A stretch of 43,041 nt of DNA, from contig JAJFKF010000034.1 of assembly GCA_021773365.1 (NCBI GenBank), forward strand, positions 1 through 43,041, in the 5' to 3' direction. The translations under genes and the position numbers were made by a program. The notes under the pieces are model-generated. The model saw nothing but the letters and a program-made list of their open reading frames with translations, was not told the origin of the DNA and did not search any database. Shown in pieces: positions 1 through 43,041 of this stretch (its first letter is position 1; every line of letters starts with the position of its first letter). The stretch comes from Gammaproteobacteria bacterium (GTDB lineage Bacteria > Pseudomonadota > Gammaproteobacteria > Steroidobacterales > Steroidobacteraceae).

Positions 1-77
1 CCCCTTAAATTGTGTATAACTCCCCTGGGGCAACCCGACCTTCAATCTGGCTTGCACCCCCGATCCGGTAATCCGCC

Positions 78-854
78 TTACGCCCCCGACCCCACCGCAC
101 CCAGTGCCGAGGCCGCCGCCCGTTGCCGCAGGGCTTCGTACAGCATCATCCCGGTGGCCACCGAGACATTCAGGCTTTCCATCGCCCCCCGCTGCGGCAG
201 ATTGACCAGGATGTCGCAGGATTCGCGGGTCAGGCGGCGCAGGCCTTCGCCCTCCCCGCCCATCACGATGCCCAGCGGGCCCTTCAGGTCGGCGCCGGCG
301 GCCGGTGCGGCGGCATCCGTCGCGGCGCCAGCCAGCCACATTTCGCGCTCTTTCAGTGCCGTCATGCAGCGCACGAGATTGACCACGCTCACCACCGGAA
401 TGGTCTCCGCGGCGCCGGCGGCCACCTTGCGTACCGTGGCATTCAGGCCCACCGCGCGGTCGCGCGGGACAACCACGGCATGCACGCCACAGGCATCGGC
501 GGTACGCAAGCAGGCACCAAGGTTATGCGGATCCTGCACGCCGTCGAGCAGCAACAGCAGGGGTACCTCCGACAGGTCATCGAGAAAGCTCATCAGGCGC
601 GATTCGTCCCAGCCCTGCGATGGCACAACGGCGGCAACCACGCCCTGGTGCGTGGCCTGGCCGGTCATCGCGTCGAGTGCGCGATAGTCGGCCTGCTGGA
701 CGGCAATGCCGGCAGCCCGCGCCAGCTCGGCGATCTCCCGCGCACGCGCATCATCGCGCCCCTTCTGCAGCCACAGCTCACGCACCCGCTCCGGGTGGCG
801 CTGCAATATCCAGCGCACCGGGTGCATGCCGTGTACCGTGACCTTTTCGCTCAC
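78..854 (-). CDS. rlmB: 23S rRNA 2'-O-methyltransferase RlmB (Gm2251), SpoU family
   Basis: Methylates the ribose of G2251 in the peptidyl-transferase loop of 23S rRNA using S-adenosylmethionine. The 258-residue protein has the family layout: a short N-terminal RNA-binding domain beginning VHGMHPVRWIL, then the knotted SpoU methyltransferase domain. Three SPOUT motifs are visible: DGVQDPHNLGACLRTADACG near residue 104, GGEGEGLRRLTRESCD near 198, and the knot segment PQRGAMESLNVSVATG near 219. The length is normal. It is the last gene of the minus-strand block and its start overlaps the rnr stop by 4 bases, which implies translational coupling. The rnr-rlmB pairing matches the enterobacterial order. 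The 77 bases beyond its stop, up to the window edge, show no gene. Confidence 0.96.
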   Translation of the reverse strand: MSEKVTVHGMHPVRWILQRHPERVRELWLQKGRDDARAREIAELARAAGIAVQQADYRALDAMTGQATHQGVVAAVVPSQGWDESRLMSFLDDLSEVPLLLLLDGVQDPHNLGACLRTADACGVHAVVVPRDRAVGLNATVRKVAAGAAETIPVVSVVNLVRCMTALKEREMWLAGAATDAAAPAAGADLKGPLGIVMGGEGEGLRRLTRESCDILVNLPQRGAMESLNVSVATGMMLYEALRQRAAASALGAVGSGA

Positions 855-3136
855 TTGCGGGTCTTGCCTCCAGCCTTGCGGGCGCTCCCGGAGGATCCGC
901 GCCGGGATTTGGCCTTACCGCCACCAGTCTTTCCAGCGGCTGGCTCCACGGCCATCTCGAAGTCCAGCTGGCGCTCAGCCATGTCCACCCGTTTCAGGCG
1001 CACGGCCACGCGCTGGCCAAGCTGGTAGGTGGTGCGCGTGTCCTTGCCCACCCAGGCGCAAATGGCATTGTCGAGCACGTAGTAGTCGCCGCGCAGGTCC
1101 GAGACATGCACCAGACCGTCAACCTGCAGATTGGCCAGCTGCACGAACACGCCAAAGTCCACCACGCTGGTGATCACCGCCTCGAACTCATCGCCCACAT
1201 GCGCACGCATGTAATCGCACTTCAGGTACGCCATGACATCGCGCGAGGCGATGTCCGCACGCCGCTCCTTCGTCGAGCACTCTCCGCCCAGCCGCTGCAT
1301 GTCCTCGACTGAATACGGATAGTCACGTTTGTTCGTACGGCACACCGCATGGCGAATGGCCCGATGCACCAGCAGGTCAGGATAGCGGCGAATGGGCGAG
1401 GTGAAGTGGGTGTACTCGGCCAGGCCCAGACCAAAGTGACCGATATTCACCGACTGGTACACCGCCTGGGGCAGCGAGCGAATGAGCAACGTTTCAATGA
1501 AGGACGCGTCGGGGCGACCGGCAATGAGTTTCACCACCTGCTCAAGCTCACGGGTGCCGATACGCTCCGGAAAGCGCACTCCGATACCCAGGGCGCGCAG
1601 CATGCGCTGCAACTCGGTGACCTTGCGCTCCTCCGGCTCGCCGTGAACGCGGTACAGGCTGTTCAGACGCCGCTTGCCGATGAAGCGGGCCGCCTCGATG
1701 TTGGCGGCAATCATGCATTCTTCGATCAGCCGGTGTGCGTCGTTGCGTGCGTGCACATCGAGTGCGGCGACGTTGCCCTCGCCTGTCAGTCGCACCTTGA
1801 TTTCGGGCGAATCGAAATCCAGCGCACCGCGCCGCGTCCGCGCCTGGCGCAGCACGCGATAGGCCGCGTGCAGATGCTCCAGATGCGCCAGCAGATGCGA
1901 GTAGCGGCTGCGCAGCTCCGCGTCCTGCCCGATCAGCATTGCGGCTACCTGTGTATAGGTCAGGCGGGCCGCGGAACGGATGACCGCCTGACAGAAGCGG
2001 GCGCGCTTGACCTCACCGTCCGTATCCACACGCATCTCGCACACCAAAGCCAGACGATCGACCTCCGGCTTCAGCGAACACAGCTCATTCGACAGCGCCT
2101 CGGGGAGCATGGGCAGAACACGGTCTGGAAAGTAGACGGAGGTGGCGCGGGTCAGTGCTTCGCGGTCAAGCGCACTGCCTATACGCACGTAGTGGCTGAC
2201 ATCGGCAATGGCGACCAGCAAGCGCCAGCCGCCACGCACCGGTTCGCAGTAGACCGCGTCGTCGAAATCGCGCGCGTCATCGCCATCGATGGTGACCAGC
2301 GGCGTCTCGCGCAGATCGTCGCGGTCCTGCAGATCGTCTGCCGCGACCGTTGCGCCCCAGCGGGCCGCTTCGGCCAGCACATCCTCCGGCCACTCACGCG
2401 GCAGGTTGTGCGTCACGATGGCCAGCTCCGCTGCCAGGTCGGCTGCACTTTTGGCATTCAGCACCCGCACCACCTGCGCCATCGGTGTACCGCGGCCCCG
2501 GCCCGGCTTGCCGCCGCCGTCGGCCAGACGAACGACGACCAGATCGCCATGCTTCGCCTCGCCGCGATGTTCTGCCGGCACCATCATCCGCATGCGGAAG
2601 CGCGGATCCTCGGGCATCACAAAACACATCTCGCCGGCATCCTCAAAGCGGCCGGCCAGCTCCCGCACACCCCGCTCGAGTACCTCCAGCACCACGCCCG
2701 AACGGCGCCCGCGGCCGTCATCGGCGCTCACCCGCGCCCGCACGCGGTCGCCATGCATGACATCGCGCATTTCACGCTGCTCGACGTGCAGATCCTTCGA
2801 GCCGTCCTCCGGCGCCAGCCAGCCGTAACCATCGCGATGGGCGCTGATCGTGCCGGTCACCTCGCCGAAATCATCTGCCGGCGCATAGCGATCGCGGCGT
2901 TTACGCTGCAGCTGGCGGTCGCGCGCCATGGCGCCGAGACGCTTGTCAAGCGCATCGACCAGTGCGCGTTTGCGCACCCCGAGCCGTCGGGCCAGATCCT
3001 GCACATCCAGGGGCTCTTCAGCTGCCCTCAGCTCATTGAGAATCAGTTCGCGACTGGGAATGGGCTCTTCGTAGCGGCCCTGTTCGGCGGTGTACTGGGG
3101 ATCGCGGTCCTGCCAGCTGGGTTTGCGTGGGGTCAT
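851..3136 (-). CDS. rnr: Ribonuclease R
   Basis: Processive 3'-5' exoribonuclease that degrades structured RNA and takes part in rRNA quality control and trans-translation. The 761 residues show the complete domain order: winged helix (about 26-77), cold-shock-like OB domain (about 92-140, GEVTGTISAHRDGYGWLAPE), catalytic RNB domain with the metal-binding motif TIDGDDARDFDDAVY near residues 283-297, S1 domain (about 650-730, ending in DGLVHVSDL), and a lysine/arginine/glycine-rich basic tail. The tail and the N-terminal helix-turn-helix separate RNase R from RNase II. It lies downstream of purA in the conserved order, but a plus-strand tRNA-Leu and its promoter sit between the two genes, so rnr probably has its own promoter in 3137-3304. 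Confidence 0.96.
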   Translation of the reverse strand: MTPRKPSWQDRDPQYTAEQGRYEEPIPSRELILNELRAAEEPLDVQDLARRLGVRKRALVDALDKRLGAMARDRQLQRKRRDRYAPADDFGEVTGTISAHRDGYGWLAPEDGSKDLHVEQREMRDVMHGDRVRARVSADDGRGRRSGVVLEVLERGVRELAGRFEDAGEMCFVMPEDPRFRMRMMVPAEHRGEAKHGDLVVVRLADGGGKPGRGRGTPMAQVVRVLNAKSAADLAAELAIVTHNLPREWPEDVLAEAARWGATVAADDLQDRDDLRETPLVTIDGDDARDFDDAVYCEPVRGGWRLLVAIADVSHYVRIGSALDREALTRATSVYFPDRVLPMLPEALSNELCSLKPEVDRLALVCEMRVDTDGEVKRARFCQAVIRSAARLTYTQVAAMLIGQDAELRSRYSHLLAHLEHLHAAYRVLRQARTRRGALDFDSPEIKVRLTGEGNVAALDVHARNDAHRLIEECMIAANIEAARFIGKRRLNSLYRVHGEPEERKVTELQRMLRALGIGVRFPERIGTRELEQVVKLIAGRPDASFIETLLIRSLPQAVYQSVNIGHFGLGLAEYTHFTSPIRRYPDLLVHRAIRHAVCRTNKRDYPYSVEDMQRLGGECSTKERRADIASRDVMAYLKCDYMRAHVGDEFEAVITSVVDFGVFVQLANLQVDGLVHVSDLRGDYYVLDNAICAWVGKDTRTTYQLGQRVAVRLKRVDMAERQLDFEMAVEPAAGKTGGGKAKSRRGSSGSARKAGGKTRK

Positions 3137-3234
3137 CGTTCTAATCCTGTCATCAGATCAAGGTACCACGGGGCCGGTGTTTCGCGAATGATCCGCGCAG
3201 GATCAGCGAAGAACAGCCAATACGGCGCCGTCAA

Positions 3235-3263
3235 TTGACAATACCCTGCCTGCTCCGTAGAGT
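3235..3263 (+). promoter_or_regulatory. Sigma-70 promoter of tRNA-Leu
   Basis: A perfect -35 box TTGACA (3235-3240), a 17-base spacer, and a -10 box TAGAGT (3258-3263) are followed by a GC-rich discriminator (GCGCCGCC). The predicted transcription start is near 3270, about 35 bases before the tRNA. GC-rich discriminators are typical of stable-RNA promoters under stringent control; that part is inference. Confidence 0.75.
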
Positions 3264-3304
3264 GCGCCGCCTTCCTGCAGCGGGGTCGATCGTACCCCGA
3301 TGAT

Positions 3305-3389
3305 GCCCAGGTGGCGGAACTGGTAGACGCGCTGGTTTCAGGTATCAGTGGAGAGATCCGTGGAGGTTCGAGTCCTCTCCTGGGCACCA
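3305..3389 (+). tRNA. tRNA-Leu, anticodon CAG
   Basis: An 85-base class II tRNA. The acceptor stem GCCCAGG pairs with CCTGGGC, followed by discriminator A and an encoded CCA. The anticodon stem CTGGT/ATCAG encloses the loop TTCAGGT, giving anticodon CAG (reads CUG). The long variable arm and the T arm with GGTTCGAGTCC fit leucine. It is transcribed against its neighbours rnr and purA, an insertion into an otherwise conserved gene order, and has its own promoter at 3235-3263. Its CCA end lies only 12 bases from the purA stop codon. Confidence 0.97.
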
Positions 3390-3401
3390 CCCCTTTGCAA
3401 T

Positions 3402-4908
<1,507 letters not shown>

Positions 4909-4914
4909 TGGATC

Positions 4915-5784
4915 TCAGCGGACGCCGGGTTTCTTCAGATAGCGAAAGAACTCCCCCTGCGGGGAGATAACGATGACATCGTCACTACCGCCCAGTGAGG
5001 TGCGGTAGGCCTGCAGGCTCCGGTAGAAGGCATAGAACTCCGGATTCTTCGTGTGGGCCCGGGCGTAGACCTCGGCCGCACGGGCATCGCCCTCGCCGCG
5101 GATACCCTCGGCGTCGCGATCAGCGCCGGCCAGAATCTCGGTGCGCTCGCGCTCCGCCTCGGCGCGAGTGGTCTCAGCCGTGGCGCGGCCCTCGGCGCGC
5201 AGCTTCGCAGCCTGCGCCTTGAAACTCTGGTTCATGCGCTGGTACACCGAGTCGGTTACCTCATCGGGCAGATCAATTCGGCGGATGCGTACGTCCACCA
5301 GCTCAACACCCATCTTGCGCACCGCCTCGCCCGCATCGTCCAGCAGATCGCCGGTGACCGCGGCGCGCTCGGAAGCCACCACTTCCTGGAGGGTCAGGCG
5401 GGTGATGATGCCCTTGAGGCTGTCCTTGACGATTTCGCCCATGCGGCGCGCGGCGTTGTCTTCTATGCCGCCGGTGGCGCGGTAGTAATTCGACACGTCC
5501 ATGATGCGCCACTTGACGTAGAAATCGACGTTGAGGATTTTCCCCTCACTGGTGAGGAAACTTTCCGCCGGATGACTCTGGGTGATAATGCGCCGTTCAA
5601 ACTTCTTGACGTTGTTCACGAACGGCAGCATGAAGTGCAGCCCCGGCTGGTAGTCGGCCTTGACGATTTCACCGAAGCGCAGCTTGATGGCCAGCTGCCG
5701 CTCATGCACTGTAAATACCGTGGCATTGGCGAGCAGGAACAGTGCGCCGGCGAGGATGAGAACATTGATGGTGCGCGAGGACAT
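4915..5784 (-). CDS. hflC: HflC, subunit of the HflKC complex regulating FtsH
   Basis: SPFH-domain (stomatin/prohibitin family) inner-membrane protein. With HflK it builds the large periplasmic cage that encloses and modulates the FtsH protease. The 289 residues start with an N-terminal membrane anchor (about 6-24, INVLILAGALFLLANATVF), then the SPFH/band 7 domain opening TVHERQLAIKLRFGEIV, and an Ala/Glu/Arg-rich helical region (about 190-245) typical of the coiled-coil wall. Its ATG overlaps the hflK stop by one base (TGATG), so the two subunits are probably translationally coupled. Confidence 0.95.
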   Translation of the reverse strand: MSSRTINVLILAGALFLLANATVFTVHERQLAIKLRFGEIVKADYQPGLHFMLPFVNNVKKFERRIITQSHPAESFLTSEGKILNVDFYVKWRIMDVSNYYRATGGIEDNAARRMGEIVKDSLKGIITRLTLQEVVASERAAVTGDLLDDAGEAVRKMGVELVDVRIRRIDLPDEVTDSVYQRMNQSFKAQAAKLRAEGRATAETTRAEAERERTEILAGADRDAEGIRGEGDARAAEVYARAHTKNPEFYAFYRSLQAYRTSLGGSDDVIVISPQGEFFRYLKKPGVR

Positions 5785-6968
5785 CAGCGGCTCCCGCGCC
5801 CGCGCGCTTCGCTGCCGGACCCGACGACCATGTCATCGGCCTGCTTGCTCTGACCCGAGGCAATACCGCTGCCGGGAGGCGGCAGGGTCGCCGCAGCCTT
5901 GCCGGCATCGAAGGGGCCCTCAAGCAGCTTGTCCAGTGGCAGGTACAGCACGTTGCCACCCGACTCGGTATCCAGCAATACCTTGCGCGTACTGCCCAGC
6001 ACTTCCTCGACCGTTTCCAGATACAGGCGCTCACGGATGACTTTGGGGGACTTCTGGTAGGCCACCAGCAACTGGTTGAATCGCGAGGCCTCGCCCTCCG
6101 CTCCGAGCGTGATGCGGGAAAGATAGGCCTGTGCCTCCTGGATGCGTCGGGCCGCAGCACCTTTGGCGCGCGGCAGAATGTCGTTGGCGTACGCCTCTGC
6201 TTCCTGGCTGAAACGATCACGATCCTCGCGCGCCTTGATGGCATCGCGCTGGGAAGGCGCCACCGGCTCAGGCACGTTCACGGCCGTGAGATTCACCGTG
6301 AGAATATCGATGCCGGACTCATAGTTATCCAGCGTTTTCTGAATGAGATCCTTGGTGCGCTCGGTGATCTCCTGGCGCCCTGGGCCCAGCACCGCGTCCA
6401 GCGTGCTACGACCGACGATCTCGCGGATGGCGCTTTCGCTGATATCACGCAGCGTGTCCTCCGGATCGCGCACCTTGAAGAGAAACTCCGTGGGATTGGC
6501 GCGCAGGTACTGCACCGCAATGGTGATATCGACGAGATTCTCATCCGCGGTGAGCATGTGAGTCTTGTCCTCGATGCTCTCGTTGCGCGCCACGTTGACG
6601 ATGGCCTTGGTCTCGATGGGCCAGGGCAGGTGCCAGTGAGGACCCCCGTCGGTGGTATGCACATAGCGCCCGAAGCGCAGCACCACCCCGCGCTCGGAGG
6701 CATCGACAATGTAGAAACCGGTGGCGGCCCACGCGGCCAGACCCAGCAGGGCAATCGCGCCCCAGTTGATCCCTGGTCCACCGGCTGGCCCACCCCCGCC
6801 CTCAGGGCGTTTGCCGCCGCCAAACAAACCGGAAAGCTGCCGCTTCCACTGCTCCCAGGCCTGACGCGCATCCGGCTGCCGCGGCCGTGGCCGGCGCTGC
6901 CAGGTTTCCTTTTCGGGCTCTTCCTGCAACGCGCCGCGCGCGCCCGGAATTTCGTTGTTCGATGTCAT
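5784..6968 (-). CDS. hflK: HflK, subunit of the HflKC complex regulating FtsH
   Basis: Partner of HflC in the FtsH-associated membrane complex. I place the start at 6968, giving 394 residues beginning MTSNNEIPG; a longer reading frame upstream lies inside hflX and has no HflK features. The cytoplasmic N-terminus is Gly/Pro/Arg-rich, as is usual for HflK, followed by a membrane segment (about residues 77-96, IALLGLAAWAATGFYIVDAS), the SPFH domain starting ERGVVLRFGRYV, and a long Ala/Glu-rich helix. The C-terminal tail is Gly/Ser-rich. Only 5 bases separate it from hflX. Confidence 0.95.
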   Translation of the reverse strand: MTSNNEIPGARGALQEEPEKETWQRRPRPRQPDARQAWEQWKRQLSGLFGGGKRPEGGGGPAGGPGINWGAIALLGLAAWAATGFYIVDASERGVVLRFGRYVHTTDGGPHWHLPWPIETKAIVNVARNESIEDKTHMLTADENLVDITIAVQYLRANPTEFLFKVRDPEDTLRDISESAIREIVGRSTLDAVLGPGRQEITERTKDLIQKTLDNYESGIDILTVNLTAVNVPEPVAPSQRDAIKAREDRDRFSQEAEAYANDILPRAKGAAARRIQEAQAYLSRITLGAEGEASRFNQLLVAYQKSPKVIRERLYLETVEEVLGSTRKVLLDTESGGNVLYLPLDKLLEGPFDAGKAAATLPPPGSGIASGQSKQADDMVVGSGSEARGRGSR

Positions 6969-6973
6969 GGAAT

Positions 6974-8170
6974 TTATTGTAACTGCCCGGAGTCCGCGGC
7001 GCGATAAATGGATTCGGTGGGCACCCCTGGCGGGGTGATCTCCGGTGCGCCGGGCGTCATGGCCAGCGCATCGACGATCGCCGTACGCAGCGCCTCCAGG
7101 CCGCGGCCCTGAGCGGCCGACACCCACGCACGCGTGGCGCCATCACGCCGGCCGGGATCCGCCCCTTCTGCCTGCGCGCTTTCATTGCCACGGTCCAGGC
7201 CGTCGATGCGGTCGATCTTGTTGAAAACCTCGATCTGCGGGATCTCTCCCGCGCCGATGGATTCAAGCAGCCCGTTGACCTGGTCGATGCGCTCCAGCCG
7301 CTGGGGATCGCTGGCGTCAATGACGTGCAGCAGCAAGGCGGCATCGCGCGTCTCCTGCAGCGTGGAACGGAAGGCCGCCACCAGCTCATGCGGCAGATCG
7401 CGCACGAAACCAACGGTATCGGCCAGCACCGCCGCCTGCCCTGCCGGCAATGGCAGACGGCGTACAGTGGGATCGAGCGTGGCAAACAGCTGATCGGCCA
7501 CATAGGCGCCGGCACCTGTGAGTGCGTTGAACAGCGTCGATTTACCGGCGTTGGTGTAGCCCACCAGCGCCACGGTGGGCACCGGCACCCCGCGCCGCGC
7601 CTTGCGGCTGGTATCGCGCTGGCGCTGCACCTTTTCCAGGCGGCGGGAAACGGTACGGATACGATTGGCCAGCAGGCGGCGATCGGTTTCCAGCTGCGTC
7701 TCGCCCGGACCGCGCAGGCCGATACCGCCCTTCTGGCGTTCAAGGTGAGTCCATCCGCGGACCAGACGCGTGGCCAGGTGCCGCAGCTGCGCCAGCTCCA
7801 CTTCCAGCTTGCCTTCAAAACTGCGTGCCCGCTGGGCAAAAATGTCGAGGATCAGTCCGCTGCGATCGAGCACGCGCCGCTCGATGAGGGCTTCGAGGTT
7901 GCGCTCCTGGCTGGGCTTGAGCGGATGGTCGAACAGCACCACTTCCGCCTCATGCTGAGCCGCAAGTGCGCGAATCTGTTCCGCCTTGCCACTGCCGACG
8001 AACAGGCGCGGATCGGGGCGCTGCCGATTGCCGCCGACGGTGGCCACGGGAATGGCGCCCGCCGAAACAGCCAGGGCGGTGAACTCTTCCATATCCTGCT
8101 GGCTGGCCGGAGAACCCACGCCCAGCCGCACCAGAATCGCACGTTCACCGCTACGCGGCCGCTCAAACAA
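6974..8170 (-). CDS. hflX: GTPase HflX, ribosome rescue/splitting factor
   Basis: Translational GTPase of the Obg-HflX superfamily that binds 50S subunits and splits stalled ribosomes under stress. The 398 residues comprise the N-terminal HflX domain (glycine-rich GIGLRGPGETQLETDRR linker near residue 148), then the G domain with G1 GYTNAGKST (about 207), G3 DTVGFVRDLPHELVAAF (about 252) and G4-like NKID (about 317). The start is TTG at 8170, supported by a strong Shine-Dalgarno GGGAGG five bases upstream. It directly follows hfq by 20 bases, the standard hfq-hflX-hflK-hflC order. Confidence 0.95.
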   Translation of the reverse strand: MFERPRSGERAILVRLGVGSPASQQDMEEFTALAVSAGAIPVATVGGNRQRPDPRLFVGSGKAEQIRALAAQHEAEVVLFDHPLKPSQERNLEALIERRVLDRSGLILDIFAQRARSFEGKLEVELAQLRHLATRLVRGWTHLERQKGGIGLRGPGETQLETDRRLLANRIRTVSRRLEKVQRQRDTSRKARRGVPVPTVALVGYTNAGKSTLFNALTGAGAYVADQLFATLDPTVRRLPLPAGQAAVLADTVGFVRDLPHELVAAFRSTLQETRDAALLLHVIDASDPQRLERIDQVNGLLESIGAGEIPQIEVFNKIDRIDGLDRGNESAQAEGADPGRRDGATRAWVSAAQGRGLEALRTAIVDALAMTPGAPEITPPGVPTESIYRAADSGQLQ

Positions 8171-8190
8171 TCCGGCCTCCCGTCACCGCG

Positions 8191-8460
8191 CTACTCTTCA
8201 GCCACGACCACTTCGCCGCCGCCCTCGCCCAACTCATCGTCCGCTCCCGCGAGCTTGACGTTGCGGGCCGGCACGACGGTGGAAATGGCATGCTTGTAGA
8301 CCATCTGGCTGACGCTGTTCTTCAACAGCACCACGAACTGGTCGAAGGAATCGACCTGTCCCTGCAGTTTGATGCCGTTGACGAGATAAATGGAAACGGG
8401 AATGCGCTCTTTGCGCAAGGCGTTCAAAAACGGGTCTTGTAAAGATTGCCCTTTGGCCAT
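8191..8460 (-). CDS. hfq: RNA chaperone Hfq
   Basis: Sm-like hexameric chaperone that pairs small RNAs with mRNAs. The 89-residue protein has the Sm1 motif with proximal-face residues ([29 protein letters not shown]), the Sm2 motif [10 protein letters not shown], and a Gly/Glu-rich acidic C-terminal tail of about 20 residues. The start is preceded by AAGGAGAAG, a strong Shine-Dalgarno. The 100-base gap to miaA may hold an hfq promoter; I could not define one. Presence of both Hfq and CsrA (33708) gives this organism two global post-transcriptional regulators in one window. Confidence 0.98.
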
Positions 8461-8560
8461 CTTCTTCTCCTTATTGATCTGTTTTTTGTCGACCTCTGCC
8501 AGTCTTCCATGCAGCTCTGCTTCTTACACGCACTCCAGCTCGCTTACAGGGGTAGACAGC

Positions 8561-9481
8561 TTAGCATAGGGTTTTGATCCCCTCAGCCTCGGAAATGTCA
8601 TCAACCGGATCAATCCAGTGTGCCAATGGCAGGCTACGCAGCCAGGTGAGCTGACGCCTGGCCAGCTGGCGTGTCGCCGCCAGGCTACGGTCGATGGCCT
8701 GCTCCAGATCGTACTCCCCTGTCAGATGACCCCAGAGCTGACGGTAGCCCACCGCCCGCATGGACGGCATGTCGGCGCTCAGCCTGCCGCTGGCATACAG
8801 GCGACGCACTTCCTCAAGAAAACCCTGTTCCATCATCCGCCGCAGCCGCAGCTCAATGCGATGGTGCAACACTGCGCGGTCGGCCGGGCACAGCACGATC
8901 TGCACCGTGAATGCCGCGTCCAGAAACGGTGTTCGCAGCGCCTGCAGACGGCTGATCGGCTGACCGGACAGCCAGCACACCTCCAGCGCCCGCTGGATGC
9001 GCTGCGGATCATGCGGATGGATGCGTGCGGCGGCCTGCGGATCGAGCTGCGCCAGTTCGGCATGCAACGCCGGCCAGCCTTCGCGCCCGGCACGGGATTC
9101 AATGTCCCGGCGCAACTGCGGGTCACTCTGCGGCATTTCGGCCAGGCCGTTGAGCAGGGCATGGAAGTACAGCATGGTGCCACCGGTGAGCAGGGGGGTA
9201 TTCCCCCGCGCGCGTATTTCAGCGATGGCCTGGCGCGCATCACGCAGAAACTGTCCCACCGAGTAGCGCTGGTCCGGTTCAAGGATGTCGATCAGGTGAT
9301 GCGGGATGGCGGCGCGCAGCTGCGCATCCGGCTTGGCGGTACCGATGTCCATGCCGCGGTAGACCATGGCGGAATCGACGCTGACGATCTCCACGGGACG
9401 CTGGCGTGCCAGGGCGATGGCGGCGTCGGTTTTGCCGGCGCCGGTGGGGCCCATCAGCAGAATGACTTTCGGTGCGGACAT
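8561..9481 (-). CDS. miaA: tRNA dimethylallyltransferase MiaA
   Basis: Transfers the dimethylallyl group to N6 of A37 in tRNAs reading codons starting with U, the first step towards ms2i6A. The 306-residue protein has the P-loop GPTGAGKTDAAIALA near residue 11, the DSAMVYRGMDIGTAKP motif (about 36-51), the GGTMLYFHALLNGLA motif (about 100-114), and a C-terminal RQLARRQLTWLRS helix. The length is normal. It lies between mutL (41-base gap) and hfq, the conserved order. Confidence 0.96.
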   Translation of the reverse strand: MSAPKVILLMGPTGAGKTDAAIALARQRPVEIVSVDSAMVYRGMDIGTAKPDAQLRAAIPHHLIDILEPDQRYSVGQFLRDARQAIAEIRARGNTPLLTGGTMLYFHALLNGLAEMPQSDPQLRRDIESRAGREGWPALHAELAQLDPQAAARIHPHDPQRIQRALEVCWLSGQPISRLQALRTPFLDAAFTVQIVLCPADRAVLHHRIELRLRRMMEQGFLEEVRRLYASGRLSADMPSMRAVGYRQLWGHLTGEYDLEQAIDRSLAATRQLARRQLTWLRSLPLAHWIDPVDDISEAEGIKTLC

Positions 9482-9522
9482 GTTCTACCGGACGGATGCA
9501 CTTCTTCGCCGACGTGGGAAGG

Positions 9523-11379
9523 TCAGCGTCCACGCAGGAACAGACGGTCCAGCTCGGCCATGGACAGGCGTGTCCAGGTCGGGCGACCGTGATTGCATTG
9601 ATCGGCGCGGCCGGTGGTTTCCATTTCGCGCAGCAGCGCATTCATTTCCGCTACGGTGAGATTGCGGTTGGCGCGCACCGAGGCGTGACAGGCCAGTGTT
9701 GCCAGCAGTTCGTTTGTGCGGTTCTCGACGCGCTCGCTGCCTTCATGTTCGAGCAGATCCACCAGCACATCGCGCACCAGCGCGCCCACATCGCGGCCGG
9801 CCAGCAGTGCCGGCGCCTGGCGCACCGCCAGCTGTTCGCGTCCCAGGCGATCGATCTCAAAGCCCAGCGCCAGGAAGTCTTCGCGATGCGCCTCGGCGCC
9901 ATCGGCCTCCGCGGCTGAGACCGTCAGCGTCACCGGCACCAGCAGTGCCTGCGGCGCGGCGTGCGCCGGCATCTGCTTCTTGAGGCGCTCATAGATGACG
10001 CGCTCGTGCGCGGCGTGCATGTCGATGAGCAACAACCCTTCGCGGTCCTGGGCCAGGATGTAGACGCCGTGCAGCTGCGCCAGCGCGAACCCGAGCGGGA
10101 ACTCCTGCGCCGAATCCGGAGATGAACCGGGCAGCGCCGCGGCGTTGACAAGAAAGGCCGTCTGACCCGCCACCTGCTCCTGCGTGGGACGCGACGCCGG
10201 ATAACCGCCGTAAACGGATGCCGGCTCGCGCAGCGGCATGCCCATCTGCCCACCGGCTGTGCGATCCGGCATGGGATAGTGGCCGGCGCTCACGCCTCTT
10301 TCGCCTGCAGGCAAGTCCGCTGCCGGCGCGCCATTCGCACCCAGCCCACCTTTTTCCACCGGACCGTCGGCAGCCCACTGCGGCCGGGTCTCTTCCAGTA
10401 CCGATTCCAGCGTACGAAAGACAAAGTCGTGCACCGCGCGCGTATCGCGGAAACGCAGCTCAAGTTTGGCGGGGTGGGCGTTGACGTCCACCACGGCGGG
10501 ATTGAGTTCCAGGTACAGCACATAGGCGGGATGGCGCCCGTGAAAGAGCACATCGCGATAGCCCATGCGCGCGGCGTTCAACAGCACCTTGTCGCGCACT
10601 GGCCGGCCGTTGACATACCAGTGCTGCAGATCCGCCTGGGAACGGGCAAAGGTGGGCAGCCCGAGCCAGCCGTGCAGACGCAGCCCCTGACCACCGCGCT
10701 CGAAGTGGACGGCGTGATCCATGAACTGCCGCCCGTATACCTCGGCGACACGCTTTTCCTGCGCGGCCCGGTCCACCGCCACATCCAGCGCGAGGGTACG
10801 CCGCTGGTTATGCGCAAGACTGAATGCCACGTCAAAGCGGCTGAGGCTGAGGCGCTCGACGTGACGCTGGATGTGCTGCAGCTCGGTACTCTCGGTGCGC
10901 AGGAATTTGCGCCGGGCGGGCACATTAAAGAAGAGTTCCCTCACCTCGACGCAGGTGCCTTCCGGATGGGCGGCGGGCGCGGGCGTACTGGCCTCGCCAT
11001 CGCGCACCTGCACGGTCCAGGCCTGCGGCGCGCCAGGCGTACGGGAAGTGAGCGTGAGCCGCGAAACCGAGGCGATACTGGGGAGGGCTTCACCACGGAA
11101 GCCGAGACTGACGACGTGGGTGAGATCGTCGAGCTCGCTGATCTTGCTGGTGGCGTGGGCGGTGAGCGCCAGCTGCAGTTCTTCGGCGGGGATGCCACCA
11201 CCGTTGTCGCGCACGCGGCTCAGCGCAATGCCGCCCTTTTCCAGTTCGATATCAATGCGTTTGGCGCCGGCGTCCAGCGCGTTTTCGATCAGCTCCTTGA
11301 CCACGGAGGCGGGGCGCTCGACGACTTCGCCGGCGGCTATCTGGCTGATGAGTTCGGAGTTTAGGACGCGGATGGGCAC
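9523..11379 (-). CDS. mutL: DNA mismatch repair protein MutL, endonuclease type
   Basis: Couples MutS mismatch recognition to strand removal. The 618 residues have the GHKL ATPase domain (motifs ENALDAGA near 32, DNGGGI near 58, GFRGEALPSIASV near 93) and a C-terminal dimerisation domain. Residues 453-464 read DMHAAHERVIYE, the metal-dependent nicking motif D(M/Q)HA(X)2E(X)4E. ACHASVRAN and CNHGRPTW follow further on. This form is characteristic of organisms lacking MutH/Dam-directed repair, unlike E. coli. The GTG start is fixed by the family N-terminus (PIRVLNSELISQIAAGEVVERP) but has no Shine-Dalgarno: nine C residues abut it directly. Confidence 0.96.
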   Translation of the reverse strand: MPIRVLNSELISQIAAGEVVERPASVVKELIENALDAGAKRIDIELEKGGIALSRVRDNGGGIPAEELQLALTAHATSKISELDDLTHVVSLGFRGEALPSIASVSRLTLTSRTPGAPQAWTVQVRDGEASTPAPAAHPEGTCVEVRELFFNVPARRKFLRTESTELQHIQRHVERLSLSRFDVAFSLAHNQRRTLALDVAVDRAAQEKRVAEVYGRQFMDHAVHFERGGQGLRLHGWLGLPTFARSQADLQHWYVNGRPVRDKVLLNAARMGYRDVLFHGRHPAYVLYLELNPAVVDVNAHPAKLELRFRDTRAVHDFVFRTLESVLEETRPQWAADGPVEKGGLGANGAPAADLPAGERGVSAGHYPMPDRTAGGQMGMPLREPASVYGGYPASRPTQEQVAGQTAFLVNAAALPGSSPDSAQEFPLGFALAQLHGVYILAQDREGLLLIDMHAAHERVIYERLKKQMPAHAAPQALLVPVTLTVSAAEADGAEAHREDFLALGFEIDRLGREQLAVRQAPALLAGRDVGALVRDVLVDLLEHEGSERVENRTNELLATLACHASVRANRNLTVAEMNALLREMETTGRADQCNHGRPTWTRLSMAELDRLFLRGR

Positions 11380-11388
11380 GGGGGGGGG
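11380..11388. repeat. Nine-base homopolymer (G9/C9) abutting the mutL start codon
   Basis: Nine consecutive G on the plus strand (C9 on the mutL strand) occupy the bases immediately before the GTG start of mutL, where a ribosome binding site would be expected. Such runs are prone to slippage. Here length changes would alter the spacing upstream of the start but not the reading frame. Confidence 0.8.
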
Positions 11389-11500
11389 AGTTTAACCGCT
11401 GGGACGGGTGGAATCCGACCAGGTTGCCGGGCCTGGGCGGCGACCGTGGGTGGGGTACGTTTTCCAGGGCGCGGCGGAACGCCCCGCCCGCCTCCCCGCC

Positions 11501-12691
11501 CTACCGTGCCCCGCCAGCTGCAATGCGCTTTTTCGCCCTCAGGTCGGCAAACAAGGTTCCCGGCGGTGGATTGTCGAAGAAGTAGGTGTGAATACCGTCG
11601 TAGATCGCGTCGGCCAGCCGTTTCTGATGTTTGGCGTCCTTCAGCCGCCGCTCTTCAGTCGGATTGGAGATGTACGCCGTTTCCACCAGCATCGACGGCA
11701 CGTCCGGCGATGTCAGCACCGCGAATCCTGCCTGCTGGATCTGCGGCTTGCGCACCTCGCCGATGCCGTGCAGCTGCTGCAGCACCTGCTCCGCCGCCGA
11801 CAAGCTCGCTGTCAGCGTGGCCGTTTGCGACAGATCGAGCAGCACCGAGGCGAGCATGTCGTCCTTGTCGTCGAGCTTCACGCCGCCGATCAGGTCCGCC
11901 GCGTTCTCCCGCTCGGCCAGCCAGCGAGCCGCCTCACTGCTGGCGCGGCCGGTGGACAGGATGTAAACGGAAGAGCCGGTGATGCTGCGATCGCGGATGG
12001 CATCGGCGTGAATGGAGACAAACAGGTCGGCGTTGTGGGCGCGCGCCTTGTCGCGACGGCCGCGCAGACTGACAAAGGTATCGGTGTCGCGGATCAGCAC
12101 GGCACGCATGCCGGGCTGGCGGTTGATGCGCTGGGCCAGCGCGCGGGCGATGCCCAGCGTGACATCCTTCTCGCGGGTGCCGCCGCGCCCGGTAGCGCCG
12201 GGATCCTTGCCACCATGGCCGGCATCCACCGCGATGATCAGGTCACGCAGGTCGTTGCGTGGCGCGTGGGCAGCCTCCACGGGCTTCAGCTCCTGCGCAC
12301 TGCCGCCACCAAGATCGATGACCAGGCGATAGCCATGTTCCGAGGTGGGTGCGATCACGGAACTGCGCGCCTGCACGCGCTGGCTGAGATCCAGCACCAC
12401 ACGCAGGCTGCCGTCATCGCGGTCGCCGAAGCGCACTTGCCTGATCACGCCCTGCCCGTCCGGTACGTCACAGCGCAGGGCCGTGCCGGCGATGTCGATG
12501 ACGATGCGGTCGGGGTTCTTGAGGGCGAACAGGGTGTGATCAGCGTGGCGGGACATTTCCAGGACAGCACGAGTGCCCTCCGGACCCGACCAGAGGCGCA
12601 CATCACGCACTTCCACGGGAGCAGCGGCGGCGGTGCAGAAGGCCTGCAGGAGGAGCGTCACGGCAAACAGTGCGGCGTGTCTGGCCATCAT
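11501..12691 (-). CDS. amiC: N-acetylmuramoyl-L-alanine amidase (AmiB/AmiC type)
   Basis: Periplasmic zinc amidase that cleaves the amide between MurNAc and the stem peptide during septum splitting. I start it at 12691 (MMARHAALFAVTLLLQAFCTAAAA, a signal peptide); a longer frame to 12772 only adds a charged stretch. The 396-residue precursor has an AMIN septal-targeting domain (about 25-125) and an Amidase_3 catalytic domain (about 160-380) with zinc-ligand motifs VDAGHGGKDPGA, a Glu in REKDVTL, and SIHADA, plus the late conserved ETAYISNPTEE. No LysM domain follows, unlike E. coli AmiB. The symbol is by family; amiB would be equally fair from the locus (tsaE-ami-mutL). Confidence 0.9.
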   Translation of the reverse strand: MMARHAALFAVTLLLQAFCTAAAAPVEVRDVRLWSGPEGTRAVLEMSRHADHTLFALKNPDRIVIDIAGTALRCDVPDGQGVIRQVRFGDRDDGSLRVVLDLSQRVQARSSVIAPTSEHGYRLVIDLGGGSAQELKPVEAAHAPRNDLRDLIIAVDAGHGGKDPGATGRGGTREKDVTLGIARALAQRINRQPGMRAVLIRDTDTFVSLRGRRDKARAHNADLFVSIHADAIRDRSITGSSVYILSTGRASSEAARWLAERENAADLIGGVKLDDKDDMLASVLLDLSQTATLTASLSAAEQVLQQLHGIGEVRKPQIQQAGFAVLTSPDVPSMLVETAYISNPTEERRLKDAKHQKRLADAIYDGIHTYFFDNPPPGTLFADLRAKKRIAAGGAR

Positions 12692-12811
12692 AATTTCCGG
12701 CAGTTCGCGGGCCTTGCGGCATGGGGCGTCCAGGACGGCCGTACTGTAAACCCGAAATCGGAAAGATTTCAAGATAAATTATGGAGATAGGCGATTTTCC
12801 TGAATGAAGGC

Positions 12812-13309
12812 TTAAGAGCCCAAGCGGTGCTCCCGGCCCAGTTGCGCCGCCGCCTCGCGACCACGGGGCGTGGCCACCAGCAGCCGGGCAGTCCGGCCGG
12901 TACCCCGCATCGCCAGTTCCACGGTCAGGTCCGCGGGCGGCAGCACGCCGGCGCCCTTCTCCGGCCACTCCACCAGCCACAGGTGGGCCGGCTCCAGCCA
13001 CTCGCGCGGACCAAGCTGTTCCAGTTCGTCGGGTACGGCCAGGCGGTACAGATCGAGGTGAACACAGGTCCAGCGTCCGGCCGGATAGATCTCGCTCAGG
13101 GCGTAGGTGGGGCTGCGCACCGTGCCGGTAATCCCCAGCGCCCGCAGCAGCGCGCGCGCCAGCGCGGACTTGCCGGCGCCCAGCGGGCCGGCGAGATAAA
13201 CAATGAAGGCGCCGCCGGCCGGATCGGGCAATGCGGCAGCCAGCCGCTGCCCCAGCGCCGCCGTGGCCGCATCATCCGGCAGGTTCACTTCGAGGACGGG
13301 TTCAGACAT
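12812..13309 (-). CDS. tsaE: tRNA threonylcarbamoyladenosine biosynthesis ATPase TsaE
   Basis: P-loop ATPase that works with TsaB and TsaD to install t6A37 on ANN-decoding tRNAs. Starting at MSEPVLEVNLPDD (13309) gives 165 residues, the normal size. The Walker A motif GPLGAGKSALARALLRALG sits near residue 41, followed by the family signatures VRSPTYALSEIY and HLDLYRL (the Asp binds metal) and a late WPEKG motif. Its first 25 bases overlap the end of nnrD, indicating translational coupling in the conserved nnrD-tsaE-amiC order. Confidence 0.94.
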   Translation of the reverse strand: MSEPVLEVNLPDDAATAALGQRLAAALPDPAGGAFIVYLAGPLGAGKSALARALLRALGITGTVRSPTYALSEIYPAGRWTCVHLDLYRLAVPDELEQLGPREWLEPAHLWLVEWPEKGAGVLPPADLTVELAMRGTGRTARLLVATPRGREAAAQLGREHRLGS

Positions 13310-14814
13310 GTGCGCAGGTGTGCAATGACATCGCCTGCAAGCGTACCGCGTTGGCCGGCCCGTGCGGCGGCATCGCCGGCCATGGCATGTGCCAGTACGG
13401 CGGCGCGCACCGCCGTCCACGAATCGGCGACCTGGCCCATCAGGGCGGCGATGGCCCCCGTCAGCACATCGCCCATGCCAGCGCTGGCCATGCCGGGATT
13501 ACCGTGGTCGCACAGCGCGGGCGTGTGCCCGGTACTGCCCACCAGCGTGCCGGCGCCCTTGAGCACCACGATGCCGCCGCAGCGTTCCAGCAGGCGATGC
13601 AATGTACCCGGGCGATCGGCCTGTACGGCGCGCGTATCGGAGGCCAGCAGGCGCGCCGCCTCGCCCGGATGCGGCGTCAGCACCCGGTCCGCCCGCGTGG
13701 CGCGGGACACGGACCGCCGCGCCAGCAGATTCAGTCCGTCGGCATCGATGACCAGTGGTTTGTCGATTGACAGCACGCGATCAAACAGGACCTGCGCCCA
13801 GGCATCCGTACCCAGGCCCGGACCGATGACCACCACGTCGGCCGCGTCGATCAACGGCTGCAGCTCGTCAGCGGTTTGTACGCCGTGACACATCAGCTCC
13901 GCGCGCGCGGCAATGACCGCCACGGTGTTCTGCGGATGAGTAGCCACCGTGACCCGCCCGGCGCCGGCGCGCAGGCAGGCCTCGCCGGCCAGACAGACCG
14001 CCCCGGGCATGCCCGGCCCGCCACCGATGATCAGCACCCGACCGAAATCGCCCTTGTGCGACGCGCGCGCCCGCGGCGACAGGGTTTGTGTCAGCAGGTC
14101 GGGCGCGATGCGCTCGGCAGCCGGAGGAACCGCCTCGGCAACTGCCCGCGCCTGCTCCGACGTCAGCAGCGAGGCGAAGTGCAACTGCCCGATGAGATCA
14201 GGCCCGGCGCCGATGAAGGCGCCCAGCTTCAGACCGATGAAGGAGACGGTGTGATCCGCGCGCACCGCCGCGCCCATTTCCGCGCCGGTGTCTGCATTCA
14301 GTCCGCTGGGCAGATCCAGCGACAGCACGGGCCGCGCACTGCCGGCGATGGCGGAGAGGCGGGCGCGGATGGACGCATCCAGCGGCCGATCCAGACCGGT
14401 GCCGAATATCGCATCCACCAGCACATCCGCAGCGGCCAGCCGCGCAGCCTCGAACGCTGTAACCACAACGCCCGCTGCCACGCAGTCCGCATATGCCCGC
14501 TGCGCATCGCCCTTCAGCGCCGCCGGATCGGCCAGCGCCAGCACCTGCGCCTCCAGCCCCGCCTCGCAGGCCAGGCGCGCCACCACGTAGCCATCGCCAC
14601 CGTTGTTGCCACCGCCGCAGAGCACCACGATGCGCCGGGCCTGCGGCCACGCCTGCCGCAGCACCTCGAAGGCAGCACGGGCGGCGCGGCACATCAGCAT
14701 GTAGCCGGGCACATCCAGCACCTCGATGACATGACGATCCAGCGCCCGCGACCCGGCGGCGGTATAGAGATTGAGCGGGAGTGGTTGCACGCGCGCCAGT
14801 ATACTTTTTCGCAT
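13285..14814 (-). CDS. nnrD: Bifunctional NAD(P)HX epimerase / ADP-dependent NAD(P)HX dehydratase
   Basis: Repairs hydrated NAD(P)H: the N-terminal YjeF_N half (about residues 1-215) epimerises R- and S-NAD(P)HX, and the C-terminal ribokinase-like half (about 235-500) dehydrates S-NAD(P)HX using ADP. Visible motifs are VLCGGGNNGGDGYVVAR in the epimerase and GGGPGMPGAVCLAGEACLRAGAGRV plus GNPGMASAGMGDVLTGAIAAL in the dehydratase. The ATG at 14814 lies inside the queG start region. Homologues usually begin near the LYTAAGSRALD stretch, so the GTG at 14790 (giving 501 residues) is a serious alternative; it sits exactly 7 bases after a -10 element. Neither start has a Shine-Dalgarno. Confidence 0.93.
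   Translation of the reverse strand: MRKSILARVQPLPLNLYTAAGSRALDRHVIEVLDVPGYMLMCRAARAAFEVLRQAWPQARRIVVLCGGGNNGGDGYVVARLACEAGLEAQVLALADPAALKGDAQRAYADCVAAGVVVTAFEAARLAAADVLVDAIFGTGLDRPLDASIRARLSAIAGSARPVLSLDLPSGLNADTGAEMGAAVRADHTVSFIGLKLGAFIGAGPDLIGQLHFASLLTSEQARAVAEAVPPAAERIAPDLLTQTLSPRARASHKGDFGRVLIIGGGPGMPGAVCLAGEACLRAGAGRVTVATHPQNTVAVIAARAELMCHGVQTADELQPLIDAADVVVIGPGLGTDAWAQVLFDRVLSIDKPLVIDADGLNLLARRSVSRATRADRVLTPHPGEAARLLASDTRAVQADRPGTLHRLLERCGGIVVLKGAGTLVGSTGHTPALCDHGNPGMASAGMGDVLTGAIAALMGQVADSWTAVRAAVLAHAMAGDAAARAGQRGTLAGDVIAHLRTCLNPSSK
14798..14805. promoter_or_regulatory. Palindromic bidirectional -10 element between nnrD and queG
   Basis: AGTATACT is a perfect palindrome, so TATACT reads as a -10 hexamer on both strands (14800-14805 forward, 14803-14798 reverse). 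On each strand exactly 7 bases separate it from a start codon: the queG ATG at 14813 and the alternative nnrD GTG at 14790. Transcripts starting at the normal distance would begin at or next to the start codon, that is leaderless. No good -35 box is visible on either side. Function is inferred. Confidence 0.5.
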
Positions 14815-15904
14815 GACGGTATCGACTGACCCGGCGGTGGACTACGGCGAACTGGCGCTGCGCATCAAGCGCTGGGGCGCCGAACTGGGTTTTCAGCAGG
14901 TGGGCATCGCGGAAACGACGCTGCAGGCGGACGAAACCCACCTGCAGCGCTGGCTCGAACGCGGCTGGCATGGCGATATGGACTACATGCGGCGCCACGG
15001 CAGCAAACGCAGCCGGCCGCAGGAGCTGGTACCGGGAACGGTGCGGGTGATCAGCGTGCGCATGGACTACCTGCCGCCCGGCGGACGCGATGCGCAAGCC
15101 GTACTGGATGACGGCGAACTGGGCTTTGTCTCGCGCTACGCACTGGGACGCGACTATCACAAGGTGATGCGCAAACGTCTGCAGAAACTGGCAGATCACG
15201 TTGCCGCGGCCGCTGGCCCGTTCGGGCATCGCGTATTCGTCGACAGCGCACCGGTGCTGGAAAAGGCCCTGGCACGCGATGCCGGCCTGGGATGGATCGG
15301 CAAGCACACCAACCTGCTCGACCGCCACGCCGGGTCATGGTTTTTTCTGGGCGAACTGTTCACCGACCTGCCCCTGCAAACGGATGCACCGGTGACGGCA
15401 CATTGCGGAAGCTGCACGGCGTGCATCGATATTTGTCCGACACAGGCGATTGTCGCGCCGTACCAGCTGGATGCGCGGCGCTGCATTTCGTATCTCACCA
15501 TCGAGAACAAGGGACCCATACCGGAGGAGTTCCGGACGGCCATGGGCAATCGCATCTACGGGTGCGATGACTGCCAGATGGTTTGTCCGTGGAACCGGTA
15601 CGCGACGATGTCAGTGGAGACGGACTTTGTGCCGCGTAACGGGCTGGATGCGCAGAAGCTGACGGCGTTGTTTGCCTGGACAGAGGAGGAATTCCACCAG
15701 CGGCTGGCGGGCAGCGCCATTCACCGGATCGGGCATGAACGGTGGTTGCGGAATATTGCGGTGGCGCTGGGGAATACGCCGGGGAGCCATGAGGTGGTGG
15801 CGGCGCTGGAGGAGCGAAGAGAACATCCTTCGTCGCTGGTCAGGGAGCACGTGGAGTGGGCTTTGGGGCGACATGGCCCGCGATTTCAGCGATCGTTACC
15901 GTAA
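14813..15904 (+). CDS. queG: Epoxyqueuosine reductase QueG
   Basis: Cobalamin- and Fe-S-dependent enzyme that reduces epoxyqueuosine to queuosine at the wobble position of tRNA. The ATG at 14813 gives 363 residues. Two [4Fe-4S] cluster motifs are explicit: C198-x2-C201-x2-C204-x3-C208 (CGSCTACIDICP) and C251-x2-C254-x3-C258 (CDDCQMVCP). The DUF1730 region carries VISVRMDYLPPG and the conserved GLGWIGKHTNLL stretch. It is divergent from nnrD; their proposed ATG start codons overlap in the sequence CATG, so no room exists for a conventional leader. Its stop opens a small tandem repeat (15901-15948). Confidence 0.95.
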   Translation: MTVSTDPAVDYGELALRIKRWGAELGFQQVGIAETTLQADETHLQRWLERGWHGDMDYMRRHGSKRSRPQELVPGTVRVISVRMDYLPPGGRDAQAVLDDGELGFVSRYALGRDYHKVMRKRLQKLADHVAAAAGPFGHRVFVDSAPVLEKALARDAGLGWIGKHTNLLDRHAGSWFFLGELFTDLPLQTDAPVTAHCGSCTACIDICPTQAIVAPYQLDARRCISYLTIENKGPIPEEFRTAMGNRIYGCDDCQMVCPWNRYATMSVETDFVPRNGLDAQKLTALFAWTEEEFHQRLAGSAIHRIGHERWLRNIAVALGNTPGSHEVVAALEERREHPSSLVREHVEWALGRHGPRFQRSLP

Positions 15905-15948
15905 TCAGAGCCGACCGTAGTCAGGCCCGGCTGTAATCAGGCGCACCC
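15901..15948. repeat. Three degenerate 16-bp tandem units
   Basis: Three head-to-tail units of 16 bases (15901-15916, 15917-15932, 15933-15948) share the start GTA(A/G)TCAG(A/G) and diverge in their second half. The array begins at the queG stop codon and nearly fills the gap between the convergent queG and panC genes. No clear terminator hairpin with a T tract accompanies it. Confidence 0.6.
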
Positions 15949-15953
15949 GCGCC

Positions 15954-16814
15954 TCAGCGCTTCTCCACCACCGCCACCTGCACATTATCAATCAGCCGCG
16001 TCTTGCCCAGCATGGCCGCCACCAGGATGATCAGCTCACGACTGGAATCCCGCGGTGGCTGCAGATCATTGGCCTGTCTGACCGCAAAGTACTGCGGCTC
16101 GAACCCCGCCGCCTCCAGCGTCTTCATCCCGTTCTGCTGGATGGCGGCGTAGTCTGTATCGCCGTCCTGGATCCGCTTCTGCGCTGCCTTGAGCGCGAGG
16201 TAGAGTTTCGGCGCGGTGTTGCGTTCGCCGCGCGACAGAAAGCGGTTGCGTGAACTCAGCGCCAGGCCGTCGTGATCGCGTACCGTGGGCACGCCTTCGA
16301 TTTCCACGGGCAGACAAAGGTCCATGACCAGGCGCCGTACGATGACCAGCTGCTGGTAGTCCTTCTCACCGAACACCGCCACTTCGGGGCGCACGATGTT
16401 CAGCAGTTTGGTGACCACCGTGGCCACGCCGGTGAAGTGTCCGGCACGATAGGCGCCGCAGAGGATGCCAGAGATCTCGGGCAGGTCCACCAGCGTGCTG
16501 CGCTCATGGCCCATGGGGTATATCTCGAAGGCGCCGGGGTGGAACATGGCGTCGGCGTTGACGCGGGTGAGTGCCTGGGTGTCGTGTTCAAAGGTCCGCG
16601 GGTACTTGTCGAAGTCCTCGTTGGGACCAAACTGCAGCGGGTTGACGAAGGCGCTGACGATGACCTTGTCGGCCAGTTCCTGTGCACGCGCCACCAGCTT
16701 CACATGGCCCTTGTGCAGGTTGCCCATGGTGGGCACCAGCGCCACGCTCTGGTTCTTGCGTCGCCAGCCGGCGATGCGTTCGCGCATGGTATGAATGCGG
16801 GTGATGGTTTCCAT
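15954..16814 (-). CDS. panC: Pantoate-beta-alanine ligase (pantothenate synthetase)
   Basis: Condenses pantoate and beta-alanine to pantothenate with ATP, through a pantoyl-adenylate. The 286 residues show the nucleotidyltransferase HIGH-like motif PTMGNLHKGHVKLV (about residues 28-41), FVNPLQFGPNEDFDKYPRT (about 57-75), GEKDYQQL (about 149-156) and the KMSKS-like stretch LALSSRNRFLS (about 184-194). It follows panB with a 4-base gap, forming a panB-panC operon. panD is not in the window. Confidence 0.97.
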   Translation of the reverse strand: METITRIHTMRERIAGWRRKNQSVALVPTMGNLHKGHVKLVARAQELADKVIVSAFVNPLQFGPNEDFDKYPRTFEHDTQALTRVNADAMFHPGAFEIYPMGHERSTLVDLPEISGILCGAYRAGHFTGVATVVTKLLNIVRPEVAVFGEKDYQQLVIVRRLVMDLCLPVEIEGVPTVRDHDGLALSSRNRFLSRGERNTAPKLYLALKAAQKRIQDGDTDYAAIQQNGMKTLEAAGFEPQYFAVRQANDLQPPRDSSRELIILVAAMLGKTRLIDNVQVAVVEKR

Positions 16815-16818
16815 CAGC

Positions 16819-17646
16819 CTAGAAGCAATGTTCGGGCGCCGGGTAGCTGCGGTCCTTCACTGCTGTGACGTAACGCTTGATTCCTTCCAGCGGACCGGAG
16901 CTGCCTTCCATGAAGTTGCGGGTGAAGCGCGGCTTGCGGCCGGTGGTGATGTCCAGGATGTCGTAGACGACCAGGATCTGTCCGTCCACGCCGGGCCCTG
17001 CGCCGATGCCGATAACCGGCACTTCCAGCGCCGCGGTAATTTCCGCGCCCAGTTCGGCGGGTATGCATTCGAGCAGCACCACATCGGCGCCGGCGTCCTG
17101 TAGCGCCCTGGCGTCGGCAATCATCTGGCGGGCGGCCTTCTCATCACGCCCCTGCACCTTGAAGCCACCGATCTTGTGCACCGACTGCGGCTTGAGGCCG
17201 AGGTGCGCGCACACCGCGATATCGTGGCCGGCGAGAAACTCCACTATCTCCACCTGCCCGGCGCCGCCTTCGAGCTTGACCATGCGTGCCCCGCCCTCCT
17301 GCATGAGCCGCACGGCATTGGCCAGCGCCTGCTCCTTGGAGGCATAGCTCATGAAGGGCATGTCGGCGATAAGGAAGGGCCGGTACAGGCCGCGGGAGAC
17401 CAGGCGGCTGTGATAGACGATGTCTTCCATGGTCACCGGCACGGTGGTGTCGTGACCCTGGATAACCATGCCCAGGGAATCCCCGACCAGTGCCACGTCC
17501 ACACCACCCTCGTCGAGCAGCACGGCAAAACTGGCGTCATAGCAGGTAAGGCTGGCGATCTTCTCGCCACGCGCCTTCATCTGCCGCAGGGTGGCGACGT
17601 TGACCGGCTGGCGCTCGGCATCGCGCAATTGCAGGTGTGTATACAT
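16819..17646 (-). CDS. panB: 3-methyl-2-oxobutanoate hydroxymethyltransferase
   Basis: First committed step of pantothenate synthesis: transfers a hydroxymethyl group from 5,10-methylene-tetrahydrofolate to alpha-ketoisovalerate to give ketopantoate. Starting at MYTHLQLRDAERQPVNV (17646) gives 275 residues; the longer frame adds 21 unrelated residues. Diagnostic segments are KIASLTCYDASFAVLLDEGG, VGDSLGMVIQGHDTTVPVTM (metal-ligand Asp and substrate-loop residues), and GIGAGPGVDGQILV near the C-terminus. Adjacent to panC. Confidence 0.97.
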   Translation of the reverse strand: MYTHLQLRDAERQPVNVATLRQMKARGEKIASLTCYDASFAVLLDEGGVDVALVGDSLGMVIQGHDTTVPVTMEDIVYHSRLVSRGLYRPFLIADMPFMSYASKEQALANAVRLMQEGGARMVKLEGGAGQVEIVEFLAGHDIAVCAHLGLKPQSVHKIGGFKVQGRDEKAARQMIADARALQDAGADVVLLECIPAELGAEITAALEVPVIGIGAGPGVDGQILVVYDILDITTGRKPRFTRNFMEGSSGPLEGIKRYVTAVKDRSYPAPEHCF

Positions 17647-17695
17647 AACGCGCCGCAGAATGGCCGAGTCCGTTACAACAATCAACTGCGCCCGC

Positions 17696-18346
17696 CTACA
17701 GTCCTCCACCGGGATTGAAGAACTGCCGTCCGCGGCGCATCTTGCGGATCTCGCGCAGCAGCAGCTCGTAGTCAGCGTCCTTGTGCGCCGGGTCGATGGT
17801 GGCGGCGTTGACGATCAGCAGCGGTGCGGCTTCGTAGTTCAGAAAGAAGCGCGCATACGCATCGACAATGCGCTCCAGATAGCTGCGCTCAATGGCCTGC
17901 TCATAGCGGATGCCGCGACGAACGATACGCTCCATGAGAATGTCCACCGGGGCCTGCAGGTACACCACCAGGTCCGGCGTGGGCGCATCGATGGCCAGCC
18001 GTGAGTAGACCTGTTCGTACAATGCGTACTCCTCATCATCCAGGGTGATGCGCGCGAACAGACTGTCCTTGTCCAGCAGGTAGTCGGCCACGCGCACCGG
18101 GTCGAACAGGTCGTGCTGGCGGAAAGCCTGCAGCTGGCGAGCACGCTGGAACAAAAAATGCAGCTGCGTGGGAAAGGCCGCGCCCCGCGGGTCGCGGTAG
18201 AAGCGCTCGAGGAAGGGATTCTCCTCGCTTTGTTCGAGGACCAGTTCGCTGCCCAGGCTCTGCGCCAGCCGGCGCGCCAGGCTGGTCTTGCCAACGCCAA
18301 TGGGGCCTTCCACGACAACGTAACGATGTTCCGGCGCCGCAGTCAT
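17696..18346 (-). CDS. Deoxynucleoside kinase family protein
   Basis: A 216-residue P-loop kinase of the deoxyadenosine/deoxyguanosine kinase (dNK) family, expected to phosphorylate deoxynucleosides for salvage. Walker A is EGPIGVGKTSLARRLA (about residues 14-29). Later stretches such as EENPFLERFY, the FQRARQLQAF region, and RIVRRGIRYEQAIERSYLERI (the LID-type Arg segment plus the conserved E-Y motif) match the family. It lies between folK (9-base gap) and panB, a neighbourhood seen in several gammaproteobacteria; the reason for this linkage with folate/pantothenate genes is unknown. Exact substrate preference cannot be read from sequence. Confidence 0.85.
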   Translation of the reverse strand: MTAAPEHRYVVVEGPIGVGKTSLARRLAQSLGSELVLEQSEENPFLERFYRDPRGAAFPTQLHFLFQRARQLQAFRQHDLFDPVRVADYLLDKDSLFARITLDDEEYALYEQVYSRLAIDAPTPDLVVYLQAPVDILMERIVRRGIRYEQAIERSYLERIVDAYARFFLNYEAAPLLIVNAATIDPAHKDADYELLLREIRKMRRGRQFFNPGGGL

Positions 18347-18355
18347 GCCTTTACT

Positions 18356-18895
18356 TCAGTTCAGAACCTGCAAACCGTCGCAGCCCAGCCGCCGCGCCAG
18401 CGCCTGCACCGGTCCGTGACCGGGAATGCGCAGCGCGGGGGCGATTTCGGCCAGAGGATACAGGACGAAATTGCGCTCATGCAGGCCCGGATGCGGCAGC
18501 GTCAGGTCCGACCCGGTCAACTGCGTCGTGCCGCACAGGAGCAGGTCCAGATCGATGAGGCGCGGCCCCCAGCGCACTGGCGGCGGCACGCGGCCCATCT
18601 GGCGTTCCAGTTCCTGCAGGGCGTCCAGCAGGCCGCGCGGCGGCAGCTGCGTCAGCACACCGGCCGCGGCATTGATGAAATCCGGCTGGTCCTGCGGACC
18701 CATGGGCCGCGAGCGGTACAGGCGCGAATGCGCCTCGAGTCGGGTATCGGGCAGTTGCGCCAGGCGCTGCAGAGCCAGCTGAACCTGCCCGCGTGCGGCG
18801 ACCGTAGCATCGGCGGGATTTCCCGCTGACCGACCGCCCTGATTACTGCCCTGATTGCTTCCGAGGGCAATGTAGGCCGGCATCCAGGTACTCAT
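18356..18895 (-). CDS. folK: HPPK: 6-hydroxymethyl-7,8-dihydropterin pyrophosphokinase
   Basis: Transfers pyrophosphate from ATP to 6-hydroxymethyl-dihydropterin in folate synthesis. The 179-residue protein has the N-terminal YIALGSN motif, LYRSRPMGPQDQPDFINAA, and the signature RWGPRLIDLDLLL (about residues 107-119) that holds the two magnesium-binding Asp. It is longer than the usual 155-165 residues because of an insertion after ALGSN: a duplicated GSNQGSNQGG segment plus a Gly/Ala-rich stretch to about residue 35, encoded by a 12-base tandem duplication. Its ATG overlaps the pcnB stop by 4 bases. Confidence 0.94.
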   Translation of the reverse strand: MSTWMPAYIALGSNQGSNQGGRSAGNPADATVAARGQVQLALQRLAQLPDTRLEAHSRLYRSRPMGPQDQPDFINAAAGVLTQLPPRGLLDALQELERQMGRVPPPVRWGPRLIDLDLLLCGTTQLTGSDLTLPHPGLHERNFVLYPLAEIAPALRIPGHGPVQALARRLGCDGLQVLN

Positions 18896-20295
18896 TCAGG
18901 CGCGGCGGTCCGGGGGCGGCGCCGGCGGCGCGAACGGCGTGGCGCGCCACCATCGGGCCTAGGCCCCGGGCTTTCGAGCATCTGCTCGCGCTCTTCGGCC
19001 GGCAGCGTCTGCACGCGGGTCCACCACTCGGCCAGTTCAGGGTCCAGCTCACCGGCCGCGGTCCGCAGCAGCAGCAGGTCATAGGCGGCGCGAAAGCGCG
19101 GATGGGCAAGCAGGCCCAGGGTCTTGCGGCTGGAGCGACGATGGAAGCGCGACTGCATGACAAACATGTCCCGCAGGGGCAGCACGAAGCGCCGCGGAAT
19201 CGTCACCCTGCCCTGCTGCGCGCGCATCACGTCCTCGCAGGCGATGAACACCGACTGTGTTTCCGCCGCCCCGTCCGCCTGCGCGCGGATAATCCGCTCC
19301 ACAATCGGACCATACAACAGCACCGCGAACAGAAAGGTCGGCGTCACCGGCTTGCCGGCGGCCACACGCGCGTCGGTTTGCTCAAAGCCCTGGCGCAGCA
19401 GACGGGCAACCACACCATCCGGCTCGGCCTTGAGGCATTCGTGCGTCAGCGGCAGCAGCGGCTCGAACAGCCCGTACTGCTGCAGCAACGTCAGCGTGCG
19501 CGCGGCAAACCCGGCCAGGAACAGCTTGAGAATCTCGTCAAACAGCCGCGCCGGTGGCACATGCGTGAGCAGGTAGGCCAGCCCTGGCAGCGGTTCCTCG
19601 GTACCCTTGTCCAGGGTGAAATCGAGTTTGGCGGCAAAGCGCACTGCACGGAGCATGCGCACCGGGTCCTCGTGGTAGCGGGTGACCGGATCGCCGATCA
19701 GGCGCAGACGCCGCGCCTGCACATCCTCGAAGCCGCCGGTGAAATCCCACACCGAGAAATCCTCGATGTTGTAGTACAGCGCGTTGGCGGTGAAATCCCG
19801 TCGCCAGACATCTTCCTCGATGGTGCCGTAGACATTGTCGCGCAGGATGCGGCCGCGCTCATCGAGCACGCGCTGGCGCTGCTCGCCGCGTGGCGCGGGG
19901 GCATCCTGCTCCAGACTGGCGCGCCACTCCTCCTCATCCCGCTCGGCGGCTTCCGGATCGTGGGCAGCGCGGAAAGTGGCCACCTCCACGATTTCGCGGC
20001 CAAAGAACACATGCGCCAGGCGAAAGCGCCGCCCGATGAGGCGGCAGTTGCGGAACAGCTCCTTCACTTCCTCGGGCTGGGCATCGGTGGCGACGTCAAA
20101 ATCTTTCGGTATCAGGCCCAGCAACAGGTCGCGCACGCTCCCACCCACCAGGAAAGCCTGGTAGCCGGCATCCTTCAGCCGGTAGAGCACACGCAAGCCG
20201 TTGGGCGAGGCATTCGCGCGCGAGATCGAATGGTCGGCACGGGGAATGATCCGGGGTGCCGCACCGGCCGGAGTGCCTACAGATACTGGATTCAA
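18892..20295 (-). CDS. pcnB: Poly(A) polymerase I
   Basis: Adds 3' poly(A) tails that promote RNA decay. It belongs to the class II nucleotidyltransferases. The 467 residues show the catalytic GGSVRDLLLG (about 51-60) and PKDFDVATDA (the metal-binding DxD), and the PAP-distinguishing stretch CRLIGRRFRLAHVFF right after. VYGTIEEDVWRRDFTANALYYN follows (about 156-177), and DPVRMLRAVRFAAKLDF marks the neck. The basic C-terminal tail (Arg-rich SRRRRRP) fits PAP rather than CCA-adding enzymes. It is the first gene of the pcnB-folK-dNK-panB-panC run, divergent from the tRNA-Glu promoter. Confidence 0.94.
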   Translation of the reverse strand: MNPVSVGTPAGAAPRIIPRADHSISRANASPNGLRVLYRLKDAGYQAFLVGGSVRDLLLGLIPKDFDVATDAQPEEVKELFRNCRLIGRRFRLAHVFFGREIVEVATFRAAHDPEAAERDEEEWRASLEQDAPAPRGEQRQRVLDERGRILRDNVYGTIEEDVWRRDFTANALYYNIEDFSVWDFTGGFEDVQARRLRLIGDPVTRYHEDPVRMLRAVRFAAKLDFTLDKGTEEPLPGLAYLLTHVPPARLFDEILKLFLAGFAARTLTLLQQYGLFEPLLPLTHECLKAEPDGVVARLLRQGFEQTDARVAAGKPVTPTFLFAVLLYGPIVERIIRAQADGAAETQSVFIACEDVMRAQQGRVTIPRRFVLPLRDMFVMQSRFHRRSSRKTLGLLAHPRFRAAYDLLLLRTAAGELDPELAEWWTRVQTLPAEEREQMLESPGPRPDGGAPRRSRRRRRPRTAAPE

Positions 20296-20308
20296 CTGAG
20301 ATTTCCGC

Positions 20309-20336
20309 TTGAGCGCAGGAGGACGGCCCGTATAAT
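20309..20336 (+). promoter_or_regulatory. Sigma-70 promoter of tRNA-Glu
   Basis: A consensus -10 box TATAAT at 20331-20336 follows a -35-like TTGAGC (20309-20314) with a 16-base spacer. The expected transcript start is near 20343, about 40 bases upstream of the tRNA. Confidence 0.75.
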
Positions 20337-20381
20337 ACCACCGGGTCGAAGGCCTTCGACCGCCGTATGCGATCTTTCAAC

Positions 20382-20457
20382 GCTCCCATCGTCTAGAGGC
20401 CTAGGACGGTGCCCTCTCAAGGCATAAACCCGGGTTCGAATCCCGGTGGGAGCGCCA
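20382..20457 (+). tRNA. tRNA-Glu, anticodon CTC
   Basis: A 76-base tRNA with acceptor stem GCTCCCA/TGGGAGC, discriminator G and an encoded CCA. The anticodon stem GTGCC/GGCAT holds the loop CTCTCAA, giving anticodon CTC (reads GAG). The D arm GTCTAGAGGCCTAGGAC is the characteristic bacterial tRNA-Glu form. The T arm is CCGGGTTCGAATCCCGG. It is preceded by a near-consensus promoter and immediately followed by an unrecognised gene. Confidence 0.97.
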
Positions 20458-20512
20458 AATGCAACAGCCGCCAGGGCGTGGCCGGCCGTCGGGAAATTCG
20501 GGTGTGGTGAAT

Positions 20513-21199
20513 GTGAATCCCGCTGACAAACGCCTGAGCGACCTGCTCGAGAAGTGGCTGACAAGCCTGGAGCTGCACCTGAAGTATTCGGCCCTCGATG
20601 AGACGGCCTACCGCAAGGTGCAGCCCTGGCCCCCACACGAGCGCCCCTCCCGCTGGATCGTGGAACTGGCCCTGCAGAAGGTCCGCCAACTGCGCGAGCA
20701 GCATGCCGCGCGTATCGACATGGGCGATGTGAAGTTCGCCGATGCGCTGGAACAGATGGGCTTCCTGACCAATCTGGTCGGTTCGCAGCACATCCGCCGC
20801 ATTATTCCGCTGGCCGAGCCGCAGAGTGAGACCGCACCCTCCGATCAGACCACCACCGCCATCACCCCCGCCGCCACCGCCCTGGAACCGGCCGACCTGC
20901 ACACCGGCACCACCGGAGCCCGTCCCGCGGCGGATGACGTCACGCGCGAGATGACCCAGCCGAAGCTCTCGCGCAGCAAGTCAGCTGCGGGCAAGGACGC
21001 CAGGCAGGCAGACGTCCCTGACTCCCCTGCTCCGGGCGGCGATACCCGGGAAGGCGTGGTGGTCGAGGACGCCAAGCGCCTGCTTGGCTGGGGCCGCAAA
21101 TGGCATGAGCTGCCCGAACTGATCAGCCGCATGGCCAATCGCCCCTCCCTCACCGAGGTGCGGCGCATCCTGCGCGAGTACAAATCCAGTCTGCAATGA
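20513..21199 (+). CDS. Hypothetical protein downstream of tRNA-Glu
   Basis: I do not recognise this protein. Starting at the GTG at 20513 (VNPADKRLSDLLEKWL) gives about 228 residues; GTGs at 20504 and 20507, and an ATG at 20459 one base after the tRNA, are in the same frame and less likely. The first 100 residues look like a folded, mostly helical domain rich in charged residues. A Pro/Ala/Thr-rich linker follows (about 100-165). The last 60 residues form a second small helical domain with GWGRKWHELPELISRMANRP and VRRILREYKSSL. There is no signal peptide or membrane segment. It may be co-transcribed with the tRNA. No function is assigned. Confidence 0.7.
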   Translation: MNPADKRLSDLLEKWLTSLELHLKYSALDETAYRKVQPWPPHERPSRWIVELALQKVRQLREQHAARIDMGDVKFADALEQMGFLTNLVGSQHIRRIIPLAEPQSETAPSDQTTTAITPAATALEPADLHTGTTGARPAADDVTREMTQPKLSRSKSAAGKDARQADVPDSPAPGGDTREGVVVEDAKRLLGWGRKWHELPELISRMANRPSLTEVRRILREYKSSLQ

Positions 21200-21378
21200 C
21201 CCGCGCATCTTGAAAATGCCCGCGATGGTGGACAGAATCACCGGCTGGAAAACTGGACGAAAAAACCAACCAAAAAAATAAGGGAAGTTAATCCAGCCCC
21301 GGGAACCGGTCCGCCACCGGTCAGTCTGAGGGGTCCACAACAATTGCGACCACATCACTAAACGGGATTCGAGCACGC

Positions 21379-22089
21379 ATGCTAGAAATCACGAATCTGA
21401 CCAAGCGCTACGGTTCCTTCACCGCGGTCGACAATGTCAGCTTCCGCGTCCAGCCCGGCGAGGTACTGGGATTTCTCGGCCCCAACGGGGCCGGCAAGTC
21501 CACCACCATGCGCATGATCGCCGGCTTTCTCTCGCCCACGGCCGGCAGCGCCCGCATCTGCGGCCATGACATCGAAGACGAACCGCTGCAGGCCAAGCGC
21601 TGCATGGGATATCTGCCCGAAGGGGCGCCGAGCTACGGCGAGATGACCGTGCGTGGATTCCTGGATTTCATCGCCGACATACGCCAGCTCACCGGCACGC
21701 ACAGGAGCGAGCGACTGCAGAAGGTGATCGGGCAGCTGCAGCTGCAGGCGGTGCTGGAGCAGAGCGTGGAGACTCTGTCGAAGGGCTTCCGTCGTCGTGT
21801 CGGCGTGGCGCAGGCCATCCTGCACGATCCGCAGGTGCTGATCATGGACGAACCCACCGATGGCCTGGATCCGAACCAGAAGCACGAAGTGCGCACGCTC
21901 ATCAACGCCATGGCGCCGGGCAAGATCATCGTCATCTCCACGCATATCCTTGAAGAAGTCGATGCGGTGTGTACCCGCGCCATCATCCTGGCGCGCGGGC
22001 GTATCGTGGTCGATGAAACCCCACAGGAACTCGCCGCGCGCGCGCCATCCGGTCGGCTCGACGATGTGTTCCGCACCGTGACCGCCTGA
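21379..22089 (+). CDS. ABC transporter ATP-binding protein, GldA-like
   Basis: Nucleotide-binding subunit of an ABC-2 type export system. The 236 residues contain Walker A GPNGAGKST (about 36-44), a Q-loop-equivalent region GYLPEGAPSYGEMTVRGFL, the signature LSKGFRRRVGVAQAI (about 133-147), Walker B VLIMDEPTDGLD, and the H-loop STHILEEV. The sequence type matches the GldA/YhhG-like ATPases that pair with GldF/GldG modules. It is the first gene of a four-gene operon reaching 25976. The 179 bases upstream hold an A-rich stretch and an ACCGGT-N5-ACCGGT repeat but no promoter I can define. Confidence 0.92.
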   Translation: MLEITNLTKRYGSFTAVDNVSFRVQPGEVLGFLGPNGAGKSTTMRMIAGFLSPTAGSARICGHDIEDEPLQAKRCMGYLPEGAPSYGEMTVRGFLDFIADIRQLTGTHRSERLQKVIGQLQLQAVLEQSVETLSKGFRRRVGVAQAILHDPQVLIMDEPTDGLDPNQKHEVRTLINAMAPGKIIVISTHILEEVDAVCTRAIILARGRIVVDETPQELAARAPSGRLDDVFRTVTA

Positions 22090-22133
22090 CCTGTGGCCTG
22101 CTGATCGAAGCGCATCAACCGGAGAACGCCGCC

Positions 22134-22865
22134 TTGCACAACGTTGCCGCCATTTTCCGTCGCGAACTGAAAAGCTACTTCGCCACTCCGCTGGCCTATG
22201 TCTTCATCGTCATATTCCTGCTGCTCGCCAGCGTCCTCACCTTTTATATGGGCGGGCTGTACTCGCGGGGGCAGGCGGACCTGGAGCCGTTCTTCGGCTT
22301 CCACCCCTGGCTGTATCTGTTTCTTGTTCCCGCCGTGGCCATGCGGCTGTGGGCGGAGGAGCGCGCCAGCGGCAGCATTGAGCTATTGATGACGCTGCCC
22401 GTCACCCTGGGGCAGGCGGTGTGGGGCAAGTTCCTGGCCGCCTGGTCCTTCATCGGCATCGCGCTCAGCCTCACCTTCCCCATCTGGATCACCGTCAACT
22501 ACCTCGGCGATCCGGACAACGGCGCCATTTTTGCCGCCTACCTCGGCAGTTTCCTCATGGCCGGCGGGTTCCTGGCCATCGGCACCTGCATGTCGGCGGT
22601 GACGCGCAATCCGGTTGTTGCCTTCATTCTCGCCGTGGTGCTGTGCTTCGCCTTCACCGTCAGCGGCTCCCCCATGGTGCTGGATGTATTCCAGGCGATT
22701 GCGCCGGCCATTGCCGACGCCGTCGCCTCGCTGAGTTTCCTCTCACATTTCCAGTCCATCTCCCGGGGCGTGATCGACCTGCGCGACCTGGTGTACTTCG
22801 GGCTGCTCATCGGCTTCTGGCTCACGGCCACTGGCATTGTCCTGGACATGAAGAAGGCCAACTGA
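22134..22865 (+). CDS. ABC-2 type transporter permease, GldF-like
   Basis: Inner-membrane subunit of the ABC system. The TTG start at 22134 has a GGAG Shine-Dalgarno nine bases upstream and gives 243 residues. About six hydrophobic segments can be seen: near 20-40 (LAYVFIVIFLLLASVLTFYM), 58-72, 97-121, 131-153, 158-180 and 215-237. The stretch RLWAEERASGSIELLMTLPV after the second segment is a hallmark of ABC-2 permeases. The GldG-like gene starts one base after its stop. Confidence 0.9.
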   Translation: MHNVAAIFRRELKSYFATPLAYVFIVIFLLLASVLTFYMGGLYSRGQADLEPFFGFHPWLYLFLVPAVAMRLWAEERASGSIELLMTLPVTLGQAVWGKFLAAWSFIGIALSLTFPIWITVNYLGDPDNGAIFAAYLGSFLMAGGFLAIGTCMSAVTRNPVVAFILAVVLCFAFTVSGSPMVLDVFQAIAPAIADAVASLSFLSHFQSISRGVIDLRDLVYFGLLIGFWLTATGIVLDMKKAN

Positions 22866-22866
22866 C

Positions 22867-24795
22867 ATGGCACAGAAACGCAAAACCTACGGCGGCGCGG
22901 CCCTGGCGCTGTTCGCACTGATCTTCATCGGCCTCATCATGCTGTCGAACTATGCGCTGCGTGGGCTGCGCGTGGACCTGACGGAGAACAACCAGTACAC
23001 CCTGGCCGAGGGAACACTGAACATCGTCAAGAACATCGACGAGCCGATCAACCTGTACTTCTACTTCTCCGGCAAGGCCGGCGAGAAAGCACCGTACCTG
23101 AAGATCTACGCCACCCGTGTACGCGAGCTGCTCGAGGAACTGGCCAGTCGCTCGCGCGGCAGGATCCGCCTGCAGGTCATCGATCCGGAGCCGTTCTCCG
23201 AGGACGAAGACCGCGCCAGCGAACTCGGCCTGTCGCCGGTGCCCATTGGCGCTGGCGGAGACACCATGTATTTCGGCCTGGCGGGCACCAACTCCACCGA
23301 CGGCAAGGCCACCATCCAGGTGTTCCAGCCGGACAAGGAAGAATTTCTCGAATACGACATCGCAAAACTGATCGTGCAGCTCAGCCATCCGGACAAACCA
23401 ACCCTGGGCCTGCTGAGCACCCTGCCCATGAGCGGAGGCTTCAATCAGCAGACCGGCCAGCAGACTCCCGGGTGGTTCATCCTCACGCAGCTGCGCCAGC
23501 TGTTCGAGATCGAAACCCTGAGCACGTCGGCGGAACGCATCAGCGACGATATCGACGTGCTGATGCTGGTGCATCCGAAGAACCTCAGTGATCGCACGCT
23601 GTTTGCCGTGGAGCAATTCATCATGCGTGGCGGCCATGCGCTGATCTTTGTCGATCCGCGCGCCGAGGCCGATTCGCCCAGCCCGACGGGCGGCCAGCAG
23701 GATGCCTACGCCGCCATGCTGGCGCCGCGCCATTCCAGCCTGGAGAAGCTCTTCAAGGCCTGGGGCGTGCAGTTCGACACCGGGCAGATTGTCAGCGACA
23801 TGCAGTTGGCGCTCGAGGTGCAGTCACCCTCGGGCATGCCGGTGCGCCACCTCGGCTACCTCGGGCCCAGGGAAGACAATCTCAGCAACGATGATGTGGT
23901 CACCGGCGGGATCGGGCAGATCAACCTCGCCACGCCCGGCAGCTTCAGCCTCACCGACAAATCACAGCTGACACTCGAGCCGCTGATCAGCACGGGCGCA
24001 GAATCCGGCACCATCGCCGCCGAGCGCTTCATGATGCTGAGCGACCCATCATCGCTGCGCAATGATTTCAAGCCAGCCGGCGGCAGCCGTGTTCTGGCTG
24101 GCCGCCTGACCGGCACGATCACCACGGCCTTCCCGCAGGGCGCACCGGCGGCATCCACCGACGACGGGGATGACGAAGCGCCCGCACCCGCCGCCGACTC
24201 CACATCCGCGCTACAGACCTCGCAGCAATCGGTAAACGTCATTCTGGTGGCCGACACCGACCTGCTCAGCGACATGATGTGGGTGCGCCGCCAGTCCTTC
24301 TTCGGCCAGACCATGGCGCAGGCCTTCGCCTCCAACGGCGACTTCGTCATGAACGCCGTGGACAACCTGGGTGGCAGCAGTGATCTGATCAGCATTCGTG
24401 GCCGCGCCAGCTTCGTGCGCCCCTTCACGCGAGTCAACGAGATCAAGCTGCAGGCCGAGGAACGCTTCCTGGCCAAGGAACAGGAGCTGGAACAGCAACT
24501 GCGCAGCACCGAGGAGAAACTCGGCGAGCTGCAGTCCGGCCGCAGCGATGCCGCTTCCGCCTTCATCATGAGTCCCGAACAGGAAGAGGAACTACGTCGC
24601 TTCCAGGATGAGAAGCTGCGCGTCCGCAAGGAACTGCGCGAAGTACGCCACGGCATGGATCGTGAGATCGACCGGCTGGGACGGAATCTGCGCATCATCA
24701 ACATCGTGCTGATGCCGTTGCTGCTGACCGGTGCCGCGCTCGGCATCGTGCTGTGGCGCCGGCGGCGGCGCCGACAGCGGGAGGCGCGCTCATGA
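22867..24795 (+). CDS. GldG-like ABC transporter auxiliary protein
   Basis: A 642-residue membrane-anchored protein with the GldG architecture. It has an N-terminal transmembrane segment (about 13-33), and a large periplasmic region opening LTENNQYTLAEGTLNIVKNIDEPINLYFYFS. An alpha/beta domain with Asp-rich motifs such as DVLMLVHPKNLSD and ALIFVDPRAE follows. An acidic, Ala-rich low-complexity linker occurs near 425-445, a predicted coiled coil near 535-605 (many E/K/R/Q heptads), and a C-terminal transmembrane segment with an Arg-rich end (about 614-642). It stands in the order ATPase-permease-GldG-DUF4340 widespread in non-gliding proteobacteria; the substrate is not known. Its stop overlaps the next start as ATGA. 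Confidence 0.85.
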   Translation: MAQKRKTYGGAALALFALIFIGLIMLSNYALRGLRVDLTENNQYTLAEGTLNIVKNIDEPINLYFYFSGKAGEKAPYLKIYATRVRELLEELASRSRGRIRLQVIDPEPFSEDEDRASELGLSPVPIGAGGDTMYFGLAGTNSTDGKATIQVFQPDKEEFLEYDIAKLIVQLSHPDKPTLGLLSTLPMSGGFNQQTGQQTPGWFILTQLRQLFEIETLSTSAERISDDIDVLMLVHPKNLSDRTLFAVEQFIMRGGHALIFVDPRAEADSPSPTGGQQDAYAAMLAPRHSSLEKLFKAWGVQFDTGQIVSDMQLALEVQSPSGMPVRHLGYLGPREDNLSNDDVVTGGIGQINLATPGSFSLTDKSQLTLEPLISTGAESGTIAAERFMMLSDPSSLRNDFKPAGGSRVLAGRLTGTITTAFPQGAPAASTDDGDDEAPAPAADSTSALQTSQQSVNVILVADTDLLSDMMWVRRQSFFGQTMAQAFASNGDFVMNAVDNLGGSSDLISIRGRASFVRPFTRVNEIKLQAEERFLAKEQELEQQLRSTEEKLGELQSGRSDAASAFIMSPEQEEELRRFQDEKLRVRKELREVRHGMDREIDRLGRNLRIINIVLMPLLLTGAALGIVLWRRRRRRQREARS

Positions 24796-25976
24796 GATCG
24801 CGCAGGAGTCTGCTGGTATTGCTGGTGATCGCGCTGCTGGCACTGGGCGGCGCCCTGCTGATCGCGCAGCTGCGCACCACCTCACCAGACGATGCCGTCG
24901 GCACAGCCGTGTTGCCGGCACTGTCCACTCATCTGAACGATGTCAGCGAGATACGTGTCCTTACCGCCGGCAACACGCCCTTTGTCACGCTCAGCCGCTC
25001 GCCGGAAGGCGATCACTGGCAGGTGGCGCAGCGCGACGGCTACCGCGCCGATTTCGGCAAGTTGCGCGAGTTCCTGCTGAAGCTCTCCGAGCTGAAAGTC
25101 GTGGAAGTGAAAACCGCCAACCCGGCCAACTACGCACAGATCGGCGTGGAGGATGTGGACGGCGCCGGGGCCACCGGCAAGCGCATCGAATTCGCCGGCC
25201 TGCCCTCACCCCTGGCCCTGATCCTCGGCAAGAACAGCAGCTTCGGCGGCCACTATGTGCGCGTCGCCGGTGCCGCACAAAGCTATCTGGCCAAGCCGCA
25301 GATCACGGTCTACAGCGATCCGCAGATCTGGCTTGATCGCAGCCTGATGGATACCCCTGTCGAGCGCGTACAGGAAGTGCGGCTGGTCCTGGCGCACGGT
25401 CCGGCTGCGGAACGCAGCTACACCGTCACCCGCAAGGTGCGCGAACAAACCGATTTCACCGTCGAGGGTCTGCCACGTGGGCGCAAGCTCACCTACTCCG
25501 GCGTGGCCAATGCCAATGCCGGCACGCTGGCCGGCCTGTCCTTCGAAGATGTGCGCCGTGCCGCACCGGAACAGGAGACGGCCTGGAAAGGCGCTGCACG
25601 CGCGGAATATCGTCTGTTCGACGGCACGGTGATCACGCTTGGCGGCCGCACGGAAAAGGCTGGTGATGCTGCTGAGGAGTTCGCTCCCGACAGGCACTAC
25701 GTGCGCATCGAGGTGAGCTTCGATGAGGCACAGTACACGCGTTTCCATGTTGAGCTCCCCGCCGCCACGACCGACGACGCCGCTGACGGCAAGCCCGATG
25801 AACCGCAGGTGACGGCAGAAGAGCCGGGGAAGCCGGCCTTCGGCGCCGATCCGGCGCAAGTGCGCGCCGAGGTACAGGCATTGCAGGAGAAGCTGCGGGG
25901 CTGGGTGTTCGAACTGCCGGCCCACAAATACGAGGCCATCTTCCGCCCGCTGGACCAGCTGCTGGAAAAGGACTGA
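24792..25976 (+). CDS. DUF4340 domain-containing protein
   Basis: A 394-residue protein with one N-terminal hydrophobic segment (about 6-26, LLVLLVIALLALGGALLIAQL) and a long, mainly beta periplasmic part made of two related repeats, as in DUF4340 proteins (the first around DGYRADFGKLREFLLKLSELKVVEV). The C-terminal third has an acidic linker (about 330-365) and ends VFELPAHKYEAIFRPLDQLLEKD. It overlaps the GldG-like gene by 4 bases, so it belongs to the same complex. Its stop lies 33 bases before the lasso leader peptidase gene, so the two units may share a transcript. Confidence 0.85.
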   Translation: MRSRRSLLVLLVIALLALGGALLIAQLRTTSPDDAVGTAVLPALSTHLNDVSEIRVLTAGNTPFVTLSRSPEGDHWQVAQRDGYRADFGKLREFLLKLSELKVVEVKTANPANYAQIGVEDVDGAGATGKRIEFAGLPSPLALILGKNSSFGGHYVRVAGAAQSYLAKPQITVYSDPQIWLDRSLMDTPVERVQEVRLVLAHGPAAERSYTVTRKVREQTDFTVEGLPRGRKLTYSGVANANAGTLAGLSFEDVRRAAPEQETAWKGAARAEYRLFDGTVITLGGRTEKAGDAAEEFAPDRHYVRIEVSFDEAQYTRFHVELPAATTDDAADGKPDEPQVTAEEPGKPAFGADPAQVRAEVQALQEKLRGWVFELPAHKYEAIFRPLDQLLEKD

Positions 25977-26009
25977 CAATGCGCCCGGCCTTCAGCACAC
26001 TGGCCAGGC

Positions 26010-26720
26010 ATGCAAAAGTACCTGCTCTCCCCTCACGTCCACCTGTGCTTCACCGACGATCACGCGGTGCTGCTCGATCTGCGCCGCGACCGCTACATCG
26101 GCCTCGGCCCGCAGCAGACTGTCGCCCTGGCGCACCGCATCGAGGGCTGGCCTGACACCCGGGCTTGCGCCCCGCCAGCCGCACGGACAAACAACGACGA
26201 GGCGCTCAGACGCCTGCTGTCGAATGGCATGCTCACCACCGATGCGGCCATCGGCAAACCGGCGCAGCCGCCAACCCTGCCGCGCAGCGAATCCACCGTG
26301 ACTGAAGATGAGCTGGAGGCACGACCCAGCCCCACCGCGCGGCAGATCCTGCGCTATCTGCGAGCCGCATTGACCGCGCGCCTGGCGCTGAAGTGGCGCC
26401 CCATTGCAACCGTAGTGGCTCGGGCACAGGGCCGCAAACAAAGGCGGGCGCACCTGCGGTCGACAGATCCGGAACAGCTGCGCCAACTCACCGCGGCCTT
26501 CCTGTATCTTCGCCCGCTGCTCTTCGGCGCCCGTGATGAGTGTCTGTACGATTCCCTGGCACTGGTGGAGTTCATGGCGCTGCACGAGGTGTATCCGGAC
26601 TGGGTGTTCGGCGTGCAGACCCGACCCTTCCTGGCGCACAGCTGGGTGCAGGATGGCGCGGCGGTGTGCAACGACACGCCGGAGTACGTTCGTCGCTTCA
26701 CACCCATCCTGGTCGTGTAG
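26010..26720 (+). CDS. Lasso peptide leader peptidase with fused recognition domain (B protein)
   Basis: Binds the precursor leader and cuts it off so that the core can be cyclised. The 236 residues combine two domains. Residues 1 to about 85 (YLLSPHVHLCFTDDHAVLLDLRRDRYIGL) are the PqqD-like recognition element (RRE/B1). Residues about 110-236 are the transglutaminase-like cysteine protease (B2, Lasso_prot/PF13471 type). The catalytic triad is C178 (DECLYDSLAL), H210 (FLAHSWV) and D222 (VCND). The spacings 32 and 12 equal those I recall for the McjB triad. The fusion is typical of proteobacterial lasso loci. The Shine-Dalgarno is weak. The cyclase gene follows after 7 bases. Confidence 0.93.
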   Translation: MQKYLLSPHVHLCFTDDHAVLLDLRRDRYIGLGPQQTVALAHRIEGWPDTRACAPPAARTNNDEALRRLLSNGMLTTDAAIGKPAQPPTLPRSESTVTEDELEARPSPTARQILRYLRAALTARLALKWRPIATVVARAQGRKQRRAHLRSTDPEQLRQLTAAFLYLRPLLFGARDECLYDSLALVEFMALHEVYPDWVFGVQTRPFLAHSWVQDGAAVCNDTPEYVRRFTPILVV

Positions 26721-26727
26721 GCAATCC

Positions 26728-28587
26728 GTGTTCCGTTATCTCGCATTGATATGGGACCCGGCGCAGCAGCAGCCACAGGCTACGACCGCAGAGCTGACGG
26801 ACCGCATGACCACCGCATCCTGGCAGCGCGCCGTTTCGCACCCGGGGCTGGCAGTCTTTCACAGCGGTTCGCGGCAGGGCAGCAGCGCGCCACACCTGCT
26901 GCACGCCGGCGCGGGGGCGGTGCTCGGCCGGCTGTTTGCCGGCGGCGCGGCGGCGCCGACACAGATCAGCGCGTGGGAAACAGACGCCATCGTGCGCAGC
27001 GGTGGTCAGCGCCTGGTCGATGGTTACTGGGGACGGTATGTCGCCTTCATCCGCGATGCGACCCGACAAACGACACGGGTACTGCGTGACCCCTCCGCGG
27101 GAATGCCCTGCCTGCACGCGCGCTTCGGGGGCGTGCAGGTCTTCTTCTCCAATATGGAGGATGCCCTGGCCCTCGGACTCGGCCCCTTCCCCGTCGACAT
27201 GTCCTATCTCGCCGCACACCTGTGCCAGCAGATTCTCGAGGTCCACTCCTCGGCACTGCAGGGCGTCGCGCGGGTGCTGCCGGGCGAGTGCGTCGAAATC
27301 GGGCGCGGAGGTATCGCCAGGCATCTGCTGTGGAATCCACTGCATGTTGCCGCCGGGAGGCCCCTGGAAGACCCCGCTGCCGCCGCCGTCACGCTGGGAC
27401 ACACCGTCCGTGAATGCGTTCATGCCTGGGCCAGCGGCCATGACAGCATCGTGCATACCCTCTCCGGTGGTCTCGACTCCTCCATTGTGCTCGCCTGCCT
27501 CCGCGATGCTCCCGCGCGACCGCGACTCGCCTGCGTCAACTACCACTCCCCCGGCGCCAACTCCGATGAGCGCGGCTTTGCCCGCCAGGTTGCGGAGCAG
27601 GCCGGCTGCGAACTGACCGAGCGCGAGCGCGACCCCTCCATCCGGCTCGAGCAACTGCTGCAGGCACCGCGCTCGGCCTATCCGGTCAACAATCGCTACT
27701 ACCTGGAGAACAGCGCCTGGGAGGCGGGATTCGCGGCCCGGCGGCAGGCCACCGCCCTGTTCTGCGGCGAAGGCGGCGATCAGATTTTCTACCAGGCCCG
27801 GGTGCGCTTCGCCGCCGGTGACTACCTCCTGCGCCGTGGCAGATTGCGAGGCCTCGGACCGGGGCTGTTCCGCGTGGCCCTCGATGTCGCACGGCTCGAT
27901 CGACTGTCCGTCTGGACCGTACTGGCAGATGCATTGGCGCAGGGCTGGCTGGGCCGGCGCTGGCAGGTGCAGTCTGATATCGGGCGCTATCGCAAACTGG
28001 TTCCGGACACGGTGCTGGCGCAGGTCAAATCCGACACGCGCTTCCACCATCCGGCATTTCAGCACCCGGCGCGCAGTATCGGCAGCGGCAAGCGCTGGCA
28101 TGCCTACCAGCTGCTGTTCCCGGCCATGGACTACTACGATCCGCTCGGGATGATCAACGACGCGGAACGCATCACACCCCTGGCATCGCAGCCGGTGCTG
28201 GAGCTGTGTCTGCGCACCCCGATCGATGTCCTGACCACCGGCGGCTGGGACCGTGCCGTGGCGCGGCGCGCCTTTCGCCCGCATCTGCCCCGGCAGGTGG
28301 CCCTGCGCCGCACCAAGGGCGGACTGGACGCGTATTTCAAGAACGTGGTGCTGGCCAACATGGACTTCGTGCGCCCCTTCCTGCTGGAAGGCCGTCTGGC
28401 AGCGCAGGGACTGCTCGATCGCGCCCGGCTCGAGGCTGTGCTGTCAGGCGAACCGAACCGCATCGGCGCAGATACCACCGAACTGTTCGACTGCGTGAAC
28501 CTCGAGGCCTGGCTGCATCGCTGGGAACGGCCGGCTGCTGGCCCGGCGATCCACCAGCCCATCGACGACATGGGCAGCGCAACATGA
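26728..28587 (+). CDS. Lasso peptide macrolactam synthetase (C protein, asparagine synthetase family)
   Basis: Adenylates the side-chain carboxyl of the ring Asp/Glu and joins it to the N-terminal amine of the core, locking the tail in the ring. The start is the GTG at 26728, seven bases after the B stop; the frame further upstream runs inside B. The 619 residues have an N-terminal glutaminase-like domain that lacks the catalytic Cys2 (VFRYLALIWDP), which argues against a true AsnB. The ATP-pyrophosphatase loop is SGGLDSS at residues 246-252, and the synthetase domain includes FCGEGGDQIFYQ and RRTKGGLDAYF. Size and layout match lasso cyclases such as McjC. Its substrate is most likely the precursor at 31757-31900. 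Confidence 0.93.
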   Translation: MFRYLALIWDPAQQQPQATTAELTDRMTTASWQRAVSHPGLAVFHSGSRQGSSAPHLLHAGAGAVLGRLFAGGAAAPTQISAWETDAIVRSGGQRLVDGYWGRYVAFIRDATRQTTRVLRDPSAGMPCLHARFGGVQVFFSNMEDALALGLGPFPVDMSYLAAHLCQQILEVHSSALQGVARVLPGECVEIGRGGIARHLLWNPLHVAAGRPLEDPAAAAVTLGHTVRECVHAWASGHDSIVHTLSGGLDSSIVLACLRDAPARPRLACVNYHSPGANSDERGFARQVAEQAGCELTERERDPSIRLEQLLQAPRSAYPVNNRYYLENSAWEAGFAARRQATALFCGEGGDQIFYQARVRFAAGDYLLRRGRLRGLGPGLFRVALDVARLDRLSVWTVLADALAQGWLGRRWQVQSDIGRYRKLVPDTVLAQVKSDTRFHHPAFQHPARSIGSGKRWHAYQLLFPAMDYYDPLGMINDAERITPLASQPVLELCLRTPIDVLTTGGWDRAVARRAFRPHLPRQVALRRTKGGLDAYFKNVVLANMDFVRPFLLEGRLAAQGLLDRARLEAVLSGEPNRIGADTTELFDCVNLEAWLHRWERPAAGPAIHQPIDDMGSAT

Positions 28588-28670
28588 TCGCCTATCCTCA
28601 ACACCTTGCCCGCAGCACAAGGTGAAATTCAACTCGCCACCGGCGCGCGCGACATGGCAAACTCCATCCC

Positions 28671-28760
28671 GAGGTGGATCCTGGGATTGGACCAATTTGG
28701 GAGCCCGCAAGGGTTGAAGACGCATGGAGACTAAGGATATGCGATACCGGGAAGCCGGAC
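28671..28760 (+). promoter_or_regulatory. GGA-rich leader of the receptor gene with a small palindrome
   Basis: Eight GGA triplets start at 28676, 28684, 28689, 28700, 28726, 28735, 28750 and 28757, around the start codon of the TonB-dependent receptor (28724). GGA in exposed loops is the core of CsrA binding sites, and csrA lies in this cluster. An 11-base palindrome, ATTGGACCAAT (28686-28696), lies within the same stretch and could be a protein or structure signal. No promoter boxes are recognised in the 136-base gap after the cyclase gene. Function is inferred. Confidence 0.35.
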
Positions 28761-31714
28761 CCGGCGCACTACTGCTGTGCATCGCCACCATCGCAGCCAC
28801 ATTAATGCCCCGTGTCGACGCGCGCGCAGCCGAACCGCTGCCCGTGTTCGACATCCCGGCCGGCGAGGCACAATGCACTCTGCTGCAGTTCTACCTGCAA
28901 TCGCGGGTGCAGCTGCTGTACCTGTCCGACGCCGTCAGCGGCGTACGCACGCGGGCAATCCATGGCGCCTACTCGCCCGCCGCTGCACTGAGCAGGATGC
29001 TGGCTGGCACCGGCCTGAGCTTTGAATTCGAGTCCGACAGCACGGCGGTCATTCGCGTTTCCGCGCAATCCCTTTCCGACTCCGCCAGCTATCAGGGCGG
29101 GGGCACGGAACGGGCAAGCAGCTTTGGCAAGAAAACAGAGCCGGGGGATCCCGTACGCCCCGCACTCAGGCCCGTGGACGAATTACTGGTCACCGGCAGC
29201 TATATTCGTGGCGTACTGGATGTAGCCTCGCCTCTGCAGGTGGTCGACCGCAAGCAAATGAAGGGCACTGCCTACGCTACGGTGCAGGACGCACTGCGCA
29301 ATATGCCAGTCAATGCCGGCGCAGCGCAGGGCGAAGTTTTCGGCGGCGCCGGCAATCATGCGCGGGGCTCGGCGGCAAACCTCAGGGGACTGGGCGCCGG
29401 CGCCACGCTGGTACTGATCAACGGCCGCCGCCAGCCGCAGGCCGGCCTGCAGGCCGATTTTGTCGATGTGTCAAACATTCCCTGGAGCGCGGTGGAGCGC
29501 ATCGAGGTGCTGCCGGACGGCACCTCGGCCCTGTACGGCTCGGACGCCATCGCCGGTGTGGTGAATATCATCATGCGCGACACCCTGGAGGGCATGGAAA
29601 CCCAGCTGCGGCACGGCGCCGCGGCGGACGGGGCAGTGGAAACGCTGGCCGCGCAGCTGTTCGGCCATGACTGGGGCAGCGGCAAGTGGCTGTTCGCCTA
29701 TCAGTACTCAAACAGAACAAGGTTGGCCGCAGCCGACCGCGCCTACACGGCCGACACCGACAAGCGCGCCTTGGGCGGCAGCGACTACAGCAGCTTCAGG
29801 AGCAATCCCGGCAACATTCTGGATTTTGCGACCCTGGCACCGGTACTGGCCATTCCGCGCGGTCAGGATGGCACAAGCCTTGGCTCACAGGACCTGCTCC
29901 CTGACACAATAAACACCGGCAACGCGTTCGCCACCCGCCAGCTCCTGCCCGACAAGGAGATACACAGCGCGTTCCTGACAGCATCACAGCAAGTCGGCAC
30001 CGGCCTTGACCTGTTCGGCGAGGCGCGCTACAGCCGCCGTCGGGTAAATTGGCAGGGCTCGGCAGAGGAGCGGTTGTTGCTGGTTCCGCCCAGCAATGCG
30101 TTCTTTGTCGACGGCATCGACCGGACCCGACCGCTGCTTGTCGCCTACAGCTTCCTCGACGATCTCGGACCTCTGCGCAATGCCAGTACTGCAGAGAATT
30201 TCGGTGCGGCCGCCGGACTTCGGGCGGATATTGCCAGTTGGCAAACAACTCTGTCGGGCGCCTATGTGAGAGAAGCGTTGCGCTATACGGGGAGCAATTT
30301 CGTCGACACGCTCGCGCTGAGCGCAGCGCTGAGCGACCCCAGCCCTGCAACGGCATTCAATCCCTTCGGCGAAGGATCACACACCAACCCGGCCACTCTG
30401 GAAAGCATCCGCGGCGCCCAGCGCAATCGGGCAGCATCGCAAATACTATCCGCCAATCTGGTGGCCGATGGCCCGCTGCTGGACCTCCCAGCCGGCATAT
30501 TGAAGCTGGCGGTAGGAGCCGAACATCGTCGCGAGCGATTCAACCGCACACTGGGCGGACCGGCGCAGAATTACCTGCGTCGAATCTCTGCGGCCTTTGC
30601 CGAGTTGTCCGTACCACTGATCGGCAATCCCGACGACTCGCGGGATACACCGCAGCTGGAGCTGTCAGTTGCCAGTCGCTATGAGCGATACAGCGATTTC
30701 GGCAGCACCTTCAATCCGAAGATCGGGATGCTGTGGATACCGCACGAGTCGATCAAGCTGCGCAGCAGCTGGGGCACTTCCTTCAAGGCGCCAAAACTCA
30801 TCGAGCTGTACGACAGCTCGCAGAATGCAGCCGCATTCACCCTGCTCGCCGATCCACTCTCCCCCGGGGGGCAATCCATCGTGCTGGTTCTCCAGGGCAA
30901 CAACCGGGATCTGAACGAGGAAAGAGCCACGACCTGGACGGCAGGCATCGACTTCACCCCGAGGGTACTGAGCGGACTGACTGTGTCGCTCACCGCCTAT
31001 TCCATCACTTATGAGGACCAGGTCATCCTGCCTGCCTACCTGTCGCCGCTCGAGATTCTGCTGCAGGAGGAGCGCTGGAGCGCCGCAATCGAACGCAATC
31101 CCACTCGGGCCCAGGTCGATCCCATCTGCGACGCACCATTGTTTTTTGGTTCGCGCGAGCAATGCCGGACAACACTGCCGACCGCGCTCATCGACTATCG
31201 CCTGAAGAACCTTGCCGCAACCACGACTCGCGGCCTGGATGTGCGGCTTGAACATGCGTTGCCGACGTCCATGGGTATTTTCAACGTCAATCTGAACGGC
31301 GGCTACATCTTCAGCTTCGAACAGGCCTTCACTCAGACCTCTCCCGCTGCCGAGTTGGCCGGCCTGACCAACAACCCCTCGAAGTTCCGCCTGCATGGCA
31401 CGGTGGAATGGAGTGAACGCGGATGGAAGCAGCCGGGGCTGGGCGTCAGCCTTACTCTGGATCACGCAGCGGGCAGCCGCAACCCAGGCAGCAACTCACG
31501 CCCCACGGTGAGCAGCTGGACGACGACCGATCTGCAGCTGCGTTATCGCACGAGACACCAGGAAGCATGGCATGACAATCTGGAGCTGTCCCTGAATGCC
31601 GTCAACGTCTTCGACGAAGACCCCCCGTTTGTCGATCAGCAATGGGGCTATGACTACCTCAATGCCGAACCATTTGGCCGGGTCATCAGCCTGTACGTGC
31701 AAAAGAGCTGGTAA
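28724..31714 (+). CDS. TonB-dependent receptor with FecA-type signalling domain
   Basis: Outer-membrane transducer. The 996 residues contain a signal peptide (about 6-36, ending VDARAAE), an STN/secretin-TonB domain at about 42-112 (FDIPAGEAQCTLLQFYLQS), a linker, a TonB box near 151-157 (VDELLVT), and a plug domain (about 165-285, NLRGLGAGATLVLINGRRQP, VLPDGTSALYGSDAIAGVVNI). A 22-strand-type barrel follows, ending in the aromatic residue required for insertion (YVQKSW). The STN domain marks receptors that signal through FecR to an ECF sigma factor, both encoded at 32098-33703. In lasso loci such receptors are thought to import or sense the peptide. An ATG at 28739 is an alternative start; base composition looks less GC-rich than in its neighbours. 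Confidence 0.93.
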   Translation: METKDMRYREAGPGALLLCIATIAATLMPRVDARAAEPLPVFDIPAGEAQCTLLQFYLQSRVQLLYLSDAVSGVRTRAIHGAYSPAAALSRMLAGTGLSFEFESDSTAVIRVSAQSLSDSASYQGGGTERASSFGKKTEPGDPVRPALRPVDELLVTGSYIRGVLDVASPLQVVDRKQMKGTAYATVQDALRNMPVNAGAAQGEVFGGAGNHARGSAANLRGLGAGATLVLINGRRQPQAGLQADFVDVSNIPWSAVERIEVLPDGTSALYGSDAIAGVVNIIMRDTLEGMETQLRHGAAADGAVETLAAQLFGHDWGSGKWLFAYQYSNRTRLAAADRAYTADTDKRALGGSDYSSFRSNPGNILDFATLAPVLAIPRGQDGTSLGSQDLLPDTINTGNAFATRQLLPDKEIHSAFLTASQQVGTGLDLFGEARYSRRRVNWQGSAEERLLLVPPSNAFFVDGIDRTRPLLVAYSFLDDLGPLRNASTAENFGAAAGLRADIASWQTTLSGAYVREALRYTGSNFVDTLALSAALSDPSPATAFNPFGEGSHTNPATLESIRGAQRNRAASQILSANLVADGPLLDLPAGILKLAVGAEHRRERFNRTLGGPAQNYLRRISAAFAELSVPLIGNPDDSRDTPQLELSVASRYERYSDFGSTFNPKIGMLWIPHESIKLRSSWGTSFKAPKLIELYDSSQNAAAFTLLADPLSPGGQSIVLVLQGNNRDLNEERATTWTAGIDFTPRVLSGLTVSLTAYSITYEDQVILPAYLSPLEILLQEERWSAAIERNPTRAQVDPICDAPLFFGSREQCRTTLPTALIDYRLKNLAATTTRGLDVRLEHALPTSMGIFNVNLNGGYIFSFEQAFTQTSPAAELAGLTNNPSKFRLHGTVEWSERGWKQPGLGVSLTLDHAAGSRNPGSNSRPTVSSWTTTDLQLRYRTRHQEAWHDNLELSLNAVNVFDEDPPFVDQQWGYDYLNAEPFGRVISLYVQKSW

Positions 31715-31715
31715 C

Positions 31716-31749
31716 GGGGGCGCGCAGCGCCAACGCACTGCGCGCCTCC
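31716..31749. terminator. Hairpin between the convergent receptor and precursor genes
   Basis: GGCGCGCAG (31719-31727) pairs perfectly with CTGCGCGCC (31738-31746) around a 10-base loop. The stem extends by one G-U and two G-C pairs in the plus-strand RNA. It begins two bases after the receptor stop and ends 8 bases from the precursor stop. There is no T tract on either strand, so it may act as a bidirectional barrier or a 3'-end stabiliser rather than a classic intrinsic terminator. Confidence 0.5.
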
Positions 31750-31756
31750 ACTTCAA

Positions 31757-31900
31757 TCAGCAAATACACATCCCGGCACCGCCGTCGGGCCCGCCGATAA
31801 AGCCACCCTTGGTCTCTTCGGAAACCTTTCCCAGATCCACGAACTCAGCGTCCACGCTGTTCTCTTCCGTCTCAGTCAAGTTGATGGTTACCGATTCCAT
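31757..31900 (-). CDS. Lasso peptide precursor (A peptide)
   Basis: A 47-residue gene with a good Shine-Dalgarno (AGGGGA, 7 bases before ATG). The leader (residues 1-31) is acidic and ends VDLGKVSEETK, matching the proteobacterial lasso leader pattern LGKxSxET-x seen, as I recall, in astexin-type precursors. It carries the key Thr at position -2 of the cut. The core (residues 32-47) is GGFIGGPDGGAGMCIC. Gly1 would be the ring N-terminus and Asp8 the only acidic residue in the core, giving an 8-residue macrolactam and an 8-residue tail. C45 and C47 (core 14 and 16) are unusual and could form a disulfide or bind metal. It runs opposite to B/C and is separated from them by the receptor gene. Confidence 0.88.
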   Translation of the reverse strand: MESVTINLTETEENSVDAEFVDLGKVSEETKGGFIGGPDGGAGMCIC

Positions 31901-31917
31901 AATCAATTCCCCTGTGT
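31898..31917 (-). promoter_or_regulatory. Precursor ribosome binding site with overlapping GGA motifs
   Basis: On the minus strand ACACAGGGGAATTGATT precedes the ATG. The Shine-Dalgarno AGGGGA lies inside an ACA-rich GGGGA context resembling the CsrA consensus ACARGGA, and a second GGA begins at the G of the ATG (ATGGAA). CsrA bound across the two would block ribosome entry. That is a hypothesis prompted by the csrA gene in the same locus. Confidence 0.4.
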
Positions 31918-31971
31918 GAGATGTAGTAGATCAACCTCAGCCCCGAACTGCGCCCGGCGACTGTCGGCAGC

Positions 31972-32000
31972 CGATACCTTACTCCACCCCACGCGTATCG
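31972..32000. promoter_or_regulatory. Inverted repeat in the precursor/sigma intergenic region
   Basis: CGATAC (31972-31977) and GTATCG (31995-32000) form a perfect inverted repeat with a 17-base spacer. A second inverted repeat, TCGGC-A-GCCGA (31964-31974), overlaps its left arm. They lie in the 197-base divergent region that must carry the promoters for the precursor (minus) and the sigma factor operon (plus). The 17-base spacing is promoter-like, but I cannot match it to a known ECF site. Confidence 0.3.
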
Positions 32001-32097
32001 TCCCCCTGCACCAGCGCACCGGGCTTACCCGACAAATCTTTCTCAAGGGGGGGTTGCCCCAGGGCGGGTCTTAGGGTGCAGGAGCTGAAAATTATTC

Positions 32098-32667
32098 ATG
32101 GGTAGCATCACTTACGTCATGCCGGGGCGCGGCAGAGCGCCTGACTGGATCAGCCGGTTGCACCAGGACCATGGCGCCGCGCTGCAGAAGTTTCTCGCGC
32201 GCATGACCGGCAGCCCGCAGGCGGCCGAGGAGATCGCCCAGGAGGCGTACCTGAAGCTGCACCGGCTTTGCCGGCCCGAGGAAGTGACCTGCCCGCGGGC
32301 GCTGCTGTTCGACGCCGCCGCGAAATTGGCGATGACTTATCTGCGGCGCAAGCGCACCGAGGCGAGTGTGACTTTGACCGGCGAGGCCTCCGCTGCCGCC
32401 GAGCAGGTGGCGGATGACCTGGCACGGCCCGAGCGGCGCGCCGCCGCCGAAGAGGCGCTGCGCGCCCTGTCGCGGATAGTCGATGAGCTGCCCGCAAACC
32501 TGCAGGCGCCATTCGTGATGCGCTACGTGCGGCAGATGTCGCGGCAGGACATTGCCGCCGCGCTGGGTATCAGCGTCAACGCGCTCGAACAACGCCTCAC
32601 GCGCGCACTGGCGCAGTGCCGGGCACGACTTTCGACAATGGGGCTGGCCTGGCCAGCACTCGACTGA
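32098..32667 (+). CDS. ECF-type RNA polymerase sigma factor, FecI-like
   Basis: A 189-residue two-domain sigma factor that directs RNA polymerase to a small regulon. Sigma region 2 spans about 18-82 (HQDHGAALQKFLARMTGSPQAAEEIAQEAYLKLHRL, then the LRRKR end). Region 4 spans about 117-172 (LPANLQAPFVMRYVRQMSRQDIAAALGISVNALEQRLTRAL), with the helix-turn-helix in the second half. AGGAG lies 13 bases before the ATG. FecR follows after 22 bases, and the STN-bearing receptor is nearby, so this is a FecI/FecR/FecA-type surface-signalling set. Likely targets are the divergent precursor and the receptor. Confidence 0.93.
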   Translation: MGSITYVMPGRGRAPDWISRLHQDHGAALQKFLARMTGSPQAAEEIAQEAYLKLHRLCRPEEVTCPRALLFDAAAKLAMTYLRRKRTEASVTLTGEASAAAEQVADDLARPERRAAAEEALRALSRIVDELPANLQAPFVMRYVRQMSRQDIAAALGISVNALEQRLTRALAQCRARLSTMGLAWPALD

Positions 32668-32689
32668 GATTTCCGGTGGAGGTTTTTGC

Positions 32690-33703
32690 ATGTCCATGAA
32701 CGAAGATTCGGTTGCAGCCATCGGTATGCAGGCCGCTCGCTGGATCGCGCAGCTGGATGCAGGCGAACTCGACGCTACAGCTCTGGAGGAGTTCCATCGC
32801 TGGCTGGAAGCCGATGAGCGGCATGCCCATGAATTCCGCGCGCACCTGGCTGTGGCGGCACTGGCCGGCGAACTGCCGCGACAGCTGCCGCTTGCCGGGC
32901 AGGCGCCGGCGGCGCAGGCCTCTGCCCGCTCGCGCGGCAGCCGGATAGCTGGTCTTGCGGTTGCCGCCTCATTGCTCACCGCGGCGGGCGTCTGGTGGAT
33001 GCTGCAACCGGTTGCGCCGGTGGCCGGTACCTACGCGACCGCAACCGGCGAAGCACGGACTGTCACCTTCACAGACGGCAGCGTGGCTTATCTCAACACG
33101 CGCACCCGTCTGCGCTGGACCGGCAGCGACACCGACCGTCTCGTGGAACTGCAGGAAGGTGAGGCACTGTTCGATGTGGCGCATGATCCGCTGCGCCCCT
33201 TCCGCGTCTTCGTCAACAACAACGAGGTGCGCGTACTTGGCACCCGTTTCAACATCTATCGCCGCAAGGACGGCGAGGTGCGGGTAACGGTCATCGACGG
33301 CAGCGTCGAGGTCATGGAGAAAGCCCAGCAGGACGGACATCCGGCCTGGAGCCGCCAGCTCACCGCCAACCAGCAGGTGGCCTTCAGCAACATTGGCCTC
33401 ACGCGCGACGTACACGATGTCAATGCACTCAACGTAGCCAAGTGGCGCGAGGGCGTGCTCGAACTGACTGGCGAGCCGCTCTCGGAAGTGCTCGATGAGC
33501 TGACTCGCTATACCGATCGACGGATTCTCATCAAGGATCCACGCCTTGCGCAACTGAGGCTCGGGGGAGCCCTCAGTACGCGGGATGTACGGGCAGCCCT
33601 TGTCCGTATCGAGAAGCTCGCCCCGATCGCCGTGACAGAGCACGGCGAGACATTCACTTTGGACTATCGACCCGACGAAGGGTCCGCAGCACGCGAGGAG
33701 TAA
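32690..33703 (+). CDS. FecR family anti-sigma factor / signal transducer
   Basis: Inner-membrane protein that holds the ECF sigma factor in check and passes on the receptor signal. The ATG at 32690 has a GGAGG Shine-Dalgarno at 32678-32682 and gives 337 residues. An N-terminal cytoplasmic helical region (about 10-60, [35 protein letters not shown]) is the sigma-binding DUF4880 type. A single transmembrane segment lies at 86-105. The periplasmic FecR domain follows (about 112-212, [22 protein letters not shown] ... [10 protein letters not shown]). The C-terminal domain (about 255-330) is STN-like and would contact the receptor's signalling domain. csrA follows after 4 bases. Confidence 0.92.
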
Positions 33704-33707
33704 ATCA

Positions 33708-33923
33708 ATGCTTATCTTGACGCGACGTTTGAATGAGACGGTGATGATCGGCGATGAAGTGACGGTCACCGTACTGGGGGTCAAGGGTGGTCAGGTGCGT
33801 CTGGGCATCAATGCGCCCAAGGACGTGGCCGTACACCGCGAGGAAGTATATGAGCGCATCAAGGCTGAACAGCAGGGCCTGGCCCACGCCACACCTGGCG
33901 ACCAGGTTTCCGCGACGGGATAA
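33708..33923 (+). CDS. csrA: Carbon storage regulator CsrA (RsmA)
   Basis: Dimeric RNA-binding protein that represses or activates mRNAs by binding GGA motifs. The 71 residues begin with the invariant [24 protein letters not shown] and include the RNA-binding [12 protein letters not shown], with the conserved Arg near position 44. The last ten or so residues are a variable tail. The gene starts 4 bases after the fecR stop, with its GAGGAG Shine-Dalgarno inside the end of fecR, so it is the third gene of the sigma-fecR operon. This is not the usual alaS-linked position of gammaproteobacterial csrA; it may be an additional copy dedicated to this locus, or the only copy. Confidence 0.95.
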
Positions 33924-33976
33924 CTTCCGGACTGCACAGGAATGGAAATGATGCTGCGAAGATAATTACACAAACT

Positions 33977-33997
33977 GCAGCGGCGGCAAGCCGCTGC
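33977..33997 (+). other. Small hairpin downstream of csrA
   Basis: GCAGCGGC (33977-33984) pairs perfectly with GCCGCTGC (33990-33997) around GGCAA. No T tract follows it. It precedes the stronger terminator at 34021 and may protect the 3' end or pause polymerase. Confidence 0.45.
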
Positions 33998-34020
33998 GGG
34001 CAGCAGCGCGGGGAACAAGA

Positions 34021-34065
34021 CGGCGCAACCGGCTTCGGGGCGAAGCGGGCTGCGCCGTTCTTTCT
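34021..34065 (+). terminator. Intrinsic terminator of the sigma-fecR-csrA operon
   Basis: A 17-base arm (34021-34037) and its complement (34041-34057) pair at 15 of 17 positions around a GGG loop. TTCTTTCT follows directly. This GC-rich stem with a T-rich tail ends the regulatory operon about 140 bases before zwf. The 282-base gap 33924-34205 otherwise shows only the smaller hairpin at 33977. Confidence 0.75.
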
Positions 34066-34205
34066 GGCCGCGCGAGCACACTATCCCGACTTTCCACTGC
34101 TGTCACCGGCGCCCCGCAACGCCGGCAACAACTTGTCGCCGACATGACGCGCACTTCGCCTCCGCGTAAAGTGAACCCTCACTGGCACACGCAGTCAACA
34201 AAGCC

Positions 34206-35600
34206 ATGTCGCAGCCACATTCACCTGAATCCGCCGATGCCGTGGCGATCTTCGGCATCACCGGCGATCTGGCATACAGGAAAATCATTCCAGCGTTGCA
34301 GAATCTGCTCAGGCGTGAACGCCTGCGCGGACCGATCGTCGGCATAGCGCGCGAGGACTGGAGTCCCGAGCACCTGCGCGAACGCCTCGCCGCCAGCCTG
34401 CGCGAGCACGGGGGCGGAATCGACGCGGCGGCATTTGCGGCACTTGGCGAACAACTGCAATATGTAAGCGGCGATTATCGCGACGCAGACACCTTCCGTG
34501 TCCTGCGCGCCGCGCTGGGCACGGCGCGCACACCGCTGCACTACCTGGCCATCCCGCCCAGTCTGTTCGGTGAAGTCGTCAATCACCTCGGAGCTTCGGG
34601 CTGCGCGCGCGGTGCGCGCGTGGTGGTGGAAAAGCCGCTGGGGCGCGATCTGGCCTCGGCGCGTGCGCTGAATCTCAGCCTGCAGCAGGTGTTCGACGAG
34701 GCGCAGATTTTCCGCATCGATCACTTTCTCGGCAAGGAGCCGGTGCAGAACATACTGTATCTGCGCTTCGCCAACCGCTTTCTGGAACCGCTGTGGAACC
34801 GCGAACACATCGCCAGCCTGCAGTTGACCATGGCCGAGCACTTCGGCATCGAGGGGCGCGGCCGTTTGTACGAGGAACTCGGCGCCATCCGCGACGTGGT
34901 GCAAAACCACCTGCTGCAGGTGGTGAGCCTGCTGACCATGGACGCGCCCGCGCGTTACGACAGCGATGCGTTGCGCGATGAAAAAGGCCGGCTGCTAAAA
35001 ACAATATGCCCGCTCACCCCGAACGACACGGTGCGCGGCCAGTACGCGAGCTATCGCCAGGAGCCCCACGTCGCCGGGGATTCACGGGTGGAGACCTACG
35101 CCGCCCTGAAACTGGCCATCAACGCCCCGCGCTGGCAGGGCGTGCCCATCCTGATCCGCACCGGCAAACGCCTCGCCACCACCGCCACCGAGGTAATCGC
35201 GCGTCTGCGCAAACCGACGCGGACTTTGTTCGATGCCGGCAACCAGCTACCCAACCACCTGCGGTTTCGCCTGGGTCCGGATAGTGTCTCCATCGGCCTG
35301 CAGGTGCTGAGCAAACAACCGGGTGAGGACATGCTGGGTCGCGAAACCGAGCTGCTGATGTGCGACGAGGACAGTGACCGGATAGGCGCTTACGAGCGCC
35401 TGATCGGCGATGCGCTGCGGGGCGATTCAACGCTGTTTGCCCGGCAGGATTCCATCGAAGCTGCATGGGCTATCGTCGATGGCGTGTTACAGAACCCGAC
35501 CGCGCCGCTGCCGTATGCCGACGGGAGTTGGGGCCCAGGTGGTGCCGATACGCTGGCAGACGGGACGGGCGGCTGGCACAACCCGAGCGATGACAGTTAG
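34206..35600 (+). CDS. zwf: Glucose-6-phosphate dehydrogenase
   Basis: Oxidises glucose 6-phosphate to 6-phosphogluconolactone, producing NADPH or NADH, as the entry to the oxidative pentose phosphate and Entner-Doudoroff pathways. The 464 residues have the coenzyme motif AIFGITGDLAYRKIIPAL (about residues 14-31), EKPLGRDL (about 143), the active-site RIDHFLGKEPVQN (about 172-184, catalytic His and substrate Lys), and RTGKRLATTATEV near 320. The nucleotide loop reads GITGDLAYRK rather than the common GASGDLAxRK/KK, so cofactor preference may differ. The Shine-Dalgarno is weak. GH15 and pgl genes follow on the same strand. Confidence 0.95.
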   Translation: MSQPHSPESADAVAIFGITGDLAYRKIIPALQNLLRRERLRGPIVGIAREDWSPEHLRERLAASLREHGGGIDAAAFAALGEQLQYVSGDYRDADTFRVLRAALGTARTPLHYLAIPPSLFGEVVNHLGASGCARGARVVVEKPLGRDLASARALNLSLQQVFDEAQIFRIDHFLGKEPVQNILYLRFANRFLEPLWNREHIASLQLTMAEHFGIEGRGRLYEELGAIRDVVQNHLLQVVSLLTMDAPARYDSDALRDEKGRLLKTICPLTPNDTVRGQYASYRQEPHVAGDSRVETYAALKLAINAPRWQGVPILIRTGKRLATTATEVIARLRKPTRTLFDAGNQLPNHLRFRLGPDSVSIGLQVLSKQPGEDMLGRETELLMCDEDSDRIGAYERLIGDALRGDSTLFARQDSIEAAWAIVDGVLQNPTAPLPYADGSWGPGGADTLADGTGGWHNPSDDS

Positions 35601-35693
35601 AACGCGCCGCTCTTGCACACACCACGGCCCCGCGGCACAGACATTGGCGGACGACCCATCCCTCTCATCCACTAAAACAGGACTCATACGGCG

Positions 35694-37514
35694 ATGACGC
35701 AACCACCCGTCGCAGACTATGCCCTGATCGGAAACCTGCGAACTGCCGCCCTGGTCAGCCGCGCCGGCAGCATCGACTGGCTGTGCTGGCCACGCTTCGA
35801 CTCCGGCGCCTGTTTCGCAGCCCTGCTGGGCACAAAAGACAACGGTCGCTGGAGCATCGCGCCCCCGCCCGGCAGCTACACGGTCACGCGTCGCTACCGT
35901 TCCGACACCCTGGTACTGGAGACGGAGTTCACCACTGCCACCGGCCGCGCCCGCCTCATCGACTTCATGCCCATGCAATCTGAACATAACGCCATCGTGC
36001 GCATTGTCGAAGGCGTGGAAGGCACCGTCACACTGTGCAGCGAGCTGAGCATCCGCTTCGACTACGGCGCGGTCGTACCCTGGGTGCAGCACTATGACGG
36101 CGGCATCACCGCCACTGCCGGCCCCGATGCGGTGCGCTTCGTGACACCGACCGCCAGTCACGGCAGAGATTTCCACACCGTGGTGGAGCTGGAGGTCACC
36201 GCCGGGCGCCGCCTGCCGTTCTCCTTGAGCTACTTTCATTCCTTTGCCAGTCCGCCCGCGCCACCCGAGGCTGCCGCCGCCTGCGAAGAAACCACACAGT
36301 GGTGGCGGGACTGGTGTGCGAAGTCCACCTATAGCGGCGACTGGCAGCATTCCGTGCGCCGCTCGCTGCTTACACTCAAGGCCCTGAGCTTCACCCCCAC
36401 GGGCGGCATCATCGCCGCGCCCACCACTTCTCTGCCCGAATGCCCCGGAGGCGCGCGCAACTGGGACTACCGGTACTGCTGGCTGCGCGACGCCACGTTC
36501 ACGTTGTATGCGCTGCTGATCTGCGGCTATCACGAAGAGGCGCGCGCCTGGCGCCAATGGCTGCTGCACGCCGCCGCCGGCAAACCCGAGGACCTGCAAA
36601 TCCTCTACGGCCTCGCCGGCGAGCGGCGCCTGCCGGAGCTGGAACTGCCCTGGCTGCCCGGCTACCGCGATTCGCGACCGGTGCGCATCGGCAATGCCGC
36701 CGGCACGCAGTTTCAGCTGGACGTGTACGGCGAAGTCATGGACGCCCTGCACCTGGCGCGGCGAGGCGGACTGACCGGCGCCGGGGACGCCTGGCAGTTC
36801 CAGAAGGCCGTACTGGGGTTTCTCGAGTCCAACTGGGGCAAACCGGACAACGGCATCTGGGAAATGCGCGGCCCGCCGCAGCACTTCACCTATTCAAAGG
36901 TCATGGCCTGGGTGGCCTTCGATCGCGCGGTACGTGCGGTGGAGCATTTCAAGCTCGATGGGCCTGTCGGGGATTGGCGGCGCCTGCGCGCCAGGATTCA
37001 CGCCGACATCTGCAGGCACGGCATTGATCCACGCCGCGACTGCTTTGTACAGGCCTACGGCAGCACCGAACTGGATGCCAGTTTGCTGCTGCTGCCGCTG
37101 GTCGGCTTTCTGCCCGCCGACGATGCACGCATGCAGCGCACCGTGGCCGCTATCGAGCAGCATCTGCTGCACGATGGACTGGTGCGGCGCTACGATTCAC
37201 ACAGCACCGACGACGGTCTAGCCGGCGGCGAAGGCGTGTTTCTGCCCTGCTCCTTCTGGCTGGCCGACAACTATGCCCTCATGGGCCGACTGCCGGAGGC
37301 GCGCGCCCTGTTCGAGCGCCTGCTGCGCTGCTGTAACGATGTCGGCCTGCTTGCGGAGGAGTACGACCCGGCGACCCGTGAACTGCTCGGCAACTTTCCG
37401 CAGGCCCTGACGCATGTGGCGCTGGTGAACACCGCTCGCAATCTGTCGCGCGCCGGCGGGCCAGCGGAAACCCGGGCCAGGGAATCGGCAGAACCGGCGC
37501 CGCGGGAACACTGA
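35694..37514 (+). CDS. Glycoside hydrolase family 15 protein (glucoamylase/trehalase-like)
   Basis: A 606-residue cytosolic enzyme (no signal peptide) expected to release glucose from alpha-glucosides. The N-terminal beta domain (about 1-215) opens YALIGNLRTAALVSRAGSIDWLCWPRFDS. The (alpha/alpha)6 barrel (about 230-590) has GGARNWDYRYCWLRDATFTL, GTQFQLDVYGEVMDAL, GIWEMRGPPQHFTYSKVMAW and GGEGVFLPCSFWLADNYALMGR, all family landmarks; the carboxylate in WEMRG is a likely catalytic candidate. Members of this type include bacterial glucoamylases and the actinobacterial trehalase, so the substrate is open. It sits between zwf and pgl, whose start is 1 base after its stop. That suggests supply of glucose for the pentose phosphate route. 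Confidence 0.88.
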   Translation: MTQPPVADYALIGNLRTAALVSRAGSIDWLCWPRFDSGACFAALLGTKDNGRWSIAPPPGSYTVTRRYRSDTLVLETEFTTATGRARLIDFMPMQSEHNAIVRIVEGVEGTVTLCSELSIRFDYGAVVPWVQHYDGGITATAGPDAVRFVTPTASHGRDFHTVVELEVTAGRRLPFSLSYFHSFASPPAPPEAAAACEETTQWWRDWCAKSTYSGDWQHSVRRSLLTLKALSFTPTGGIIAAPTTSLPECPGGARNWDYRYCWLRDATFTLYALLICGYHEEARAWRQWLLHAAAGKPEDLQILYGLAGERRLPELELPWLPGYRDSRPVRIGNAAGTQFQLDVYGEVMDALHLARRGGLTGAGDAWQFQKAVLGFLESNWGKPDNGIWEMRGPPQHFTYSKVMAWVAFDRAVRAVEHFKLDGPVGDWRRLRARIHADICRHGIDPRRDCFVQAYGSTELDASLLLLPLVGFLPADDARMQRTVAAIEQHLLHDGLVRRYDSHSTDDGLAGGEGVFLPCSFWLADNYALMGRLPEARALFERLLRCCNDVGLLAEEYDPATRELLGNFPQALTHVALVNTARNLSRAGGPAETRARESAEPAPREH

Positions 37515-37515
37515 G

Positions 37516-38202
37516 ATGGAATGGATCGCCAGCAAAAACACAGCAACCGCCGAAAGCGCCGCGGCGCAGTTCATTGCGGCACGTCTGGCTGCGGCCATCG
37601 CCGGGCGTGGTCAGGCCACGCTGGCCATCAGCGGTGGGCGCACGCCCTGGGGACTGCTCACTCGCCTGGCAGGACATGCGCTGGACTGGAAGGCCGTGCG
37701 GCTCTTTCAGGTGGATGAGCGCATCGTCGCGGCGGATGACGCGGCCCGCAACTGGAAACACTTTCTGCGGACAGCGCTGGCGACGCGTATTCCCTCGACA
37801 AACCACCACCCGATGCCGGTGGAAATTGCAGACGCCAAACAGGCTGCCAGCCAGTACGCGCAGCTTCTCATCCGGCATTGCGGACGGCCTCCGGCGCTGG
37901 ATGTCGTGCATCTAGGCATCGGCGCAGACGGTCATACCGCTTCATTGTTCGCCGGCGACGCCCTACTTCAGGAAAGGCAACGCCTGGTGGGCGTGAGCGC
38001 AATCTATGACGGCCACGCCCGTTTGTCCATGACTTTGCCAGTGCTGAACCATGCGGGCTGCATCGTGTGGTACGTCACGGGCACGGAACGCAAACACTCG
38101 GTATCGCGCCTTTTCGCCGCAGACCCCGACATTCCCGCCAGCCAGGTGAAGCGCACGCACGCTGTTTGTTTTACCGATCTGGAGGCTGCGCCGGCGACGT
38201 AG
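37516..38202 (+). CDS. pgl: 6-phosphogluconolactonase
   Basis: Hydrolyses 6-phosphogluconolactone, the product of Zwf. The 228 residues belong to the DevB/glucosamine-6-phosphate isomerase-like family, with LAISGGRTPWGLLTRLAG (about 37-54), FQVDERIVAADDAARNWKHF (about 69-88), and the active-site stretch VHLGIGADGHTASLFAGD (about 134-151, catalytic His). The normal length is 225-240. It starts 1 base after the GH15 stop. Its last 32 bases overlap the end of the convergent 6-phosphogluconate dehydrogenase gene. Confidence 0.93.
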   Translation: MEWIASKNTATAESAAAQFIAARLAAAIAGRGQATLAISGGRTPWGLLTRLAGHALDWKAVRLFQVDERIVAADDAARNWKHFLRTALATRIPSTNHHPMPVEIADAKQAASQYAQLLIRHCGRPPALDVVHLGIGADGHTASLFAGDALLQERQRLVGVSAIYDGHARLSMTLPVLNHAGCIVWYVTGTERKHSVSRLFAADPDIPASQVKRTHAVCFTDLEAAPAT

Positions 38203-39094
38203 CGTGGCCGCCGAACGATTTTCGCAGCAAGGCCAGCAGCCGCGAGCCGAATTCATCGCTGCCCTGTGAGGCAAAGCGGCTCATCAACGCGGTGGTGATC
38301 ACCGGCGCCGGGATGCCGAGGTCGATGGCCTCCTGCGCGGTCCAGCGGCCTTCGCCGGAATCGGCGACCTGCGGCGCGACTTTTTTCATCCCAGCCTCGT
38401 CGGCCAGCACACCGGCAGTGAGGTCCAGCAGCCAGGAGCGGATCACCGTGCCGTGACGCCAGGCTTCTGCGATGTCGGCCAGCGGCAGCTGCAGATCCTC
38501 CCGCGCCGCGAGCAATGCGAACCCTTCAGCGTAGGCCTGCATCAGGCCGTACTCGATGCCATTGTGAATCATCTTGACGAAGTGTCCGGCACCGGACGGT
38601 CCACAGTACACCCAGCCTTTGTCCGGCACGGGCGCCAGCACCTTGAGCAGCGGCAACAGGGCATCGACATGGCGGCGCTCGCCGCCCAGCATCAATCCGT
38701 AACCATTCTCCCGTCCCCACACGCCGCCGGACACGCCGGCATCGACAAAGCCTATGCCGCGCTCCGCCAGCAATTGACCGCGCCGCTGCGAATCGCGGTA
38801 GTGGGCATTGCCGCCATCGATGACGATATCGCCGTGCGCGAGTCTTGCCGCCAGCGCCTGCATGGTCTGCTCGGTGGCTTCGCCCGCCGGCACCATTGAC
38901 CACACGATGCGCGCAGGCGGCAGCGCGGCGATCATCCGCTCCAGATCCGGCGCAACGTCTATGGACGGTTCATCGGCAAAGCCCGCCGCGGCCCCGGCAT
39001 CGTGGCTGTACCCGCAAACGCGAATTCCCGCGTGCGCCAGGCGGCGCGCCATGTTGCCGCCCATGCGGCCAAGACCAATCATGCCGATATGCAT
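38171..39094 (-). CDS. gnd: 6-phosphogluconate dehydrogenase, decarboxylating, short form
   Basis: Oxidatively decarboxylates 6-phosphogluconate to ribulose 5-phosphate. The start MHIGMIGLGRMGGNMARRL at 39094 has GGAG upstream and gives 307 residues; the in-frame extension upstream to 39205 is not conserved-looking. The N-terminal Rossmann motif is GLGRMGGNMA. The signature DGGNAHYRDSQRR (about 95-107), the catalytic GPSGAGHFVKMIHNGIEYG (about 162-180) and EAWRHGTVIRSWLLDL follow. At about 300 residues it is the short GntZ/YqeC-type enzyme, usually NAD-linked, not the 470-residue enteric Gnd. It completes the oxidative pentose phosphate set with zwf and pgl but is read from the other strand. 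Confidence 0.92.
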   Translation of the reverse strand: MHIGMIGLGRMGGNMARRLAHAGIRVCGYSHDAGAAAGFADEPSIDVAPDLERMIAALPPARIVWSMVPAGEATEQTMQALAARLAHGDIVIDGGNAHYRDSQRRGQLLAERGIGFVDAGVSGGVWGRENGYGLMLGGERRHVDALLPLLKVLAPVPDKGWVYCGPSGAGHFVKMIHNGIEYGLMQAYAEGFALLAAREDLQLPLADIAEAWRHGTVIRSWLLDLTAGVLADEAGMKKVAPQVADSGEGRWTAQEAIDLGIPAPVITTALMSRFASQGSDEFGSRLLALLRKSFGGHATSPAQPPDR

Positions 39095-39239
39095 TTGCGC
39101 CTCCTCAACCGGACGTTCAGGGTTCCGCTCACCATCCCGCATTGCTGCACAGGCGATTCCGTAAACCGCGGCAGCACCAAGTCGCGGTGGAGAGTGTACC
39201 GGCACGGACAGCGTCGGAGCGAGGGGATCGCATCTTGCG

Positions 39240-40307
39240 TCACTTCGTCCCTGCCACCAGCGTCCCCGTCAGCAGCGCGAGCAGCGCCGTAGGCATCCAC
39301 GCCAGCGCCACCGGATTCAGATCGAACACGATGGCCCCGCTTTCCACCGTCCGCTGCAACAGGAAGAACCCCACCCCCAGCAGCACGCCGATCAACAGGC
39401 GTGATCCCGATCCGGAGGAACGCAGCGGCCCGAACACAAACGGCACCGCCAGCAGCGCCACCACCACGATGGCGCAGGTACGCGCCAGGCGTGACCAGAA
39501 AGCAAACTTGTAGCTGTCAGTCTCCAGACCATTGGCCTGCAGATGCCGGATGAGTCGCCACAGTTCCACCGAAGGCAGCTGGCGCGGGCGGGCGTTTGCC
39601 AGATCGAGAAAGCCCGGGTCCACACCGGTGGTGAGCGTTTCCTGCGGCGAACTGCCCGCCTCCACCCGCTCGTCACCGAAGTCAGTGCTCACATATCGCT
39701 CAAGCTGCCAGTCTTGCCCCCCGGGCGTCACCGTCGCCCGATCCGCCCCCGCCACGCTGGCCAGCTGCTGCGGATTGCTGAAACGATAGACATACACCCC
39801 GCCGAACAGATTGTCGCCCGAGCGTTCCTCCACGTTGATCATCCGTTCACCGTCCTTCACCCATACCCCGCCGCCGGCGAAGTTGATGTCCCCGGAGGTG
39901 CTGAAAATCTTTTGCTGGCGAGCGAACTTCTGCAGCGGTGGTGCGATGTATTCGCCCACCAGCGCCGTCAGCACCGCCAGCCGCAAACCGGCCAGCGCCA
40001 CGGCGCCGCCAACCCGGGAGACAGACACGCCCGAAGCACGTACCACCACCAGCTCACTGCCTCGCGCCAGACCGCCCAGTCCGAGCAGTGCGCCGAGCAG
40101 CACCGCAATGGGCATGAGTTCGAAGGCCTGCTGCGGCATGTTGAGCAGCGTGTACTGCAGGGCATCGACGGCACTGTAGGTGCCCTTGCCGATGTCCTCC
40201 TGCTGCTCGATGAACATGAACAGACCCAGCAGTGTCACCAGAACACCCATCACCATGGCGCTGTAGCTCACCACCGTGGCGATGAAATAACGACTGAGAA
40301 TGCTCAC
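39240..40307 (-). CDS. lptG: LPS export ABC transporter permease LptG
   Basis: With LptF it forms the membrane part of LptB2FG, which pulls lipopolysaccharide out of the inner membrane. The GTG start at 40307 (VSILSRYFIATVV) gives 355 residues. Three N-terminal membrane helices (about 12-33, 57-80, 98-120), a periplasmic beta-jellyroll (about 135-265), and three C-terminal helices (near 275-350) match YjgP/YjgQ. KFARQQKIFSTSGDINFAGGGVWVKDGERMINV marks the jellyroll start. Its start overlaps the lptF stop by 4 bases (GTGA). Confidence 0.94.
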   Translation of the reverse strand: MSILSRYFIATVVSYSAMVMGVLVTLLGLFMFIEQQEDIGKGTYSAVDALQYTLLNMPQQAFELMPIAVLLGALLGLGGLARGSELVVVRASGVSVSRVGGAVALAGLRLAVLTALVGEYIAPPLQKFARQQKIFSTSGDINFAGGGVWVKDGERMINVEERSGDNLFGGVYVYRFSNPQQLASVAGADRATVTPGGQDWQLERYVSTDFGDERVEAGSSPQETLTTGVDPGFLDLANARPRQLPSVELWRLIRHLQANGLETDSYKFAFWSRLARTCAIVVVALLAVPFVFGPLRSSGSGSRLLIGVLLGVGFFLLQRTVESGAIVFDLNPVALAWMPTALLALLTGTLVAGTK

Positions 40308-41356
40308 TTGCGCGCCACCATCACCAACGCCACCGAGGCCAGCAGCGCATGCACCCACCACAGCCCCAGCACTGGTGGCACCACGCCCTTGGCGACCCAC
40401 GCCGTGGCGGCAGTCAGGAGATTCGAGTAGATGAAGTACACCACGATGGCGTAGCCGATGCGGGCGTAGCGGCCCTGCCGCGGACGCAGTCGCGCCAGCG
40501 GCACGGCCATGAAGCTCAGCACCAGCGCCATCAACGGCTGCGACAGCCGCCATTGCAGCTCAGCCATGTCGGCTAGTGCCTGCGACCTGAACAGCTGGGA
40601 GGTAGGCCTGACATCCAGCCGGCTGGTATCGAAGCTCGCCGCGGTCAGGCGCACCGGAATGGCCTGCTCGCGAAACTCCGTCACCCGAAATGCCGCGCTG
40701 CCCGGCACGCCCTCATACAACCGACCATCCTCCAGCACGAAGGTATGCAGCCGCCCTTCCTCGCTGACGTGATGACGCGCCCGCGCCGCCGTGGTGATCT
40801 CCAGCTGGTCGCCACGCATGCGTTTGACGAAGACTTCACGCAGCGTACCATCCTCATCGACGCTGGCAGCATAGAACACCGCGCCATCCCCACCCAGACT
40901 GCGGAAGCGCCCGGCCTCGAGATTGACAAAACGCGCATCGCGCGAAGCCACCGCCCGCAGCTCCTGTACCCGCTCGGCCGCGCGCGGCGAAACATCCAGC
41001 GTCAGCCAGGTCAGGAGCCCGGTGAGCACTACCGCCAGTAGCATCACCGGCCCATACAGACGCTTCAGCCCCACGCCGCAGGCGTGGATGGCCGCCATTT
41101 CGCTCTCGTGATACAGGCGCCCGAAGGCCAGCACGATACCCAGCAGCAAGCCCACGGGCACGAGGATGGGCAAGGTTTCCAGCGAGCTGACACCAATGAG
41201 CGTGAGGACGATCTCGCGTGGAAAACGGCTGTTGGCAGCCCGCTCCAGCACCTCGGCCAGCTGGTAGGTCACCAGGATGACCAGCAGCACGCCGGTCACC
41301 ATGGCCCAGTTCAGCAGCACTTCGCGGAAAACATAGCGATCGAGCGTGCGGAACAT
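40304..41356 (-). CDS. lptF: LPS export ABC transporter permease LptF
   Basis: Partner permease of LptG. The start MFRTLDRYVFREVLLNWAMVTGVLLV at 41356 gives 350 residues; frames reaching further upstream run into the pepA start region and look non-coding. The topology is the same as LptG: three N-terminal helices (about 12-38, 51-75, 95-118), a periplasmic jellyroll (about 130-255), and three C-terminal helices. ESEMAAIHACGVGLKRL is the coupling-helix region contacting LptB. It is divergent from pepA with a 102-base gap, as in enterics. Confidence 0.94.
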   Translation of the reverse strand: MFRTLDRYVFREVLLNWAMVTGVLLVILVTYQLAEVLERAANSRFPREIVLTLIGVSSLETLPILVPVGLLLGIVLAFGRLYHESEMAAIHACGVGLKRLYGPVMLLAVVLTGLLTWLTLDVSPRAAERVQELRAVASRDARFVNLEAGRFRSLGGDGAVFYAASVDEDGTLREVFVKRMRGDQLEITTAARARHHVSEEGRLHTFVLEDGRLYEGVPGSAAFRVTEFREQAIPVRLTAASFDTSRLDVRPTSQLFRSQALADMAELQWRLSQPLMALVLSFMAVPLARLRPRQGRYARIGYAIVVYFIYSNLLTAATAWVAKGVVPPVLGLWWVHALLASVALVMVARK

Positions 41357-41458
41357 GTGGTTTGGCGTTATTAAGAGCGGTATTGGATGGGCTACACTAC
41401 GGCGCGCCGCGCCTCGCGCGGTCCTGAACAATACACCACGCGCACAGAGGACTGAATC

Positions 41459-42946
41459 ATGGAATTCAACACCGCCACCGGCTCGGCAGCCCAGGCACAC
41501 AGTGACTGCACCATCGTCGGCATCCATGAACCTCGTGAACTGACTGCCGCGGCCGCCGAAATCGACAAGCACAGCGGCGGACGGCTCCTCGCCTGGCTCA
41601 AGCGTGGCGACTTCACCGCCAAATCGGGCGAAACCCGCCTGCTGGATGCTCTGCCCGGCGATTCCAGTACCCGCATCCTGGTGGTAGGCCTGGGCCCGCG
41701 CAAGAAATACGACGCCAAGGCCTACCGCCGCGCCTTCGCTGCGGCCATTCGCGCGCTCAGCCAGACCGGCGCCCGCAATTGCATGTCCTGGCTCGCACAC
41801 CCCTCGGTCACCGGGCTGGATTCCTACTACACCGGCCGCTTCACGGCCGAAACCACCCTGCATACCCTCTACCGCGTCCCCGACCTGAAAACCGGGAAAA
41901 AGCAGCCCCTGCCATCACTCAAGCGCATCTCGCTGGGCGTGGAGAAGAAGGACCGCAAGGAAGTCGACCGCGGCCTGGCCGACGGCGCGGGCATCGCCGA
42001 AGGCGTGCGCACGGCCCGTGATCTGGGCAATCTGCCCGCCAACGTGTGCACCCCGCGCTACCTGGCGCAGGTGGCCCGAGGACTGGCTGGCAAGCACAAG
42101 GCCCTGACCGTGCAGGTGCACGATGAGAAGGCCATCGCCAAATTCAAGATGGGCTCCTTCCTTTCGGTGACTCGCGGCAGCCAGGAGCCGCCGCGCCTGA
42201 TCGTCCTGCAGTACAAGGGCGCCGGCAAAGCCGCCCCCATCGCGCTGGTGGGCAAGGGCATCACCTTCGATACCGGCGGCATCTCGATCAAACCCTCCGC
42301 CGCCATGGACGAAATGAAATTCGACATGTGCGGCGCCGCCAGCGTCATCGGCGCCTTCGCCGCCGTTGCGGCGCTGAAGCTGCCCGTGAACCTGGTGGGC
42401 ATCGTCCTTGCCTGCGAGAACATGCCCAGCGGCACCGCCACCAAACCCGGCGACATCGTCACCAGCCTGTCCGGACAGACCATCGAAGTGCTCAACACCG
42501 ATGCCGAAGGCCGCCTGGTGCTGGCCGACGGACTCACCTATGCCCGCCGTTTCAACCCCGACACCGTCATCGACATCGCCACCCTCACCGGCGCCTGCGT
42601 GATCGCGCTGGGCAATCAGTACGCCGGCCTGATGAGCGACAATGCCAAACTCACCGCCGAACTGAAATCCGCAGGCGAACGCGCCGCCGACGGCGCCTGG
42701 CCCATGCCCATGGGCGAGGAATACACCGAGCAGCTCAAGAGCAACTTCGCCGACATGGCCAACATCGGTGGCCGCGAGGCCGGCGCCATCACCGCCGCCT
42801 GCTTCCTCGGCAAGTTCACCGCCGGTCTGCGCTGGGCGCACCTGGACATCGCCGGCGTCGCCTGGCTGAGCGGCGACAAGAAAGGCGCCACTGGCCGCCC
42901 CGTCCCCCTGCTGCTGGACTTCCTGCTGAACCGAGCCAATGCATGA
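41459..42946 (+). CDS. pepA: Leucyl aminopeptidase PepA (M17)
   Basis: Hexameric dizinc/manganese aminopeptidase; in E. coli the orthologue also binds DNA. The 495 residues contain the N-terminal macro-like domain and the C-terminal catalytic domain. Metal and active-site motifs are VGKGITFDTGGISIKP (about 264-279, Lys and Asp ligands), MKFDMCGAASVIG (about 287) and NTDAEGRLVLADGL, the M17 signature (about 346-359). The end HLDIAGVAWL is conserved. It is divergent from lptF. The usual neighbour holC is not present before the window ends. Confidence 0.96.
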   Translation: MEFNTATGSAAQAHSDCTIVGIHEPRELTAAAAEIDKHSGGRLLAWLKRGDFTAKSGETRLLDALPGDSSTRILVVGLGPRKKYDAKAYRRAFAAAIRALSQTGARNCMSWLAHPSVTGLDSYYTGRFTAETTLHTLYRVPDLKTGKKQPLPSLKRISLGVEKKDRKEVDRGLADGAGIAEGVRTARDLGNLPANVCTPRYLAQVARGLAGKHKALTVQVHDEKAIAKFKMGSFLSVTRGSQEPPRLIVLQYKGAGKAAPIALVGKGITFDTGGISIKPSAAMDEMKFDMCGAASVIGAFAAVAALKLPVNLVGIVLACENMPSGTATKPGDIVTSLSGQTIEVLNTDAEGRLVLADGLTYARRFNPDTVIDIATLTGACVIALGNQYAGLMSDNAKLTAELKSAGERAADGAWPMPMGEEYTEQLKSNFADMANIGGREAGAITAACFLGKFTAGLRWAHLDIAGVAWLSGDKKGATGRPVPLLLDFLLNRANA

Positions 42947-42980
42947 AGCCTGCTGCTCATCAATGGCGACCCATCAGCGC

Positions 42981-42997
42981 GGGGGGGGGGGGGGGGG
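42981..42997. repeat. Seventeen-base G homopolymer near the right edge
   Basis: Seventeen consecutive G follow 34 bases after the pepA stop, and only 44 low-complexity, G-rich bases come after it. Such a run at a contig end is more likely a sequencing or assembly artefact than biology. No gene is seen in 42947-43041. Confidence 0.7.
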
Positions 42998-43041
42998 TTT
43001 GAGACAGGTGTTGTGTGAAGGGGGCGAGAAAATGTGGGTGA

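Follow-up and report, generated by a model that had tools for sequence, protein, structure and literature searches.

A predicted lasso peptide precursor beside a TonB-dependent receptor in Steroidobacteraceae, and its possible role as the receptor's ligand

A short gene reversed between a receptor gene and a sigma factor gene in the window (the whole stretch of 43,041 nucleotides analysed here, from a soil-type bacterium) very probably codes for a lasso peptide precursor. The precursor would be matured by the products of two neighbouring genes, B and C, and the peptide would act as a receptor ligand, signalling via an STN domain and a FecR-like protein to the sigma factor; we give this reading a probability of about 0.88. 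Taken by itself, the proposition that the peptide is the ligand of the adjoining receptor is one towards which we lean, with less assurance. We rate the predicted peptide as one that fits a known kind of lasso, while the arrangement of its locus, with a receptor and a sigma pair, no isopeptidase and a reversed precursor gene, appears to differ. The family bears on the function of receptor-associated lasso peptides in Proteobacteria: with a receptor and a sigma relay, no isopeptidase in the locus, the precursor gene beside the receptor gene even where the enzymes lie elsewhere, and relatives with the receptor only, it separates these parts from one another, and few genes would be needed to examine the ligand hypothesis.

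The precursor gene, A, occupies positions 31757-31900 of the minus strand and codes for 47 amino acids before its stop, with the translation MESVTINLTETEENSVDAEFVDLGKVSEETK as leader and GGFIGGPDGGAGMCIC as core. The ATG is preceded, at a distance of 7 nt, by the ribosome-binding site AGGGGA (31908-31913, minus strand). The leader, of 31 residues (31808-31900, minus strand), was delimited from the sequence and from the alignment with relatives; it ends in LGKVSEETK and has threonine at position -2. The core (31760-31807, minus strand), whose cleavage and ring closure are predicted, would form a macrolactam between Gly1 and Asp8, the sole acidic residue that it contains, with Cys14 and Cys16 in the tail. 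The sequence-only reading that had singled out this gene, its ribosome-binding site and these three residues is confirmed from the sequence, and the macrolactam mass that it had computed was reproduced when calculated again (1392.56 Da with free thiols, 1390.55 Da with one disulphide). The element ATTGAACATAAT, found upstream of A in 6 of 12 loci, is absent from the window; it had been considered as a conserved precursor promoter and was dropped as an element of the window, for whose gene A no promoter is claimed.

Three lines of evidence support A as a lasso precursor: family models, a model built without it, and conservation in relatives. The Pfam model of subterisin (PF24178) gives it 29.8 bits for a cut-off of 27 (E 6e-7), and 28.3 bits when the whole genome of 3.97 Mb is searched, where A is the single match listed at E<=10 and lies above the cut-off; the same search applied to 14 controls gives matches in 5, none of them above the cut-off. 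The curated cut-off of the NCBIfam model of the benenodin family (NF033522) is missed, with 30.4 bits for a required 33, and none of the 15 genomes searched exceeds it; a second, weak match of this model in the window's genome lies on contig C142 (12.3 bits, E 0.8). The gene is thus like those of subterisin and benenodin in the end of its leader (LG...T-x-G), in Gly1, in an Asp within reach of a ring and in its score above the Pfam cut-off, and differs from them in its NCBIfam score below cut-off and in the Cys-Ile-Cys end of its core. Subterisin and benenodin clusters carry an isopeptidase.

A further model was made from the precursors of ten relatives, the window's own reading frame being left out to avoid circularity. 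It recovers A with 20.4 bits (E 2.7e-5). At E<=10 its list for the window has one further reading frame, scoring 3.5 bits, and in ten scrambled or reversed windows no frame goes beyond 9.2 bits. A better precursor elsewhere, which had been proposed as a way to overturn the reading, was not found: with this model the one further listed frame of the window has those 3.5 bits, and PF24178 has its single listed match in the genome at A. A search of the sequences of the PDB with A returned one match, with E 9.6. A gene of only 47 codons could in principle be a chance open reading frame, yet it scores above the Pfam cut-off as the single match in its genome, it is recovered by a model that had not seen it, and it has counterparts at the same position in 11 related loci, so that we hold the probability of chance to be negligible.

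The two genes expected to mature the precursor are located 3 kb from A and look to be in working order. Gene B (26010-26720, plus strand) encodes a leader peptidase composed of an N-terminal RRE-like domain and a transglutaminase-like cysteine protease, an assignment drawn from NF033537 (NCBIfam lasso B2; 71.6 bits, cut-off 33), from a match of PF13471 and from an AlphaFold model with a mean pLDDT of 92. The catalytic triad Cys178/His210/Asp222, already noticed in the letters, was found in place: in an alignment of the window's protein with 34 others chosen from the 79 named loci, Cys178 and His210 are identical in 35/35, and position 222 is occupied by 30 Asp, 4 Glu and a single Ala. The N-terminal part may well be a leader-recognition domain, as suggested by fold matches of middling quality: residues 2-79 have lasso B1 structures among their closest fold neighbours (best Foldseek E 0.041), at Z 6.1-6.9 in a second fold comparison, where the C-terminal half draws unrelated fungal lectin-protease chains at up to Z 6.4. 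That half has papain- or transglutaminase-like neighbours in the model. Foldseek gave no match of the B model at E<=0.001, and a search of PDB sequences gave a single chance-like one, a ribosomal protein at E 0.37.

Gene C (26728-28587, plus strand) encodes an asparagine synthetase-like macrolactam cyclase with the motif SGGLDS, recognized by PF00733 (98.7 bits, above the cut-off) and by alignment; the NCBIfam cyclase models match it below their cut-offs, NF033561 with 93.2 bits for a required 300. The cyclase lacks the Cys2 of AsnB, because its first codons read GTG-TTC-CGT, and the earlier statement to this effect is accordingly upheld. No glutaminase (GATase) domain of Pfam was reported in C at E<=1, nor any PDB sequence match at E<=0.001. 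By analogy with the families to which these proteins belong, the RRE-like domain of B would bind the leader at LGKVSEET and its cysteine protease would cut after Lys-1, following which C would activate the side chain of Asp8 with ATP and join it to Gly1, the ring of eight residues closing around the tail. The peptide, once released, would bind the FecA-like TonB receptor, whose signal STN and FecR would relay to the sigma factor, and there may also be re-import of the peptide or of its cargo.

Downstream of C comes the TonB-dependent receptor with its N-terminal STN signalling domain (28724-31714, plus strand; PF00593, PF07715 and PF07660 all above cut-off), then A in reverse, then an ECF sigma factor of the FecI kind (32098-32667, plus strand; TIGR02937, 72.2 bits for a cut-off of 42.9) and a FecR-like anti-sigma regulator (32690-33703, plus strand; PF04773 and PF16220, DUF4880, above cut-off). 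An STN-domain receptor, a FecR-like protein and an ECF sigma factor are also the constituents of FecA-FecR-FecI surface signalling, from which the present system would differ in having as its ligand a lasso peptide that its own locus produces. A csrA gene (33708-33923) starts directly after fecR. A run of G with GGTCTTA (32047-32073, plus strand) is a candidate promoter of the sigma gene. Runs of at least five G are found 51-105 nt upstream of the aligned sigma start in 12/12 loci, and a box CATCTA or CATCTT follows in 10 of the 12, being missing in the window and in L041; this is the looser count, since a strict pattern, with a single match in the window (before the sigma gene), recurs in only 4/12 loci.

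A profile search detected no isopeptidase, either in the window or within any of the 11 related clusters, some of which are cut by contig ends. The profile was made of five isopeptidase-like proteins from other loci and detects such a protein in 43 of the 91 sequences; three of the five score 183.4, 52.6 and 40.2 against the 400 bits demanded by the NCBIfam lasso isopeptidase model, thus below cut-off, and the remaining two come from L038 and L039. Searching with single sequences by tblastn was less sensitive and missed the isopeptidase of L033. Those of L061, L067 and L095 sit by a neighbouring second lasso cluster. In the rest of the window's genome the isopeptidase family gives matches below cut-off only, the best with 120 of 400 bits, as is likewise the case in 11/14 controls. 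Nor was an exporter found adjoining the lasso genes of the window, while an MsbA-like one precedes B in L061, L062, L067, L071, L084 and L095. Directly upstream of B, at 21379-25976, there are ABC genes followed by a protein of 407 residues with no NCBIfam match; these ABC genes were considered for the role of exporter gene D and dismissed, because they are GldA-/GldG-like and not MsbA-like as in the relatives. The locus had been described as complete, which holds for A, B and C and not for an adjacent exporter or an isopeptidase. It had also been likened to the astexin type, a label that we abandon because neither an isopeptidase nor an exporter adjoins the genes, whereas astexin-type clusters carry an isopeptidase according to the available part of a review (PMC9266682).

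The comparison with described systems makes this arrangement clearer. A TonB receptor is common to the window and to the isopeptidase-type clusters, such as those of astexin, sphingocin and similar peptides (PMC9266682 and PMC11006600, both in the portions accessible to us), and the clusters with isopeptidase that the former covers, as far as its accessible portion goes, all share a receptor and a sigma/anti-sigma pair, also present in the window locus. Two features set the window apart from them: it has no isopeptidase, and its precursor gene does not head an A-B-C operon but follows the receptor in reverse orientation. The rubrinodin cluster has, in the same portion of PMC9266682, a TonB receptor and a FecI/FecR-like pair, as in the window, and an exporter and an isopeptidase together. 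Metanodin is a lasso peptide from Steroidobacterales, the same order as that of the window, and its precursor gene had been left unannotated by antiSMASH; its cluster is unlike that of the window in being a colinear A-B-C with an isopeptidase gene and a core beginning with Asn1 (PMC12670498, in extracts). The selection used in that study, as given in those extracts, would exclude the window's gene order, because colinear clusters were retained. In the mostly open-access literature that was covered, bioRxiv excepted and the sources being seen in part, we found no description of the order B-C-receptor-(A reversed)-sigma-FecR, which is not to say that it is absent from print.

This order is that of a family. 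The scan of named genomes came to 79 loci, which represent the 80 best among 355 confirmed candidates; some of the closest bear the name Steroidobacteraceae in their titles. Eleven of the 79 loci (L041, L042, L047, L048, L050, L053, L055, L058, L061, L067 and L095) share with the window the order and direction of B, C, receptor, sigma and FecR, and, the window included, A is reversed between receptor and sigma in 12/12, so that the order B-C-TonB receptor-(A, reversed)-ECF sigma-FecR is kept in all 12 complete loci. L049 has it too, on a contig which ends behind the receptor. In four loci with B-C-sigma-FecR (L043, L045, L046, L099) no receptor or precursor match was found in the stretch examined; these loci go with L194-L197 as cases where B-C-sigma-FecR are in one place while receptor and precursor are paired on a different contig of that genome. 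The wider family was taken as the Steroidobacteraceae, judged by its named members, and many of its genomes are MAGs. A search with a model of B finds some lasso B in 55 of 217 family genomes and the window's type in 24, the type being set by our own cut at 260 bits, above a gap that extends down to 225.9, with part of the first-look candidates scored. The precursor model matches at E<=0.01 in 31/217 (29 strong, 2 weak); the two weak ones (G156 and G158, the latter of another lasso type) were left out of the precursor count. Among 369 genomes drawn across the class it has one match, the window itself. Strong matches to this model are therefore confined, among the genomes searched, to the window's bacterial family, the Steroidobacteraceae. 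This restriction holds for strong matches, because the model also matches, more weakly, further lasso precursors in the named loci, the best being L102 with 25.6 bits, L108 with 20.7 and L105 with 20.4.

It had been proposed that the reading would fall if relatives that keep the enzymes had lost the gene or its key residues. As far as B of the window's type is concerned, 22/24 genomes have a precursor with Thr-2, Gly1 and Asp8/9, and in the remaining two, G141 (L071) and G145 (L044), the contig ends at most 170 bases past C; a receptor of the window's clade was not found in either. The receptor adjoins 27 of the 29 strong precursors, the two others (L167, L179) being cut by contig ends, and in G111, G119, G134 and G135 a receptor-A pair is found on a contig different from that of B-C-sigma-FecR. 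We conclude that receptor and A form a pair that stays together.

Within this family, the core of the window is the most atypical intact member, with one ring residue fewer and a Met-Cys-Ile-Cys end. Most intact relatives have a core of the form GGxxGxKxDxGxG in which W or F comes next and position 9 is Asp, L047 (GGIFGYKVDSGLGWQYY) being a typical member with a ring of nine; L041 (GYLSGLAYDGGYWWWG) and a few others deviate from the pattern. All 22 intact precursors have Thr-2 and Gly1, and Asp stands at position 9 in 21 of them and at position 8 in the window. The core of 16 residues with a ring of eight, as first proposed, therefore stands as a reading of the window's sequence, set against a ring of nine in the 21 others. 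Among the 22, the window alone has a core with cysteines, where many relatives end in W-Q-Y-Y. A frameshifted aromatic tail was looked for at the core's end; the other two frames, inspected by eye, show nothing resembling the relatives, and the idea was given up. Class IV lassos (LP2006, pandonodin, felipeptins) would be alike in their two tail cysteines if a disulphide forms in the window's peptide, with the difference that Cys14 and Cys16 are only two positions apart and that their disulphide is putative. The Cys-Ile-Cys end would allow the binding of a metal or a strained disulphide; that it actually binds copper, zinc or another soft metal seems to us quite improbable.

This atypical core, with its shorter ring and its tail, means that threading is not assured. 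C might cyclise the core without the product being kept threaded, which would yield a branched-cyclic peptide (lariat). The reason to consider this is that the aromatic tail residues of most relatives, W-Q-Y-Y or similar, are replaced by Met, Cys and Ile, and bulky plugs are needed in class II lassos (PMC9266682, in its available part). Met or Ile could still plug a ring of only eight residues, a tail disulphide could lock it, and B and C look intact, so that we regard a lariat as unlikely. The departure of the core from the family consensus, together with the existence of decaying loci in relatives, could also be taken as a sign that the window's locus is in early decay, with A open and no functional peptide made. 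In the window, however, the frames of the three lasso genes and those of receptor, sigma and FecR are open, and Thr-2, Gly1 and Asp8 are kept as are the motifs of B and C, which leaves this as a distinctly improbable account, less so only than chance. A threaded lasso remains our preferred reading.

The changes of codons between relatives give mixed evidence over five pairs. Counting synonymous and non-synonymous changed codons in the core with its stop, we have 4/0 for L048/L050, 1/0 for L048/L055, 3/0 for L050/L055, 5/2 for L047/L053 and 0/2 for L061/L067; for the whole precursor, the figures are 11/8, 3/5, 10/7, 8/12 and 12/9 for the same pairs. The leader varies freely between its start and its recognition end.

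Genomes without an intact B-C bear on the role of the receptor. Seven (G101, G114, G122, G124, G126, G127, G138) have a strong precursor and no B above 260 bits. The ring Asp or the reading frame is lost in 4/7 of them (G114, G122, G126, G138) against 0/22 (Fisher p 0.0015), where the seven are not independent, G126 and G138 sharing one frameshift, which leaves at least three separate lesions. G101 lies on a contig too short to show its state; G124 keeps the Asp, with B in pieces and the receptor split over two contigs; G127 keeps it too, with a core that ends early; and in G122 B is still an open frame of 225 codons, which the profile matches in three pieces, C being mostly deleted. The clade of the window's receptor, defined by our own cut at 1038 bits plus two receptors split over contigs, is present in 32 of the 217 genomes. 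A and B accompany it in 22 of these, 8 are without intact B-C and 2 (G101, G113) are at contig ends, G113 having no A and the place of its B-C beyond the covered contig. In G114, G122, G126, G127 and G138 there are remnants of C and mostly of B, and the receptor frame is uninterrupted over the part that the contig covers. In G121 and G128 neither A nor any remnant of B-C of the window's type was found, a different lasso B-C being nearby, and in G121 the receptor match spans residues 303-996 only. Between G126 and G138 dN/dS is 0.26 for the receptor, 0.15 for sigma, 0.17 for FecR and 0.52 for a C remnant of 73 codons; between L058 and L049, which are not known to have lost genes, the receptor gives 0.22. 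This would fit purifying selection on the receptor after the loss of B-C, a result which is suggestive only, because the C remnant is short and the pair a single one. Among the loci examined, L187, L188, L189, L190/L198, L192/L200, L202 and L203 keep receptor, sigma and FecR, with lasso genes of the window's type broken or lost.

It is because A and the receptor are paired, because the ring Asp or frame is lost together with B-C, and because the receptor is retained, that we see the peptide as the probable ligand. A receptor open in eight genomes without intact B-C suggests a ligand that is sensed or imported again, whether for signalling, for metal uptake or for both. The specificity of the receptor is deduced here from gene order and from patterns of loss, and the receptor-only genomes could mean another ligand. 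Indeed, the persistence of the receptor in those eight genomes is what would be expected if receptor, sigma and FecR served an unrelated ligand, a siderophore for example, and were mere neighbours of the lasso genes; but A adjoins the receptor even where B-C lie elsewhere, and the precursor or its remains are found in 29/32 genomes of the receptor clade, which makes such a fortuitous association unlikely, to about the same degree as the lariat. For receptor-associated lassos of Proteobacteria, the accessible portions of two papers (PMC9266682, PMC11006600) propose siderophore-like roles, with the isopeptidase as the releaser of cargo. Going beyond the peptide as ligand, we may tentatively imagine an isopeptidase-free class of lassos that are secreted and shared between cells, in which producers would sense the peptide or import it again through a dedicated FecA-like receptor with its sigma/FecR pair, and in which receptor-only relatives, their receptor being under selection, would be eavesdroppers or pirates; this is a speculation that we hold to be rather doubtful, although less so than the alternatives just weighed.

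Several other sightings touch on lasso biology. The window's genome has, on another contig of 8271 bases (L030), a second lasso locus, with B at 139-846 followed by C, a TonB receptor and a sigma factor, where a precursor placed before B would fall off the contig end. At 2681-3859 of its minus strand, in a place where an isopeptidase often sits, this contig encodes a TlpA/ResA-like thiol-disulphide protein, with no match in any other of the 91 sequences searched. The same genome has a second, more distant receptor of the window's kind (G000:C102:15125-18061, 766.9 bits). A Woeseiaceae MAG has two precursor-like reading frames (L098:6406-6573, minus strand, and L098:9617-9874, plus strand), with a cysteine in the ring region and a second close to the end of the tail, as in class III lassos. 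In Roseateles, two tandem precursor-like frames are found upstream of B (L060:4366-4717 and L079:5354-5690). Finally, a run of 17 G lies at 42981-42997 of the window, near the end of its contig.
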